Of a stretch of 64,000 nucleotides of DNA, positions 1-64,000 are shown one piece after another. This stretch comes from Gammaproteobacteria bacterium (lineage in GTDB: Bacteria > Pseudomonadota > Gammaproteobacteria > Pseudomonadales > Azotimanducaceae). Under the pieces are notes generated by a model. It searched no databases, was not told the origin of the DNA, and saw only the letters and a list, made by a program, of their open reading frames with translations. A program made the translations under genes and the position numbers. Position 1 is the stretch's first letter, and each line of letters opens with the position of its first letter. The stretch is taken from the NCBI GenBank assembly GCA_026709365.1, contig JAPOTD010000007.1, positions 79,777 to 143,776 on the forward strand, read 5' to 3'.

Positions 1-222
1 GCCCTCCCGCCCTTCGATGCCCAACAGCGATGCGCCGCTGGTCTTGGCGGCTTCGACAACCTGATCCACGAGCGCCTTCACGTGGCGATTGGAGCCGCCG
101 GTGGCGATCACCATGAAGTCGGTCAAGTCAGTCAGGCCGGTCACGTCGAGCGCCACGATCTCGCGGCCCTTGAGGCCGTCCAGCGCGCCAACGATGGCGT
201 CGCGCAGACCCTGCGGCGTCAC
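1..222 (-). CDS. rsfS: Ribosomal silencing factor RsfS (3' end outside window)
   Basis: RsfS (Iojap family) binds ribosomal protein uL14 and blocks joining of the ribosomal subunits when nutrients are short. The visible N-terminal 74 residues carry the family pattern: an initial helix, then GREIVALDVTGLTDLTDFMV, then ATGGSNRHVKALVDQVVEAA. The gene starts at a GTG (220-222) and runs off the left edge, so the C-terminal third is missing only because of the window. The nadD gene lies 102 bp upstream on the same strand, the usual nadD-rsfS order of gammaproteobacteria. Confidence is high from motif and context. Confidence 0.9.
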   Translation of the reverse strand, partial: MTPQGLRDAIVGALDGLKGREIVALDVTGLTDLTDFMVIATGGSNRHVKALVDQVVEAAKTSGASLLGIEGREG

Positions 223-324
223 TCAGTCCCCCGCGAGCCGCCCACGAAGAGCCAACGTCGGCAGGCCAATCGCTGTGCGCAGTCGCTTCGCGCAGGCAAG
301 CCATGCCGCCCAACCGCGGGCAGG

Positions 325-942
325 CTACACGCTTCGGACGTACAAGCCATGCCGGCTAATATAGTTGGTCACTCCGTCGGGGAGCAAATGCCCGGCATCG
401 CCGCCCTCGGCGATCAAGGCGCGAACCGCCGAGGCGGATACCGGGAGCATGGGCTCCTCCAGCAAGCGTATGCCGCCAGCGGGGCGCTGCTCAAGGTCCG
501 GGCAGCGACGGTCGAGATAGAGATTGAGCGCCGCGCCCCGGAGTTCCGCGCCGGGCCGCGGCAGCACCAGCAGGTGGCCGAGGTCCAGAACGCTTCGCCA
601 ATGCCGCCAAGCGTGAATCTCGTTGAAGGCATCAGTGCCGACGATCCAGCTCAAGGGCCCATCGCCGTGGCGAAGCCGCAGCGCCTTGAGCGTATCGACG
701 GTGTAGCTCGGCCCTCCGCGCCGCAGTTCAACGTCATCCGCATCCAAGCCGGCCTGGGCGGCGCAGGCCAGCTCAAGCATGGCCCAGCGTCGCTGCGCGT
801 TCGCCTCGGGCTGCGAGCGATGCGGCGGCTGCGCGGACAGCACTAGGCGAACGGGACAGGAGAGGGCTTGGGCCGCCACCCGGGCGGCGTGCAGGTGGCC
901 GTTGTGGACGGGATCGAAGGTGCCGCCCAGGAAAGCGATCAA
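325..942 (-). CDS. nadD: Nicotinate-nucleotide adenylyltransferase
   Basis: NadD transfers AMP from ATP to nicotinate mononucleotide, giving deamido-NAD in cytoplasmic NAD synthesis. The 205-residue protein opens with the nucleotidyltransferase signature [13 protein letters not shown] (residues 6-18), has the middle SWIVGTDAF stretch, and ends with a motif near [15 protein letters not shown] that matches the family's ISxTxxR phosphate-binding loop, with Ala-Ser in place of the usual Ser-Thr. Length is normal. The start overlaps the proA stop by 4 bp, implying translational coupling, and rsfS follows. Confidence 0.95.
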
Positions 943-2228
943 CGGTGGCGGATCTCGCCGTTGCCGAACACCACGTACTTCTCCGTGGTCAGGCCGTTGA
1001 GGCCCACGGGGCCGCGGGCGTGCAGCTTGTCGGTGGAGATGCCGATTTCGGCGCCCAAGCCGTACTCCATGCCGTCGGCGAACTGGCTGCTGGCGTTGAC
1101 CATGACCGATGCCGAGTCCACCTCCGCCATGAACCGGCGGGTCTTGCCGTAGTCGTTGCTGACGATGACATCGGTGTGCTGCGACCCGTAGCGGTTGATG
1201 TGCTCAATGGCTTGGTCGATGCCATCGACGACGCGCACCGCCAGCACCGGGGCCAGATACTCCGCGCTCCAGTCCGCCTCCGATGCCGCTTCGGCCTCCG
1301 GCAACCAGCCCCGCGAGCGTTCGCAGCCACGCAGCTCCACCCCGGCCTGGCCGAAGCGCCGGCCCAGTCCGGGCAGCACCGCCTCGGCGATGCCCTCCGC
1401 CACCAGCAGCGTTTCCAAGGCATTGCAGACCGCGTACTTCTCGGTCTTGGAGTTGTAGGCGATGGACATGGCCATCTCCGCATCCGCCGCATCGTCAATG
1501 TAAACGTGGCAGATGCCGTCGAGATGCTTGATGACCGGGATGCGCGACTCCCGCGAGATGCGCTCGATTAAGCCCTTGCCGCCGCGCGGCACGATCACAT
1601 CGACGCTGTCCTCAAGCTGCAGCAGCGCGCCGACCGCGGCCCGGTCAACGGTATGCACCAGTTGCACTGCGGCGGTGGGCAGGCCGGCCTCGGCAAGGGC
1701 ATCAGTGATGCAGGCGGCGATGGCGCGATTGGATGCAATGGCCTCCGAGCCGCCCCGCAGTATGCAGGCGTTGCCGCTCTTCAGGCACAGGCTCGCCGCG
1801 TCCACCGTGACGTTGGGGCGGGATTCGTAGATGATGCCAATCACGCCGAGCGGCACGCGCATGCGGCCCACTTGGATGCCGGTGGGCCGGTAGCGCAGAT
1901 CGGTCACCTCGCCGACCGGATCCGGCAGCTGCGCCACCTCCCCGACGCCCGCGATCATGCGGTCGATGGCGCGGTCATCGAGCTCAAGGCGGTCGAGCAG
2001 GGAGGCGTCGATGCCGCGCCGTTCAGCCGCCGCCAGGTCCTCGGCGTTGGCTGCCTTGAGCGCGGTTCTGGCCTCGTCGAGACGGCGGGCCGTCGCCGCC
2101 AGCGCTTGGGCTTTGAGCGCCGAATCCGCCGCTGCCATCGCCCGCGACGCCTGCCGGGCGGCGAGGCCCATCCGGCGCATCTCCGCCTGCACGGCGGAGG
2201 TTCCGTTGCCTGAGGCTGAATCGTTCAT
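939..2228 (-). CDS. proA: Glutamate-5-semialdehyde dehydrogenase (gamma-glutamyl phosphate reductase)
   Basis: ProA reduces gamma-glutamyl phosphate with NADPH to glutamate-5-semialdehyde, the second step of proline synthesis in the cytoplasm. At 429 residues it has the full family length. Visible landmarks are [20 protein letters not shown], the LRGGSEA turn, and the catalytic cysteine in [14 protein letters not shown], followed by the C-terminal [15 protein letters not shown]. It is first in a proA-nadD-rsfS operon; no proB is adjacent. The start used is the ATG that gives MNDSASGNG. Confidence 0.96.
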
Positions 2229-2283
2229 TTTGGCTTGTTTCGGGTTGCTGGTTTGCGTGGCCGAGCAGTTTAGTCCGGCGCAA

Positions 2284-2904
2284 CTAGCCCCGCAAACGGG
2301 TCACCAGACGGCGCAGCTCGTTGAGCCGCTCCGTGGGCGAACCCAACTGCAGCAGGGATTGCTTGATTTCCGGCTCCACCGGCAGCAGCTCCGCAAGCTG
2401 CCGGCTGACCGCGCCCGCGTCCCCAAAATCGACCTCCAAGCCGAGCTTCTCCACCATCGGGTGCTTGAGCAGCGCCCTGAGGATGTCGATCACCGGCTGG
2501 TCGGCCTCGCCGAGCGTCCCGGAAGGCTCGGCGGGCAGGGTTTCGACCAGGCCGCGAAGCAGGCGATCGTACTGCTCCCAGGTCTTGTGGATGCGGAACT
2601 TAGCACCTCCTTCCACGACGATGCCGAGCAATCCGCCGTCCAGCGCATTGAAGTCCACCACCCGGGCGTAGGTGCCCACCTCAAAGATCTCCGGCGCCGA
2701 CGCGCCGGCTTCGTCGGGGGCGTCATCGCCCACCCTCGCTTCAACGCCGCTGCGAATGAGCACGATGCCGAACGGGCTGTCCTCCCGCATCCGTTCGCTG
2801 ATCATGTCCAGATAGCGGGGCTCGAATATCCGCAACGGCAGCCGTCCGCCCTCGAAGAGCACCACGCCGAGCGGAAACAGCGGAATTTCGCGCAAGTCAG
2901 CCAT
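2284..2904 (-). CDS. LON N-terminal substrate-binding domain protein
   Basis: This 206-residue protein matches the stand-alone LON N-terminal domain family (PF02190, like E. coli YcbZ-independent small LON proteins), which resembles the substrate-recognition part of Lon protease without ATPase or protease domains. Residues 4-30 read [20 protein letters not shown], followed by [11 protein letters not shown], the usual family opening. The ATG at 2904 is preferred because the longer open frame upstream runs into repeat DNA. It lies 55 bp upstream of proA on the same strand. The biological role of such proteins is unknown. Confidence 0.85.
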
Positions 2905-2950
2905 CGGCGAGACTTTAGCATTGATTCCGGCCAAGCACTGTGCGGAGCAA

Positions 2951-3246
2951 GGAACACATCGGAAACCCGCCTGGACGACGACCGCGGAGTTTCGCGCCAA
3001 CGAAACTCCATGCGCGACCGCAAGGTCGCACGGGTGCAGCAAGCCCCTGGTCGCACCTCCCGCCTGAGGCGTAGTTCAGCCTCCTTGCCGAGTGCGGCTT
3101 CAAGAAGCACATCGAACTTGATCCTGAAACTGGGCGCGGAGTTTCGCGCAGCGGAACTACACACGCGACCGCAAGGTCGCGCGGGTGCAGCAAGCCCTTG
3201 GTCGCACATCCCGCCTAAGCGATAATTCGGCCTCCTTGCCGATGAA
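2951..3246 (+). repeat. Two tandem copies of the dispersed two-hairpin repeat
   Basis: This gene-free stretch between the LON-domain gene and uppP holds two direct copies, offset by about 152 bp, of a repeat found elsewhere in the window. Each copy has a CACATCG box (2955 and 3108), a first hairpin around GGAGTTTCGCG...GAAACT, then a second hairpin GCGACCGCAAGGTCGC (3013-3028 and 3165-3180), followed by a shared tail containing GGGTGCAGCAAGCCC. The copies differ at scattered positions, so the duplication is not very recent. Confidence 0.85.
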
Positions 3247-3254
3247 CACAGCCC

Positions 3255-4055
3255 TTGGACCGCCTGCAGACAATCATCTTGGCGCTGTTGCAGGGCATCA
3301 CCGAATTCCTGCCCATTTCGAGTGCGGCCCACCTCATCCTGGCATCCGAACTGACGGGTTGGGCGGATCAGGGCCTTGCCTTCGACATCGCCGTGCATTT
3401 GGGGTCCTTGGCCGCCGTGCTCGCCTATTACCGTCGCGATTGCGCTGGCTTCGCCGTCAGCGCTTGGGATGGCCTGCGCCACCGGCGCCTTGATGCGCAA
3501 CTCGACCTGCTGTTCAAGATTGCCGTCGCCAGCCTGCCCGTGGCGCTGTGCGGGCTCGCCGCGCGCGATCTGGTGGCGGACGAACTGCGCAACGGCTGGG
3601 TCATCGCCACCGCCACCGCGACCTTCGCCTTCGCGCTTTGGTGGGCCAACGGCCAGCGCGGCGAGCGCGAGCGGCTCGGCTGGCGCGACGCACTGCTGAT
3701 CGGCTCGGCCCAAGCCCTCGCCATCATTCCCGGCGTGTCCCGCTCGGGCATCACCATCAGCGCTGCGCTGCTGCTCGGCCTGTCCCGCCCTGCCGCCGCC
3801 CGGGTGGCCTTCCTATTGGCCATACCCGCCATCAGCGGCGCGGCCCTGATGGCTTGGATTGACCTGCCCGCCGCAGCCCAAGGCGCCCAACTCGCGGATC
3901 TGGCCCTTGGCGCCGCCATAGCGGGGATCAGCGCCTACGCCTGCATAAGCCTGTTCATCGGCCTGATCGAGCGCATTGGCCTGATGCCCTACGTTTGCTA
4001 TCGGCTGGCGCTGGGCGCTGCGCTCTTCATGCTGCTGTCTTGGTCCGTTCACTGA
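3255..4055 (+). CDS. uppP: Undecaprenyl-diphosphatase
   Basis: UppP (BacA) is an integral membrane phosphatase that recycles undecaprenyl diphosphate to the monophosphate carrier for peptidoglycan and other envelope glycans. The 266-residue, highly hydrophobic protein has both signature motifs: GITEFLPISSAAHLIL near residue 14 with the catalytic Glu17, and PGVSRSGITIS near residue 160. Family length is about 265-280. The reading frame begins at a TTG (3255); the ATG at 3242 is out of frame. It stands alone, preceded by a repeat-filled region. Confidence 0.95.
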   Translation: MDRLQTIILALLQGITEFLPISSAAHLILASELTGWADQGLAFDIAVHLGSLAAVLAYYRRDCAGFAVSAWDGLRHRRLDAQLDLLFKIAVASLPVALCGLAARDLVADELRNGWVIATATATFAFALWWANGQRGERERLGWRDALLIGSAQALAIIPGVSRSGITISAALLLGLSRPAAARVAFLLAIPAISGAALMAWIDLPAAAQGAQLADLALGAAIAGISAYACISLFIGLIERIGLMPYVCYRLALGAALFMLLSWSVH

Positions 4056-4154
4056 CGAAGGCCGACGACAAGGCGCTGGTGCGCATCCGGAGACCTGTCG
4101 AAACCTGACCTGCGCAGCAGATCGAGTGTCCACCCCGACCGTCAGCTCGCCGCC

Positions 4155-4190
4155 CGAGTTTCGCGCAGCGAAACTGCACACGCATTCGAC
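4155..4190 (+). repeat. Partial copy of the two-hairpin repeat
   Basis: The stretch contains GAGTTTCGCGCAGCGAAACT, the first hairpin of the dispersed repeat, followed by a weak remnant of the second stem. It lies in the 240-bp gap between uppP and the AAA+ ATPase gene. Nothing else recognisable is present in that gap. Confidence 0.6.
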
Positions 4191-4298
4191 AGGTTGCACG
4201 GGCGTCAGGGCTGGCCACCGCACGGTTGCGCCAGCGTTTGTCAATTCGCCGCCGCTTTCAGTATGGTGGCCCGCACGTGCCCGAAGGAAGCTCGCCCC

Positions 4299-5150
4299 AT
4301 GACTGCGGCCATCGATGCCATCAATTTCGCGACCCTTGACGCGGAGCCGTTTTACCTGCCCATCGGCGACGAAGTGGCGCTGTTCGAGGCCGCCTATGCG
4401 GCGCGGCTGCCAGTGTTGCTGAAGGGGCCGACCGGATGCGGCAAGACGCGCTTCATCGAGCACATGGCCTGGCGGCTCTACCGGCAGCGGCACAAGGCCC
4501 TGGAGGTGCCGCTGGTCACCATTTCCTGCCACGAGGACCTGACCGCCACCGATCTCGTCGGGCGCTACCTGCTCAAGGGCGATGAGACGCTGTGGAGCGA
4601 CGGCCCGCTGACCCGCGCCGTGCGCACCGGCGCAATCTGCTATCTCGATGAGATCGTCGAGGCGCGCAAGGACACCACCGTGCTCATCCACTCGCTGACC
4701 GACCACCGGCGCATCCTGCCCATCGACAAGACCGGCGAACTGGTCTCGGCGCACGGCGACTTCCTGTTGGTCATCTCCTACAACCCCGGCTACCAGAGCA
4801 TCCTCAAGGATCTCAAGCACAGCACCCGGCAGCGCTTCGTGAGCCTCGACTTCAACTACCCCGGGCGGGAGCGCGAGGCGGAGATCATTGCCCGGGAGGC
4901 GCATGTGGACGCGGCCCTGGCCGAACGCCTGGCCGTGATTGGCGAGAAGGTGCGCAATCTCGGCGAGCACGGATTCGAGGAGGGGGTGAGCACCCGGCTG
5001 CTGATCTACGCCGCCCAACTCATCGGCAACGGCATCGAGGCCCGCCGCGCCGCCGACATCGCCTTGGTCGCCGCCGTGTCCGACGACCGCACGGTGCAAG
5101 CCGCCTTGGCCGACATCGTGGATGCGGTGCTGCCAGCAGCCGACCCGTGA
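4299..5150 (+). CDS. MoxR-type AAA+ ATPase of the CbbQ/NirQ/NorQ family
   Basis: The 283-residue protein is an AAA+ ATPase of the CbbQ/NirQ/NorQ group, ring-forming chaperone-like motors that activate or insert metal into partner enzymes together with a VWA-domain protein. Walker A is GPTGCGKT (residues 43-50), Walker B lies in [10 protein letters not shown], and the C-terminal CbbQ domain follows [20 protein letters not shown]. The ATG at 4299 gives [10 protein letters not shown]; a longer frame upstream enters repeat DNA. The stop overlaps the GTG of the VWA gene by 4 bp. No RuBisCO or nitric oxide reductase gene is nearby, so the client is unknown. Confidence 0.9.
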
Positions 5151-7114
5151 TCGCGCTGGCCGATGTCGAGCAGCCTTTGGCGCTGTTCGCGGAGGGCATG
5201 AACGGCGCCCACCTGCACATCAAGCCCGGCGACCCCTTGCGGGTTGGCCCGTCTGATGTCTTGCAAACGGGGAGTGCGCTCCATTTGCCCGAAGCCATCG
5301 ACGCCGCTGAGCCGGGCATCTATCGGGCGCTCGCCCTCCAGCAGATCGCGCGGCGGGAGTTCGGCGGCATCGGCTTTTCGCTGCGCACGGCGTATGCGCG
5401 CTTGCCAACCCTGGATCGGCTGCCTAAGCCCCAAGCGCTGGCCCGGCCCAGCGACCGCTGGCTGTTCTACCACCACTTCCCCAACCCGCATCTCGCCGCC
5501 GAACTGTTTGAAGCCTTCGAGCGGGTTCGCATCGACGCCGCCATGTGCCGCGCCTATCCCGGCATCAGGCCCCACCTGGCCGCCTGCCAACGCCACTGGC
5601 AGCGCTCGGAGCTGGCCCCAGGCCCGGCAGCGCGGTCGCTGCTGCGCTTTCAACTCGGTGAGCCCGCGGCCGATGCCATGAGCCAAGTCCTGCATCCCCT
5701 GGCGCAGGGGCTGCTGGCGCCGAGTGCGGACATCTACGACGCCGCAGCCGCCACCCAGAACGCGCTGGTTCTGCTTGTCGCGGAGCCGGGCGGGGCGTTG
5801 GAGGACCCACCGGCGCTTGAGGCCACGGCCGCCGAGTGGGCCGAACGGGAAGCCCGCTTGAAGGATTGGGAGGAGGAGCTGCGCCAAGCGGACGGCCACC
5901 TGCTGGCGGCGGAGATGCTGGAAAGCGAGCAGTTGGAAGCTGCTCGCACCGAGGGCAGCGGCGGTGAAGTGCGCGAGGAGCAACTGGACATCAAGCGCAT
6001 CAGGGCCGAACGGGACCAACTGGCACGGCGCATCGGCTTGGAGCGTTCCGCCGTGCGCGATGCGCTGGGTGACGGGAATGCCGGCGCGCGCAGCTACCGA
6101 TACGACGAGTGGGATTTCCACCGCCGAGGCTACCGCCGCAACTGGTGCCGCCTGTTCGAGCAACCCCTAAGCCCTGGGGACGATGCGGACGTGGACGCCA
6201 TCCGCCAAGCCATCAACGCTTGGCACCGTCAGGCCCGGCAGCTCCTGGAGCAGATCAAGCCCCAGGGCTACTGCCGCCGCTGGGGCTTGCCGGACGGCGA
6301 TGAAATCGACCTGAACGCCGTGGTCGCGGCCCGCCAGGACTTGAGAGCCGGCCGCTCGCCCAGCGAACGGCTTTACAGCCGCCGCGAGAAAACGCATCGG
6401 GACGTGTGCGCTGCGTTGCTGCTGGACCTCTCGGCCTCCACCGACGATCCATTGGAGGCTGATACACCCGCGCCACCCCCCGACTCGAACGGCCATTCGG
6501 CGCCCCCGACACCCAACCTGCGCGACCCCTTTGATGACGCCGGCACCCTTTGGTCGGGCGGGGGCGAGTCGCCCGCACCGCCCAAGCGGCGCATCATAGA
6601 CGTGCAAAAGGAGGCCGCCGCCATCCTCGCCGCCGCCCTCGAACGGTTGGGCGACAGCTACGGCATCTACGGCTTCTCCGGATACGGGCGCGATTGCGTC
6701 GAGTTCTATGTCGCCAAGGATCTGCGCCAGACTCTCAATGCCCGCACCTTGGCCGCCATCGCCGCCATGCAGCCCAAGCGCAGCACCCGCATGGGGCCGG
6801 CCATCCGGCACGCGGTCCGCAAGCTCGCCAATTCCGGCAACGCCCTGAAGGTGCTGCTCGTCATCAGCGACGGCTTCCCCCAGGACTGCGACTACGGCCC
6901 CGTGCGCGGCGACCGCGAATACGGCCTGCACGACACCGCCAAGGCGCTGGCCGAAGCCGCGAGCAAGGGCATCGAAACCTTCTGCGTGACGGTGGACCGC
7001 TCCGGCCACGACTACCTGAAGCGCATGTGCCCGCAGGCCCGCTACGCGGTGATCGAGGAACTGGAAGACCTGCCCCAGGCCCTGACCAAGGTCTATGCCG
7101 CGCTGACCGGCTGA
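5147..7114 (+). CDS. VWA-domain protein of the NorD/CbbO family
   Basis: This 655-residue partner of the preceding ATPase belongs to the CbbO/NorD group, adaptors that link the AAA+ ring to a client through a C-terminal von Willebrand A domain. The metal-binding DxSxS motif is LLDLSASTD (Asp427, Ser429, Ser431), followed by [12 protein letters not shown] and [11 protein letters not shown], all VWA features. The central part (residues about 230-310) is charged and likely helical. The GTG start overlaps the ATPase stop. In known systems the pair repairs or metallates RuBisCO or nitric oxide reductase; here the sterol cluster begins 180 bp downstream, with a promoter between. Confidence 0.87.
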
Positions 7115-7185
7115 AACTGTGCCAGCTCAGAAACACGTCGGACTTGACCCAACCATCAAGCGCGTCCGCGAAGCGGGCGCACATG

Positions 7186-7214
7186 TTGACAGGCCCCGAA
7201 CAACTGAATATGGT
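7186..7214 (+). promoter_or_regulatory. Sigma70-type promoter of the sterol cluster
   Basis: TTGACA at 7186-7191 is followed after exactly 17 bp by TATGGT at 7209-7214. This would start transcription near 7221 and leave a leader of about 75 nt before the squalene synthase ATG at 7296. It is a near-consensus arrangement in otherwise GC-rich DNA. The prediction is by eye only. Confidence 0.6.
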
Positions 7215-7295
7215 AAAGATTCTGGCGTAGTTCTGGATTCTATGGACCGATGCTTGGCGGCGTCGGAGGCGGAAATCAATCTGCGACGAGGCAGC

Positions 7296-8366
7296 ATGAA
7301 CGCAGCGACGACAGCGACGACAGGGGAAGGCCAGGCCGACCTCGCTTACCAGCGTGACATCCTGCCCAAGGTGTCACGAACCTTTGCCCTGACCATTCCC
7401 CAATTGCCCGATCCGCTCTCCGAAGCTATAGGCAACGCCTACCTGCTGTGCCGCATCGCTGACACCGTCGAAGACGAACCCGCGCTCTCGGCGCAGGAGA
7501 AGCAGGCCTTCCTGGAGCGCTTCACCGAGGTTGTGGAAGGCCGGGCGCCAGCGCCGGCCTTCGCTGGCGATCTCGGGCCGCTGCTATCGACCGCCACCAT
7601 TGATGCCGAGCGGGAATTGGTGACCAACACCCCCAAGGTCATTCGCGTCACGCACCGCTTGCGCCCGGTGCAGCGGGAGGCCTTGGAGCGTTGCGTGCGC
7701 ATCATGTCGCTGGGCATGGCGGAGTTTCAGCGCAATGCGACGCCTGACGGCCTCAACGACGTGCCGGCGCTCAACCGCTATTGCTACCACGTGGCTGGCG
7801 TGGTGGGCGAGACCATTACCAAGTTGCTGTGCGACTACTCGCCCCGCATCGGCGAGCGGCGGGAGGAACTGTTCAGCTTGTCCACTTCCTTCGGGCAGGG
7901 CCTGCAAATGGTCAACATCCTCAAGGACATGTGGGACGATCGCCGGCGCGGGGTTTGCTGGCTGCCTCGGGATGTCTTCCAAGCCGTGGGGTCGGATGTC
8001 TCAACCTTGGCGTCCAGGCGTTCCGATCCCCAGTTCGTTGCCGGCTTGCTGGGCCTTGTGGGCATGGCCCGGGACCATCTCCTGGCGGCGTTGCGGTTCA
8101 CGCTGCTGATTCCGGCGCGCGAAACGGGCATCCGCCGGTTCCTGCTGTGGGCCTTGGGCATGGCGGTGCTCACTTTGCGCCGCATTAACGCGCGACCCGA
8201 CTTCACCGACGGCAGCGAGGTGAAGATCTCCCGTCGGGAAGTGCGCTCCACCGTCTTGGTCACCAGCGCCCTGGCGCGTTCGGACCAAGCCCTGAAAGTG
8301 CTCTTTGGCACCTTGACGCGAGCGCTTCCCAGCGGAGCCGGCCGCCTTGCCGTTGGAGTTGGTTGA
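7296..8366 (+). CDS. Squalene synthase (farnesyl-diphosphate farnesyltransferase)
   Basis: The 356-residue protein belongs to the squalene/phytoene synthase family and would join two farnesyl-PP head to head to make squalene, the entry to the sterol pathway. The two aspartate-rich Mg-diphosphate motifs are DTVED (residues 56-60) and DMWDD (211-215) in MVNILKDMWDDRRRGVCWLP. The length, and the single gene in place of hpnCDE, fit a eukaryote-like one-enzyme squalene synthase. The ATG at 7296 is chosen because family homology begins just after it. It is first in the cluster behind a strong promoter, 110 bp ahead of sdmB. Phytoene synthase is the alternative, but the sterol genes next door argue for squalene. 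Confidence 0.9.
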   Translation: MNAATTATTGEGQADLAYQRDILPKVSRTFALTIPQLPDPLSEAIGNAYLLCRIADTVEDEPALSAQEKQAFLERFTEVVEGRAPAPAFAGDLGPLLSTATIDAERELVTNTPKVIRVTHRLRPVQREALERCVRIMSLGMAEFQRNATPDGLNDVPALNRYCYHVAGVVGETITKLLCDYSPRIGERREELFSLSTSFGQGLQMVNILKDMWDDRRRGVCWLPRDVFQAVGSDVSTLASRRSDPQFVAGLLGLVGMARDHLLAALRFTLLIPARETGIRRFLLWALGMAVLTLRRINARPDFTDGSEVKISRREVRSTVLVTSALARSDQALKVLFGTLTRALPSGAGRLAVGVG

Positions 8367-8475
8367 GGGCGATGACGGGAAGATTGGCGCCCTGATGGGG
8401 CATGGGCCGGCTAGGCCCCCTCAAGGCCGCTCACCTGCGGTAAACTTGTGACGACTGCTTACGACACTGATTGCG

Positions 8476-9645
8476 ATGTTGGATGATCCGGTGGCGCTGA
8501 AATCGAAAAAAGTCGAGGACTCCCCTCCAGCGTCCTCCGCCGCACCCGTCTTGGTGACCGGCTCGTCCGGACATGTGGGCGCCAACCTCGTGCGGCGGCT
8601 GCTTGACGATGGCGTGCGCGTGCGCGTGCTGCTGAGACGGGAAAGCCCGAGCGAATCCGTGGCGGGCCTGGATGTGGAGCGCGCCTACGCGGACATCCGG
8701 GACCTTGACGCCACCCGGCGGGCGCTCGAAGGCTGCCAAGGCGTTTACCACTGCGCGGCCAAGGTATCCACCATCGACGGCAACCGGGCCCACAAGCGGG
8801 AGTTGTTCGAGTGCAACGTGCTCGGCACCCGCAACGTCCTGCAGGCCGCCCGGGAGGCGCAGGCTGGCCGCGTGGTGGTCACCGGCTCCTTCAGCGCGGT
8901 TGGCTACCATCTGGACGATCCCTCGGCGCCCAGCGATGAGTCCATGCAGTTCTACCCCATGGACCGCACCATGCCCTACGAGCGCACCAAGGTGCTGACC
9001 GAGCACGAGTGCCTGCGCGCCGTTGCCGCAGGCCAGGACGTGGTGATCGCAACCTGCTGCGCGGTGGTTGGCGGCGCGGACTTCGGCCCCTCGCGATTGG
9101 GCAGAACCCTGTGCGACTACAGCCACGGCAAGCTGCACGCCTACGTGGACGGCGGATTTGCCTTCGTCGCGGCACGGGACATCGTCCAGGGCCATCTGCT
9201 GTGCATGGAAAAGGGCCGCACCGGCCAAAAGTACATCTTCGCCACCGAGTACAAGACCATCTCCGAAATCATCGACCTCTATGAGGAGGTGTCGGGCGTT
9301 CCCCGCCCCAACCGGCGGATGCCGGCGCCTCTCATGTACGTTTTCTCCGAAGTGGCGAGCTTTTACCTCAGCCGCTTCCACCCCAAGTTTCCGCAGCGCT
9401 TCACGCCCGGCGCCATACGGCTGCTGCAGCAGCGCCGTCACGCCGACACCGGCAAGGCGCAGCGGGAGCTTGGCTACCAACCCACCAGCATCCGGGCTGC
9501 CGTCCATGAAGCCTATGCGTTTCACTATCAGCGCAACGCCATTCGCAACCCGGCGGCCAAACAACCTAACTGGAACGGCGATGGGGCGGACTCCGCCCGC
9601 GCCCAAGAGGAGGTCGGCATGGCAACCGATGCCCAAAGCTCATGA
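8476..9645 (+). CDS. sdmB: SdmB-like 3beta-hydroxysteroid-4-carboxylate dehydrogenase (SDR family)
   Basis: This is a 389-residue extended short-chain dehydrogenase with an NAD(P)-binding TGSSGHVG loop (residues 28-35) and a catalytic YERTK (Tyr168, Lys172). In Methylococcus capsulatus, SdmB oxidises and decarboxylates the C-4 carboxyl sterol made by SdmA, replacing eukaryotic ERG26/ERG27. The assignment rests on family type plus direct coupling to a Rieske gene of the SdmA type and to sterol genes. The ATG start at 8476 follows a 110-bp gap; the stop overlaps sdmA by 4 bp. HpnA-like epimerases are the nearest alternative, but no hopanoid genes are present. Confidence 0.82.
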   Translation: MLDDPVALKSKKVEDSPPASSAAPVLVTGSSGHVGANLVRRLLDDGVRVRVLLRRESPSESVAGLDVERAYADIRDLDATRRALEGCQGVYHCAAKVSTIDGNRAHKRELFECNVLGTRNVLQAAREAQAGRVVVTGSFSAVGYHLDDPSAPSDESMQFYPMDRTMPYERTKVLTEHECLRAVAAGQDVVIATCCAVVGGADFGPSRLGRTLCDYSHGKLHAYVDGGFAFVAARDIVQGHLLCMEKGRTGQKYIFATEYKTISEIIDLYEEVSGVPRPNRRMPAPLMYVFSEVASFYLSRFHPKFPQRFTPGAIRLLQQRRHADTGKAQRELGYQPTSIRAAVHEAYAFHYQRNAIRNPAAKQPNWNGDGADSARAQEEVGMATDAQSS

Positions 9646-10739
9646 GTCTCGCACTGCAAACAGCGCCCGCCTTCGAGGACGCCACGCGGCTGCGCCAGCA
9701 GGCCCGCGCGGCCGGCATGGACCCGAACTACTGGTATGCGGTGGAGGAAACCCGCAACCTGGCACCGGGGTCCGTGGTGGAGGTGGTCTTCTGGAAGCGG
9801 TCCATCGCCCTTTTTCGGGATGAGGACGGCTCGTTCCACGCCGTGGAGAACCGTTGCGCCCATCGCCAGATCAAGCTCTCGCTCGGCGAGGTCCAAGGCT
9901 GTCGGCTGGTCTGCCCGTATCATGGCTGGCAGTACGACAAAACCGGGGAATGCGTCGAAATCCCACACGAGCGCTACGGGCGCAGCTTCCCGAAAATGGT
10001 CTTGAGAACCTATCCGGTTCAAGTTCGCCATGGCTTGGTATGGCTGTTTCCCGGCGACCCGGCGCTGGCCTCAACCCGCGAGATTCCCCACATCCCGGAG
10101 CTTGAGGGCCCCGGGCGCTGGGCCTGCGTCCCCTTGGTCTTCACCTGGTCGGCCCACCATTCGATGATCATCGACAACGTGAGCGACTTCTCCCACGCGC
10201 ACCTGCATCGCCGCTACCGGCCGTTCGATGACGCCACCCTGACCCACTGCGAGACCGTCGGCGACAACGTTCATGTGGCCTACGATGCGCAGGTCGGCCG
10301 GGGGCCCATTTCAAGGCACTTCGTCGAGCATGGCCAGATCGACACCAGCCACATGGACCTGTGCTTCGAGTACCCATACCAGTGGTCGAACACCGATGAC
10401 GCCATCAAGCACTGGCTGTTCGTGCTGCCGATCGACGAGCGCACCACCCGCGTGTTCTTTCTGTTCTACTTCAAGTCGCTGAAGATTCCGCTGTTGCCGG
10501 TGCGGATTCCCCGGGCCGCCATGACTGCGGTTCTCAAGCTCTCGAACCGCTGGATGATCGCGCCGCTGCTGGACCAGGACCGGTTCGCGGTCGAAGCCGA
10601 GCAGATCGGCTATGAAAAGCACTGGGATGCCACGCCCATCGAATTGAGCCCGGCGGTGCAGGCCTTTCAGACCGTCACCGTCCGCAAGTGGCGGGAACAC
10701 TTGGAGCGCGAGGCTGAAAACGGTCATGGCGGTGCTTGA
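9642..10739 (+). CDS. sdmA: SdmA-like Rieske sterol C-4 demethylase oxygenase
   Basis: This 365-residue Rieske non-heme iron oxygenase has the [2Fe-2S] ligands Cys72/His74 (NRCAHR) and Cys91/His94 (CPYHGW), and a mononuclear-iron region in NVSDFSHAHLHRR (Asp182, His185, His189). In the bacterial sterol route, SdmA oxidises the 4alpha/4beta methyl group to a carboxylate, which SdmB then removes. The gene overlaps sdmB by 4 bp and the sterol reductase by 14 bp, so the three are almost certainly co-translated. Its redox partner is not in the cluster; a small Rieske ferredoxin gene lies 47 kb away. Function is inferred from context and architecture. Confidence 0.82.
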   Translation: MSLALQTAPAFEDATRLRQQARAAGMDPNYWYAVEETRNLAPGSVVEVVFWKRSIALFRDEDGSFHAVENRCAHRQIKLSLGEVQGCRLVCPYHGWQYDKTGECVEIPHERYGRSFPKMVLRTYPVQVRHGLVWLFPGDPALASTREIPHIPELEGPGRWACVPLVFTWSAHHSMIIDNVSDFSHAHLHRRYRPFDDATLTHCETVGDNVHVAYDAQVGRGPISRHFVEHGQIDTSHMDLCFEYPYQWSNTDDAIKHWLFVLPIDERTTRVFFLFYFKSLKIPLLPVRIPRAAMTAVLKLSNRWMIAPLLDQDRFAVEAEQIGYEKHWDATPIELSPAVQAFQTVTVRKWREHLEREAENGHGGA

Positions 10740-11826
10740 GCAGCACGAGTTGCTGTCCGGGCTGTCCGGCGGCGCCCTCCTTGGGGCGGCAGCCATGTTT
10801 CTGGCCTTCATGGCCGCTCTGTTCGCGGGTTCCATGCTGCTGCCTGGACGACGGTTTGAGTTGACTGATGCCGATGGCGGGTCACGCACGTGCACGCTGA
10901 ACGGACTTGCGCTGTTCATCGCCACCATCGCCGTCGCCGGCGTTGCCCAAGTTGCCGGATGGTTCTCGCTGTCCGTGCTGCACGCCCACTTCATCCCCCT
11001 GTTTGTGGTGGCCAACGTCTTTGCGTTCGCGCTTTCCGGTTGGCTCTACTGGCAGGGCGCCGGAACCCCAGGGGCGCCAGCGGGATTCTGGCCCGGCTTC
11101 TTCTTTGGACGGATGCTGAACCCGCAGTGGCTCGGCATGGACTTGAAGTTCTTCAGCTACCGCCCCTCGCTGATCGCCTTGGCGCTGCTCAACCTGTCCT
11201 TCGCGGCTGTCCAATACGAAACCTACGGCGGGCTCACCTTGGCGATGACGCTGTATCAGGTTTTCACCTTTCTTTACGTGTTCAACTACTTCCAGTTCGA
11301 ATACGGCATGGTCCACACATGGGACATCGTGAGCGAGCGTTTCGGGTGGATGTTGGCGTGGGGCAACCTCGTGCTGGTGCCTTTCTTCTACTGCATCGCC
11401 GGCTGGTGGCTGGTCCACGCCCCGGATGCGCTCTCGCCCACCGCCGCCGGCCTGATTGCGTTGCTGTTCGTCTTCGGCTTCTGGCTGTTCCGCGGCGCCA
11501 ATGAGCAGAAGCACCGCTTCAAGCAGGATCCCAACGTCACCATCTGGGGCAGGCCCGCCGAGGCCCTCGGCGGGCGGCTGCTGGTTTCGGGGTTCTGGGG
11601 AATTGGGCGCCACCTCAACTACACCGGCGAGATTTGCGTTTACGTCGCCTTCCTGCTTACTGCCGGGTTTGAGTCCTGGTTGCCTTGGTTGCTGCTTGCA
11701 TGGCTGACCGGATTGCTCTGGCATCGCTCCAAGCGCGACGACCGGCGCTGCCAAGCCAAGTACGGCGATTTGTGGGAGCAGTACAAGCGGCGGGCCCGCT
11801 TCGCGATGCTGCCCTTCGTGTACTGA
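10726..11826 (+). CDS. ERG24/ERG4-family sterol reductase (probable C-14 reductase)
   Basis: This is a 366-residue multi-pass membrane protein of the ERG4/ERG24 family. Family landmarks are GRMLNPQWLGMDLKFFSYRP (about residues 124-143), GANEQKHRFKQDP, SGFWGIGRHLNYTGE and the C-terminal CQAKYGDLWEQY...MLPFVY, which form the NADPH- and sterol-binding end of the family. After CYP51 removes the 14alpha-methyl group, a delta14 double bond remains; this enzyme would reduce it. A delta7 (DHCR7-type) or C-24 reductase is possible from sequence alone, but position next to CYP51 favours C-14. It overlaps sdmA by 14 bp, and CYP51 starts 8 bp later. Confidence 0.85.
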   Translation: MAVLEQHELLSGLSGGALLGAAAMFLAFMAALFAGSMLLPGRRFELTDADGGSRTCTLNGLALFIATIAVAGVAQVAGWFSLSVLHAHFIPLFVVANVFAFALSGWLYWQGAGTPGAPAGFWPGFFFGRMLNPQWLGMDLKFFSYRPSLIALALLNLSFAAVQYETYGGLTLAMTLYQVFTFLYVFNYFQFEYGMVHTWDIVSERFGWMLAWGNLVLVPFFYCIAGWWLVHAPDALSPTAAGLIALLFVFGFWLFRGANEQKHRFKQDPNVTIWGRPAEALGGRLLVSGFWGIGRHLNYTGEICVYVAFLLTAGFESWLPWLLLAWLTGLLWHRSKRDDRRCQAKYGDLWEQYKRRARFAMLPFVY

Positions 11827-11834
11827 GGGCGGCG

Positions 11835-13208
11835 ATGGAAAACGGCAACCTCAAGGCGGCGAAGGCCGTTCCCGAACTGCCGGGCGGCTGGCCCCTGATC
11901 GGCCACTTGGGCGCATTCCAAAAGGATCCGGTTGCGATGCTGGAACGCGGCTCACGCCAGCTCGGCGACCTCTACCAGTTCCGGCTCGGTCCCCAGTCCT
12001 TTGCGCTGTTCGCCGGGCCGGAAGCCCACTCAGCTTATTTTGGGGCGCCGGACGACCAACTGGACGCCAAGGCGGTTTACAAGTTCACGGTGCCCATCTT
12101 CGGACGCGGGGTGGCCTACGACGTCGCCCCGGAAGTTATGGGCGAGCAACTTGGATTCCTCTTCCCGGCGCTGCGTGAGTCGGCGATGGAGCGGTTCGCC
12201 CGCATCATGTTCGAGGAGTCCTGCCTGTTCGCTGATTCCTTGGGCGAAGAGGGGGAACTGGATCTGCCGGTGGCGATGAACCAGCTCACGGTCAACATTG
12301 CCAGCCGCTGCTTCCTCGGCGAGGAGGTCCGCAATGAGGTGGATGCCGGGTTCGCTGCGGCCTATCACGATCTGCAGAACGGCATCAACACCATAGGGTT
12401 CTTTCTTCCCTACCTGCCCACCCCCGCCCATCGCAAGCGAGACCGGGCGCGGCGTCAGGTGATTGAAATCTTCAGCCGCATCATGCGGGAGCGGCGCCGC
12501 TCCGGAGCGCAGTCCGGGGACTTCATGCAAACGCTGATGGAGGCTCGCTACAAGGATGGCCGGGCATTGACGGATGATGAGGTCATTGGACTCCTGCTGA
12601 CGACACTGTTTGCCGGCCAACACACCAGCGCGGTCCTCGCCACTTGGACCGGCTTGGAGCTGTTCCGGGCCAACGACTACCTGCAACGGGTCCGGGACGA
12701 GGCGCAATCGATATACGGGGACGGGGACGCCATCAGTTTTGCGGGCCTAAAGCGGCAATCGCAATTGGAAAACGCCGTGCGTGAGTGCGAACGCCTGCAC
12801 CCGCCGTTGATCATCTTGGTGCGCAAGGTGCTCAAGCCCTTGCGTTACCGGGACGTTGAGGTGCCGGCGGGCACCTTGGCCATGGTCTCGCCGGCGGTCT
12901 CCCACCGGCTGCCCGAGGTGTTTGGCGACCCCGACCGATTCCACCCGGATCGCTTCGCCCCACCCGCCGCGGAAGGCAAGCAGCACCAATACGCCTTGGT
13001 CGGCTTCGGCGGCGGACGCCACCGCTGCATGGGCAAGAACTTCGCCATCATGCAGATCAAGGCCCTCTGGACGGTGCTGCTGGAACGCTTCGACTTTTCG
13101 CTGGACGGTGCGTTCCCGGCGCCCAACTACGGCAGTTGGGTGACCGGCCCCAAGGAGCCTTGCTTAGTCCGCTACCGCCGTCGCCCCCAAGTGAGTGCTT
13201 TGCCTTGA
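11835..13208 (+). CDS. cyp51: CYP51-like sterol 14alpha-demethylase (cytochrome P450)
   Basis: This 457-residue P450 has the CYP51 B-helix region motif FGRGVAYD (89-96), the I-helix AGQHTS (260-265), the K-helix ECER (317-320) and the heme loop FGGGRHRCMG with Cys398. The FxxGVxYD motif and the HT pair in the I-helix are CYP51 hallmarks. It would oxidatively remove the C-14 methyl group of lanosterol-type sterols, feeding the reductase encoded just upstream. No N-terminal membrane anchor is obvious, as in soluble bacterial CYP51 proteins. The ATG at 11835 follows GGGCGGCG; the stop overlaps the next gene's TTG. No fused ferredoxin, unlike the Methylococcus capsulatus enzyme. Confidence 0.9.
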   Translation: MENGNLKAAKAVPELPGGWPLIGHLGAFQKDPVAMLERGSRQLGDLYQFRLGPQSFALFAGPEAHSAYFGAPDDQLDAKAVYKFTVPIFGRGVAYDVAPEVMGEQLGFLFPALRESAMERFARIMFEESCLFADSLGEEGELDLPVAMNQLTVNIASRCFLGEEVRNEVDAGFAAAYHDLQNGINTIGFFLPYLPTPAHRKRDRARRQVIEIFSRIMRERRRSGAQSGDFMQTLMEARYKDGRALTDDEVIGLLLTTLFAGQHTSAVLATWTGLELFRANDYLQRVRDEAQSIYGDGDAISFAGLKRQSQLENAVRECERLHPPLIILVRKVLKPLRYRDVEVPAGTLAMVSPAVSHRLPEVFGDPDRFHPDRFAPPAAEGKQHQYALVGFGGGRHRCMGKNFAIMQIKALWTVLLERFDFSLDGAFPAPNYGSWVTGPKEPCLVRYRRRPQVSALP

Positions 13209-16200
13209 GCCGCGCCGCAGTGCCAGCCTACGATGTGGCCGTGGTCGGCGCTGGCCCGGTGGGCAGCGTTTGCGCCCTTGCCCACGCCCGCAAGGGCGCT
13301 CGGGTTGCGCTGCTTGAGGCCAATCCGAAGGCGGCGAGCCGATTGGCTGGGGAGTGGCTCCATCCGCCCGCCGTGCGAATCCTACGAAATTTGGGAATCA
13401 ACCTTGAAGCGGAGCAAGCCGGCAACAGGCGCGATGGCTTCGTGGTGTTTCCGGAAGACCGCTCGGAACCGATCATTCTGCGTTACCCCGACGAAACGCC
13501 CGCCATAGCCTACGAGCACGAATCGTTGATCGGGAAGCTGCGCGCCGCCATCGACAAGGAGCCCGGGGTGGACCTCTACACCAGTGCGCGGGTTCGCGAG
13601 GTGGAGGACCATCAGCTCACTTTCGCCACAAATGGGGCGTTGGAGTCGTTGTCGGCCGGGCGAATCGTCGGCGCCGACGGACGGGCCTCGATCGTGCGCC
13701 GGTCCTTGGGCTTGAACGGCAAGCGCACGACTTGCTCCCAAATGATCGGCCTCGTGGTTGAAGGCGAGACATTGCCCTTCGAAGGTTTCGGGCATGTGCT
13801 GCTCGGTGGCCCTGGCCCCATTTTGTTGTTTCGGGTCGGGGGCAACCGTGTCCGCATCATTGCCGACGTGCCCTTGGACCACTGGAATCCCAAGGATCGG
13901 GCCAGCATGCTTTCGGAGTCCTACGCCAGCCTCCTGCCGGAAACGCTCAGTGCCGGGTTCATCAAGGCCCTGCGCGCCAGGAATTTCCAAGCGGCCACCA
14001 ACGAGCTGCGTCCTCGGGTCACCTACGGGACGTCCAACCGGGTGCTGATTGGCGATGCGGCGGGGCACTACCATCCCCTGACGGCGGTCGGGATGACCTT
14101 GGGCATGGGCGATGCGCTGGCGCTCGCCGAAGAGAGCAGTTTTGAGGAGTTCTCGGCCAAGCGCTTGGTGGACATCCGCTCCCCCGAAACGCTGGCCATG
14201 GGTTTGTACGAGGTCTTCGCCGACTATCGGCTCGAATCGTCCACGCTGCGGCAAACGGTTTACCAGCTCTGGCGCACTGATCGCGGGATACGGGACCAAA
14301 CGATGAGGTTGCTCGCTTGCGAGGACAGATCCGTCGCCCGACTGGGCCTCACGTTCTACAAGATCGTGGCACGGGGTGCGATCGGGCCCATCTTGCGACC
14401 TCACGCAAACTTGACGCAGAGCCATGCCCGTCACATCGCCCGAGCCTTGATGGTGCGCGTCGGGCACTTTCTGCGCGGCATAAGCGCATTGCGCAAGCGG
14501 GGCGGCGTGGACGATGCGGTTACCGAGCAGGCGCGCAGCGAGTTGGCCTTGGCGTTTCCGACCTCCCTGCAATCCAATCCCCGCCACCGTCAGCCTGGCG
14601 ACGCAAGGCACGGCAAGGCAGTCGCAGCGGATGCCGCGCTGCAAGCCGCCGCCAATCGCTTGCTGGCTCTGCAGCAGGATGAGGGCGGTTGGGAAGGTGA
14701 AATGGTTTGGTGCCCCATGCTCACCGCGCAGTACGTGATGCTGCACCACATCATCGGCGAACCGCTGGCCGCGGATCGGCGACGGCTGATCCTGCGGCAG
14801 TTCGAGCAAACCCAGCTGGAGGGCGGGCTTTGGGGATTGCACGCCCACTCCGCACCCTACCTCTTCGTCACCGCGCTGGTTTACGTGGCCGCTAGGCTGC
14901 TTGGCGTTGCGGCGGATGATGAGCTTGTCAAGCCAGCCAAGCGCTTTCTGCAAACTGAGCAGGTGGCGTCCATACCCAGTTGGGGCAAGTTCTGGCTGGC
15001 GCTCCTCAATCTTTGGGACTGGCAGGGGGTGAATCCCCTGCCACCGGAGCTGTGGCGCTTGCCGCGCTGGCTGCCCTTGCATCCCTCCAAGTGGTACTGC
15101 CACTCTCGGCTCATATACGCGGCGATGGCGGCCGTCTATTCGAAGCGCTTCCAGATGCCGGTGACGCCCGTAATCGATGCGTTGCGGGAGGAGCTGTTTC
15201 CTGAAGGGTTCGCCAACGTCAATTTCGCCGCCAGCCGCAACCGCCTGCGCGACGGCGACCTCTACGCCCGGCCCAGCCCTTGGCTGCGGGCCGGGTACGC
15301 GGCCGCCCGCGCCTTTGAGGGACTTCACCTCAAACGCTTTCGCAGGCAGTGCGTTGATGGCCTGATGCGGCAGATCCATTGGGAAATGCGCAGTTCCAAC
15401 CATGCGAGCATCTCCCCGGTCAGCGGTTTCCTCAACGTCATTGCCGTTTGGCTGCATGATCCCCAGGATGCCGATTGCCGGGCCGCGATCGCTCAGCTGG
15501 AAGGCTGGATCTGGGAGGATGAAGCCCAGGGCACCCGGATCACGGGTGCCAGAAGCGCTTCCTGGGACACCGGCTTCGCCTTGCAGGCGTTGGCGACAGC
15601 GCCTCAGTTGGCCGGGGTGCGGGCAGCGCTCCAAAGAGGCGCTGCCGCTCTTGGCCGTCAGCAGATCGCCGAAAGCTTCGACGGATTTCGCGAGGCCTAT
15701 CGAGCCGATCCCAAGGGCGGCTGGTGTTTCCCCGGCGCTTGGCATGGGTGGCCGGTGTCGGACTGCACGGCCGAAGCCGTGTTGGGGATCGTCGCTGCCG
15801 GTTCGGAGGCGTTGGACGCAACGGCGCTGCGCGAAGCGGTTCAATTCATGCTGCGCAGGCAAAACCGGGATGGCGGCTTCGGCAGCTATGAGGCGCGGCG
15901 CTCCCGAGTGGGCCTCGAATGGATCAATCCCGCCGAGATGTTTGGCGATTCAATGACGGAGCAGTCCTATGTCGAATGCACCGCCTCCTGCTTGGCCGCC
16001 TTGGCAGCCTGCCGTCAAAATGTTCCCGAGACCCTGGATCAATCCGCCGTCAACGCCATGTCGCGGGCCGGGGCTTGGATGCGCCGCACCCAAGCCAGCG
16101 ACGGCTCCTGGCGCGGCGTCTGGGGCGTGCAGTTCATTTACGGCACCTTCTTCGGCATCCGCGGGCTCTTGGCCGCAGGTGCCCTTCGCGGCGATCCGGC

Positions 16201-16627
16201 CTTGCGCTTGGCCTGCCAGTGGCTGGTGGAGCGCCAGCGGGACGACGGGGGCTGGGGGGAGCACCACAGCGGCTGCCTGACCGGACGCTACGTCGCCCAC
16301 GAGGAGAGCCAAGTCATCCAAACGGCTTGGGCGCTGATCGCGCTGCTGGAGGCCGGCGACTCCAACTGGATGGCGATTTCACGCGGCGCGCAGTACTTGG
16401 TCGAGGCGCAGAACGCGGATGGATCCTGGCCGCGGCAGGACATGGCGGGCATTTTCTTCCGCACCGCGCTGTTGGATTACGTCCTTTATCGTCAGTACTT
16501 CCCGCTGCATGCGCTGGGGCTCTATGAGCGGCGGCGCTTGGCCCGGGAGCAGGCCGTGATGCCCGTCGATCCCGCTGGCGCGGAGCCGTTGGGCAACGGG
16601 CAGGCGAGCTTGGCCCTGACGCCCTGA
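13205..16627 (+). CDS. Squalene monooxygenase - oxidosqualene cyclase fusion
   Basis: A single uninterrupted frame of about 1140 residues carries two consecutive sterol enzymes. Residues 1-455 are an FAD monooxygenase of the squalene epoxidase type: GAGPVG dinucleotide motif (15-20), GADGR (156-160) and GDAAGHYHPLTAVGMTLG (283-300). After a linker around residues 455-475 comes an oxidosqualene cyclase of about 660 residues, with repeated QW motifs (QQDEGGW, QNRDGGFG, QASDGSW, QRDDGGW, QNADGSW) and the OSC catalytic motif SDCTAE with Asp853, not the DxDD of squalene-hopene cyclases. The protein would convert squalene through 2,3-oxidosqualene to a protosterol. The TTG at 13205 overlaps the CYP51 stop; GTG at 13220 is an alternative. 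It is last in the cluster. Confidence 0.93.
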   Translation: MSRAAVPAYDVAVVGAGPVGSVCALAHARKGARVALLEANPKAASRLAGEWLHPPAVRILRNLGINLEAEQAGNRRDGFVVFPEDRSEPIILRYPDETPAIAYEHESLIGKLRAAIDKEPGVDLYTSARVREVEDHQLTFATNGALESLSAGRIVGADGRASIVRRSLGLNGKRTTCSQMIGLVVEGETLPFEGFGHVLLGGPGPILLFRVGGNRVRIIADVPLDHWNPKDRASMLSESYASLLPETLSAGFIKALRARNFQAATNELRPRVTYGTSNRVLIGDAAGHYHPLTAVGMTLGMGDALALAEESSFEEFSAKRLVDIRSPETLAMGLYEVFADYRLESSTLRQTVYQLWRTDRGIRDQTMRLLACEDRSVARLGLTFYKIVARGAIGPILRPHANLTQSHARHIARALMVRVGHFLRGISALRKRGGVDDAVTEQARSELALAFPTSLQSNPRHRQPGDARHGKAVAADAALQAAANRLLALQQDEGGWEGEMVWCPMLTAQYVMLHHIIGEPLAADRRRLILRQFEQTQLEGGLWGLHAHSAPYLFVTALVYVAARLLGVAADDELVKPAKRFLQTEQVASIPSWGKFWLALLNLWDWQGVNPLPPELWRLPRWLPLHPSKWYCHSRLIYAAMAAVYSKRFQMPVTPVIDALREELFPEGFANVNFAASRNRLRDGDLYARPSPWLRAGYAAARAFEGLHLKRFRRQCVDGLMRQIHWEMRSSNHASISPVSGFLNVIAVWLHDPQDADCRAAIAQLEGWIWEDEAQGTRITGARSASWDTGFALQALATAPQLAGVRAALQRGAAALGRQQIAESFDGFREAYRADPKGGWCFPGAWHGWPVSDCTAEAVLGIVAAGSEALDATALREAVQFMLRRQNRDGGFGSYEARRSRVGLEWINPAEMFGDSMTEQSYVECTASCLAALAACRQNVPETLDQSAVNAMSRAGAWMRRTQASDGSWRGVWGVQFIYGTFFGIRGLLAAGALRGDPALRLACQWLVERQRDDGGWGEHHSGCLTGRYVAHEESQVIQTAWALIALLEAGDSNWMAISRGAQYLVEAQNADGSWPRQDMAGIFFRTALLDYVLYRQYFPLHALGLYERRRLAREQAVMPVDPAGAEPLGNGQASLALTP

Positions 16628-16827
16628 CATTTTCAAGCTGACGCCCCGGGAACGGTAGTGCCAAAGCGTGCTGCCGGACAACGTGGCCGAGCCGCTGGCC
16701 AGCCGCACCAATCACATCAAGCGGCATGGTGCGCGGCCCGACAGCTGCGCAATCAATCGCATCATGCGCAACAGCAGCGCCGGGCGCACCTTTTCAGGTG
16801 CGCAACCTCGGGTTCGGACCTTCGGGT

Positions 16828-17505
16828 TCAGACCGACAGGACGCGGTAGTCGCCGTCCAAAATCAAGCGGATTGAGACGTAAAGCCCCAACAGGGGAAAC
16901 AAAATCCATGGGGAGTTGACCGCGAGGATGGCGATGGCCAATTCCTTGCGGCCCAGGGAAAGGTGCCGCTTGGCGATGAAGAAGCTCGCCATGTACACGG
17001 AAGTCATGTAAGTCCACTGCCAGAAGATCATCAAACCGATCATGCCCGCCACCACAGCGGGCAGGAACTCCACGGTGTATGCCGCATAGAGGACGGCGGT
17101 GGGGATGAGGGTTGCAAAGCCGTTGGCGGTGTCCACGTTGAAGCCATAGGTCCGGCGGTCGGCAAAGGAGGCGTCGTGGAGGGAGTAGGTTGCCCAGACA
17201 TCGGCCCAAAGCGTTGGTGAGACCATTTGCCTGAGCGAAATTTTGGTGCCTAGGAACTCGAAGGCGGGAATCCGGCCCGTCTCCTTGCGTCGCTTTCGCC
17301 AGTGCTCGAAACGCCGTTCAATGTAGTCCCGGCGCAGGAACAAGCAGGCCTCCCAATAGCAGATCAGGAGATTGATCGACAAAAACAGGCTTAAGGCTGC
17401 GTAAAGCCCATCCACGCTCCCATGGCTTTGCCAGCGCACGCCGAGCCCCGCCGCAAACATCAATGCGATGGCTAAGACGAAGACCCATAGGACGCGCACC
17501 CTCAT
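16828..17505 (-). CDS. Five-helix membrane protein, possible EXPERA/EBP-like sterol isomerase
   Basis: This 225-residue protein has about five hydrophobic segments (roughly 5-22, 33-57, 125-145, 147-172, 189-213). The arrangement W-x2-Y-x3-D in WATYSLHDASF, and NSPWILFP (Asn197, Trp200) in the last helix, resemble human EBP, whose last helix has Asn193 and Trp196 in the sterol pocket. The acidic and histidine residues that EBP uses in its first helices are not clearly conserved, although Glu occurs in CYWEACLF. The gene is convergent with the sterol cluster, 200 bp away. A delta8-delta7 isomerase would fit a gap in the pathway, but the homology is distant and unconfirmed. Confidence 0.35.
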   Translation of the reverse strand: MRVRVLWVFVLAIALMFAAGLGVRWQSHGSVDGLYAALSLFLSINLLICYWEACLFLRRDYIERRFEHWRKRRKETGRIPAFEFLGTKISLRQMVSPTLWADVWATYSLHDASFADRRTYGFNVDTANGFATLIPTAVLYAAYTVEFLPAVVAGMIGLMIFWQWTYMTSVYMASFFIAKRHLSLGRKELAIAILAVNSPWILFPLLGLYVSIRLILDGDYRVLSV

Positions 17506-17646
17506 GATGGTCCGGCCCGCCTATCGTTCGGATGGCCTTCGGCCGAGGCGGCGAAGGCATCGGTTGACCTGAGAGCCGAAGCGCCCTGTCGCGGACGCTG
17601 CACTCGCTCCAAGATAGGCACTTTCTCTCGCTCCCGTTCGCTGAAC

Positions 17647-18459
17647 TCACCCATGGGCGTTGCCCCGAGCCGACGAAACCGTGGTGGGTTTCTCAAGATT
17701 GATCCGCATGCCGCACAGATAAACTTGCTTCTCCCCGCTGCGGACGCTGTGGGCCTCGGCGGCTTGCAGCACGGTTTGGGGGTCTGCGCAGACCACATCG
17801 ATGCCGCCCAAGCCCTCGGGGCGACCGTCCGAACAGGGCACGAAGCGAACTTGTGCGTTGTCCAAGGGCAGAGTGCGCCGGTTGGTGCCGGTCAAGTCGA
17901 TCTGCGCAATGTCCGACCAGCGCGCGGCAACCGCATCGGGGTCGTCGCACTGCACTTCCGCCGCCGAAATGCCGGCGACGCGCTCCAAGCGGCGATGCGC
18001 CTGCCAGTGCGGCCCGGCTGGCTCCCAAGGGCCGTCGGGCTCGTGGGCGCCTTCGCCGCGCTGCTCGTCGATCTCGAAGAACGAACCGCCCGTGTCCTTG
18101 GGATGCAGCTGCATGTTGCTGAACTCGCCGCTGTCGAATTGATTGACGATGCGCACGTCAAGCGCGTCCACCCGAGCGCGGCGGGGCGCATGGTCGTCGC
18201 ATTGGGTGATGACCATGTAGCCGCCGTTGCCGCCCCGGCGGGCTAGGTAGCGGCCACCGGCAGTGTGCTCCCGAATCGGGGCCACCACCTCAAGCAGCTG
18301 GTTGCCGATGGGCAGCAGCGCGTTCTCCAAGCCGAAGTGGTCGATGCCGGGGTCGCGGTAGCCGACCTCAATGCCCAGCACGTCGGCAAGTTCCCGCTCC
18401 ACCGGCGCCAGCTCCTCGGCCACCAGTGCGATTTGGCGCAGTCTCAGCCACATCAGCAT
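17647..18459 (-). CDS. VOC/glyoxalase-like domain protein
   Basis: The 270-residue protein has the layout of a glyoxalase-like (VOC) domain. It begins LRLRQIALVAEELAPVERELADVLG, continues FGLENALLPIGNQLLEVVAP, and contains GGYMVITQCDD and a repeated second half with FVPCSDGRPEGLGGIDVV. Such proteins use paired beta-alpha-beta3 units to bind metals and small substrates; this one's substrate is not apparent. The start overlaps the stop of the upstream 86-residue gene by 7 bp, so they form a two-gene unit. Fold assignment is fairly sure; function is open. Confidence 0.75.
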   Translation of the reverse strand: MLMWLRLRQIALVAEELAPVERELADVLGIEVGYRDPGIDHFGLENALLPIGNQLLEVVAPIREHTAGGRYLARRGGNGGYMVITQCDDHAPRRARVDALDVRIVNQFDSGEFSNMQLHPKDTGGSFFEIDEQRGEGAHEPDGPWEPAGPHWQAHRRLERVAGISAAEVQCDDPDAVAARWSDIAQIDLTGTNRRTLPLDNAQVRFVPCSDGRPEGLGGIDVVCADPQTVLQAAEAHSVRSGEKQVYLCGMRINLEKPTTVSSARGNAHG

Positions 18460-18713
18460 TCACTCCTTCCATCGCTTGCCGCGTCCGCCAGCCAAGACAG
18501 CCTAGCGATTTCCTGGGAGCCGATGAAGGGCTCCGGGCGTGTTCGCTGGGCCTTGCCGTACCAGTAGTCCGCGTTGTCCCGGTCGCCCTCCATCATGTGG
18601 ACGATGGCGTGCGCCCAATGCGCGGCTGGGCTGGACAGGTTCTGAACGATCTTATGGGCTGCCTTCCAATCACCCTGCTCCAGCAGCCGAACCGCGTCCT
18701 TAAGGCTGTTCAT
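18453..18713 (-). CDS. Small conserved-type hypothetical protein
   Basis: This is an 86-residue protein rich in helix-forming residues: LKDAVRLLEQGDWKAAHKIV, then WAHAIVHMMEGDRDNADYWY and a PEPFIGSQEIARLSWLAD tail. The two helical hairpins, with a GDWKAAHKIVQ and a GDRDNADYWY turn, recall a single tetratricopeptide-like repeat pair. It starts at an ATG at 18713 and overlaps the VOC gene by 7 bp. I do not recognise a named family; it probably encodes a soluble helical protein working with the VOC product. Confidence 0.6.
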   Translation of the reverse strand: MNSLKDAVRLLEQGDWKAAHKIVQNLSSPAAHWAHAIVHMMEGDRDNADYWYGKAQRTRPEPFIGSQEIARLSWLADAASDGRSEC

Positions 18714-18802
18714 GGGAGCGAAGTTAGCCAGAAGGGCGTGAGAAACTCAATCAGTCTTGGGAGTGCCAGACCCGCAACCCCCGCGAACTTGGTCACATCA
18801 CG

Positions 18803-19111
18803 CTAGGAGCCTGATGGGGCGCGAATCACTCCGTCTCGCTCAGTTGGAAAGACCTCTTGCTCGTAGTCCTCCCTTGAGAGTGTGCAATCGACAAGCCTAC
18901 GGAAGCTTGAAATTGGAAGCTTGCACTGTCTAGCCATCAACCCCAATAGACTGATATCAATGTCCCTGCTGGAGCCGTGAGAGATTTTTGTACTTGCCGT
19001 GGTTTTTGCGCCGCCCAAAGTTCGGTAAGTGTAGTAGATGTGGTCGCGCCCCTTGTCTTCGTCAAACCCCTTGCCCTTGAGCCCCTTGGCGATATCTCGC
19101 TTCTTCATCAA
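18803..19111 (-). CDS. Small HicA-like protein in a lower-GC three-gene unit
   Basis: The 102-residue protein reads KKRDIAKGLKGKGFDEDKGRDHIYYTY at its start, resembling the dsRBD-like fold opening of HicA/YcfA toxins, in which a GxxHxxY stretch contains the catalytic histidine. A full HicA match is not evident, and the C-terminal half (ISSFRRLVDCTLSREDYEQEVF) is unfamiliar. Base composition is clearly less GC-rich than the flanking genes. It overlaps the upstream gene by 4 bp. No HicB-like partner is recognisable, so a toxin role is only a guess. Confidence 0.5.
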   Translation of the reverse strand: MMKKRDIAKGLKGKGFDEDKGRDHIYYTYRTLGGAKTTASTKISHGSSRDIDISLLGLMARQCKLPISSFRRLVDCTLSREDYEQEVFPTERDGVIRAPSGS

Positions 19112-19554
19112 GTGCTAACGGCCTGCAATAGGTCGCTCCGAAGGCGAGCCGCCTCCGTTGTCATCAGTTCATCCGACTCCACGTAGGTCCGCCACAGGTA
19201 GCAGAGGTAGTCATCAATGTCGCTTCTTATGTCGTGCTCGTTTTCGGCGTGGGTCTCAATGCCAAATGGTCCTTCGATGCACCAGACTTCAGCGTCACCC
19301 TCTTCCAGACGGAATTGGAACGTCTGTAGCTCATTGAAAGCCCGCCTCTCAGGGCCTTGTCCAAAGGATCTGATCTGCACTTGCCCGCAGTACTTGGACG
19401 CGTACCTTGTATCTCGTAGTGGCACCGACTGCGTAATGAGCTGATGAGCGGGGACGGCGGAACTTGTGCGGTCGCCCCCGCCGACATGGCAGGTGGGCGC
19501 CCCGAACCTGACGGGCGAGAGAGTTTGGATTTCCCGCTGGGCGGTCCGTGCCAC
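19108..19554 (-). CDS. Hypothetical protein, lower GC
   Basis: This 148-residue protein is unknown to me. Its C-terminal half is acidic and hydrophobic in alternation (QTFQFRLEEGDAEVWCIEGP, then IRSDIDDYLCYLWRTYVESD) and could be a small alpha/beta fold. The preferred start is the GTG at 19554, one base after the TGA of the upstream gene, because the ATG at 19590 would overlap that gene by 35 bp. It is the middle gene of a tight three-gene unit with 19556-19813 and 18803-19111, which looks like an acquired cassette. Confidence 0.5.
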   Translation of the reverse strand: MARTAQREIQTLSPVRFGAPTCHVGGGDRTSSAVPAHQLITQSVPLRDTRYASKYCGQVQIRSFGQGPERRAFNELQTFQFRLEEGDAEVWCIEGPFGIETHAENEHDIRSDIDDYLCYLWRTYVESDELMTTEAARLRSDLLQAVST

Positions 19555-19555
19555 T

Positions 19556-19813
19556 TCAAACCCCTGCAAGCTTGCTTTGCGGCCCCGCAACCACGACCAG
19601 ATTGTTGTTGCTGGTCATGGAATAGACCGGATCGCCGCTTTCGTCCTGCAGGCCCGTGAGCCTATGCACCTTTTGCACATTCAACGTGGCGAGCAGTCTG
19701 GAACCGTCCGCCAATCGTATTTCCGTGCCCTTCACGGTCACTCCTTCAATGGGAACCAGCTCAGCGTCATGTTGCTTGCCGTCCGGGCCAAGAATCTTCG
19801 TTTTTGATGACAT
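19556..19813 (-). CDS. Small hypothetical protein, first gene of a three-gene unit
   Basis: The 85-residue protein begins MSSKTKILGPDGKQHDAELV and continues with short strands such as EIRLADGSRLLATLNVQKVHRL and VYSMTSNNNLVVVAG, so it is probably a small beta-rich protein. I recognise no family. It starts the unit that runs down to 18803. Upstream lie about 190 bp of non-coding DNA before tRNA-Met, in which I see nothing else definite. Confidence 0.5.
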   Translation of the reverse strand: MSSKTKILGPDGKQHDAELVPIEGVTVKGTEIRLADGSRLLATLNVQKVHRLTGLQDESGDPVYSMTSNNNLVVVAGPQSKLAGV

Positions 19814-20002
19814 CCCGCCAACCTACCCTACATAGTGTCGTCCAAGAACCCGTTCACCTACCGATGTCAAGTTTGACCACTTTGAGGTTGCCAGTCCACC
19901 TCTTCCCGGAAAGCACCATCCGGCGTATCCCCTCAACCAGGACGTGGGCCGGACCGCTGAGCAGTGGGCGGAACTGGTTGTCATGGAAGTCATTGATGTG
20001 GC

Positions 20003-20079
20003 TGGTAGCTAGGGGGAGACTCGAACTCCCGACCTCAGGATTATGAATCCTGCGCTCTAACCAGCTGAGCTACCTAGCC
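20003..20079 (-). tRNA. tRNA-Met (CAU)
   Basis: The complement folds into a standard 77-nt cloverleaf. The acceptor GGCTAGG pairs with CCTAGCT (one G-U), the D-arm is GCTCAGCTGGTTAGAGC, the anticodon loop is TTCATAA with anticodon CAT, the T-arm is GTCGGGAGTTCGAGTCTCC, and CCA is encoded. The paired first base pair argues for the elongator rather than the initiator form. A tRNA-Ile with lysidine-modified CAU is formally possible. Confidence 0.92.
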
Positions 20080-20138
20080 ACTTGCCGCCCGGCGGCGACA
20101 GGCGGGCAATTTTCCGGGCACTGGGGAAAGCTGTCAAT

Positions 20139-20229
20139 GCGCACCCGCTTTGCGGCTGCGTTGGAGTTTCGCTGGCGCGAAACTCCGCAGCTATTGCGTG
20201 AGTCAGGTTCCGATATATTTCTGAGCTCG
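20139..20229 (-). repeat. Dispersed two-hairpin repeat
   Basis: Read on the minus strand, the copy has the ATATCGGAACCTGA box, hairpin 1 GGAGTTTCGCGCCAGCGAAA followed by CTCC, and hairpin 2 built from GCAGCCGCAAAGCGGGTGCGC. It occupies most of the gap between tRNA-Met and the next gene. The second stem differs in sequence from the copies near 3.0 kb while keeping the hairpin shape. Confidence 0.8.
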
Positions 20230-20321
20230 CACATGTTGTGGGCCGATTCGGTTGCTGGTGGGTTGCGGGACCATGCCTATAATCCTTGAGTGTCCGGCAG
20301 CAGCACCCCGGAGCCCAACGC

Positions 20322-20723
20322 ATGCATCCAAGCGAAGCTGAATTTGCGAACGAAGCCTTCTACATGGCCTTCAGCCGGCTGGACGTGGCGGCGATGGAGG
20401 CGCTTTGGTCGGCGCGGCATGAGGCCGTTTGCCTGCATCCGGGCTGGCCTGCGCTGATCGGGCGCGAGGCCATCATCGACAGTTGGCGCTCCATCTTTGC
20501 CAATCCCGACCAGCCGCCGGTGACCTTTCATAGCGCCAGCTCCCGCAGCATGGGGCCTGGCATCGTGGCGGTTGTCTGCTACGAGGTGGTGGCCGGCAGC
20601 ACCATGGTGGCCACCAATCTGTTTGTTGAAGAGGACGGCCAGCCCAGGCTGGTGCTGCATCAATCCGGCATTTGCGCCCGTCCACCGTTGGCTTCGGTGG
20701 AGGACTCGCTGGACGTCAACTAA
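20322..20723 (+). CDS. SnoaL/NTF2-like domain protein
   Basis: The 133-residue protein has the NTF2-like (SnoaL_3/DUF4440) pattern of a cone-shaped alpha+beta barrel. Its helical start ANEAFYMAFSRLDVAAMEALW is followed by VCLHPGWPALIGREAIIDSWRSIF and strands ending QPRLVLHQSGICAR. Proteins of this type are often small isomerases, or association domains of unknown substrate. The ATG at 20322 is preferred over the upstream TTG at 20286 because family similarity begins there. It is a single gene, facing ychF across 160 bp of repeat DNA. Confidence 0.8.
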   Translation: MHPSEAEFANEAFYMAFSRLDVAAMEALWSARHEAVCLHPGWPALIGREAIIDSWRSIFANPDQPPVTFHSASSRSMGPGIVAVVCYEVVAGSTMVATNLFVEEDGQPRLVLHQSGICARPPLASVEDSLDVN

Positions 20724-20768
20724 GAGCCGCCGGTCAACTTCCTTCGAGATTGACGGCGCTTCGCGTGG

Positions 20769-20797
20769 TTCGAGGGCGGGACGCCCTCGCTCCGGGG
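20769..20797 (+). repeat. GAGGGCGGGACGCCCTC palindromic repeat unit
   Basis: The palindrome GAGGGCGGGACGCCCTC followed by GCTCCGG is the reverse complement of the internal hairpin of the 179-bp MITE-like element at 22010 and 24970. Related sequences lie near 45.9 kb and 57.6 kb. It sits in the convergent gap between the SnoaL-like gene and ychF, where it could act as a two-way terminator or be a fragment of an older element. Confidence 0.65.
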
Positions 20798-20882
20798 ACT
20801 CCGCCTCTGTCCGGGGTTTCGCTCGGGACCAGCGCATTCCAGTGGCCCAATCGAGGGCCACTCCGGGAGCGGGGCGCAGGCC

Positions 20883-21974
20883 TCACACGTTGAAGCGGAA
20901 GTGCATCAGGTCGCCATCCGCCACCACGTAGTCCTTGCCCTCCAGGCGCCACTTGCCCGCATCCTTGGCGCCCTGCTCGCCGCCGCAGGCGATGAAGTCC
21001 TCGTAGCCGACCACCTCGGCGCGGATGAAGCCCTTCTCGAAGTCCGTGTGAATCACGCTGGCGGCTTGGGGTGCCCGGGTGCCGACGGCAATGGTCCAGG
21101 CCCGGGCCTCCTTCGGCCCCGCCGTGAAGTAGTGGTGCAGGCCGAGCAGGCTGTAGCCCGCCCGAATCAAGCGGTTTAGGCCGGGCTCCTCGATGCCGAG
21201 GGCATCCATGAACTCCTCGCGTTCAGCCTCTTCGAGTTCGGCGATCTCCGCTTCGATCCGATTGCAGATCGGCACCACCGGAGCGCCCTCTTCGGCGGCG
21301 ACGGCGGCCACTTCGTCGAGCAGGGCATTGCCATTGAAGCCGTCCTCGGCGACGTTGGCGACATACAGCACCGGCTTGGCCGTCAACAGGTGCAGTTCGC
21401 GCAGCCGGGCTCGGGCGTTGCCGTCCAAGGCCAAGGAGCGCACCGGGGCGCCGGCCTCCAAGCCGTCGCGCACTTGGTCGAGCAGCGCCATGAGCGCGGC
21501 GGCTTCCTTGTCCCCGGAACCCGCCATGCGCCGGACGCGGTCGGTGGCCCGCGCCACGGTCTCCAGGTCGGCCAAGGCGAGCTCGGTGTTGATGATCTCG
21601 ATGTCGTCGGCGGGGGACACTTGGCCCGCCACATGCACGATGTTGCCGTCCTCAAAGCAGCGCACGACGTGGGCGATGGCGTGGGTCTCGCGAATGTGGG
21701 CCAGAAACTGGTTGCCGAGCCCTTCGCCTTGGGCAGCGCCGGCGACTAAGCCCGCGATATCGACGAATTCCATGGCGGTGGGCACCACCTTGGCGGGCTT
21801 GACGATGGCGGCAATGCGCTCCAGGCGCGGGTCGGGCACCGGCACGACGCCAGTGTTGGGATCGATGGTGCAGAAGGGGAAGTTTTCCGCGTCGATGCCG
21901 GCCTGAGTGAGGGCGTTGAACAAGGTGGACTTGCCCACGTTAGGCAGGCCGACGATGCCGCAGTTGAATCCCAT
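20883..21974 (-). CDS. ychF: Ribosome-binding ATPase YchF
   Basis: YchF is an Obg-family P-loop protein that prefers ATP over GTP and binds ribosomes, with roles in stress control. The 363-residue protein shows the P-loop [10 protein letters not shown] (9-18), switch [31 protein letters not shown], and NVAE in place of the usual NKxD, which is the specificity change typical of YchF. The C-terminal TGS domain ends [14 protein letters not shown]. It is downstream of pth in the conserved prs-rplY-pth-ychF order, here separated from pth by repeat elements. Confidence 0.97.
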
Positions 21975-22009
21975 CAGCTTGCCAGCATGCCTTGATCAGT
22001 GCCCAATTG

Positions 22010-22188
22010 GGTAGTGGCTCAGTTTGACTTTGTCTGGGCTCGGGCGGCTGGCGCTCCGACGAGCGTCACTGCCAGGGCAGCATGCCCCCGCTCCGGGGCG
22101 AGACGCCCACTTCAGGTGAGATCCCCGGAGCGAGGGCGTCTCGCCCTCGACCGAATCACGACGACGTGAGTCAAACTGGGCCACGACT
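22010..22188. mobile_element. MITE-like element, copy A (179 bp)
   Basis: The element has imperfect terminal inverted repeats beginning GTAGTGGCTCAGTTTGA and ending with the inverse of a nearly identical sequence. It is flanked by an 8-bp duplication with one mismatch: CCCAATTG at 22002-22009 and CCCAAGTG at 22189-22196. It carries no gene and contains internal hairpins built on GGGCG/CGCCC. It shares about 90% identity (about 18 differences by eye) with copy B at 24970, which has the same length. It is inserted between ychF and pth. Confidence 0.85.
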
Positions 22189-22260
22189 CCCAAGTGGACA
22201 GAGTGGACAGGAGAGGCGCTTTTTTGCAGAACGCCCAGCTGCGCCAGCAACTGTGCGACC

Positions 22261-22350
22261 TGCGCGAACCATTGGTTCGCGTTGCAGTTTCGCTGGCGCA
22301 AAACTCCGCTGCCGTTGCGCGGTTCAGGTTCCGAAATGTTTCTGAGCTCG
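22261..22350 (-). repeat. Dispersed two-hairpin repeat
   Basis: On the minus strand this copy reads CATTTCGGAACCTGA, then hairpin 1 GGAGTTTTGCGCCAGCGAAA, then hairpin 2 GCGAACCAATGGTTCGC. It ends 10 bp from the pth stop codon and so could terminate the prs-rplY-pth transcript. With copy A of the MITE it fills the 387-bp gap between ychF and pth. Confidence 0.8.
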
Positions 22351-22360
22351 CGCACTGTGA

Positions 22361-22960
22361 TCACGTCGGCGAAGGCGGCGCGCTGCCGTGCAGCCGATTC
22401 ATCACCGCTTGCAGCTTGCCTTCGGCCAAGGCAACCAACAGCTCGTCGTCCAGTTCAAACGCCGCCGCCGCCCGTGCGCGCTCCTCCGCCGGCATGCTGG
22501 TTGCAGTGAGGTAGCGCACCATCTGCGCCTTGTCGCCGGGGTGGCCGACGCCGATGCGCAGCCGATGGAAGTCCCGCGACCCCAGATGCTCAATGAGGCT
22601 CTTGACGCCGTTGTGTCCATTCGCCCCACCGCCGGTCTTGAGGCGCGCGATCCCGGGCTCGAAGGCCACTTCGTCGTAGGCCACCAGCATCTCCTCCGGC
22701 GCCACTCGATAGTAGCGGGCGTAGGGCGCCACGACTTCGCCGCTTTGGTTCATGTAGGAGCCGGGCAGCAGCAAGCGCACGTCGGCAACGCCGATAAGGC
22801 CCCGCCCGGCCTCGCCCTTGACCCTGTTGGCCGCCGCAAAGCCGATGCCAAAGCGGCTGGCCAGATAGCGAACGAAGTTGACGCCGATGTTGTGGCGCGT
22901 GGCCGCATACGCTGGGCCGGGATTGCCCAAACCGACGATGAGCCGCAGGCTAGTCCCCAG
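22361..22960 (-). CDS. pth: Peptidyl-tRNA hydrolase, non-canonical start
   Basis: Pth frees tRNA from peptidyl-tRNAs dropped by the ribosome. The family core is complete: LRLIVGLGNPGPAYAATRHN with the catalytic His, LLLPGSYMNQSGEVV, AYDEVAFEPG and GGGANGHNGVKSLIEHLG. No ATG, GTG or TTG exists between the start of homology and the upstream coding region, so translation must begin at a CTG, either 22960 (used here, giving xGTSLRLIVG) or 22948, just after a GGGGA. The frame overlaps the rplY stop by 11 bp if 22960 is used. Otherwise a normal, full-length protein of about 199 residues. Confidence 0.9.
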   Translation of the reverse strand: MGTSLRLIVGLGNPGPAYAATRHNIGVNFVRYLASRFGIGFAAANRVKGEAGRGLIGVADVRLLLPGSYMNQSGEVVAPYARYYRVAPEEMLVAYDEVAFEPGIARLKTGGGANGHNGVKSLIEHLGSRDFHRLRIGVGHPGDKAQMVRYLTATSMPAEERARAAAAFELDDELLVALAEGKLQAVMNRLHGSAPPSPT

Positions 22961-23597
22961 CGGACGGTTCCGGTTCGGCTGGCGCCTCCTCTTCTTCGGC
23001 CTGTGCCGCGCCGCCTCTCGGTGCCTGCACGCTGACCACGGGGATGTCGTGGTCTTCGCCGTAGCCAAGGGCCACCAGAGCCACCCCCTCCGGCAGGTCG
23101 AGGTCGCTGAGGTGAAGGGCATGGCCCATCTCCAACGCCGCCAGATCCACCTCCAGGAACTCCGGCAGATCCTTGGGCAGGCAGCTGACTTCCACGTCCA
23201 CCAAGTTGTGGGCGATGCTGCCGCCGCCGGTGCGCACGCCGACGCACTTGTCCTCATTGACGAAGTGCAGGGGCACATTGGTTTGAATGGGCCGGTCGGC
23301 GTCAACTCGAAGGAAGTCCACGTGCAGCACTTTGTCGTTCACGGGATGCAGCTGCAGGTCGCGCACCAACGCTTGCTGCTCGGTGCCGTCCACCCGCACC
23401 TTGACGATCTGGGAAAGGAAGGCCTCCTGCTGCATGGCCTTGGTGAGTTCGTTGGCGCTCAATGTGACCGGCTGGGGTGCGTCTTCACCGCCGTAGATGA
23501 TGCCCGGCAGCTTCTCGCCCGGCTGCCGCAGGCGGCGGCTGGCGCCGGTGCCGAGTTCGGTCCGAAGGCTGGCGTTGAGTTCAATGGTCTGCGGCAT
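22950..23597 (-). CDS. rplY: Ribosomal protein bL25 (long CTC form)
   Basis: bL25 binds 5S rRNA in the large subunit; the 215-residue form has the extra C-terminal TL5/CTC domain. It begins MPQTIELNASLRTELGTGASRRLRQPGEKLPGI-type sequence with the LPGIIYGG loop, followed by VLHVDFLRVDA and the second-domain stretch CLPKDLPEFLEVDLA. The tail is acidic (AEEEEAPAEPEPSAGD), common in this family. It sits between prs and pth in the standard order and was probably co-transcribed with them. Confidence 0.96.
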   Translation of the reverse strand: MPQTIELNASLRTELGTGASRRLRQPGEKLPGIIYGGEDAPQPVTLSANELTKAMQQEAFLSQIVKVRVDGTEQQALVRDLQLHPVNDKVLHVDFLRVDADRPIQTNVPLHFVNEDKCVGVRTGGGSIAHNLVDVEVSCLPKDLPEFLEVDLAALEMGHALHLSDLDLPEGVALVALGYGEDHDIPVVSVQAPRGGAAQAEEEEAPAEPEPSAGD

Positions 23598-23669
23598 GGT
23601 GGGGCTCCAATGGGGTCTGTTCAGTTCCGGAAAATGGTTTGCATGGCTTGACTTGGGGCATTGCGCCGA

Positions 23670-24614
23670 TCAGCGGAACATGGCGCTCAAGGATTCCTCG
23701 TGGCTGACCCGCCGGATCGCTTCCGCCAGCAGGCGGTCTAGGCTTAGCTGACGAATCTTCGAACAGGCCGCTGCGGCATCGCACAGGGGAATGGTGTCGG
23801 TCACCACCATCTCGTCGATCGCTGATTTGGCGATGCGCTTGACGGCGGGGCCGGAAAGCACCGGATGGGTGATGTAGGCCACCACGCTGATGGCGCCCTC
23901 ATCCTTGAGCGCGGCGGCCGCGGTGCACAGGGTGCCGGCCGTGTCCACGATGTCGTCCACGAGAATGCAGGTCCGGCCGCTGACGTCGCCAATGACGTTC
24001 ATCACCCGGCTTTCATTGGCTTGCGGGCGGCGCTTGTCGATGATGGCAAGATCGAGATCATTGAGTTGCTTGGCAATGGCCCGCGCCCGCACCACGCCGC
24101 CGACGTCCGGCGACACGACCACCGGATCCTTGTAGCCGCGGGTGGCGATGTGATCGACGAGCACCGGGGAGCCGTACACGTTGTCCACCGGCATTTCAAA
24201 GTAGCCTTGAATTTGGTCGGCATGCAGATCCACTGTGAGCAGCCGGTTGACGCCCACGCTGTCGAGCATGTTGGCCACCACCTTGGCGCTGATCGGCACC
24301 CGTGCCGAACGGGGGCGACGATCTTGGCGGGCATACCCGTAGTAGGGCACCACCGCAGTGACCCGATGGGCGGAAGCGCGGCGGATGGCGTCCGCCATGA
24401 TGACCAGCTCCATGAGGTTGTCATTGGTGGGCGCACAGGTTGACTGGAGGACGAAGGCGTCGCAACCACGCACGTTTTCGTGGATCTCCACGTTGACCTC
24501 GCCGTCGCTGAAGCGGCTCACCTTGGCGCGCCCCAAGTCGATGCGCAGTTCCGCAACCACCCGCTCCGCCAAGGCGGGGTTGGAACTGCCCGAGAAAATC
24601 ATCATTTGGGCCAC
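23670..24614 (-). CDS. prs: Ribose-phosphate pyrophosphokinase
   Basis: Prs makes PRPP from ribose-5-phosphate and ATP for nucleotide, histidine, tryptophan and NAD synthesis. The 314-residue protein contains [23 protein letters not shown], the flexible-loop region [31 protein letters not shown] with the metal-binding His, and the PRPP-binding [14 protein letters not shown]. Length and motifs are typical of class I enzymes. It leads the prs-rplY-pth unit. In related bacteria ispE lies just upstream; here the place is taken by tRNA-Gln and a mobile element. Confidence 0.97.
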
Positions 24615-24637
24615 GATGTCATCCTAGTTGGAGTTGC

Positions 24638-24662
24638 GCCAAATGGCTGGGGTGGCAGGATT
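24638..24662 (-). repeat. Direct repeat of the tRNA-Gln 3' end (att-like or tRNA remnant)
   Basis: Twenty-five bases here are identical to 24805-24829, which include the 3' end of tRNA-Gln with its CCA. The copies are 167 bp apart. A repeat of a tRNA 3' end is what a phage or island integration leaves behind, or what remains of a lost tandem tRNA gene. No integrase is seen between or near them. Confidence 0.7.
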
Positions 24663-24697
24663 GCGGACGCGCATCACGCGCCCGTCCCTTCGGGATC

Positions 24698-24741
24698 GTC
24701 GGCGCCTTGCGCCGACGGCCAAACCCGCCTTCGTCGGGTTT
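24698..24741. terminator. Two adjacent stable hairpins downstream of tRNA-Gln
   Basis: GTCGGCGC and GCGCCGAC pair with a 3-base loop (24698-24716), and AAACCCG pairs with CGGGTTT around a 7-base loop (24721-24741). They lie in the 197-bp gap between tRNA-Gln and prs, on the tRNA's downstream side, and could end its transcript. No long U tract follows. Confidence 0.4.
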
Positions 24742-24810
24742 GTCGAACCCGGTTCGAACCCTGCCCGCTCCGATTCGCCGCACTGCAAAAGCCCCTAATG
24801 TCATGCCAAA

Positions 24811-24885
24811 TGGCTGGGGTGGCAGGATTCGAACCTGCGCATGCCGGGATCAAAACCCGGTGCCTTACCGCTTGGCGACACCCCA
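24811..24885 (-). tRNA. tRNA-Gln (UUG)
   Basis: The complement gives a 75-nt cloverleaf. The acceptor TGGGGTG pairs with CACCCCA, the D-arm is CGCCAAGCGGTAAGGC-like, the anticodon stem GGG/CCC surrounds TTTTGAT with anticodon TTG, the T-arm is GCAGGTTCGAATCCTGC, and G73 is followed by an encoded CCA. Location upstream of prs is common in gammaproteobacteria. Confidence 0.93.
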
Positions 24886-24969
24886 GAAGAAAGCTGAAAT
24901 CCCCGGCACCCGTAGCGGGGGCGCTATTTTCCGTTTGAGCACTGTGGCTGTCAAATTAAAGTCCTGCGC

Positions 24970-25148
24970 GGTAGTGGCTCAGTTTGACTTTGGCTGGGCT
25001 TGAGCGGCTGGCGCTTTGACGGGCGTCACTGCGAGGGCAAGATGCCCTCGCTCCGGGGCGAGGTGCCCGCTTCAGGTGAGACCCCCGGAGCGAGGGCGTC
25101 CCGCCCTCGACCGAATCACAACGACGTGACTCAAACTGGGCCACTACT
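24970..25148. mobile_element. MITE-like element, copy B (179 bp)
   Basis: This copy has the same length and ends as copy A: GTAGTGGCTCAGTTTGA at the left and TCAAACTGGGCCACTAC at the right, forming 17-bp inverted repeats with one mismatch. A perfect 8-bp duplication TCCTGCGC flanks it (24962-24969 and 25149-25156). Internal hairpins include GCGAGGGC/GCCCTCGC and GAGGGCG/CGCCCTC. It lies between tRNA-Gln and lolB, where related genomes usually carry ispE, and fills most of that 317-bp gap. Confidence 0.88.
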
Positions 25149-25201
25149 TCCTGCGCTCCAGCGGCGCTCACTTTGGCCAACGGGATGGCGGGAATTTGGG
25201 G

Positions 25202-25762
25202 TCAGGCTCCACGCTCCCAAACGGCCACCCGCACCCGATAGCCGGGCCTTTGCGCGGTGATGCGGCCCGGCGGGGCGTCGGCCGGCGCCTTCTTGGCGCG
25301 CTCGAAGCGCACCTGCCAGCCAAGTTGCTGGAACTCCTTGAGGCTGCCTTCCCGGTTGCGGATCGCATCTGCCATTGGGGCTTGCGGGGAGGGCCTGCCC
25401 TGCAGCCAGTCGATCAGCAGTCCCAGCGGCAGGCTCCAGCCGAGTTCGGCCAGCATCAGTGCCTCAAGGCTGCCGAAGGTTCGCACGCCGCCATCCGCGT
25501 TGATGACTTCGAGCTGCTGCGGCGTTCCGCGCAGGCGCGTTTGGCCCTGCCCCAACGGTCCCCAAAGGTCGATCTCGAAGCTTTCGCCGGACTGCCGCCA
25601 GACGAAGCGGGCCGACCAGGAATCCCCGCCCTCAACCACGCCGATCTTGCCCCTGACGAAGAAACCCGCTTCCGCGGGTGCCCGAGGAGCGGAGACGCAA
25701 CCCGACAGCAACCAAAAGGCAGCGAAAATCGCGGTTGGAAACAAGAGATTCGGCGGGAACAC
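25202..25762 (-). CDS. lolB: Outer-membrane lipoprotein LolB
   Basis: LolB accepts lipoproteins from the periplasmic carrier LolA and inserts them in the outer membrane. The 186-residue protein has a lipoprotein signal peptide with lipobox LLSGC (Cys22), then FFVRGKIGVVEGGDSWSARFVW and IDLWGPLGQGQTRL, matching the LolB beta-barrel start, and a later LGLLIDWLQGRPSP. It is divergent from hemA with overlapping promoter space, the classical hemA/lolB arrangement. Sequence similarity in this family is always modest, but position and lipobox support the call. Confidence 0.85.
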   Translation of the reverse strand: MFPPNLLFPTAIFAAFWLLSGCVSAPRAPAEAGFFVRGKIGVVEGGDSWSARFVWRQSGESFEIDLWGPLGQGQTRLRGTPQQLEVINADGGVRTFGSLEALMLAELGWSLPLGLLIDWLQGRPSPQAPMADAIRNREGSLKEFQQLGWQVRFERAKKAPADAPPGRITAQRPGYRVRVAVWERGA

Positions 25763-25778
25763 TGCTAGGTGACTCTGC

Positions 25779-25787
25779 TGCTACAAT
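25779..25787 (+). promoter_or_regulatory. Extended -10 promoter of hemA
   Basis: TGCTACAAT is an extended -10 element (TG at 25779-25780, TACAAT at 25782-25787). The -35 region is weak. Transcription would start near 25794, leaving about 36 nt before the hemA ATG, with GGAGGCG in the leader as ribosome binding site. Confidence 0.5.
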
Positions 25788-25829
25788 AGCCTCGTTTCGA
25801 CTCTTGCTTTGGAGGCGACCCCACCCACC

Positions 25830-27083
25830 ATGGCAATTCTGGCTTACGGGCTCAACTACCGCACCGCGCCCATCGAACTGCGGGAGCGGGTGGCATTCCC
25901 GGAAGATACGCTAGGCTCAGCGCTCTTGGAAGTGACGCAGGCGGTGCCGAGCTTGACCGAAGCGGCCATAATCTCCACCTGCAACCGCACCGAGCTGTAC
26001 TGCGCCATTGAGCCCGAGCGCGAGCCCGTCCTCGCCGAGTGGCTGGCGGCGCATCGCGCCGTGCCGGTTGGCGAACTGCAAAGCGCCATCTATCGCTATT
26101 GGGATCAGGATGCCGCCAACCATCTGATTCGCGTGGCAGCGGGCCTAGACTCCCAAGTGCTCGGCGAGCCGCAGATCATGGGGCAGGTGAAGTCCGCTTA
26201 TGAATTGGCGCGCAACCTTGGCGCCGTGGGCTCGGAACTGAACCTGCTTTCGCAAATGGCCCTGAATGCCGCCAAGCGGGTGCGCACGGACACCGGCATT
26301 GGCCGCAACCCGATTTCGGTGGCCTATGCGGCGGTGACCATGGCGAAGCAGATATTCTCTGACCTGACCCATAAGCGGGCGCTGCTGCTCGGTGCCGGCG
26401 ACACCATTCGGCGGGTGGCCGAGCATCTTGACGAGCAGGGCATCGGCGGCATGACCATCGCCAACCGAACCATCGCCAACGCCGAGGACTTGGCCGCCCG
26501 TTACAGCGCCCTGCCGACGCAGTTGAGCGCGGTGCCGAAGGCGCTCCGAGACCACGACATTGTGATCGCCTCAACCGGCAGCGCCCTGCCGGTGATCGGC
26601 AAGGGAGCGGTGGAGGCGGCCATTCGGCAACGTCGCCGCCGACCGATCTTCATGGTTGACATTGCGGTGCCTCGGGACATCGAGCCGGAGGTTGGAGAGC
26701 TGCCTGACGTTTACTTGTACAGCATTGACGACCTAAGCGCCATCGTCGAGGGAAACCGCCGCCAACGCTTGCTGGAGGCCGATTCCGCTGAATCCCTGAT
26801 CGACCAGGGAGCGCGGCGCTTCATCGCCGAGCGGCGGGTGCGCCAAGGCCAGCGAATGCTGCGGCAATACCGCGAGAATGCGGAGGACCTGCAGGCCGCC
26901 GAAGTGGAAAAGGCGCTCCAGAGCCTGCGCAACGGCGCACCCCCCGAAGTGGTGCTCACCCGCCTCGGCGAGAGCCTGACCCGCAAGCTCATCCATCAGC
27001 CCACCGTGGCCCTGCGCACCGCAAGCGCCGAAGGGCGCATGGACCTGCTTGAGGCGTTCAAGTCGGTTTACGCGCTCGACTGA
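25830..27083 (+). CDS. hemA: Glutamyl-tRNA reductase
   Basis: HemA reduces glutamyl-tRNA(Glu) with NADPH to glutamate-1-semialdehyde, the first committed step of C5 tetrapyrrole synthesis. The 417-residue protein has the catalytic Cys51 in STCNRTELY, the NADPH-binding [16 protein letters not shown], and the C-terminal dimerisation helix. The ATG at 25830 gives [20 protein letters not shown], the usual start. It is first in hemA-prfA-prmC, the conserved gammaproteobacterial order. The sterol pathway's P450 needs heme, but hemA here is ordinary housekeeping. Confidence 0.97.
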
Positions 27084-27097
27084 CTTGGCCCTTGCCC

Positions 27098-28189
27098 ATG
27101 CCGCTGTCCTCTTCCATGAGAGCCAAGCTGGCCGACCTCTCCGAACGTTTTGAGGAGGTCGGCGCGCTGCTGTCCGACGCTGAAGTGCTCGCCGACCGCC
27201 ACCGGTTCGAGGCCCTGTCCCGTGAGTTCGCTGAATTGGAGCCCGTCACCCGGAACTTCGAGCGCTTCCAGGGGCTGGAGCGCGAACTGGAGGACTCCGA
27301 AGCCCTCGCCAGCGACGGCGATGCGGAACTGCGCCAGTTGGCCCAGGAGGAGGTGGCCACCCTTGGCCGGGAAATCGCTGCCGTCGAGTCATCCCTGCGC
27401 GCGCTGATGCTGCCCAAGGATCCCAATGACGAGGCCAACGTCTTCCTCGAAATCCGAGCCGGCACCGGCGGCGATGAGGCAGCCATCTTTTCCGGCGACT
27501 TGTTCCGCATGTACAGCAAGTACGCCGAAGGACAGGGCTGGCAACTGGAAGTGCTCAGCAGCCGGCCCGGGGAGCACGGCGGCTACAAGGAAATCATCAG
27601 CCGCATCGAGGGTGGCCGCGTATACAGCCGCTTGAAGTTCGAGTCTGGAGCCCATCGGGTGCAGCGGGTGCCGGAAACCGAGTCCCAAGGCCGCATCCAC
27701 ACGTCGGCCTGCACGGTCGCCATCCTGCCCGAAGCCGCCAGCATCGACAGCGTACACATCGACAAGGGCGACCTGCGCATCGACACCTACCGGGCGTCGG
27801 GCGCCGGCGGGCAGCACGTCAACAAGACCGATTCGGCAGTGCGCCTGACGCACCTGCCGACCGGCATCGTCGTCGAGTGCCAGGACGAGCGCTCACAACA
27901 CAAGAACAAGGCTCGCGCCATGGCGCTGCTGCAGGCCAAGCTGCTCGATGCGGCCCGCTCCAAGCAGCAGGATGAGCAGGCCGAGTCAAGGCGCACCTTG
28001 GTCGGGTCCGGGGATCGCTCGGAACGCATAAGGACCTACAACTTTCCCCAAGGACGGGTTACGGACCATCGCATCAACCTCACGCTCTACCAGCTTGGCG
28101 ACCTTTTGGAGGGGGCGCTGGATCCCATCGTGCAGCCACTGGTGCAGGAGCATCAAGCGGACCTGCTGGCGAGCCTGGGCGATTCTTGA
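27098..28189 (+). CDS. prfA: Peptide chain release factor 1
   Basis: RF1 ends translation at UAA and UAG. The roughly 363-residue protein contains the codon-recognition PxT tripeptide as PET in [18 protein letters not shown], and the universal GGQ (residues 237-239) in [18 protein letters not shown], whose glutamine is methylated by PrmC encoded next. The start is ATG 27098 or 27116. It follows hemA by 14 bp, and its stop overlaps the prmC start (TTGA). Confidence 0.97.
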
Positions 28190-28995
28190 GCGGCGAGAAC
28201 GAAACCCTCGGCCAATGGCTGGCCAGGAACGGCGACCTGGACCGGATTGACCGGGAACTGCTGGCTTCCCGGGTGCTCAACCTGACCCGGGCCCAAGTCA
28301 TCGCCCGCCCGGAAACCCAACTTTCGTCCAGCCAACGCGACAGCCTCGATCAACTTGCCGAGCGCCGACGGCGGGAGCCTTGGGCCTACATTACGGGGGA
28401 GAAGGAGTTCTTCGGCTTGCGCTTGGCGGTGGGGCCGGACGTTTTGGTGCCGAGGCCGGAAACGGAGCGGCTTGTCGAACTCGCCATCGAGGGAGCGCCG
28501 CAAGGCGGCCGCATGCTCGATCTGGGCACGGGCAGCGGTTGCATCGCCGTGGCGGTCAAGACGCATCGCCCGGACCTGCGCATCACCGCGGCGGACATCT
28601 CCCCAGCCGCGCTCGAAACCGCGCAACGCAACGCCCGACGCCACGGTGCGGACCTTGAGTTCGTGCAAAGCGACTGGTTCCGCGCCTTGGCTGGGCGTTT
28701 CGACTGGATTGCGTGCAATCCGCCCTACATCGCTGATTCCGATGCAGCGCTGAACGACCTGTACGCCGAACCGCGAATCGCCTTGGCGGGCGGACCGCAA
28801 GGGCTTGCAGCCGTCAACGCCGTCATCAAGGGGAGCGGCGCCCATCTCAAGGCCGGTGGCGCGCTGGCGCTGGAGCACGGCCGCGACCAAGTCCAAGCCG
28901 TGCGCGGACATCTCACCGACTGCGGTTTTGTGTCAGTCCAAAGCCAAAACGACTTGGCCGGCCACCCTAGGATCAGCCTCGGCCGTTTGCCCTAA
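28186..28995 (+). CDS. prmC: Release factor glutamine N5-methyltransferase
   Basis: PrmC methylates the GGQ glutamine of RF1 and RF2 using S-adenosylmethionine. The 269-residue protein has the N-terminal helical domain, the RF-binding [14 protein letters not shown] stretch, LVPRPETE, the SAM loop [13 protein letters not shown], and the catalytic NPPYI. It begins with TTG overlapping the prfA stop. It is the last gene of hemA-prfA-prmC and converges on a YccA-type gene. Confidence 0.96.
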
Positions 28996-28996
28996 A

Positions 28997-29021
28997 CGCC
29001 TGCGGTCCGGCAATGCAGGCG
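28997..29021. terminator. Hairpin between convergent genes
   Basis: CGCCTGC (28997-29003) and GCAGGCG (29015-29021) can pair in the 47-bp gap between the prmC and YccA-type stops. The position suits a two-way terminator, but there is no U-rich tail. Confidence 0.35.
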
Positions 29022-29042
29022 CGCTTCGCCGGCGGGCCTTGG

Positions 29043-29705
29043 CTATTCGTCCCCCATCACTCCGAAGATGTGCAGCAGGGAGACGAACAGGTTGTAGATT
29101 GAGGCGAACAGCGTTGCCGTGGCGATGATGTAGTTGGTCTCGCCGCCGTGGATGATGGCGCTGGTCTGCCAGAGAATCGCGGCGCTGGCGAACAGCACGA
29201 AGGCGCTGGAAAGGGCCACGGAGAAGGCCGACAGGTCGAGGAACAGGCTCAGCACCACAGCCCCCATCAGCACGAAGAAGCCGACCACCAGAAAGCCGGA
29301 CAGAAAACTGAAGTCCTTTCGGGTGATGACGGCGAAGGCCGACAGCCCGACAAAGGCCGCAGCCGTGGTGCCCAAGGCCGAGGCGACCAGGCTCGGCCCG
29401 TTGGCCAAACTGAGGTAGGCGCTGACGATGGGGCCGAGGGTGAAGCCCATGAAGCCGGTGAGCAGGAACACGAACAACAGCCCCAAGCTGCTGTCGGCGG
29501 TCTTGTGTACCGCGAAGACCAAGCCGAAGAAACCGACCAACGTGATGATCGGCCCCAGGTACGGAGCGCCCATCGCCATCGAGACCCCGGCCATGAGGGC
29601 GCTGAATGCCAGCGTCATGCCCAGCAGCATGTAGGTGTTGCGAAGGACATTGTTGATGCTGACCGCGCCGCTGGCGCGGGTGGAAAGCACGTCGGTGGAA
29701 GCCAT
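29043..29705 (-). CDS. Bax inhibitor-1/YccA family membrane protein
   Basis: The 220-residue protein has about seven transmembrane segments and the BI-1 family pattern. VLRNTYMLLGMTLAFSALMA starts it, LTGFMGFTLGPIVSAYLS lies in the middle, and the end has ETNYIIATATLFASIYNLFVSLLHIFG. E. coli YccA protects against FtsH over-activity at the inner membrane; other members are pH-sensing calcium channels. It is a single gene, convergent with prmC. Confidence 0.93.
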   Translation of the reverse strand: MASTDVLSTRASGAVSINNVLRNTYMLLGMTLAFSALMAGVSMAMGAPYLGPIITLVGFFGLVFAVHKTADSSLGLLFVFLLTGFMGFTLGPIVSAYLSLANGPSLVASALGTTAAAFVGLSAFAVITRKDFSFLSGFLVVGFFVLMGAVVLSLFLDLSAFSVALSSAFVLFASAAILWQTSAIIHGGETNYIIATATLFASIYNLFVSLLHIFGVMGDE

Positions 29706-29790
29706 GGCTCAATCTCCTGTTGCGTCCTGTTTCGTTGCGCCCTGCGCCTATAATGCGGCATCCGACGGCAGTTTCAAGGGGGTGAGTGGA

Positions 29791-29876
29791 CCCAGAAACC
29801 CATCGGAACCCGATCTAAGCGACGAGCGCGGAGTTTCGCGTCAGCGAAACTACAATGCGAACCAAAGGTTCGCGCG
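29791..29876 (+). repeat. Dispersed two-hairpin repeat
   Basis: The plus-strand copy has CCATCGGAACCCGA, hairpin 1 GGAGTTTCGCGTCAGCGAAA, and hairpin 2 GCGAACCAAAGGTTCGC. It lies in the 237-bp gap between the divergent YccA-type and DUF1249 genes, so here it would fall in the leader of the DUF1249-parE-parC transcript. Confidence 0.8.
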
Positions 29877-29941
29877 GGGTTGAAATTCAACGGAAGGTAG
29901 GCGAACTTGTCGGGACGGCGGCTGTGGACCGCCGCAACGAC

Positions 29942-30406
29942 ATGATCCGGGACATGAATCCAAAAGAGCATGGCTACAACATCGATCTCGGCGCGCACAT
30001 GGCCGAGTGCGACGCCAACTACCTGCGCGTGATGAAGCTGTTTCCCCAGCTGCGCGAGCGCGCCCCGAGCGCCTTCGCCGTCAACTTGGGCGGGCGGTGC
30101 GCGCAAGTCTCGGCGGAGGTGGCGGAAAGCAGCCGCTACACGACGGTCATTCGGCTGCGTCAGTCGCCTGACGCCCCGTGGGGAGCCAACCCGGAGTTTC
30201 GGGTGCGGCTCTACCATGACGCCCGATGCGCGGAAGTGATCGAGTACCAGTGCGCCAAGCACTTCAATGCGGTCTATCCCTATCCCAATGCCGGCATGCG
30301 ACAGCGCGACGAGAAGGCCCAAGTCAATCGCCTGCTCGGCGAGTTCCTGGCCTTCTGCCTGCGCCAAGGCGCCAACGCCGCCCGCGAATCGCTGCTCGCC
30401 ACATAG
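29942..30406 (+). CDS. DUF1249 protein, YqiB-like
   Basis: The 154-residue protein matches the YqiB/DUF1249 family of gammaproteobacteria: AECDANYLRVMKLFPQLRER, the SSRYTTVIRL strand, FRVRLYHDARCAEVIEYQ, YPYPNAGMRQRDEKAQVNRLL and FLAFCLRQG all align with E. coli YqiB as I recall it. Function is unknown. In E. coli yqiB also lies just upstream of parE with cpdA and yqiA. The ATG at 29942 was chosen; 29954 is possible. It is followed by parE after 17 bp. Confidence 0.9.
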   Translation: MIRDMNPKEHGYNIDLGAHMAECDANYLRVMKLFPQLRERAPSAFAVNLGGRCAQVSAEVAESSRYTTVIRLRQSPDAPWGANPEFRVRLYHDARCAEVIEYQCAKHFNAVYPYPNAGMRQRDEKAQVNRLLGEFLAFCLRQGANAARESLLAT

Positions 30407-30423
30407 TCGGCGAAAGGCCCCGA

Positions 30424-32316
30424 ATGGCATCCACCTACTCCTCCGAATCCCTGCAGGTTCTTTCGGGCCTGGAGCCAGTGCGCCTGCGGCCGGGCATGTA
30501 CACCGACACGGCGCGGCCCAACCATCTCGTGCAGGAGGTGGTGGACAACAGCGTCGATGAGGCGCTGGCCGGGTTCGCCCAGGACATCGAAGTGACGCTG
30601 TGCGCCGACGGCTCGATCATCGTCATCGACGACGGGCGCGGGATGCCCGTGGACAAGCACCCGGAGCACGGCCTCACTGGGGTGGAGTTGATTCTCACCA
30701 AGCTGCACGCCGGGGCGAAGTTCGACAACGAAGCCTACAGCTTCTCCGGCGGCCTGCACGGCGTTGGGGTGTCGGTGGTCAACGCCCTCTCCACTTGGCT
30801 TGAGGTGGAGGTCAAGCGCGATGGCTGGCTGCACCGCCAGCGCTACGAGAACGGCGACCCGGCAGCGCCGCTCAAGGCGGTGGCCAGCGTTGGCAAGCGC
30901 AACACCGGCACCCGCATTCACTTCCTGCCCAACCCCGACTACTTCGACTCCGCCAACGTGGCCAAGGGTCGCCTTGGGCACCTGCTGCGGGCCAAGGCGG
31001 TGCTGTGCCCAGGCTTGTCGGTCAGCCTTACGGTCGAAGGCGCACAAGTGGAAAGCCACCGCTGGCTCTACGAGGATGGGCTGGTCGGCTACCTGAACCA
31101 GGCCTTGGACGGCGCGGCGTCGGTGCCCGCCGACCCCTTCACGCACGGCGCCAAGGGCAATGAGGAGGCCGCGGAATGGGCGCTGACTTGGCTGCCCGAG
31201 GGCGGGGCGCCGGTCACCGAGGCTTACGTCAACCTCATTCCCACGCCCCAGGGCGGCACCCACGTCAACGGCCTGCGTTCCGGCCTGACCGAAGCGCTCA
31301 AGGAGTTCTGCGAGTTTCGCGACCTGACGCCGCGGGGCCTGAAGCTGACTGGCGACGACCTTTGGGAGCAGTGCGCCTATGTGCTTTCCGCCAGGCTGAA
31401 GGAGCCCCAGTTCTCCGGCCAGACCAAGGAGCGGCTGTCGTCGCGCAGTTCCGGCGCATTCATCGGCGGCATCGCCAAGGATGCCTTCAGCCTGTGGCTC
31501 AACGAGCATCCCCAGGACGGCGGGCGCATCGCCGAACTGGCCATCGCCAATGCCCAGAAGCGGGCCAGCGCCGCCAAGAAGGTGGTGCGCAAGAAGGTCA
31601 CCGCCGGGCCGGCCCTGCCGGGCAAGCTGGCCGACTGCTCGGCGTCCGACGCGGGCGGCGCGGAGCTTTTTCTGGTGGAGGGCGATTCCGCCGGCGGTTC
31701 CGCCAAGCAGGCGCGCAACCGCGAGTTCCAGGCGGTGATGCCCCTGCGGGGCAAGATACTCAACACCTGGGAAGTCGAAGCCGGCCAAGTGCTCGGCTCC
31801 CAGGAGGTCCATGACATCGCGCTGGCCATCGGCGTCGATCCGGGCTCCGACGATCTCTCGAAGCTGCGCTACGACAAGGTCTGCGTGCTGGCGGACGCGG
31901 ACTCCGACGGCGCCCACATCGCCACCCTGCTGTGCGCTCTGTTCGTGCGCCACTTCCGTCCTCTCGTTGCAGCCGGCCATGTGTTCGTCGCCATGCCGCC
32001 GCTGTATCGGGTGGACGTGGGCAAGGAGGTGTTCTACGCCTTGGACGAGGCCGAAAAGCAGGGCGTGCTGGATCGCATCGCCGCCGAGCGCAAGCGCGGC
32101 GCCATTGTCGTGCAGCGCTTCAAGGGCTTGGGGGAGATGAATCCCAAGCAACTGCGGGAGACCACCATGGCGCCCGACACCCGGCGGCTGGTGCGGCTGA
32201 CCTTGGACTCCGGCGCCGAGACCGACGAGATCATGGACATGCTGCTGGCCAAGAAGCGGGCGCCGGAGCGCCGCAGCTGGCTGGAGCGCAAAGGCCACGA
32301 GGCCAATCTGGCGTAA
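30424..32316 (+). CDS. parE: DNA topoisomerase IV subunit B
   Basis: ParE is the ATPase subunit of topoisomerase IV, which unlinks daughter chromosomes. The 630-residue protein has the GHKL features EVVDNSVDEALAG and DDGRGMPVD, and HGVGVSVVNAL, followed by the TOPRIM domain with LVEGDSAGGSAKQARNR and DADSDGAHI, and the C-terminal QRFKGLGEMN...LWETTM-type region. The ATG at 30424 gives MASTYSSESL; a longer open frame upstream overlaps DUF1249 and is not used. parC follows after 6 bp. Confidence 0.97.
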   Translation: MASTYSSESLQVLSGLEPVRLRPGMYTDTARPNHLVQEVVDNSVDEALAGFAQDIEVTLCADGSIIVIDDGRGMPVDKHPEHGLTGVELILTKLHAGAKFDNEAYSFSGGLHGVGVSVVNALSTWLEVEVKRDGWLHRQRYENGDPAAPLKAVASVGKRNTGTRIHFLPNPDYFDSANVAKGRLGHLLRAKAVLCPGLSVSLTVEGAQVESHRWLYEDGLVGYLNQALDGAASVPADPFTHGAKGNEEAAEWALTWLPEGGAPVTEAYVNLIPTPQGGTHVNGLRSGLTEALKEFCEFRDLTPRGLKLTGDDLWEQCAYVLSARLKEPQFSGQTKERLSSRSSGAFIGGIAKDAFSLWLNEHPQDGGRIAELAIANAQKRASAAKKVVRKKVTAGPALPGKLADCSASDAGGAELFLVEGDSAGGSAKQARNREFQAVMPLRGKILNTWEVEAGQVLGSQEVHDIALAIGVDPGSDDLSKLRYDKVCVLADADSDGAHIATLLCALFVRHFRPLVAAGHVFVAMPPLYRVDVGKEVFYALDEAEKQGVLDRIAAERKRGAIVVQRFKGLGEMNPKQLRETTMAPDTRRLVRLTLDSGAETDEIMDMLLAKKRAPERRSWLERKGHEANLA

Positions 32317-32322
32317 AGGCCC

Positions 32323-34566
32323 ATGCAAGCCCAAGCCGCTGAATTCGAGACCCTGCCGCTGCGCATCTACACCGAGCGGGCGTACTTGGACTACGCCATG
32401 TACGTCATCAACGACCGCGCCCTGCCGCACATCGCCGACGGCTTGAAGCCCGTGCAGCGGCGCATCATCTTCGCCATGGGCGAACTTGGCCTCGCCAGCA
32501 ACGCCAAGTTCGCCAAGTCGGCCCGCACCGTGGGCGACGTGCTCGGCAAGTTCCACCCCCATGGCGACAGCGCCTGCTACGAAGCCATGGTGCTGATGGC
32601 GCAGCCGTTCTCGTTCCGCTACCCCTTGGTGGACGGCCAAGGCAATTGGGGCGCGCCCGACGACCCCAAGTCGTTTGCCGCCATGCGCTATACGGAGTCC
32701 CGGCTGTCCCGCCACGCCCAACTGCTGCTCGGCGAGACCCGCCAGGGCACGGTGGACTTTGCGGCCAACTTCGACGGCTCGCTGGAGGAGCCGGTGCTGC
32801 TCCCGGCCCAAGTGCCGATGCTGCTGCTCAATGGCGGCACCGGCATCGCGGTGGGCATGGCCACCGACATCCCGCCGCACAACATGAATGAAGTGGTGAA
32901 CGCCTGCATTCACCTGCTTGACTCGCCTAGGGCCGAGCTGGATGAGGTCATGGCTCACGTCAACGGGCCGGACTTCCCCTCCGAAGCGCTGATCGTGACG
33001 CCGCGCGAGGACATCCGCGCCCTGTACGAGACCGGACGCGGCAGCATCAAGGCACGGGCAGTGTACGGTCGCGAGAGCGGCGCCATCGTCATCACCGCCT
33101 TGCCTCACCAAACCTCCCCAGCCAAGGTGCTGGAGCAGATCGCCGCCCAGATGCAGGCCAAAAAGCTGCCCATGCTGAGCGATCTGCGCGATGAGTCCGA
33201 CCACGAGAACCCGACCCGCCTGGTACTCACGCCGCGCTCCAACCGAGTGGATTGCGACCGGCTGATGAGCCACCTGTTCGCCACCACCGACCTAGAGCGC
33301 AGCTACCGGGTCAACATGAACGTCATCGGCCTCGACCAGCGCCCGCAAGTCAAGAACTTGGTCGGCATCCTCAAGGAGTGGCTGGCCTCCCGGCAAACGG
33401 TGGTCACCCGGCGCATTCAGTTTCGGCTGGGCAAGATCGTCGAGCGCCTGCACGTGCTCGACGGCCTGCTCATCGCCTACGTCAACCTTGACGAGGTGAT
33501 TCGCATCATTCGCGAGGAGGATCGGCCCAAGGCGGCCTTGATGCAGCGCTTCGAGCTATCTGACGCCCAAGCCAACGCCATCCTCGACCTGCGCCTGCGA
33601 CAGCTCGCCAAGCTCGAGGAGCACAAGCTGCAGGAGGAACGCGCCGCCTTGGATGCGGAGCGCATCGACTTGGAGAAAACGCTCAACTCCAAGGCCCGCC
33701 TGACGCGCCTGATCCGCGACGAACTGAACGCCGCTGCCGAGCAGTACGGCGACGCCCGGCGCTCGCCCTTGGCGCAGGTGGATGAGGCCAAGGCCTTCAC
33801 GGAGGCTGAGCTCATCTCCAACGAGCCCATCACCGTGATCCTTTCCGAGAAGGGCTGGGTGCGCTCGGCCAAGGGCCACGACCTCAATCCGGAGGAGCTG
33901 TCCTACCGCAGCGGCGATGCCTTCGGCACGGCGGCGCGCGGCCGTAGCAACGACCTGCTGGCGTTCCTCGACTCTACCGGCCGCAGCTACAACCTCTCCG
34001 CCACCAGCCTGCCCTCGGCCCGCAGCCAGGGCGAGCCGCTGACCGGCCGGCTGAAGCCCCCGGAGGGCGCCCGCTTCGTCGGCGTGGCCCTCGGATCAAG
34101 CGGCAGCCCGCTGCTGCTCGCCTCGGACGCAGGCTACGGCTTCATCGCGGCCCTCGAAGACCTCCTGACCAAGAACAAGGCCGGCAAAGCCTGCCTCAGC
34201 GTCCCCAAGGACGCCGCCGCGCTGCCGCCCGTTGCGTTTGACGAAACGGCCACCCAGCAGGTCGCCGCGGTCACCAATCAAGGCTGCCTGCTGGTGTTTC
34301 CCCTGGATTCGCTGCCCAAGCTGGTCCGCGGCAAGGGCGTTAAGCTGATCAACATCCCTGCGCCCGCCCGTAAGGCAGGCGCGGAGTGGCTGGTCGCCGC
34401 CGCGGTGCTGGGCGCCAAAGATGAGCTGCTGATCCATTCCGGCGCCCGCTACCTGCGCATGAAGCCCCGCGACCTCGAAGCCTACCGGGGCGAACGGGCA
34501 AGACGCGGACGCCGCCTGCCCCGAGGCTACCAACGGGTTGACCGGATGGAGAGTGAGCCGCGGTAG
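32323..34566 (+). CDS. parC: DNA topoisomerase IV subunit A
   Basis: ParC breaks and rejoins DNA in topoisomerase IV. The 747-residue protein includes [14 protein letters not shown], the quinolone-resistance region [13 protein letters not shown] with the wild-type Ser and Glu, and the catalytic tyrosine in MRYTESRLS. The C-terminal beta-pinwheel begins near [12 protein letters not shown]. Length is typical of ParC and shorter than GyrA. It is coupled to parE; an island of lower-GC DNA begins about 100 bp downstream. Confidence 0.97.
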
Positions 34567-34671
34567 GCAGACGGCACAGAGTTGAAGACAAGACGAACTT
34601 CACCGTCGCTTCAAGCAGTGTGCAATATGGTGGCGTCATGAGCGGTCTGGAGTTTTGAGAGAGGCTAAACC

Positions 34672-35796
34672 ATGACGGACAATTTCCTGCCCGAGTACGA
34701 GCCCGTGCGCACTCCCACTCGCACTCACAAGACACTGCGTTGTGAAGTGGAAAACAAGGAGCGCCGTCAGACACCGGAAGAACTGGTACGGCAACGAGTG
34801 CTCCACTGGCTAATACACGACAAGGGCTGGGACAGGGAAAACCTGCGGCTTGAGAAGAACTATAGGTGGGTGGGCGACGCCCATCGACATCGCGGCCGAC
34901 CGGACATCGAGTTGCTGTGTGGGGACAAAGTCCTAGTCGTAGTCGAGTGCAAACGTCCGGAAGTGCCACTGAGTGAGCGTGTGGACAACCAAGCTATCGA
35001 CTATGCAGAAAAATCGAGAGCTCCTTGGATATGGACAACCAACGGAGAAGACCATGGGTTCATGCGGAAGGACAAGAATGTGTGGAAACCCGTTTCCAAG
35101 TTAGAGCCGCTCGACGTCTTGTCCGACCCACCCGTGGCTGATCTTCAATTTCCGGGAAACCCTGAAGACCAAAAAGACTTAAAAAAGTACTGGGAAGCAT
35201 TCCGTGACCCACAGTTTTACGGCAGTGTTGATTATGATCGTGAATTCCTGCTGGCCACTCATCGAGTCCTGTTCGGCGTGAAGAAGAAACTCCCCTATTC
35301 TCATGGGGGGGTCCATATTCTTGAGGATCGGGGTTCAGCTTGGCATCAATTCAGCACCCCCGGCGGCAGCTATTTCACCCGGTATGCGGACTTCATGGCG
35401 GCGACCCAGGGGACGGTAGAGGCCGTATCGATAGCAGTCAACCGTTGGGGGCGGGGTGGTCTGAGGCTATGCGTTGGCGTAACGAAGCCAAATCGGGCGC
35501 ATCACTCGCTTCAGTTAGACACCGCGAAGTGTGAGTGGAACCCAAGCTCTGAGTCTTGGTCCATATACTGTGATGGCGCGATGTCGCAAGTAAAGAGTGC
35601 GGATGTGATGGAAGCGGTTCGGGAAGCGCGAGCGGGTACATGGATTGAGAAGGATGGTGGCCGGGAGAGGATTTGCCTTGGCAAGCTACGGAATGCCAAG
35701 ACTGCCGTCTGGAAAAATTCTCGCGAGCTGCTGGCGAACTTGATCCACTACGGCATCATCCGATCCAACCTTCGGGACTCGATCAGTTCTCGTTGA
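34672..35796 (+). CDS. Orphan type I restriction HsdR N-terminal-like nuclease domain protein
   Basis: This is a 374-residue protein whose first 130 residues match the HSDR_N_2 domain: TPEELVRQRVLHWLIHDKGW, then RPDIELL...VVVECKRPEVPL, a PD-(D/E)XK nuclease core with Asp78, Glu92 and Lys94. Residues 200-374 are unfamiliar and lack helicase motifs, so it is not a full HsdR subunit. No methylase or specificity gene is adjacent. The gene is markedly lower in GC than its neighbours and is followed by remnants, pointing to horizontal acquisition. A defence or nucleic-acid repair role is possible. Confidence 0.75.
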   Translation: MTDNFLPEYEPVRTPTRTHKTLRCEVENKERRQTPEELVRQRVLHWLIHDKGWDRENLRLEKNYRWVGDAHRHRGRPDIELLCGDKVLVVVECKRPEVPLSERVDNQAIDYAEKSRAPWIWTTNGEDHGFMRKDKNVWKPVSKLEPLDVLSDPPVADLQFPGNPEDQKDLKKYWEAFRDPQFYGSVDYDREFLLATHRVLFGVKKKLPYSHGGVHILEDRGSAWHQFSTPGGSYFTRYADFMAATQGTVEAVSIAVNRWGRGGLRLCVGVTKPNRAHHSLQLDTAKCEWNPSSESWSIYCDGAMSQVKSADVMEAVREARAGTWIEKDGGRERICLGKLRNAKTAVWKNSRELLANLIHYGIIRSNLRDSISSR

Positions 35797-35974
35797 TAAG
35801 ACGCCTCCACTATGAAGTAGCTGCTCAGTGCTGACTATTGGGATGCATGGCAAAACGGCGCGCGAAATTTGGAGCGTCGGCGAGTTGGTTTCATGCATGG
35901 TGATGTGATTCATCGAGGCAAAGTCCCGTCTCGATATGAATTCAGTCGATGGCGTAGAAGCGGAGAATTGGAGC

Positions 35975-36460
35975 TCATCCCAAGAGCTTCGTCGCCCGGA
36001 GGGATGGAGAATTGACGAGCATAGCCTGTGGGTTTGAATTTCCGCAAACAAGCAGCTGGCTCAGGTTCCTAAGCGCAACCTCAAGCGGCAGCGCAGTGAT
36101 GCCATCCATGTGCAGCGTCGCCGAGCCGCCATAGAAGATGAAGCACTGCGCGGGCGGATAGTCCCTCTTGAACTCCCTAAGCGCCCGCGTGTCCTTGCGC
36201 TCGACGTGGGTTGATCGCTTGATCTCGATGGCCAAAAGTCCACGCGGGCCGTAGAGAACGAAATCAACCTCCAAGCCGCCTTGGGTACGCCAGAAATGGA
36301 TTTGGTACCGGTGGTCGTGGCAGTCGTTGATCGCTCTCAACTCCTGCAGCACGAGGGTTTCCAGGGCCGGCCCATCGACCTCCGCACCGGCGTCCAAGGG
36401 CCCCGTGGGCCGTATGGCGCGAAACACCCCCGCGTCGAAGAAGTAAGCGAATTTTTCAGG
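35975..36460 (-). pseudogene. C-terminal remnant of a DUF4143 AAA+ ATPase
   Basis: The frame encodes the last 160 or so residues of a DUF4143 ATPase: KFAYFFDAGVFRAIRPTGP, LETLVLQELRAI, then the nuclease-like FWRTQGGLEVDFVLYGPRG and LLAIEIKRSTHV. The ATP-binding N-terminal two thirds are missing; the frame meets a TGA at 36461-36463, and the next 100 bp toward zapA show no homology. It is a truncated copy of the gene type seen intact at 51004 and nearly intact at 48089. Confidence 0.8.
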
Positions 36461-36567
36461 TCATGGTTGAAATAGGCGGCTGGTCTCACCCAACTTGCAG
36501 ACGCCGACGAAGCCGAAGCCGTGGTTTTGTGCTTGGAATAGGCGGTGCGGTTTCTCCAGCGTGTGCA

Positions 36568-36858
36568 TCAAGGCTCAAGCGCGGCGTCGAGCTTGGCGGT
36601 GAGCCGTTGCAGTTGCGGGGCGGCGGCCTGCGCGGCGTCGTCTTCGGCGAAGTGTCCGTTGGCGATGTTGAGCGCTGCCATGACCGCGATGCGATCCAAG
36701 CTGAGCGCAACGCCCGCCCGCTGCACTTGGCGCATGGCGACGTCCACCCGGCGGGCGGCGGCCTGGAGGGCGTCCAGCTCATCGGCAGCGCAGGTCACGC
36801 GGTAGGTTCGGCCGAGAATGGCCACGTCAACTTTCGTTGTTTGGGTTTTCGGCATCAC
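36568..36858 (-). CDS. zapA: Cell division protein ZapA
   Basis: ZapA bundles FtsZ filaments at mid-cell. The 96-residue protein has VDVAILGRTYRVTCAADE, LQAAARRVDVAMRQV and DRIAVMAALNIANG, all family landmarks, followed by a helical tail. It overlaps the upstream 76-residue gene by 4 bp. I looked for 6S RNA downstream, its usual neighbour, and found no recognisable copy. Confidence 0.92.
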   Translation of the reverse strand: MMPKTQTTKVDVAILGRTYRVTCAADELDALQAAARRVDVAMRQVQRAGVALSLDRIAVMAALNIANGHFAEDDAAQAAAPQLQRLTAKLDAALEP

Positions 36859-37085
36859 TCATCCGTCAGCAACTTCAAGCGGTTGATCATCGCCTCGATG
36901 CGCGACTTCGCCAGCTCGTTCCTGCGCACCAGATCGGCCCGCTCAACGGACCACTTCCGTTGCGCTTGGCGCAACGCCTTGTTCTCCGAGGCGAGCGTCC
37001 GGTTTCGCTCGATGATGCGATCTATCCGATCTTCAAGGGTTTCCCAACTCGCGCTTGCAGCTTCGTCGGCGGTTTGGTCGCTCAT
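36855..37085 (-). CDS. TIGR02449-type small coiled-coil protein
   Basis: The 76-residue protein is predicted to be one long helix with heptads: LEDRIDRIIERNRTLASENK, then LRQAQRKWSVERADLVRRNE and AKSRIEAMINRLKLL. Small proteins of this type precede zapA in many gammaproteobacteria and resemble ZapB, the coiled-coil partner of ZapA. The ATG at 37085 gives MSDQTADEAA; the longer frame upstream crosses a repeat. It overlaps zapA by 4 bp and would be translated with it. Confidence 0.85.
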   Translation of the reverse strand: MSDQTADEAASASWETLEDRIDRIIERNRTLASENKALRQAQRKWSVERADLVRRNELAKSRIEAMINRLKLLTDE

Positions 37086-37128
37086 TGCGGCGAGTGTACC
37101 CCAAGCGCAGCCCATTCGGGCAGCAATT

Positions 37129-37182
37129 GCGCACCCGCCTTGCGGGTGCGGTTGGAGTGCCACTGGCGCGAAAGTCCGCGCT
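37129..37182 (-). repeat. Partial two-hairpin repeat
   Basis: On the minus strand, GGACTTTCGCGCCAGTGGCA is a decayed hairpin 1, followed by GCACCCGCAAGGCGGGTGC, an intact hairpin 2. The upstream box of the family is missing. It lies in the shared divergent control region of the ZapB-like gene and ygfB. Confidence 0.7.
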
Positions 37183-37237
37183 CGTCCCTGCAAAAAAACT
37201 GCTAGCATTGCAGCCTTGCTAGGGATGCGTTCAAGCC

Positions 37238-37759
37238 TTGTCCGATCTCACGGCGCTGGCGGTTCGGGCCAGCCAATTCATTTCGATCTCCGAGCTGCAT
37301 GGCGCGGTCTGCGGCCTTGCGGCGGGCAGCGCCCGGTCCTTGGACGGGGCTGGGGATGGGCGCGACCTGCTGCGCACGCTCATCGACCTGCTCGGCAGCG
37401 ACGCCTTGACCGATGCCGAAAGCGTGGATGAGTTCATGCGCGCCAGCCTCGACGCCCTACATGCCGATGACCTCAGCTTCGCGCCGCTGCTGCCGGATGA
37501 TGATGCGCCCATCGCCGTGCGCGCGCAGGGCATCGCCGAGTGGTGCGGCGCGTTCGCCGCCGGCTATGGCGCGCAGCCTGTTGCGGAGGACGAGCAGAGC
37601 GAGGAGCTGCTGCGCGACTTCATCGCCATCTCCGGCGCCGAAGCCGATGACGAGGACGACGCGACCGCTGAGGCGGCGCTCTCCGAACTCGAGCAGTACG
37701 CCAAGGTGGGGGCGCTGCTGCTGGCCACGGGGGGCGCCACGGCCGATGACGCCGATTAG
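37238..37759 (+). CDS. UPF0149/YgfB family protein
   Basis: The 173-residue acidic protein matches the YgfB/YecA (UPF0149) family: SISELHGAVCGLAAGSA at residues 17-33, FAPLLPDDDAPIAVRAQGIAEWC with the conserved cysteine, and LRDFIAISG. In Pseudomonas, YgfB has been linked to control of beta-lactamase induction; the general role is uncertain. It begins with TTG at 37238 and overlaps pepP by 14 bp. The ygfB-pepP-ubiH order is conserved in gammaproteobacteria. Confidence 0.9.
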   Translation: MSDLTALAVRASQFISISELHGAVCGLAAGSARSLDGAGDGRDLLRTLIDLLGSDALTDAESVDEFMRASLDALHADDLSFAPLLPDDDAPIAVRAQGIAEWCGAFAAGYGAQPVAEDEQSEELLRDFIAISGAEADDEDDATAEAALSELEQYAKVGALLLATGGATADDAD

Positions 37760-39089
37760 CCTTGATGAGCATCGCCGACGGCGCGGCAACCTGCTGCGCG
37801 CGATGGCGCCGGGCGCGGTCGCCATCGTGCCGGGCGCCTTGCCCGCGCGCCGCAACGGCGATGTCGATTATCCGTTTCGCCAGGACAGCGACTTCTGGTA
37901 TCTCACCGGGTTCGGGGAATCCGGCGCGACGCTGGTGCTGCGCCGCGGCAAGGGCGATGACGAGGGCGATGCGGCGATCCTGTTCTGCCAGGAGCGCGAT
38001 GCCAAGGACGAACTCTACAACGGCGAACGTCTCGGTCCGGATCGCGCCGCCGAGGCATTGGGGCTGGATTCAGCCCACCCGGCATCGGCTCTGGACGAAT
38101 GCTTGCCGCCCCTCGTCGGTGCGGCCGACGCCATCTACTGCGCCTTCGGGGAGGAAGCCGCATTCGATCAACGCTTGAGCGGCTGGCTGGCGCAGGCTCG
38201 GGCCCGACGGCTGCATCCCAACGGAGAGGTTCGGGGCCTAAAGCCCCTGCTCCACGAACTGCGCCTGTTCAAGTCCGCCGCCGAGGTTGAGCTGATGCGC
38301 GCCGCCGCCGCCATCACCGTGGAGGGTCATTTGCGCGCCATGCGACATTGCGCGCCGGGTGGCCGGGAGGCCGACCTCGAAGCGGAACTGCTCCATGCCT
38401 TCCTGCGCGGCGGCGCCCGCAGCAGCGCCTATCCCGCCATTGTCGCCAGCGGCGCCAACGCCTGCGTGCTGCATTACCAAGCCAATGCAGCGGCCCTCAA
38501 GGCCGGCGACCTCGTGCTGATCGATGCGGGCTGCGAAGTCGAGCACTACGCCGCCGACCTGACGCGCACCTTTCCCGTCAGCGGTCGTTTCACCCCCGCC
38601 CAAGCTGCGCTGTACGAGATCGTGCAGGAAGCCCAGCAGCAGGCCATTGCCGCTTGCCAACCGGGAGCCGCCTTTGAGGCGGCGGATGAGGCGGCGCTCA
38701 AAGTCATGGTGGCGGGTCTCGAACGGCTCGGCATCGATCCATCGCCCACCGTGAACGGCGTGGCGGCGGATGACGACGATGCGAACGAGGGGGCCAAACG
38801 TCCCGCGCTGTGCCCGCACCGAACCTCGCACTGGCTGGGTTTGGACGTCCACGATTGCGCCGCCGCCCAGTTCGGCGATGAGCCGCGCGCCTTGGCGCCC
38901 GGCATGGCGCTCACGGTGGAGCCGGGCATTTACCTCCCGCCGCACCTTAAGACCGTGGCCGCCAAGTGGCGGGGCATCGGGGTGCGCATTGAGGACGATG
39001 TGCTGATCACCGCCGACGGGCCGGAAGTGCTCACTGAAGGGGCACCCAAGGACATCGCCGAAATCGAACGGATCATGGCCGGTGGCTAA
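37746..39089 (+). CDS. pepP: Xaa-Pro aminopeptidase
   Basis: PepP removes N-terminal residues preceding proline. The 447-residue protein has the N-terminal domain (DVDYPFRQDSDFWYLTGF) and the pita-bread metallopeptidase domain with metal ligands in VLIDAGCEVEHYAADLTRTF, HRTSHWLGLDVHD, TVEPGIYLPP and GVRIEDDVLIT. The ATG at 37746 is inside the end of ygfB; the stop overlaps the next GTG. Placement before ubiH is classical. Confidence 0.95.
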   Translation: MTPISLDEHRRRRGNLLRAMAPGAVAIVPGALPARRNGDVDYPFRQDSDFWYLTGFGESGATLVLRRGKGDDEGDAAILFCQERDAKDELYNGERLGPDRAAEALGLDSAHPASALDECLPPLVGAADAIYCAFGEEAAFDQRLSGWLAQARARRLHPNGEVRGLKPLLHELRLFKSAAEVELMRAAAAITVEGHLRAMRHCAPGGREADLEAELLHAFLRGGARSSAYPAIVASGANACVLHYQANAAALKAGDLVLIDAGCEVEHYAADLTRTFPVSGRFTPAQAALYEIVQEAQQQAIAACQPGAAFEAADEAALKVMVAGLERLGIDPSPTVNGVAADDDDANEGAKRPALCPHRTSHWLGLDVHDCAAAQFGDEPRALAPGMALTVEPGIYLPPHLKTVAAKWRGIGVRIEDDVLITADGPEVLTEGAPKDIAEIERIMAGG

Positions 39090-40278
39090 GGGCTTTCGGG
39101 AGGACTTCGAGGTGGCGGTGGTCGGGGGCGGGCCGGTGGGTGCAGCAACAGCCTTGGGGCTGGCGGATGCCGGAAGGCGCGTGGCGCTGATCGAACAGCA
39201 CCGGCCCCAGGTCAACGTCGGGGCGCTGGGCATGGACTTGCGCACCTTGGCCCTTTCCCCCGCCTCCCAAGCCTTGCTGGCGAACTTGAGCCTGTGGGAC
39301 GGCTTGAAGCCCACGCCCTATGACGCCATGCGGGTCTGGGAGGAGCGCGGCACCGCCGCGATTCGCTTTGCGGCCAGCGATGTGGGCCGTGCCGAGTTGG
39401 GCTGGATGCAGGAGTACGGCCCGCTGGCACAGGCCGCATGGCGGAGGTTGGGCGAGCACCCGAATGCCGAGTTGATCGTTGGGGAGGCCCCTTCGGCGGT
39501 GGCGCCGCAACGGGAAGCGGTGGTCATCGAAGTCGGTGCCCGGCGACTGCGGGCGGCGCTGCTGATTGCCGCCGACGGCGCCCAGTCGCGGGTCCGCGAA
39601 CAACTCGGCGTCAAGGCCCACGCCCGGAACACCGGCCAAACGGCGTTGGTAAGCGTGGTGCGCACCAGCTCGGGCCACAAGGGCACGGCTTGGCAGCGGT
39701 TCCTGCACGACGGCCCCTTGGCCTTGCTGCCCGGCCGCGACGAGCGCACCGCTGCCCTGATCTGGTCCCAGTCCCCGGTGGCCGCCGCACGGCGGCTTGC
39801 CTTGGAGGAGAGCGACTTTTGCGCTGAACTGACGCGCCATTCGGAGGCCTGCCTAGGCGAGATCTGCGCCTTGGACCAGCGGCTGACCTTCCCCCTGTCG
39901 CAGTCCGTGGCCGCTTCCTTCAACCCCCACCCCCGGGTGCTGCTCATCGGCGATGCGGCCCGAACGGTGCATCTGATGGCAGGGCTGGGCCTCAATCTGG
40001 GGTTCGAGGACGTCGAGGGCTTGCTGCGGCGGGCCCAAGACGCCTCGGACCTTGGTGCGCCGGGACTGTGGCGCGCCTTTGCCCGCCGCCGCAAGGCCCG
40101 CGCCCAGGCGATCGTGCGCATGTTGGCCACCCTGCAGGGCTTTTACGGCGTCAAGCAGCCAGCCATTCAGTGGCTGCGCAACGCAGGCGTGCGTTGGGTC
40201 AACGACTTCGCACCCTTCAAGCGGCAGATCATCATCGAGGCTATGGGATTGGGGCCATTGGCCGGGCGTTTGAGCTGA
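39082..40278 (+). CDS. ubiH: UbiH-type FAD monooxygenase of ubiquinone synthesis
   Basis: The 398-residue flavoprotein belongs to the UbiH/UbiI/UbiF group that hydroxylates the ubiquinone ring. It has GGGPVG (15-20), AADGAQSRVREQLG and the family GDAARTVHLMAGLGLNLGFED. Only gene order (pepP-ubiH) favours UbiH over its paralogues. The GTG start at 39082 overlaps the pepP stop by 8 bp. It is a useful internal contrast to the FAD domain of the sterol fusion protein: same fold, different second motif. Confidence 0.88.
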   Translation: MAKGFREDFEVAVVGGGPVGAATALGLADAGRRVALIEQHRPQVNVGALGMDLRTLALSPASQALLANLSLWDGLKPTPYDAMRVWEERGTAAIRFAASDVGRAELGWMQEYGPLAQAAWRRLGEHPNAELIVGEAPSAVAPQREAVVIEVGARRLRAALLIAADGAQSRVREQLGVKAHARNTGQTALVSVVRTSSGHKGTAWQRFLHDGPLALLPGRDERTAALIWSQSPVAAARRLALEESDFCAELTRHSEACLGEICALDQRLTFPLSQSVAASFNPHPRVLLIGDAARTVHLMAGLGLNLGFEDVEGLLRRAQDASDLGAPGLWRAFARRRKARAQAIVRMLATLQGFYGVKQPAIQWLRNAGVRWVNDFAPFKRQIIIEAMGLGPLAGRLS

Positions 40279-40281
40279 TCG

Positions 40282-41364
40282 ATGTCTGATTCCCACCGAA
40301 AGACCGCACTCCACGACGCCTGCCTCGCCGCTGGCGCGAAAATGGCGCCCTTCGCTGGCTGGTCGCTGCCGCTGCACTTCGGCTCGCAAATCGCGGAGCA
40401 TCGGGCGGTTCGGGCTGCGGCAGGCCTCTTCGACGTCTCGCACATGGCCGTCTTTGACGTGGACGGGCCGGGCGCGCTGCCGCTGCTGCGGCGGGTGCTG
40501 GCGGGTGACGCCGCGCGTTTGACGAACGAAGGCCAAGCGCTCTACACCCTGATGCTCAACGAGTCCGCCGGCATCATTGACGACTTGCTCGCCTACCGCC
40601 ACGGGGACGGCTACCGACTGGTGGCCAACGCCGCCAATCGGCAGGCCGTTGGCGGTTGGCTCAAGGACCAGCGGCGATCAGCCGTGACCGTGACGGAACG
40701 GGACTTGGCCATGCTCGCCCTGCAAGGCCCCAAGGCGCTTGCGTTGTTCGAGGACGTCCATGGCGCGGGCGCTGATCGTCTCAAGCCCTTCCACGCCATG
40801 GCGCTTGGCGACTGGATGGTGGCCCGCACCGGCTACACGGGGGAGGCGGGGCTGGAGATCATCTTGCCGAACGCCGATGCGCCCGGGCTTTGGTCGTGCT
40901 TGATCGCCGCTGGCGCGGCGCCGGCCGGGCTCGGCGCTCGGGATACCTTGCGCCTGGAAGCCGGCCTGAAGCTGCACGGCCAGGACATGGGCGCGGACAC
41001 CACGCCCTTGGAAGCCGGCCTGCAGTGGACCGTACACAGGCAACCCGAGGAACGGCCCTTCATCGGCCGGGAGGCGCTGGCCGCGCAAGCCGCCGAAGGC
41101 GCCGGAAACCGGATTTTCGGGCTTCTCCTTCAGGGCCGGGGCGTGCTGCGCGGCGGGCAGCGGGTTTTCACCGCCGCAGGGGAGGGCGTGATCACGAGCG
41201 GTATTTTTTCCCCCACCTTGGGTTACAGTATCGCGTTCGCGCGGCTGCCCTCGAACGCCGCCGGCGCCATGGAGGTGCTGATTCGCGGCAAGCGGCAGCA
41301 AGCCCGCTTGGTGCGGCCGCCGTTCGTGCGCGGGGGACGCCCCGCATTCCAGGAGCTAAACTAG
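40282..41364 (+). CDS. gcvT: Glycine cleavage system T protein (aminomethyltransferase)
   Basis: GcvT moves the methylene group from lipoyl-bound aminomethyl to tetrahydrofolate and releases ammonia. The 360-residue protein has MAPFAGWSLPLHFGSQIAEH, AGLFDVSHMAVFDVDG, the GYTGEAGLEIILP loop and GARDTLRLEAGLKLHGQDM, all typical. It begins 3 bp after ubiH and leads gcvT-gcvH-gcvPA-gcvPB. No glycine riboswitch is possible in the tiny gap before it. Confidence 0.96.
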   Translation: MSDSHRKTALHDACLAAGAKMAPFAGWSLPLHFGSQIAEHRAVRAAAGLFDVSHMAVFDVDGPGALPLLRRVLAGDAARLTNEGQALYTLMLNESAGIIDDLLAYRHGDGYRLVANAANRQAVGGWLKDQRRSAVTVTERDLAMLALQGPKALALFEDVHGAGADRLKPFHAMALGDWMVARTGYTGEAGLEIILPNADAPGLWSCLIAAGAAPAGLGARDTLRLEAGLKLHGQDMGADTTPLEAGLQWTVHRQPEERPFIGREALAAQAAEGAGNRIFGLLLQGRGVLRGGQRVFTAAGEGVITSGIFSPTLGYSIAFARLPSNAAGAMEVLIRGKRQQARLVRPPFVRGGRPAFQELN

Positions 41365-41376
41365 GAATTCAGGCCC

Positions 41377-41769
41377 ATGAGCAACACACCGGACGATCTG
41401 CGCTACGCAAGCACCCACGAATGGGCGCGCCTTGATGACGACGGCATCGTGGTCGGCATCAGCGACTACGCGCAGGATGCCTTGGGCGACGTGGTTTACG
41501 TCGAGTTGCCGGAGGTGGGGCAGGAGGTGCAAGCCGGGGAGGAGATCGCCGTGGTCGAATCCGTCAAGGCGGCATCGGACATCTACGCCCCGGTCGGCGG
41601 CGTCGTGGAGGCCGTCAACGAGGCCCTCGACGACGGCCCGGAGACCGTCAATCAGGATCCCTACGGCAACGGCTGGTTCTTCCGCATTGCCCCAAACGAC
41701 GAAAGCCAGCTTGAGGAGCTGCTGAACGCCGAGGCCTATGCGGAGCAGTGCGCGGCGGAACAGGAATAG
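41377..41769 (+). CDS. gcvH: Glycine cleavage system H protein
   Basis: GcvH is the lipoylated carrier that shuttles the aminomethyl group between P, T and L proteins. The 130-residue protein has the lipoyl attachment Lys64 in [15 protein letters not shown], with the preceding [19 protein letters not shown] and the later [20 protein letters not shown]. It is 12 bp downstream of gcvT. Confidence 0.97.
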
Positions 41770-41803
41770 AGCTCCGCACCGAATCCATTTGCCGAGGTTC
41801 CCG

Positions 41804-43213
41804 ATGCCGTTCATTCCCCACACGCCGGCCGACGAGCAGGCCATGCTTGAGCAAATCGGCGTGGATTCAATCGCCGCGCTCTTTGCGGAGATACCGGCCG
41901 AATTGCGGGTGGACGGGCCGCCCCCGTTGGTGCCCGGCGCCGGGCGGGATTCCTGGAACGAGGGTGCCCTGCCCCCGGCAGCGTCCGGCGAGGCGATGAG
42001 CGAAATGGCCATGCTGCGCTGGATGGGGGAGCGGGCCGAGCGGGATGCGGGCCTGGCCTGCTTTGCCGGCGCGGGCTGCTACGACCACCATGTGCCGGCG
42101 GCGGTTTGGGACATCGCCGGTCGCGGCGAGTTCATGACCGCCTACACCCCCTACCAAGCCGAAGCCAGCCAAGGCACCCTGCAGCTGGTCTTCGAATATC
42201 AGACGATGATGTGCGAACTGACCGCCATGGACGCCTCCAACGCCAGCGTTTATGACGGCGCCTCCGGCCTTGCGGAGGCGATCCTGATGGCAGTGCGCAA
42301 GGTGGCCCGCAAAACGGGCCCGCGACGGGTGCTGATGGCCGAGACCCTGCATCCCCACTACCGGGACGCGGCCCGCAACATCGTCGCCAACCAAGGGGTC
42401 GAGATCGAGACGCTGCCGATGGCCCAGGGCCGCTGCGACCTGCGCCGCCTGCCGGACGACGGGGCAGTTGCGGCGGTGGTGCTGCAGCAGCCCAACTTTT
42501 TCGGCCTGCTCGAGGACGCCGACCGCCTTACCGATTGGGCCAAGGGCCAAGGTGCTGCCGTAATCGGCGTGGTCAACCCGCTCACCTTGGCGGTGCTGAA
42601 GCCGCCCGGCCAGTGGGGCGACGCCGGTGCCGACATCGCCTGCGGAGACGGCCAGCCATTGGGCGCGCCGATGAGCTCCGGAGGCCCCTCGTTCGGCTTC
42701 ATCTGCGCCAAGTCCGCGTTCACCAGACAACTGCCCGGCCGCATCATCGGCCAGACCGAGGATGCCAGCGGCCGCATCGGCTACAGCCTCACCTTGCAGG
42801 CCCGGGAACAGCATATTCGGCGTGGCAAGGCCACCTCCAACATTTGCACCAACCAAGGCCTGCTGGTGACCGCAGGGGCGGTCCACATGGCGCTGATGGG
42901 ATCCAAGGGGCTGGCGGCGGCGGCCTGCGCCAGCCGCGCCAACACGCTGCGGCTGGTCGAGCGGCTCTGCGCCATCGAAGGCGTGCGCCCGCTGTTCCCC
43001 GGCCCCTTCTTCCACGAATGCGCCTTGGCACTGCCCAAACCCGCCGGGGAGGTGCTCGACGCCTTGCTCGATCACGGCATTCTCGGCGGGGTTTCGCTCG
43101 CCAGGCACTTCCCGGCGCTCGGCGACGCGCTGCTGGTCTGCGCCACCGAGAAGCGCAGCGCCGAGGAGATCGACGCCTACGGCCAAGCGCTTGCCGCAGT
43201 GATCGCGGAATAG
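41804..43213 (+). CDS. gcvPA: Glycine dehydrogenase (decarboxylating) subunit 1
   Basis: This is the N-terminal half of the split P protein. The 469-residue sequence includes [54 protein letters not shown] and the [20 protein letters not shown] region. With subunit 2 it decarboxylates glycine and loads the amino-methyl group on GcvH. The ATG at 41804 follows GAGGTTCC. A split P protein is common in bacteria of this type, whereas E. coli has one fused gcvP. Confidence 0.96.
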
Positions 43214-43295
43214 GGCCCCCCGTGAGTCAGCGTTTGCGCCCGGCGAACCCACGACCGTTGATCGGCGGCATCGACCCGTATGCGGAGCCCTTCCA

Positions 43296-44753
43296 ATGAG
43301 CACCATCTTCGACCTCAGCCAACCTGGCCGCAACGCGGCTGCGCAGTGCGCGCGCTCGGATGGCGCAGCCTTGGCGGGGCTGCCCGAGGCCGCGCTGCGA
43401 ACCGCTCCGCCGGCGTTGCCGGAGGTGTCCGAACTGCAGGCCGTGCGCCACTACACGAACTTGTCGGCCAAGAACTTTGCCATCGATCGCCAGTTCTATC
43501 CCTTGGGCTCCTGCACCATGAAGTACAACCCAAGGGGCGCCCACCGGGCGGCCAGCCTGCCCGGCTTTCTGGACCGGCATCCGCTGGCGCCGGAGCGGGC
43601 CAGCCAAGGCTTCATGGGCTGCCTGTTCGCTTTGCAGGAGCTGCTCAAGGAAGTCACCGGCATGGCGGCGGTGTCGCTGACGCCCATGGCCGGCGCCCAG
43701 GGCGAGTTCGCCGGGGTGGCCATGATTCGGGCCTACCATCGCGCCCGAGGCGATCTTGAACGCCGCGAAATCCTGACCCCGGATGCCGCCCACGGCACCA
43801 ATCCGGCCACCGCGGTGATGTGCGGCTACACCGTGCGGGAAGTGGCGGTGGACGGCAACGGCGACGTGGACCTCGACGCCTTGAAGGCTGCGGTCGGCCC
43901 GCAGACCGCCGGCCTGATGATGACCAACCCTTCGACCTGCGGCGTCTTTGAACGGCAAGCCGTGCAGATCGCCCAAGTGGTGCATGACGCCGGTGGCCTG
44001 CTCTACTACGACGGCGCCAACTTGAACGCCATCCTCGGCAAGGTGCGCCCCGCCGACATGGGCTTCGACGTGCTGCACCTGAACCTGCACAAGACCTTCG
44101 CCACCCCCCACGGCGGCGGTGGCCCAGGCGCCGGGCCGGTGGGCGTCGGCGAGCGGCTGCTGCCGCACCTGCCAGTGCCGTTCGTGGCGCGGGGTGAAGA
44201 CGGCTACCGCTGGCTCACCGAGGATGACGTGCCCGGCACCATCGGCAGGCTCTCCGCCTTCGCCGGCAACGCGGGCATCCTGTTGCGAGCCTTGGCCTAC
44301 GCCCTGATGCTGGGCCGCGCCGGCATGGATCGGGTCAGCGACTTCGCCGTGCTCAACGCCGCCTACTTGGCGGCGCGGCTCAAGGCCGCAGGGTTTGAAC
44401 TCGCCTATCCCAACCGCGCCGCCACCCATGAGTTCATCCTGACCCTAGCCGCCGAAGCCAAGGCCCACGGCGTCAGCGCCATGGACGTCGCCAAGCGCCT
44501 GCTCGACTTCGGCGTCCACGCCCCCACCACCTACTTCCCGCTGCTGGTGCCGGAGTGCTTCCTGATCGAGCCCACCGAAACCGAGTGCCGCGAGGAGCTC
44601 GACCGCTTCGTTGAGGCCATGGCCACCATCGCCGAGGAGGCGCAGCGGGATCCGGAGCACCTCAGAACCGCGCCGCACAGCCTGCCCGTGGGACGGCTTG
44701 ACGACGTAAAGGCGGCGCGGAACCTGAAGCTGCGCTGGACGCCGCCGGGTTGA
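43296..44753 (+). CDS. gcvPB: Glycine dehydrogenase (decarboxylating) subunit 2
   Basis: This is the C-terminal, pyridoxal-phosphate-binding half of the P protein. The 485-residue protein has [14 protein letters not shown], the [11 protein letters not shown] stretch and the PLP lysine Lys266 in [15 protein letters not shown]. It closes the gcv operon, 82 bp after gcvPA. The accessory zone begins directly downstream with a gene fragment. Confidence 0.96.
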
Positions 44754-44847
44754 AGCAAGGCAAGGCGTCGAATGGGAGAGCGTGACGCACCGAATACTCA
44801 GCAACGACGCCAGCGAGTTTGGGCTGAGGCTGCGGAAGCAGCTCTGA

Positions 44848-45051
44848 GCAGCCCTGCAAACGGAACATCCCGCTCGAATTGCGGTTGCCATGGCTTGGGT
44901 ACTGGCCAATCCGGTTGTCGCCGCGCCCATCGTCGGCGTCACCAAGAAGAGTCATCTAGATAAGGCGTTGGCGGCGCTTGAGGTTGAGTTGACCGCTGAA
45001 GAGAAGCAGCGGCTGGAGGAGGTTTACACTCCTCTGGCCAACTTGTTCTGA
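44848..45051 (+). pseudogene. C-terminal remnant of an aldo/keto reductase
   Basis: The frame encodes about 67 residues ending in VAMAWVLANPVVAAPIVGVT, KKSHLDKALAALEVELTAEE and KQRLEEVYTPLANLF, the last two helices of an aldo/keto reductase. A stop codon at 44845-44847 and unrelated sequence upstream show that the catalytic barrel is lost. It lies between gcvPB and the FitAB pair and marks a deletion or insertion boundary. Confidence 0.8.
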
Positions 45052-45112
45052 TTTGCTGTGGGCGTAGGGAGCATCTCGATATTGATGCGGTCGAGAGCCT
45101 TCGCAGTTCCGC

Positions 45113-45535
45113 TCATTCCGCAGCCCACGGATTGATCAGTTCGACCTCCATGACCTCAAAGTGGCTTACGTTTCGCGTTGCGACCGCTAGCCCGCGTGAG
45201 TGTGCGATGGCGGCAATCTGACAGTCAATGGGTTCGACATGGCGACCCGCCGAACGGCGCATCGCTGCAAGATCACCATAGACGTGTGCCGCTGCCCGAT
45301 CAAAGGATAAAACGCGGTCTCTGAAGGCTTCGTGCAGCATCCCCTCAATGTTCGAGATCAGCATCTCGCGGCGGCGCCCTTTCGGCAGTATTGCAGTGCC
45401 GTAGCGAAGCTCGGCCTCGCTCACGGTCGAAAAGAAAAGGCTCGTTGAGGGTTTACCAGCCACCCAGGCTTCGACATTGGGATCCGGCGCCGGACGCATC
45501 AGTTCGGACACGACATTCGTGTCAAGTAGTATCAC
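45113..45535 (-). CDS. PIN-domain toxin of the FitB/VapC type
   Basis: The 140-residue protein is a PIN-domain ribonuclease toxin. Acidic residues are at Asp5 (MILLDTNVVSELM), Glu42 (SEAELRYG) and Asp104 (EPIDCQIAAIA); the usual fourth acid near TRNVSHF is replaced by His125. VapC/FitB toxins cleave specific RNAs such as tRNAs when freed from the antitoxin. It lies 14 bp downstream of the ribbon-helix-helix antitoxin gene, forming a complete pair. Confidence 0.9.
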   Translation of the reverse strand: MILLDTNVVSELMRPAPDPNVEAWVAGKPSTSLFFSTVSEAELRYGTAILPKGRRREMLISNIEGMLHEAFRDRVLSFDRAAAHVYGDLAAMRRSAGRHVEPIDCQIAAIAHSRGLAVATRNVSHFEVMEVELINPWAAE

Positions 45536-45549
45536 TTCGCATTCCAGCT

Positions 45550-45792
45550 TCAGTCGAATAACGGTGGCTCGCGTGAGCTGTCTCGGGCAGGCAACTTCAG
45601 GTCCACGCCGTTCGTAGGCCCGAAATACGATCGGATAATGCTCGCGAGGTCGCGCATCTCGGGCTGGATGCTGACCGCATCGCCCAAGATCACGCGGGCT
45701 TCCTCTTCCATCGAGCGGCCATTTCCAGACGCGCGCACTCGCAGCCGGGTTTTGATCTCATCGTTGAGATTGCGAATTGTGATGCTCGCCAT
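45550..45792 (-). CDS. FitA-like ribbon-helix-helix antitoxin
   Basis: The 80-residue protein starts MASITIRNLNDEIKTRLRVR, with RSMEEEARVILGDAV next, the FitA/Arc-type DNA-binding strand and helices. The C-terminal tail would wrap the toxin. FitA-type proteins repress their own promoter. The ATG at 45792 is used; the upstream in-frame ATG would enter the promoter region. A perfect 15-bp palindrome overlaps the likely -35 box upstream. Confidence 0.88.
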   Translation of the reverse strand: MASITIRNLNDEIKTRLRVRASGNGRSMEEEARVILGDAVSIQPEMRDLASIIRSYFGPTNGVDLKLPARDSSREPPLFD

Positions 45793-45824
45793 TGACAATT
45801 TCCTCACACGGGTCACCGGCATTG

Positions 45825-45853
45825 AATGTACTTGGGGATTGCAATGCAATCAA
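45825..45853 (-). promoter_or_regulatory. Promoter and probable operator of the fitAB-like pair
   Basis: On the minus strand TTGATT (45853-45848) and TACATT (45830-45825) are 17 bp apart. The perfect palindrome GATTGCATTGCAATC (45837-45851) overlaps the -35 box, as expected of an autoregulatory antitoxin site. Confidence 0.6.
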
Positions 45854-45884
45854 GCCAGTTGCGGGCTGGCTGAAGCTGGCGTTC

Positions 45885-45961
45885 CCCCCGCAGCGGGGCG
45901 TCCCGCCCTCGGACGGCGCGAAGCGCCGTTGCCCCTTGGATGCCCGCCTTGTAGCGGGGCC
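45885..45961. repeat. GC-rich hairpin cluster related to the GAGGGCG family
   Basis: This stretch upstream of the fitAB promoter contains CCCCGC/GCGGGG pairs, a GCGTCCCGCCCTC match to the MITE interior and GACGGCGCGAAGCGCCGTT, itself a hairpin. It is probably a decayed repeat element. No gene is present between 45854 and 46001. Confidence 0.5.
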
Positions 45962-46001
45962 CATTTATAATTTTCCTGCTTATCTGGGTCGTAGCCGCGA
46001 A

Positions 46002-46307
46002 TCACCCGAAGTCGCCTTGCAGATCCCCCTTGGCGGCATTGGCCACAGTTTGGATCAGGCCTTCCGCCAGAAGCGCGAGTGGCAGCGCTCCCTCAAGAGA
46101 CGGCGGCGGTGTTGTCAGCCATGCCCACGCGGCGTAGCCGTCATTGAACAGCGCCGCCACATACGCCAAGCCCTGAAGCGGACGGTTTCTCCCGTCGAGT
46201 TGGCCAACAGGGAAGACGTAGCCCCATCTCGCGTTCTGCCAGCCGATGATCTTGCCTTCTTTTCGCCATTCCTGAACCGATTGGCGCGTCTTCAGCCCTT
46301 TTGTCAA
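46002..46307 (-). CDS. MbcA/ParS/Xre-type antitoxin domain protein (orphan)
   Basis: The 101-residue protein resembles the toxin-binding C-terminal half of Xre/MbcA/ParS antitoxins. FPVGQLDGRNRPLQGLAYVA, then AWAWLTTPPPSLEGALPLAL and LAEGLIQTVANAA follow the family pattern FPxWQF...PxxWLxTPNxxLxGxxPxxLL. The usual partner is a RES-domain toxin, but none lies downstream, where only repeat DNA and the fitAB promoter occur. It is likely the survivor of a broken toxin-antitoxin pair. Confidence 0.65.
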   Translation of the reverse strand: MTKGLKTRQSVQEWRKEGKIIGWQNARWGYVFPVGQLDGRNRPLQGLAYVAALFNDGYAAWAWLTTPPPSLEGALPLALLAEGLIQTVANAAKGDLQGDFG

Positions 46308-46370
46308 TATCGGTGGGGTGGTGAGCGCTCGAAGTGATTTGGGGGCGGGTGTGTCAATTCAACTAAGTGC

Positions 46371-46405
46371 TGTTACAGTGTAGAGCAAGACTTATGGATG
46401 TAACA
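46371..46405 (+). promoter_or_regulatory. Inverted repeat before vapB, possible operator
   Basis: TGTTACA (46371-46377) and TGTAACA (46399-46405) form a perfect inverted repeat with a 21-bp spacer, immediately before the VapB-like start codon at 46408. VapB proteins usually bind such repeats to repress their own operon. This is inferred from position only. Confidence 0.4.
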
Positions 46406-46407
46406 CC

Positions 46408-46662
46408 ATGGCTCTCAATATCAGAAACACGGAAACGGAGCGATTGGCAGCGGAGTTGGCGCAGCTGACCGGGCGAACGAAGACCGATGCCGTCGCCGAA
46501 GCCATAAGAGACCGATTGGAGCGGCTTCAAAAGGAGCGGTCAGGACGGTCCTTGGCCGACCAACTTGATGACATCGGACGGCGATGCGCCGAATTGCCAG
46601 TGCTTGATGAACGCCCTGCGGATGTGATTCTGGGATATGACAGTCACGGCGTTCCCCGCTGA
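46408..46662 (+). CDS. VapB-like antitoxin (Rv0623/PSK family)
   Basis: The 84-residue protein matches the Rv0623-type VapB family: MALNIRNTETERLAAELAQL, GRTKTDAVAEAIRDRLERL and the C-terminal DVILGYDSHGVPR that normally contacts VapC. It would neutralise the toxin and bind the operator. It overlaps the following vapC fragment by one base (TGATG), the usual coupling. The partner is decayed, so this antitoxin is probably idle or acts against another VapC. Confidence 0.88.
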   Translation: MALNIRNTETERLAAELAQLTGRTKTDAVAEAIRDRLERLQKERSGRSLADQLDDIGRRCAELPVLDERPADVILGYDSHGVPR

Positions 46663-46850
46663 TGGTCTTTGACACATCGGCTTTTCTGGCAGTTCTCAAC
46701 GACGAGCCGGAACGGCGCATATTCACCGAAGCGATTGAGGCCGCAGCATCTCGCTGCACATCGGCGGCCACGTTGCCGCACCCTGAGCGAGTACCGTCGG
46801 GATCGAGGATGCCGCCTGAGCTGGCAAGCCCAAATTCCCAAATGTCCTAG
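46662..46850 (+). pseudogene. Truncated VapC toxin remnant
   Basis: The start MVFDTSAFLAVLNDEPERRI and FTEAIEAAASRCTSAAT are the first third of a VapC PIN domain with Asp4. After residue 37 the frame loses all similarity and ends at residue 62, where a VapC would be about 130 long with three more acidic residues. A deletion fused this stump to the region before the AbiEii-like gene. Confidence 0.75.
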
Positions 46851-46860
46851 GCCGCTGCAA

Positions 46861-47559
46861 ATGCTTGAGTTTCCGGAACCGCAACGCAAGGTGGCCGAAG
46901 CGGCAGCGACCGCGTTGCTTTCCCACTTTGACTTGGAAGACCTCTCGATGGGGGGCGGCACGGTGCTGCAGACAAGGTGGGAGCACAGGAAATCCCTTGA
47001 TGTTGATCTTTTCTGCAAAAGCGACGTATTTGCTCGTGTTCATCGTGAGAGCGGCGGGGAAGTGGAGAAAGTGATGATTGAGTGTGCGGGTGCTGACCCG
47101 GACAGGACTTGGATGGAGTACATGGCACTGTATGGCGAGATCGAAGGCATTGAGGTGACCTTGATGCCCCACGTTTTCATACTTGATGAGGCTTTTGACG
47201 GAGTGCTGCCCGGCAGCGTACCTGTTCGGCTTCAGGCCACCTCGGAAATTTTGGCCAAGAAGCTGCGTCACCGTTTGCACGGCGCCAGCACAGTGGAAGT
47301 GAGGGACGTCTATGATTTGGCCTGCGCCGTGGAACTGGCCCCGGAAGCCCTTAACGACGCCAGGCAGGCTTTGTCGCCGGAGCAGTGTTATGAGGTTTGC
47401 GCTTTGCTAGCCCAATTGCCGAAAGGCTGGTCTGGACAGACCAACAAGCCGTTGATCAAGCCTTTGTTGGATTGGGATGAGGCGGAGTTGGTGGAGGTTG
47501 TCCGCTCAGCGCTAATGAATCCATGCCCTCTGGATCCCGCAACCCGGCCGCGCCCATGA
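46861..47559 (+). CDS. AbiEii/AbiGii-like nucleotidyltransferase toxin
   Basis: The 232-residue protein has the DUF1814/AbiEii pattern. MGGGTVLQTRWEHRKSLDVD followed by LF is the nucleotidyltransferase signature (G-G-T, then R-x-S-x-D-x-D), and VPVRLQATSEILAKKLRHRL is a conserved helix. AbiEii toxins modify tRNA or proteins and serve in phage abortive infection together with AbiEi. No AbiEi-type regulator is upstream; instead a broken vapBC lies there. The ATG at 46861 is the first in the homologous region, so part of the N-terminus may be lost. Confidence 0.75.
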   Translation: MLEFPEPQRKVAEAAATALLSHFDLEDLSMGGGTVLQTRWEHRKSLDVDLFCKSDVFARVHRESGGEVEKVMIECAGADPDRTWMEYMALYGEIEGIEVTLMPHVFILDEAFDGVLPGSVPVRLQATSEILAKKLRHRLHGASTVEVRDVYDLACAVELAPEALNDARQALSPEQCYEVCALLAQLPKGWSGQTNKPLIKPLLDWDEAELVEVVRSALMNPCPLDPATRPRP

Positions 47560-47945
47560 GGCGGCGCAGCCCGTCAGTGCAGCTTGCGGCGCCGAGCTGC
47601 TTTGCGGCCAATCCGAAGAATCAGGTTGCGCCGGAGGCGGAGGCGAACGCGGATCGCTTGGTGGATTCCATGCTCGGCCGCCATTGCGCAGGCCTGCGCT
47701 TTAAGGTTAACGGTGGCCTTCTGCGAAAGGCATTGTGCTCGCCTCCAGTCATGGGCGGCGAGGTTGCGGAGGTCATTCGGTGGCTGTTCGGGTCAATTTG
47801 GATTCAAGACCTGCACAAGCTCGCTTGGCGGTGCGGCGTTCCAGTCACCTGCTTGGCGGAACATGCTCGGGCCCTCGGCGTAACCAATCGCCATGTGATT
47901 CTTTGGTTGAATCAGTTTGCGGTGACGCCGCAGCGCCAAGCTTAG
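47523..47945 (+). CDS. Hypothetical protein following the AbiEii-like gene
   Basis: The 140-residue frame overlaps the end of the AbiEii-like gene by 37 bp. Its C-terminal half reads LHKLAWRCGVPVTCLAEHAR and VTNRHVILWLNQFAV, which could be a helix-turn-helix, while the N-terminal part looks disordered. I recognise no family. It may be a real regulator or partner, but coding evidence is weak. Confidence 0.4.
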   Translation: MPSGSRNPAAPMRRRSPSVQLAAPSCFAANPKNQVAPEAEANADRLVDSMLGRHCAGLRFKVNGGLLRKALCSPPVMGGEVAEVIRWLFGSIWIQDLHKLAWRCGVPVTCLAEHARALGVTNRHVILWLNQFAVTPQRQA

Positions 47946-48031
47946 GCATTCAGGCGAAAGCCTGTCTGCCCGACAGGTTCCGGTTTGAGGGCGTTTCCCG
48001 GCAAACCATCCGCCTCCCATCGGTTTGACCA

Positions 48032-48070
48032 ATTTTATCGCAACCGTAAAATGGCCATGACCGATTTACG
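48032..48070 (+). promoter_or_regulatory. AT-rich inverted repeats before a DUF4143 ATPase gene
   Basis: ATTTTA (48032-48037) with TAAAAT (48047-48052) and CGTAAA (48045-48050) with TTTACG (48065-48070) form overlapping inverted repeats 20-60 bp before the start at 48089. A similar TTTTAT/ATAAAA palindrome lies before the DUF4143 gene that starts at 52311, so this may be a shared control site. Confidence 0.4.
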
Positions 48071-48088
48071 ACGATCAAGGCTCCGGTC

Positions 48089-49297
48089 ATGCAACGCACG
48101 TTGCTGAACGAACTCGCTGGCCATTATCGGGAACATCGGCAAATGGCCTTTCTTTCCGGCCCCAGACAGGTGGGAAAGACCACTCTGGCGAAGGCGCTGA
48201 CCGATCTTTTCCCCGGCAGCGAATACCTCAATTGGGACAATCAGGCGCACCGGGCGGTGATCCTGGATGGCCCCCAGGCCGTGGCGAGCCGATTGGGGCT
48301 CGAGCGCCTGTTGCCCAGCCCACCGCTGTGCGCCTTCGCCGAATTGCACAAGTACCGGCATTGGCGGAATTTCCTCAAGGGCTTTTTCGACCAACACGAA
48401 AGCCGGGCCCGCATCCTGGTTACCGGCAGCGCGTCGCTTGCGACCTTCAGTCGGGGCGGGGACAGCTTGATGGGGCGTTACTTTCCCTACCGGCTGCATC
48501 CGATATCCGTGGGCGAATGCCTGGGCAGCATGGCCGGTGGCCGGCTCTTGGGCGAACCCACGCCGATCGACGATGACCGATGGGCGGCGCTGTGGCGCTT
48601 CGGCGGCTTCCCCGAACCCTTCCTGAAGGCCAACCAGCGCTTCCACAACCGCTGGCGCGCCCTGCGCACGGAGCAGCTCCTCCGGGAGGACCTGCGCGAC
48701 CTGACCCGCATACAGGAACTCGGCCAAGTGGAGATGCTCGCCGCAATGCTCCGCAGCCAAGTGGGGCAACTCACTAGCTACAGCTACTTGGCCAGGAACG
48801 TCCGGGTGTCGGTCGATACCGCCAGACGCTGGCTCTCGACCTTGGAAGCGCTCTACTTCTGCTTCGCAGTAAAGCCGTGGCACCGCAACGTGACGCGGGC
48901 GCTGCGCAAGGAGCCCAAGTACTACCTATGAGACTGGTCGCAAGTCAGCGACCCCGGCGCCCGGGCTGAGAACCTCGTCGCCTCGGCGTTGCTGAAGTCC
49001 GTGCATTGGTGGACCGAGACCGGACAAGGCAGCTTCGGCCTGCACTTCGTGCGCGACAAGCAGAAGCGCGAAGTTGACTTCCTCGTGACCCGCGATCAGC
49101 AACCGTGGTTCCTGGTGGAGGCGAAGGCCAGTGAAAAAGCCGGCTTGAGCGATTCGCTCGCCTACTTTCAACGGCAAACGGGCGCGGCACACGCCTTCCA
49201 AGTGGCGATGGACGGCGAGTTCGTGGCCCAGGACTGCTTCGCGCAACGGTCGCCGATCATCGTTCCGGCCCGCACGCTGTTGGCCCAGCTTGTGTGA
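48089..49297 (+). pseudogene. DUF4143 AAA+ ATPase interrupted by an in-frame TGA
   Basis: The frame encodes 402 residues but contains one TGA at 48929-48931. Before it is a normal AAA+ start with Walker A GPRQVGKTT, GSASLATFSRGGDSLMGRYF and the winged-helix LARNVRVSVDTARRWLSTL. The frame continues without shift through WSQVSDPGARAENLVASALL, FVRDKQKREVDFLV and LVEAKASEKAG, the normal C-terminal nuclease-like half. The expected residue at the stop is Trp (YYLWDWS), so TGG to TGA is a single change. Either it is a young pseudogene or the two parts act separately or by read-through. Confidence 0.85.
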
Positions 49298-49301
49298 GCG
49301 C

Positions 49302-49673
49302 ATGTGGAGCTATGATCAATTTCGAGGTGCGGCCATAAAAATCCATCACGATACGGTACGCGACTACTTGACGATCGACTTTGCCCAGGAAGTGGAAGCC
49401 CGCTCAGTTTACAGCGAAGGCATGATCGTCCGTTACGACAAAGCGGGTCATGTGATCGGGATCGACATCACCGATTCCATGAAGCTGTTCGGTGGCTCCG
49501 ATTGCATGACTTTGCAGGAGGTTTGCCGCTTTCTCGGCGTATCCGAATCGACGGTTCGACGGAAAGTGCGGGCAAACAAGATCAAGCACACCATGGAAGG
49601 CAACCGTTATCGATTCAGGAAGTCCGATGTCCTCGGTTTGGCGCCTTCCAATCCCCGCGTGGTTCCGCCCTGA
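49302..49673 (+). CDS. DUF2283 domain fused to an excisionase-type HTH
   Basis: The 123-residue protein has two parts. Residues about 11-60 (IKIHHDTVRDYLTIDFAQEV, then GMIVRYDKAGHVIGIDITD) match DUF2283, a small beta-rich domain often coded alone. Residues about 70-115 (MTLQEVCRFLGVSESTVRRK, then GNRYRFRKSDVLG) form a MerR/excisionase-type helix-turn-helix. The ATG at 49302 is chosen. Together they suggest a small regulator, maybe an antitoxin or excisionase left by a mobile element. Confidence 0.75.
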   Translation: MWSYDQFRGAAIKIHHDTVRDYLTIDFAQEVEARSVYSEGMIVRYDKAGHVIGIDITDSMKLFGGSDCMTLQEVCRFLGVSESTVRRKVRANKIKHTMEGNRYRFRKSDVLGLAPSNPRVVPP

Positions 49674-49693
49674 TTCAGGACGGGGGCGGGACA

Positions 49694-50806
49694 CTAAAAC
49701 AGGTCGGCAAAGAAGCCGGTGATGGCCATAAATGCCGACAAGTGCCAAGGCAGTTGCACCAATTCCATGATGGTGCCGTCGGGGTCGTAGAACAGGATGA
49801 TGCGGCTCGATGAGTCCGGCCCGGAGCAACAGGGGGTGATCTCGGAGACGAACCGCACGTCCTGCGCCCTGAGCAGGGCGACGTCCCCTTCGATGTCAGT
49901 GGTCGCGAAAGCCATGCGGTGAATGCCCATGTGGTTCACGGGAATGGGATAAGGCGGCCGGGGATCAAAAGGTTCGAGCCACTGCGTCAGTTCGATCTGC
50001 GAGCCGTCCTCCATATGGGTCATCAATGCCTCCCGGATGCGAAACGGGCGCTCAAAGCCCAACGCCCGGGCGACTGCCGCGCTGTCGGTGGCAGGCCGTT
50101 CAACCGACATCCGGTAGCCGAGCATTTCGTACCAAGCCCGGGAGCGCTCGAAGTCACTGACGTTGATGTGAACCGGCCCGAGCCCCACGATGTGCGGCGC
50201 TGGCGCATCGTTGGGGTCACCCTCAACTTCAGCCAGTTCGTAGAACGTGCCGTCCAGGTCGGTGAAAACCGCGAACCGCCTGCCGTCACTGCGTTGCACC
50301 GGTTCGGACAGGAATCTGACTCCGTTGGCGACCATGTGGGCGTGGGCGCTGTCCAAGTCGGTGGTGTGCATGACCGCCCGGACCATGCCGAGCCGGTTTA
50401 GGGCCTCGTAGGGCGGCGAGTCGTTACGGGGAATGGTGAACTCGATGAGGTCGATCGCGCCGCCGCTGAAACCACCCAGCCCGATCAACTCGCCATGCAG
50501 CAGATATCCGCCCGCCTCGCCGCCTTGGGCACCGTCGTACTCGGTGGGCGTGGCAATGCCCAAGGCTCTGGCCATGGCCTGGGTGTTGGCATCCGGAAAG
50601 CCGGACAGCGTTGCAAAGCCAAGGGCACCGTAGAAGGACCGCGCCGACTCGAAATCGCTCACGTTGATGTTGAAGTGAACGCGGGTCTGAACGTTCAGCT
50701 TGGGAGAAGCCTCTTGGGTCGCAGCCTGCTCGCTGGCGAGCGCAATCGGCCCGGCGAGGCAGGCCAGCCACAACAGGGCGCAGCGTTTGCGCAACGCTCC
50801 CTTCAT
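49694..50806 (-). CDS. Secreted two-domain VOC/glyoxalase-family protein
   Basis: The 370-residue protein has a signal peptide (RKRCALLWLACLAGPIALAS) and two VOC units. The first begins RVHFNINVSDFESARSFYGA and the second GPVHINVSDFERSRAWYEML, each ending in a metal-ligand type strand (FTDLDGTFYELAEVEG; YDPDGTIMELVQLP). It may act on a small substrate in the periplasm. The ATG at 50806 is preferred because the signal peptide starts there; the longer upstream frame lacks one. Confidence 0.82.
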   Translation of the reverse strand: MKGALRKRCALLWLACLAGPIALASEQAATQEASPKLNVQTRVHFNINVSDFESARSFYGALGFATLSGFPDANTQAMARALGIATPTEYDGAQGGEAGGYLLHGELIGLGGFSGGAIDLIEFTIPRNDSPPYEALNRLGMVRAVMHTTDLDSAHAHMVANGVRFLSEPVQRSDGRRFAVFTDLDGTFYELAEVEGDPNDAPAPHIVGLGPVHINVSDFERSRAWYEMLGYRMSVERPATDSAAVARALGFERPFRIREALMTHMEDGSQIELTQWLEPFDPRPPYPIPVNHMGIHRMAFATTDIEGDVALLRAQDVRFVSEITPCCSGPDSSSRIILFYDPDGTIMELVQLPWHLSAFMAITGFFADLF

Positions 50807-51003
50807 CTGCTCAAGCCGTGGCGCGGACTTTGGCGCATCAATTCTGGCATCCGTCGCGCGATGCGACCTGAGGCTCGCGTCTGCTTGGCTGGCATTGCCA
50901 AAACGCCCGAACCGGCCTGCGCCGAAGCGGAACTTGCGGAAGCTGACGCCGGTGCGGCCGACCATGGGCATTTCCAATTGACCTCCTATCCACTGCGCAA
51001 AAA

Positions 51004-52311
51004 CTAAAGTTCCCGCAGGAACTGCGCTTCATAGAGCGGCCAGTTGTGAACGATGCCGCTCGCAATCGCCCGCGGGCTTGCCGTGAGGGTGATGGCGCGG
51101 CCTGGTGCGTAGCGTTGGATGTACGAGCTCAAGCTGCGCGCCCGGGAGCGCCCACCACTCTTCACCTCCACCGGAATGATATCGCCGTCGCGCGTCTGAT
51201 GCAGGAACTCCACCTCCCCGCGGGCCTCCGCCCAGCCGTAGGTAGGGTAGGCAACCCGCGCCCGCAGCTCGGTCTGCACGAAGTTCTCGGCCATGAAGCC
51301 CTTGTAGGCGTACTTCGGGTCGCGCTGGACAGCGTAGGGCAGGCGCAGCATGCGGCGCAGGATGCCCACGTAGAACAGAAACAAGCGGAACTGGCTTTCC
51401 TTGGCCAGATGCGGCAACGGCAGGGTCGGGCGACAGTTGATGGGATGGCACTTCCAAGCCAAACGGGCCTTGACCAGCCAATCGATGGGACCTTGCAGGT
51501 CGAGATAGGCCCGCTTGCGCTCGACAACGCCCTTGAAGCGGAACCGCTTCACGGAACCGTCCTGGGTCGTCTGGAGTTGCCGCGGTATGTTGTGAAACAG
51601 GGTCTCGATGTGCGCGGCCTGCTGCGGACCAGCGTACTTGCCAAAGTCCCGTTCGAAGCCCGCGACCAAGTCGGTGTGAATGGCATCCACGCGCGCGGCG
51701 CGTTCCCGAACGCTGGCGTCTTCGCGGAACCACGCCGCCACGGCCTCCGGCATCCCTCCGACGAAACAGTAGTCAAGGAAGAGGGACCAGAGGCGCTCGT
51801 GGGCTGTCCTGCTGTCGGAACGCGACCGGAACGCGTCTAGCAGCCGCGCCTGACCGGACGCCATCAGGAACTCCTCGAAACATAGCGGAAACAGCTCAAG
51901 CTGGCGCACCTTGCCAACGGGAAAGGAGGTGAGGAGCCCGATGTTGGAGCCGGAGGCGCAGACGAACGCCTCCGGCGCACGTTCGGCGAAGTATTTCAAG
52001 GAGTCCAGCGCGGCTTGGCACTCGCCCACCTCATCCAGGAAGATGAGATCCCTTGAGAGGTCCACATCGGTGTCGAAGTGGAGCTCGATGTTGCTCACGA
52101 TGGTGCTCGGCGTCAGGTCACCGGCGAACAGACGCGCAGCTTCCGGGGCGAGCCGAAAGTCGAGCGCATGGACCCTGCGAAACTCACGGGGGCCGAACAG
52201 GTGTTGAACCAAATGGGTTTTGCCCGTTTGCCTCGCACCGTCGAGAAGCACCGGCTTGCGCGTCGGCGCCTGTTTCCAGGCGAGCAAGTCGTCATGCAGC
52301 AGGCGCTCCAC
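51004..52311 (-). CDS. DUF4143 AAA+ ATPase (intact)
   Basis: The 435-residue protein has Walker [10 protein letters not shown], Walker [13 protein letters not shown], the sensor-like [19 protein letters not shown], and the C-terminal DUF4143 nuclease-like region ([20 protein letters not shown]). These ATPases are abundant in accessory regions and their role is unknown. The gene is intact, unlike its relatives at 48089 and 35975. The start at 52311 lies 48 bp from an 11-bp perfect inverted repeat. Confidence 0.88.
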
Positions 52312-52358
52312 GTTAGCGTCCCGTTGGCCGTTCGGTTCCGGGAGCTTAGCACCTCAGA

Positions 52359-52409
52359 CTTTTATGCGCCAAAAAATGACGATTTGCAGTATTTCCATGC
52401 GCATAAAAG
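52359..52409. promoter_or_regulatory. Perfect 11-bp inverted repeat before a DUF4143 ATPase
   Basis: CTTTTATGCGC (52359-52369) and GCGCATAAAAG (52399-52409) are exact inverse copies with an AT-rich 29-bp centre. It lies between the divergent-facing ends of the DUF4143 gene start (52311) and the YyaL-type gene stop (52424). It may be an operator or the target of the ATPase itself. Confidence 0.55.
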
Positions 52410-52423
52410 TGATCAGCGCTGCC

Positions 52424-54481
<2,058 letters not shown>

Positions 54482-54688
54482 CGGCCTACCTTAGCACGGC
54501 GCATCGTCCCATTGGCCCGCCGTCGAGCCGCGAAAACCTCCTCGAAACGATCCGCAACGCCAATTCGCGGCGTTAGGCGCCAGCCAAAATCCAATGCGAA
54601 TCCTCAGCCCCCAGGCCGAGGATTCGCATTTCATGATCTTTTGATGTTCAATGGCCTGTCTCTTTGGCAACGAACGGCAGGGGGTCGC

Positions 54689-55204
54689 GTGTTGGACGCG
54701 GACGGCTTCAGGCCGAACGTCGGCATTGTCGTGGCCAACAGCCGCGAGCAAGTTCTATTTGCCCGGCGCGTCGGCGGCTTTGACGCTTGGCAGTTTCCGC
54801 AGGGCGGCATCCAGGAATCGGAGACGCCGAAGGACGCGCTGTATCGGGAACTCGATGAGGAGGTGGGCCTTGATGCGGCCTGCGTCGAGATCATCGCCGA
54901 GACCCGTGGCTGGCTGCGCTACGAACTCCCGCCGCAGCTGCGCCGCCGCGGCTCACATCCCAACTTCGTCGGCCAAAAGCAGAAGTGGTTTTTGCTGCGC
55001 ATGCTGGCTGATGACAGCCAGGTCGATGTCCATCGTTGCGATGAGCCGGAGTTCGACCATTGGCAGTGGGTCAGCTACTGGCATCCGATCACCAAGGTGG
55101 TCGCCTTCAAGCGCAATGTCTATCGCCAAGCGCTGGCCGAGTTGGTGCCCGCCCTCGGCGCCTTGTCGTCGGCTGCCTCGCCATCCGCAAATCGAGCGGA
55201 TTAG
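54689..55204 (+). CDS. rppH: RNA pyrophosphohydrolase
   Basis: RppH removes pyrophosphate from mRNA 5' ends to start decay. The 171-residue protein contains the Nudix box from Gly39 to Leu61 ([20 protein letters not shown] then VGL). The start [17 protein letters not shown] aligns with E. coli MIDDDGYRPNVG, which fixes the GTG at 54689 as the start, with AGGGGG just upstream. It is followed 3 bp later by ptsP, the classical order. Confidence 0.95.
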
Positions 55205-55207
55205 CGC

Positions 55208-57496
55208 ATGCTCAGCCAGCTTCGGGAGATCGTTCAGGACGTAACCGCGGCGCCGACGTTTCACGAGGCCTTGGCAGTCATGGTCCGCGAGGTGCGCGCT
55301 GCCCTGGGCACCGAGGTGTGCTCGGTTTACTTGCGGATTCCCGGCCGCAGCCAGTACCTGTTTGCCGCCAACGAGGGCCTTAACCCGGATGCGGTGGGCC
55401 GGGCCACCATTGAGGCGGGCATCGGCTTGGTGGGCCTCGTCGGTGAGCGGGCGGAGCCCGTGAACCTAGAGGCCGCCAGCGAGCATCCGCGCTACTTCCA
55501 CATGCCTGAAACGGGCGAGGAGCCCTTCAACGCCTTCCTTGGCGCACCGATCATCCATCACCGCGAAGTGCTGGGCGTGCTGGTGGTCCAGCAGCGCGAA
55601 AGGCGCCGTTTTGATGAGGACGAGGAGGCCATCCTCGTCACCCTGTCCGCCCAATTGGCCGCCGTGGTCGCCCACGCCGAGGCGGTTGGGGACATGGCCA
55701 AGCTGGTCAACGCCAACGACGACCGCGACGACCTTAAGTTTCAAGGCATCGCCGGCTCGCCGGGCGTTGCGCTGGGCGTTGCAACGGTGGTGTATCCGGC
55801 CGTAAGCCTCGACGGGGTGCCCGATAAGGAGGCCGAGAACGTCACCGTCGAGCTGATGGTCTTCGACCGCGCCGTGGAGTCGGTGCGCAACGACATTCGC
55901 CGCATCAGCGAGCAGTTCGCGCAGAGCCTGCCGCGGGAGGAGCTGGCCTTGTTCGACGTCTATCTGCACATGCTCGACGACGACGCCATCACTGGCGATG
56001 TGCGCCAGCGAATTCACCGGGGCGAGTGGGCGCAGGGCGCGTTGAAGAACGTCATCCGCGAGCACTTGGGCCGTTTCAAGCGCATGGAGGACGCCTACCT
56101 GCGCGAGCGCGCCACCGACGTCGAGGACTTGGGGCTGCGGGTGCTTGCCTACTTGCAGGACATCCGCACCCACAAGACGCATTTCCCGCCGGACACCATA
56201 CTGGTTGGCGAGGAGATCACCCCCAGCATGCTCACCAACGTGCCCGCCGAGCGCCTCAAGGGCGTGGTTTCCAAACGCGGCGCGGTCAACTCCCACGTCG
56301 CCATCCTGGCGCGCGCCTTGGACATTCCGGCGGTAATGGGCGTGGTTGAGCTGCCCATCCATGAGCTGGACGGGCAACCGCTCATCGTCGATGGCCATTA
56401 TGGCGAGTTGTACGCCAACCCATCGGCCAAGCTCACTACCGACTACCAAGCGGTGCTCGCCGAGGATCAGGAGTTTGCCGAGGAGCTAAGCGAGCTGCGC
56501 GGCCTGCCCTGCGTCACCCTTGACGGGCACCGGGTGCTGCTGTGGGTGAACATCGGCCTGACGCGGGACATCTCCCGCTCCCTGGACCGGGGCGCGGAGG
56601 GCATCGGCCTGTTCCGCACCGAAGTGCCCTTCATGGCCCAGGAACGCTTCCCGACCGAGGAGGAGCAGCGGCGGCTGTATCGAACCCACATGGAGGCGTT
56701 CGAGCCGCGTCCGGTGACGATGCGCACCTTGGACATTGGCGGCGACAAGGCGCTGCCGTACTTTCCCATCACCGAGGACAACCCCTTTTTGGGCTGGCGC
56801 GGCATTCGCGTCACCTTGGACCATCCGGAAATCTTCCTGGCCCAAGCGCGCGCCATGCTCAAAGCCAACTCAGGCCTCAAGGGCGTGCTGCGCATGATGC
56901 TGCCGATGGTGTCGAGCATTTCCGAGGTGGAGGAGGCGCAGCGGCTGGTCAGCCAAGCCCATCGCGAAGTGGCGGAGGAGGGCTTCGAGGTCAAGGATCC
57001 GCTCATCGGCGTGATGGTGGAAGTGCCCTCCGCCGTGTATCAAGCGCGGGAGTTGGCGCGGCGGGTGGACTTTCTGGCCGTCGGCTCCAACGACCTCACG
57101 CAGTACATGCTGGCGGTGGACCGCAACAACACCCGAGTCGCCGACTTGTACCGCGACTTTCATCCCGCCGTGCTGCGGGCGTTGCGCGAGGTTGCCCGCA
57201 ACGCCCAAGCCGAGCGCAAGGACATCGGCATCTGCGGCGAACTGGCCGGCACCCCGATAGGCGCGGTGCTGCTGATGGCCATGGGCTACCAGGTGCTGTC
57301 GATGAACGCCACCAACCTGCCCAAGGTGAAGTGGCTGCTGCGCAACATCAAGCGCACCGACGCCCGGCGCATGCTGGCGCGGGTGCTCAAGATGGAGCGC
57401 GCCGAGGAGATCCGCCATTACATGGAGGGCCAATTGATCGATGCCGGGCTGGGGCGTTTGGTGCCCAGCCACCACGAACCGGCCTGCGCGACCTGA
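55208..57496 (+). CDS. ptsP: Phosphoenolpyruvate-protein phosphotransferase PtsP (EI-Ntr)
   Basis: PtsP is enzyme I of the nitrogen-related phosphotransferase system: it takes phosphate from PEP and passes it to NPr. The 762-residue protein has an N-terminal GAF domain (about residues 1-165), the EI N-terminal domain with the phospho-histidine His363 in GAVNSHVAILAR, and the PEP-binding barrel with LFRTEVPFM, TLDIGGDKALPYF and DLTQYMLAVDRNN. It follows rppH directly. Other PTSNtr genes are not in the window. Confidence 0.96.
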   Translation: MLSQLREIVQDVTAAPTFHEALAVMVREVRAALGTEVCSVYLRIPGRSQYLFAANEGLNPDAVGRATIEAGIGLVGLVGERAEPVNLEAASEHPRYFHMPETGEEPFNAFLGAPIIHHREVLGVLVVQQRERRRFDEDEEAILVTLSAQLAAVVAHAEAVGDMAKLVNANDDRDDLKFQGIAGSPGVALGVATVVYPAVSLDGVPDKEAENVTVELMVFDRAVESVRNDIRRISEQFAQSLPREELALFDVYLHMLDDDAITGDVRQRIHRGEWAQGALKNVIREHLGRFKRMEDAYLRERATDVEDLGLRVLAYLQDIRTHKTHFPPDTILVGEEITPSMLTNVPAERLKGVVSKRGAVNSHVAILARALDIPAVMGVVELPIHELDGQPLIVDGHYGELYANPSAKLTTDYQAVLAEDQEFAEELSELRGLPCVTLDGHRVLLWVNIGLTRDISRSLDRGAEGIGLFRTEVPFMAQERFPTEEEQRRLYRTHMEAFEPRPVTMRTLDIGGDKALPYFPITEDNPFLGWRGIRVTLDHPEIFLAQARAMLKANSGLKGVLRMMLPMVSSISEVEEAQRLVSQAHREVAEEGFEVKDPLIGVMVEVPSAVYQARELARRVDFLAVGSNDLTQYMLAVDRNNTRVADLYRDFHPAVLRALREVARNAQAERKDIGICGELAGTPIGAVLLMAMGYQVLSMNATNLPKVKWLLRNIKRTDARRMLARVLKMERAEEIRHYMEGQLIDAGLGRLVPSHHEPACAT

Positions 57497-57532
57497 CGCT
57501 CGCACGGGAACCGAGGGGACGAATTGACCATG

Positions 57533-57739
57533 ATGCCCATAAACCAGCTTCAGCCAACGAAGTTTGGCGGCGTCCCCGGTTCATTTCGAGGGCGGGACGC
57601 CCTCCGTGGGTCGTTGCCCGAACCCAGCGGATTCCCGGAGCGAGATAAGGGCGTCCCGCCCTCGATTGGAAATCCGCAGGGACAACGCAGTGGGTTTGCA
57701 CACCCACTTGAGTGTCGGCTGAAGCATGTTTACAGGCAT
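57533..57739. repeat. Long imperfect inverted repeat with internal GAGGGCG palindromes
   Basis: The 35-bp arms 57533-57567 and 57705-57739 are inverse copies (both contain GCTTCAGCC and ATGCC) with about 11 mismatches. Inside are a second inverted pair built on GAGGGCGGGACGCCCT (near 57589) and AGGGCGTCCCGCCCTC (near 57646), related to the MITE interior. It fills the 320-bp gap between ptsP and the Rieske ferredoxin gene. It may be another non-autonomous element. Confidence 0.6.
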
Positions 57740-57816
57740 GTTGACCATTTGCGCGAGCGGGGAATAACGGGAACTCGGTGCTGTATTACGCGGTCGGATA
57801 AACGTCCCGCGCACTG

Positions 57817-58140
57817 ATGCACGACTATCGAACCATCGCTCAAGTCGCCGACGTTCCAACCAACGGCAGCAAGCTCGTCGTGCTCGATGGGCGGGAGCTG
57901 CTGGTTTGCAACTCGCGGGACGCAATTCACGTCGTTGAGAACCGCTGTTCGCATCAAGACCAGCCGCTCGACAGCGGCCGGGTGCGCAACGGCTACATCC
58001 TCTGTCCCGTGCATGGCATGCGCTTCAGGCTGGACAGCGGCGAGGCCTTGGGCACGCTCACCCGCGTTCCGCTTTGCGTGTTCGACAGCCGGGTGCTTGA
58101 CGGAGAGGTTCAAGTTCGCTTGGATGCGCCAGCCAGCTAG
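57817..58140 (+). CDS. Rieske-type ferredoxin
   Basis: The 107-residue protein is a small Rieske [2Fe-2S] ferredoxin, with ligands Cys44/His46 (NRCSHQD) and Cys63/His66 (CPVHGMRF). Such proteins feed electrons to Rieske oxygenases. Its stop overlaps that of the convergent oxygenase gene by 4 bp, so the two are not in one operon but may be functionally linked. It could also serve SdmA, whose partner is not in the sterol cluster. Confidence 0.9.
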   Translation: MHDYRTIAQVADVPTNGSKLVVLDGRELLVCNSRDAIHVVENRCSHQDQPLDSGRVRNGYILCPVHGMRFRLDSGEALGTLTRVPLCVFDSRVLDGEVQVRLDAPAS

Positions 58141-59519
58141 CCTTCCAAATAGTCCCGCACGCGCTTGTGCACGTGGCGCACCCGAACCTCCTGGTAGTTG
58201 CCCAGCGTCTGGGCGCCGCGCGCGCAGGCTTTGAAGCCGCGTGTTTGGGCCGCCATGTTGTCCGTGTCCTGGTCATAGACCGCGCCCAGCCAGCCCAAAC
58301 CTTCGGCGGCGGTGTAGCTTTCCTCGATGCCCAGGCGCAGCGGCTCCGGCGGCGGGGGCGCTTCCCTCTCCGGATGCTTCGGGCGCAGCACGAGGAGATC
58401 GAACGTGCAGTAGTCCGGATCGTTGGGGTCCGGGCGAAATCGATAGACCATGGGCAGTGACAGCCCCGGAAAGACGAACAGGTTCGGAAACAGGAAGTAT
58501 TCAATGGAATCAAGCGTTTGGGCCGTTGAGTAGTTGGAGAAGTCTTGGTCGTACAGCGCGCCGAGCTGCTGCTGCACGAACTGCGCGTAGAAGTCGCGCG
58601 CGGTCATCCCCTCCGGCACTCGCGGACATTGATCGGCATCCTTCGGGCCTCGGCGACCCCACAGCCCCTCAAGCAGCTCCTGCTCGGTGTAGGGCTCGGG
58701 CCGGCGCGGGTTGGGCGCGCCGACCGTGTGGATGAAGCGGTTCACGTTGTCGCCGAACACGTCGTAGGTGGTGATGGGTTCGGAGTAGTCGGCGCCGCCG
58801 GCGTGGGTCTCCTTGACGTGGTAGGCCTCCATGAACGCTTCCTCGGCGGCCTTCCAGTTCACTGGCAGGCGCTTGCACACATGGGTTTCGATGTAGCGGT
58901 CCTCGATTCGAAAGTCCTTGAAGTGTTCCGGCAGCACGCCCAGAAACTCCTCCAATAGCGCCGCGTCGGGATCGAAGTTGATGAAGACGAACCCGCCCCA
59001 GGTGCCCACCCGCACGGCTCGCAGGCTGTGGGTGTCGGCGCTGACGTGGGGGAAGTCCCAGTCTTCCGGCACTTCGGTCAGCCTGCCGTCCAGATCGTAC
59101 TCCCAGCCGTGGAAGGGGCACTTGAAGGATCGGCAGAAGCCGGAGCTCTCCGGGTCGCGCAGCGCCGTGCCGCGGTGCATGCAGGCGTTGCGGAACGCCT
59201 TGATCGCGCCGTCCTTGCTGCGCACCACGATGGCCGACAGGGAGCCTATGTCGTAAACGTGGTAGTCGCCCGGTTCCGGGATGTGCTCCTCCCTGCAGGC
59301 CATCTGCCAGACCCGCGGCCACAGCTTGTCGAATTCCGCTTGCAGGAACGCCTTGGACGTGTAGTTCGCATAGGGGATGTCATGGTCGCCCATGAACTCG
59401 TAGGAGTGCTCCAGGAACGCTGCCGGGGGTGCCGATGCGTCCCTCAGCACCGCTTCCTGGTAGGTCGGCCCCGGCGCGCGCGCTTGGCCGGGATTCATAT
59501 TTGCTTCCGCCATGTCCAT
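58137..59519 (-). CDS. Rieske non-heme iron oxygenase alpha subunit
   Basis: The 460-residue protein is a ring-hydroxylating oxygenase alpha subunit. Rieske ligands are Cys113/His115 (NACMHRG) and Cys134/His137 (CPFHGWEYDL), and the iron site is in EEAFMEAYHVKETH with the HxxxxH spacing. The substrate is unknown; family members act on aromatic acids, and some on steroids. No beta subunit is adjacent. It converges on the Rieske ferredoxin gene. The first ATG gives MDMAEANMNPGQ; the third Met is also possible. Confidence 0.88.
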   Translation of the reverse strand: MDMAEANMNPGQARAPGPTYQEAVLRDASAPPAAFLEHSYEFMGDHDIPYANYTSKAFLQAEFDKLWPRVWQMACREEHIPEPGDYHVYDIGSLSAIVVRSKDGAIKAFRNACMHRGTALRDPESSGFCRSFKCPFHGWEYDLDGRLTEVPEDWDFPHVSADTHSLRAVRVGTWGGFVFINFDPDAALLEEFLGVLPEHFKDFRIEDRYIETHVCKRLPVNWKAAEEAFMEAYHVKETHAGGADYSEPITTYDVFGDNVNRFIHTVGAPNPRRPEPYTEQELLEGLWGRRGPKDADQCPRVPEGMTARDFYAQFVQQQLGALYDQDFSNYSTAQTLDSIEYFLFPNLFVFPGLSLPMVYRFRPDPNDPDYCTFDLLVLRPKHPEREAPPPPEPLRLGIEESYTAAEGLGWLGAVYDQDTDNMAAQTRGFKACARGAQTLGNYQEVRVRHVHKRVRDYLEG

Positions 59520-59567
59520 GCCTCCACAAGACGCCGTAAAGTATCCTTGCTCAATCCGCCGCCTTCA

Positions 59568-59655
59568 AGCGCACCCGCTTTGCGGGTGCGCTTGGAGTTT
59601 CGCCGGCGCGAAGCTCCGCACATGTTGCGTGGGTCATGTCCCGATGTGTTTCAGA
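59568..59655 (-). repeat. Dispersed two-hairpin repeat
   Basis: Minus-strand copy with ACACATCGGGACATGA, hairpin 1 GGAGCTTCGCGCCGGCGAAA and hairpin 2 GCGCACCCGCAAAGCGGGTG followed by CGC. It lies in the 310-bp gap between the Rieske oxygenase start and tRNA-Asn, which otherwise shows nothing recognisable. Confidence 0.8.
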
Positions 59656-59829
59656 GGCCGCATCGTGCGCGAGGCTTTGGTTCGAGGAGGTTTCGCGATT
59701 TTGACTTCGAAAGATGGATGGTCGGAGCGCTCCTCGCCATCGTCGCACCGGTTGCGCGATTGGCGAAAAGCGGCCGCTCGCCAAGCCCTTGGCGGCGTCC
59801 ACTGCCGCCGCGACGAGGACAAGTTGAGT

Positions 59830-59905
59830 TGGCTCCGCCTGCTGGGCTCGAACCAGCGACCCGCTGATTAACAGTCAGCTGCTCTACCAACTGAGCTAAG
59901 GCGGA
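59830..59905 (-). tRNA. tRNA-Asn (GUU)
   Basis: The complement gives a 76-nt cloverleaf. The acceptor TCCGCCT pairs with AGGCGGA, the D-arm is TAGCTCAGTTGGTAGAGC, the anticodon loop is CTGTTAA with anticodon GTT, the T-arm is CGCTGGTTCGAGCCCAGC, and G73 with CCA is encoded. Confidence 0.93.
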
Positions 59906-59988
59906 ACAGAAGGCTGGCGCCCGCCAACCGCTGGTTGCCGGGTGCCGAGGGATGGCAAGTATAGCGGTGGCCCCTTCGAATGCAACCG

Positions 59989-60049
59989 GCGCGACCGTCA
60001 GGTCGCGCTGGCGCTTGCTGGAATCCGCCAGTAAATTGGCGGCTCCAGC
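59989..60049. repeat. Pair of strong hairpins upstream of the acyl-CoA ligase gene
   Basis: GCGCGACC/GGTCGCGC (59989-60008, 4-base loop) is followed by GCTGGA..CCGCCA pairing with TGGCGG..TCCAGC (60017-60049). They lie between tRNA-Asn and the ligase gene and could be a terminator or another repeat type. The first hairpin resembles hairpin 2 of the dispersed repeat. Confidence 0.55.
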
Positions 60050-60073
60050 AGCTAAGCACTAGGGGAACGAGGT

Positions 60074-61699
60074 ATGGACTTTCACTTCGCCACGGCCTGG
60101 GAGGCCATTGCCGACGCCATCGGCCAAAAGCCCGCCACAATCTGTGACGGCCAAGTTCGCTCTTGGCGCGAGTTCGATGACCGGGCGGCTCGCTTGGCGG
60201 CTGTGTACGGCGCCCATGGCCTGGGCGTTGATTCGAAAGTGGGCACTTACTTGCATAACTGCGCCGAGTATCTCGAGGCGCAGTACGCCGCGTTCAAGAT
60301 CAGCGGCTGTCCAATCAACGTGAACTACCGCTACAAGGCGGACGAGCTGGTTTACCTGCTCGACAACGCCGATGCCGAAGCCGTGGTGTTCCAAGCCTGC
60401 TACGCCGCGCGCATCTGGGAGATACGGGACCGCCTGCCCAAGGTGAAGCTCTACATCCAAGTAGAGGACGGCACCGAAGCCCTGCTCCAAGGCGCCTTGG
60501 ACTATGAGCGCGCCGTCCGCGACGCCAAGCCCATGCCGCGCATTGAGCGGGATCCCTTGAGCATCTACATGCTCTACACGGGCGGCACCACCGGCATGCC
60601 CAAGGGCGTGATGTACCAAGGCGGCCTGTTCTGCCAAGCGCTGATGGGCATGGGCGCCGCCGGGCGGGGTTTGGCCCCGCCCGAGCGCATTGCCGAGGTG
60701 CCCGCCATGATTGAGGCCGTCGGCGATGGAGCGCCCATCTCGCTGCCCGCTTGCCCGCTGATGCACGGCACTGGCATGTGGCTGGGCGGCTTCATAACGC
60801 TTGTGCTGGGCGGCACCGTGGTGCTGACACCCCGGCCGGGGCTCGACCCCGACCACATCTGGGGGTTGGTGGAGCGCCACCGCGTCACCGATCTGGTCAT
60901 CGTCGGCGACGCCTTTGCCAGGCCGCTCCTGGCGGCTTTGGACGAGGCGGCGCAGCGCGGCAACCCCTACGATCTCACCAGCATGCGCCAGATCATCTCC
61001 AGCGGCGTGATGTGGAGCGCGGAGAACAAACAGGGCCTCCTAAAGCATCACAACATGGCGCTGGTCGATGCCATGGGCTCCTCCGAGGGCGGCATGGGCA
61101 CCAGCGTCACCAGCCGCGAGGCCAGCTCGGAGACCGCCAAGTTCGTCCTCAACGAAGGCGTTAAGGTCTTCACCGAGGACGGGCGCGAGGTCCAGCCCGG
61201 CTCCGGGGAAATGGGCCTGATCGCCACCAGCGGCAGCGTGCCCGTTGGCTACTACAAGGATCCGGAGAAGAGCGCCGCCACCTTCCGGGAGATCGACGGC
61301 GTGCGCTACAGCTTCCCCGGCGACTTCGCCACTGTTGAAGCCGACGGCTCCATCACGCTGTTGGGGCGCGGCAGCGTCTGCATCAACACGGCCGGCGAGA
61401 AGGTGTTCCCGGAGGAGGTGGAGGAGGCGATCAAGCGCCATCCCCAAGTCGCCGACAGCCTGGTGGTTGGCATCCCCGACGAGCGCTTCGGCGAGCGGGT
61501 GGTGGCGGTGGCTTCCTGCAGCCAGCCGGACGCCATGGCCGAAGCCGAGCTGATCGACTTCACCCGCGAGCACTTGGCCGGCTACAAGCTGCCGAAGCAG
61601 GTGGTGTTCGTGGACCGCGTCCAGCGGGCGCCGAATGGCAAGGCCGACTACAAGTGGGCCAAGCGCACTGCGCTCGCTGAGTTGGGCATTGAGGGTTGA
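60074..61699 (+). CDS. Acyl-CoA synthetase (ANL superfamily, FadD-type)
   Basis: The 541-residue protein has the AMP-binding signature YTGGTTGMPKGVMY (from Tyr168), MGSSEGGMG, the hinge GRGSVCINTAGEKVFPEE and the C-terminal catalytic lysine region APNGKADYKW. It would activate a carboxylic acid as a CoA thioester through an acyl-AMP. The overall pattern recalls the FadD19-like ligases used on steroid side chains in actinobacteria, but long-chain or aromatic acids are equally possible. A good ribosome site, GGGGAACGAGG, precedes the ATG. Confidence 0.9.
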   Translation: MDFHFATAWEAIADAIGQKPATICDGQVRSWREFDDRAARLAAVYGAHGLGVDSKVGTYLHNCAEYLEAQYAAFKISGCPINVNYRYKADELVYLLDNADAEAVVFQACYAARIWEIRDRLPKVKLYIQVEDGTEALLQGALDYERAVRDAKPMPRIERDPLSIYMLYTGGTTGMPKGVMYQGGLFCQALMGMGAAGRGLAPPERIAEVPAMIEAVGDGAPISLPACPLMHGTGMWLGGFITLVLGGTVVLTPRPGLDPDHIWGLVERHRVTDLVIVGDAFARPLLAALDEAAQRGNPYDLTSMRQIISSGVMWSAENKQGLLKHHNMALVDAMGSSEGGMGTSVTSREASSETAKFVLNEGVKVFTEDGREVQPGSGEMGLIATSGSVPVGYYKDPEKSAATFREIDGVRYSFPGDFATVEADGSITLLGRGSVCINTAGEKVFPEEVEEAIKRHPQVADSLVVGIPDERFGERVVAVASCSQPDAMAEAELIDFTREHLAGYKLPKQVVFVDRVQRAPNGKADYKWAKRTALAELGIEG

Positions 61700-61785
61700 A
61701 CGCTTAAGAGTCCGTGTCCGCCGAATCGTTCCATGAGTTGATGAGCGCCCAGCGCACCATCCGGCGGTTGCGGCCCGATTCCATC

Positions 61786-62826
61786 CTAGAACTTCAGCCC
61801 CAATCCCAGGTTGTAAGCGGTGTCCGTCTTCTTGGCGCCCTCGGTCGGCGCCGTGTCGATTCGGTGGTCGATGCGGAAATGGGTGTCAAGGCGCTCGTTG
61901 AGCGCCAGCCGCAAGCCCGTTGACGCCTCAATCACCTCGCCGCGGCCGCGGTCGGGAATCACCAGCAGGCTGTGCCGGTGGAAGAGCTCAAGCCGCTTGC
62001 TCCAGATGAATCGGTTGTAGTCGAGTTCCCAGCGCCAAGCTGGGTTTTGGGCGGCCCTAGTGCCGATTTCATCAAAGACAATGGTGGCTCCGGTGCCCAC
62101 GGACAGCGCGCCGAAGCTGTCCTGCCAGACCTGGTAGCCAATGCCGCCGCCCAAGGTGACCCGCAAGTCGATGCCCTTGAGCTCGTCGCGGTAGTACTCC
62201 GCATTGCCGAGCGCGAACCACTTGTCGTTCAGGAAGCGTTTGTAGCCGTAGTCGAGGTCGAGCTGCTCCCGAACGCGCACGCCGTCGGCCTCCTCGCGGC
62301 CGATGAGCAGCGCGGCGTCATGCACGGTTCGCTTGAGCGCCAAGGAGGAGTGCACCAGCAAGTTGATCGCTTCCGTCTCGCTGTTGCCGCTTGATATCGA
62401 CGCGGAAAGGTCCGAGCGGGCGCTCCAGCCGCGGGCCAAGCTGGCCAACGCATCGCCGGCCCGGCTGGCGCTGCGGACCTGATCGAGCGCCAAGGGCAGC
62501 GAAACGCCATCCGCAGGCAGCAGTCGTTGCGCGCCCTGCTCCGCCTGGAACCTGCCGACCAAGCGCTCACCGCGGCGCATCCGCACCTGAAACTCGCCGT
62601 CGGCGGTGACCGACTCTATGGCCTTGACGCGCACCAGCAGTCGGCCCGCGTACTCGGTGTCCACCAGCAGGTGCCCTCCGGACAGGCTATCGACTTGGCC
62701 GCTGAGCCGGTCTCCGTTCTTCAGCGTGACGGTGTCAGCCAGCAGGCTGCCGCCAGAGATCGCCAGCAAGGGCCACGCCAGGAGCGCTCCGCGCATGGTC
62801 CCGCAAACCGTCGTCATCAACCTCAC
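61786..62826 (-). CDS. DUF481 outer-membrane beta-barrel protein (YdiY-like)
   Basis: The 346-residue protein has a signal peptide (about residues 1-30, ending GGSLLA), an SH3-like N-terminal part (DTVTLKNGDRLSGQVDSLSG) and a DUF481 barrel with alternating strands such as WSARSDLSASISSGNSETEA, LDYGYKRFLNDKWFALGNAE and a terminal YNLGLGLKF typical of outer-membrane barrels. Function is unknown. It overlaps the upstream permease gene by 4 bp. Confidence 0.85.
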   Translation of the reverse strand: MRLMTTVCGTMRGALLAWPLLAISGGSLLADTVTLKNGDRLSGQVDSLSGGHLLVDTEYAGRLLVRVKAIESVTADGEFQVRMRRGERLVGRFQAEQGAQRLLPADGVSLPLALDQVRSASRAGDALASLARGWSARSDLSASISSGNSETEAINLLVHSSLALKRTVHDAALLIGREEADGVRVREQLDLDYGYKRFLNDKWFALGNAEYYRDELKGIDLRVTLGGGIGYQVWQDSFGALSVGTGATIVFDEIGTRAAQNPAWRWELDYNRFIWSKRLELFHRHSLLVIPDRGRGEVIEASTGLRLALNERLDTHFRIDHRIDTAPTEGAKKTDTAYNLGLGLKF

Positions 62827-64000
62827 AGTCTCTCCTCAACTTTGGAAAAAAAGAAGCACGCCAGCCCGATCAGCGCCCAACCGAGGATCATTGACCATTC
62901 ATAAGGCCAAAGCAGCGCCGAGGGGCTCCAAGGCAGGAAGGCGCAAAGCAACGCGAGGGAAAGCAGCACAGCGCCCCAGCCGACGGCGGTGCCGTTGGCC
63001 ACCTTGAAGGGCCGGGCCAAGTCCGGTTCAGTCTGGCGCAGGCGCAGGAAGGCGAGCGCCACGAACAGAAAGGCGATGGTGACGCCGAAGCTGCCCACGT
63101 TGACCAGCCACACGAGGATGGTGCGCCCAAACAGCGGCGAGATGCAGCACAGCAGGCCGATGGTGACGACGCCCACGTAGGGCGTTCGGTAGCGGGGATG
63201 CACCCGTGCGAACACGCGGGGAATTTGGCCCGACTCGGCCAAGGCGAACATCACCCGGCTGCCGCCGATGACGAACGCGTTCCAACTGCTGAGAATGCCG
63301 CCGACGCCACCGAGCACCAGTGCGCTCCCGGCCCAGCTGCCGCCCCAGAGCGCTGAGGCCGCCTCGCCGGTGGCCATGTCGCTACTGGCCAAGGCCTCCC
63401 GGGGCAGCGCCACGGCCACCGAAAGGCCGATCAGGACGTACCAGAGCACGGCCATGGCCACGGAGGCCACCAGCAGCGCCCCGATTCTCGATTGCGGCAG
63501 GTTGATCTCCTCGGCCGACTGGGGAATGACGTCGAAGCCCACCAGCAGGGCGGGGACCATGATGAGCACGGTGAGGATGCCGGTGGCCGGTTCGGCGATG
63601 AAGGGCCGCGCCCGGTCAAGTTCGCCGAAGCTTAAGGCGCCGGTGAACAGCAGCATTCCGGACAGGAAGATCATCAGGGCGATCAGGTTCTGCAGCCGGG
63701 CGGCGGCCTTGATGCCGAGCACGTTGACCACGGTGATGACGATCGCACCGCCCGCCCCGATGAGGACGAAGCCCAGGTCCACATCGGCTTCGAGCACCCG
63801 CCACAGGGTGCCGATGCGGATGCCGGGCGCCAGGTACTCGATGGCTGTGGGCAGCGCGACCGCCTCGAACAGGCATACCGCCAGATAGGCGAACAGCAGC
63901 GCCCAAGTGCAGACGAACGACCAGGTCGGGCCAAGGGCGCGGTGGGTGTAAACGTGCTCGCCGCCCGCCTTGGGCATGGCGGAGGCCAGCTCGCCGTAGG
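62823..64000 (-). CDS. APC-family amino-acid permease (5' end outside window)
   Basis: The visible 392 residues are multi-pass and match the amino acid-polyamine-organocation family. YGELASAMPKAGGEHVYTHR, then WSFVCTWALLFAYL and GFDVIPQSAEEINLP are typical, and LSSWNAFVIGGSRVMFALAE is in the later helices. The N-terminal helices with the first family motif lie beyond the right edge. The substrate cannot be told. The DUF481 gene follows with a 4-bp overlap. Confidence 0.88.
   Translation of the reverse strand, partial: YGELASAMPKAGGEHVYTHRALGPTWSFVCTWALLFAYLAVCLFEAVALPTAIEYLAPGIRIGTLWRVLEADVDLGFVLIGAGGAIVITVVNVLGIKAAARLQNLIALMIFLSGMLLFTGALSFGELDRARPFIAEPATGILTVLIMVPALLVGFDVIPQSAEEINLPQSRIGALLVASVAMAVLWYVLIGLSVAVALPREALASSDMATGEAASALWGGSWAGSALVLGGVGGILSSWNAFVIGGSRVMFALAESGQIPRVFARVHPRYRTPYVGVVTIGLLCCISPLFGRTILVWLVNVGSFGVTIAFLFVALAFLRLRQTEPDLARPFKVANGTAVGWGAVLLSLALLCAFLPWSPSALLWPYEWSMILGWALIGLACFFFSKVEERL

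Follow-up and report, generated by a model that had tools for sequence, protein, structure and literature searches.

Within the 64,000-nucleotide stretch of gammaproteobacterial DNA analysed here (the window; contig JAPOTD010000007.1), a sequence-only reading had proposed that a squalene epoxidase and an oxidosqualene cyclase are fused in one polypeptide. The questions raised by this locus are whether the two enzymes are made as a single protein, what that protein does, and how it relates to relatives in which the two are encoded separately. The explanation that best accounts for the observations as a whole, with a probability of roughly 0.88, is that the gene encodes a bifunctional enzyme of the MsbE type, is the last gene of a sterol cluster and has likely been split in one lineage. 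The features concerned are as follows.

7119..8366, plus strand: squalene synthase family protein (PF00494, 183 bits; TIGR01559, 105 bits, below the cut-off of 287)
8476..9645, plus strand: NAD-dependent dehydrogenase, SdmB type, msbA equivalent (NF052578, 312 bits, below the cut-off of 600)
9642..10739, plus strand: Rieske oxygenase, SdmA type, msbB equivalent (PF00355; NF052579, 412 bits, below the cut-off of 600)
10726..11826, plus strand: ERG4/ERG24-type sterol reductase, msbC equivalent (PF01222, 236 bits)
11685..13208, plus strand: CYP51 sterol 14-demethylase frame, msbD equivalent (PF00067; likely start at an ATG near 11835)
13205..16627, plus strand: fused squalene epoxidase and oxidosqualene cyclase (1,140 codons; alternative start GTG at 13220)
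13223..14503, plus strand: squalene epoxidase domain (residues 7-433, C-terminal helices included)
14504..14620, plus strand: linker (residues 434-472, 39 residues; the split point in one lineage)
14621..16549, plus strand: oxidosqualene cyclase domain (residues 473-1115; V851-S-D853-C-T-A-E)
16828..17505, minus strand: EBP-fold membrane protein, candidate sterol delta8-delta7 isomerase (predicted fold like human EBP)

Domains of the fused gene

The frame runs without a stop codon from a TTG at 13136 to the stop at 16627. The TTG start at 13205 overlaps the CYP51 stop, and a start at GTG 13220 gives a fusion of 1,135 residues, the same length as the homologue P0001. In Pfam, FAD_binding_3 (PF01494) was matched at residues 9-308 (85 bits, cut-off 22) and SE (PF08491) at residues 155-388 (80 bits, cut-off 20.1), while the cyclase part contained SQHop_cyclase_N (PF13249) at residues 480-773 (173 bits, cut-off 26.2) and SQHop_cyclase_C (PF13243) at residues 784-1108 (189 bits, cut-off 26.1). 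Positions 13205-16627 are one frame with a complete epoxidase and a complete cyclase domain, and the earlier claim of a single frame of about 1,140 residues holding both was thereby borne out. Since both domains are complete, a chance open frame was rejected.

The motifs named in that reading (GAGPVG, GADGR, and SDCTAE with Asp853) were found as written. The epoxidase half matched human squalene monooxygenase in sequence (E 2.9e-22), and its domain shares the human SQLE fold, down to the C-terminal helices, which in the human enzyme bind the membrane. Across 60 aligned fusions, G20 of the GAGPVG motif at residues 15-20 was invariant and G15 and G17 nearly so; no variation was found in G156-A-D-G159 or G283-D-A285, or at D853 and its cysteine partners C854 and C925. 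The cyclase half matched human lanosterol synthase (E 7e-124), the SDCTAE motif, which holds the catalytic aspartate, aligns with that of the human enzyme. The valine that precedes this motif (Val 851 in the fusion) is present in the human protein too, and it bears on whether lanosterol or cycloartenol would be the product.

The second half was assigned as an oxidosqualene cyclase because it passes TIGR01787 in NCBIfam (506.6 bits, cut-off 322.7) and carries both Pfam cyclase halves, the SDCTAE motif and the matching fold. The hopene cyclase model TIGR01507 scored 272 bits on the fusion. The best NCBIfam model was TIGR03463 (2,3-oxidosqualene cyclase), yet its 716.5 bits lie below the cut-off of 851; this model may be narrow, as its cut-off was passed in one of the 369 genomes of a class survey.

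A protein search gave 1,544 homologues, and the best 120 were all fusions (1,111-1,186 residues). A genome scan found 162 relatives, of which the best 80 loci were retained; 79 of these 80, from eight named phyla, hold epoxidase and cyclase in a single frame. The sole broken frame (L060) is interrupted at about 11950 in the cyclase domain, which may reflect an assembly error or a pseudogene. P0001 is probably from a different assembly than the window, because its 3.93-Mb contig exceeds the whole window assembly (3.70 Mb). With full-length fused relatives in other genomes, an assembly join was judged unlikely.

Gene cluster, known relatives and distribution

The genes upstream of the fusion belong to families of sterol synthesis, and the best PDB match of the CYP51 frame is the CYP51 structure 6mcw (E 3.4e-110). 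Among the 65 loci that extend 5 kb or more upstream, 54 have the order SdmB, SdmA, ERG24, CYP51 and fusion; four show some of these upstream genes and seven show none. Fusions without any of the four usual upstream genes occur at L016, L026, L034, L049, L051, L052 and L057, and the fusion can occur apart from the operon. Squalene synthase matches were present in nine of the 80 related loci, seven of them on the opposite strand, and L080 matches the window in having the gene 5' and on the same strand.

The likeness of the gene at 16828-17505 to EBP was shown by fold comparison only: a Pfam search to E 10 gave ASTER alone (E 0.11), not an EBP family, and its profile retrieved zero EBP chains from the PDB to E 10. 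On the strength of the predicted fold, this neighbour may provide the sterol isomerase step. The sterol methyltransferase family PF08498 had no matches in the window's genome, but it also had none in the control genomes, so this result is uninformative.

The sequence-only reading knew of no described example of such a fusion, and here it was mistaken. In the accessible part of a 2020 report (PMC7074536), MsbE is described from the msb cluster of a gamma-proteobacterial symbiont of the sponge Melophlus, and the accessible part of a 2023 paper refers to 'fused SMO/OSC homologs' in a single sentence of its methods (PMC10070321); uniqueness of the fusion was rejected on these grounds. As far as PMC7074536 describes it, MsbE resembles the window protein in joining an N-terminal squalene epoxidase and a C-terminal sterol cyclase in one protein and in having the lanosterol-type valine, and the two clusters share the order SDR, Rieske, reductase, CYP51 and fusion. 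The window fusion is of the MsbE type, a likeness to MsbE (MT026193.1) that rests on the domain layout and gene order in that part of PMC7074536. By the same partial account, the loci differ at both ends: in the window the cluster opens at its 5' end with squalene synthase, which in Melophlus is on a separate scaffold, and the fusion is followed by the opposite-strand EBP-fold gene in the window and by the methyltransferase msbF in Melophlus (PMC7074536).

Related clusters were reported in 2022 from Ircinia symbionts, where, in the portion of the paper available, ERG24-CYP51-LSS clusters are counted in 115 of 537 MAGs from 10 phyla and horizontal transfer is argued for these steroid clusters (PMC9531527). 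They share with the window the ERG24, CYP51 and LSS core and an occurrence in many phyla, and the LSS alignment given in that portion has 3,765 positions, which matches the length of the fusion (PMC9531527). In the same portion the last gene is annotated as lanosterol synthase only, and the words fused and fusion are absent from the main text (PMC9531527). The available portion of PMC10070321 also places four oxidosqualene cyclases from demosponge metagenomes within the bacterial Group 1 clade. A word search for fused or fusion found neither in the accessible portions of PMC4919349 (2016) and PMC10202945 (2023).

The same two enzyme families also lie side by side in genome G193 (locus L134), which we take to be Methylococcus-like. 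There they are two genes, with the cyclase ahead of the epoxidase and so arranged opposite to the domains of the fusion; identity is 46% and 31%.

In the window's own genome (95.7% complete), the fusion holds the one oxidosqualene- or hopene-type cyclase found. In a survey of 58 related genomes, the fusion was present in four of nine genomes of the same genus (own included), in one of 28 from other genera of the family and in none of 21 from other families of the order. Of 369 genomes drawn from the class, six had a cyclase match of at least 641 bits, and three of these were fused. The 80 loci come from Pseudomonadota, Nitrospirota, Acidobacteriota, Actinomycetota, Chloroflexota, Gemmatimonadota, Binatota and Bacteroidota, the phylum names being those in the MAG titles, and three listed loci are without one. 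This patchy distribution, together with the mixing of phyla in the trees, fits horizontal transfer of the fusion. Loci L069, L071 and L076 were joined with L009 and L039 in the epoxidase tree (100) and not in the cyclase tree, a possible sign that the two parts of the gene have recombined.

The locus of another genome of the genus (G007) shares 6,357 identical bases with a record of Candidatus Azophilus lithoversatilis, presumably a sponge symbiont. From this identity we infer that the window, too, comes from a sponge symbiont.

The linker and possible channelling

As judged from its families, the fusion is a predicted bifunctional enzyme for the first two sterol-forming steps. The cluster runs in the order squalene synthase, SdmB, SdmA, ERG24, CYP51 and fusion, the last being its final gene on the same strand; the order is seen in the sequence, and the functions are predicted from the families. 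The squalene synthase family protein would make squalene, the epoxidase domain would oxidise it to 2,3-oxidosqualene, and the cyclase domain would convert this to a lanosterol-type sterol. The product would then pass through CYP51, ERG24, SdmA and SdmB for 14-demethylation, 14-reduction and C-4 demethylation.

The linker directly follows the epoxidase C-terminal helices, and both active sites are therefore likely to face the same patch of membrane, in which case the epoxide would have a short way to travel along the membrane before reaching the cyclase. The sequence-only reading proposed that a fusion would channel 2,3-oxidosqualene between the active sites and force equal amounts of the two enzymes, both of which are reasonable expectations. 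When 14 chosen fusion pairs were pooled, the linker differed by 0.160, 0.131 and 0.278 at first, second and third codon positions, the third-position excess expected of a translated linker.

A competing explanation, to which we give slightly less than an even chance, is that the fusion serves only co-expression in equal amounts, the domains working independently, without channelling, and oxidosqualene moving freely through the membrane. It agrees with the linker being the fastest-changing part of the fusion (amino-acid difference in the 14 chosen pairs of 0.246, against 0.110 and 0.090 in the domains), with the disordered stretch in the predicted structure at residues 459-468 (pLDDT below 50), and with the existence of a lineage in which the genes are split. 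Linker length, however, is nearly constant, with 88-93 residues between fixed points around it in 21 of 22 fusions and 85 in the remaining one (L105), and the pTM of 0.87 for the 1,140-residue model suggests a definite domain arrangement. In that model, pLDDT also falls below 50 in cyclase loops at 845-849, 896-901, 914-918 and 1082-1090, some of which adjoin SDCTAE. The existence of the split lineage suggests that fusion is not strictly required and confers an advantage rather than meeting a need.

The split lineage

Searches with the cyclase part and the epoxidase part, considering the best 120 matches listed for each, both returned separate genes, and at least 25 epoxidase/cyclase pairs could be matched by equal contig sizes between the two sets. 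The quick trees of both domains grouped 20 of the 25 pairs into a single clade nested within the fusions (99 and 100). The cyclases of this clade are 614-664 residues long (644-648 in 16 of 20) and the epoxidases 390-478. The remaining five pairs branch at other points among the fusions and could be fragments or additional splits. More careful trees were built from hand-chosen rows comprising 22 main-clade fusions (the window included), L105 and 13 of the 25 pairs, all trees using LG+G4. The split clade adjoins the Chloroflexota fusions in the careful cyclase tree (99/94) and in the joint tree (98/95); its position is undecided in the careful epoxidase tree, and the quick trees place it beside them weakly (46 and 82).

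A close cyclase, scoring at least 885 bits against P0155, is present in 18 of the 393 genomes searched in the class of G426 (titled Dehalococcoidia). A frame of at least 1,064 residues was present in 14 of these 18, both domains being checked in three, and adjacent separate epoxidase and cyclase genes were found in G1041 and G1010. In G956 (L173, 9168-11081) an epoxidase is absent within the 16 kb fetched around the close cyclase. G955, with its cyclase at a contig edge, was not counted as split, nor was G230, where the epoxidase frame runs off contig C169 without a stop and the cyclase is on another contig. Among 296 genomes of the Acidimicrobiia (the class of G425), only the fused G425 scored above 190 bits against P0155.

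The DNA of the junction was read in two genomes outside the 25 pairs (contigs of 133041 and 96748 bases, the lengths also given for P0144 and P0302). At L171 (9370-12727) the epoxidase frame ends in linker sequence and a TAG that lies inside TAGGAG, and the cyclase begins in the same frame at an ATG nine bases further on. L172 (8731-12341) has the same linker-sequence end and TAG in TAGGAG; here the ATG follows at eleven bases, and the frame of the cyclase is a different one. Both loci are broken at one more point, and decay or sequencing error may have played a part: the L171 epoxidase is in two frames (break near 10203) with the cyclase frame intact, and the L172 cyclase shifts frame near 12200 with the epoxidase frame intact.

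Natural fission is the best reading of this lineage. It is probable that the fusion spread with its operon through at least eight sponge-symbiont phyla and was then cut in a lineage of the class Dehalococcoidia by a linker TAG that doubles as a ribosome-binding site (TAGGAG...ATG). The reverse course, in which the split lineage keeps an ancestral two-gene state and fusions arose repeatedly as the stop codon was lost, is unlikely. It could appeal to the cyclase tree alone, in which the main-clade fusions as a single clade were not rejected (AU p 0.26), and to the fusion L105, which the cyclase and joint trees place apart from the main clade and next to single cyclases (the careful epoxidase tree puts L105 and L106 within the main fusions, 84/49). 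Against it, a single clade of the 22 main-clade fusions, a group named for the AU test after the first tree had been seen, was rejected by the joint alignment (p 0.002) and by the epoxidase alone (p 0.013). Moreover, the four epoxidase tails examined from the split clade end in the linker motif of the fusion, and the one unpaired single epoxidase tail examined (P0345) is without it.

That the fused polypeptide is cut, or that its cyclase is also translated from an internal start, giving two separate working enzymes, is very improbable: in-frame GTG 435 and TTG 447, 449 and 486 lie within or near the linker and the split-lineage cyclase has its own TAGGAG and ATG, but an in-frame ATG is absent between residue 416 in the epoxidase helices and residue 500 in the cyclase, neither AGGAG nor GGAGG occurs within 14392-14700, and the single frame is kept in nearly all retained loci.

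Sterols are rare in bacteria, and where sponges obtain theirs matters for the fossil record of steranes. An operon that is widespread, apparently through horizontal transfer, and has a fused first committed enzyme makes sterol synthesis by symbionts easy to recognise. The fusion is of an already known kind; its natural re-splitting, possibly new, is the part worth following. The fusion may be a reversible unit, likely split again in one lineage; if so, natural fused and re-split versions of one enzyme pair would allow a direct test of channelling.
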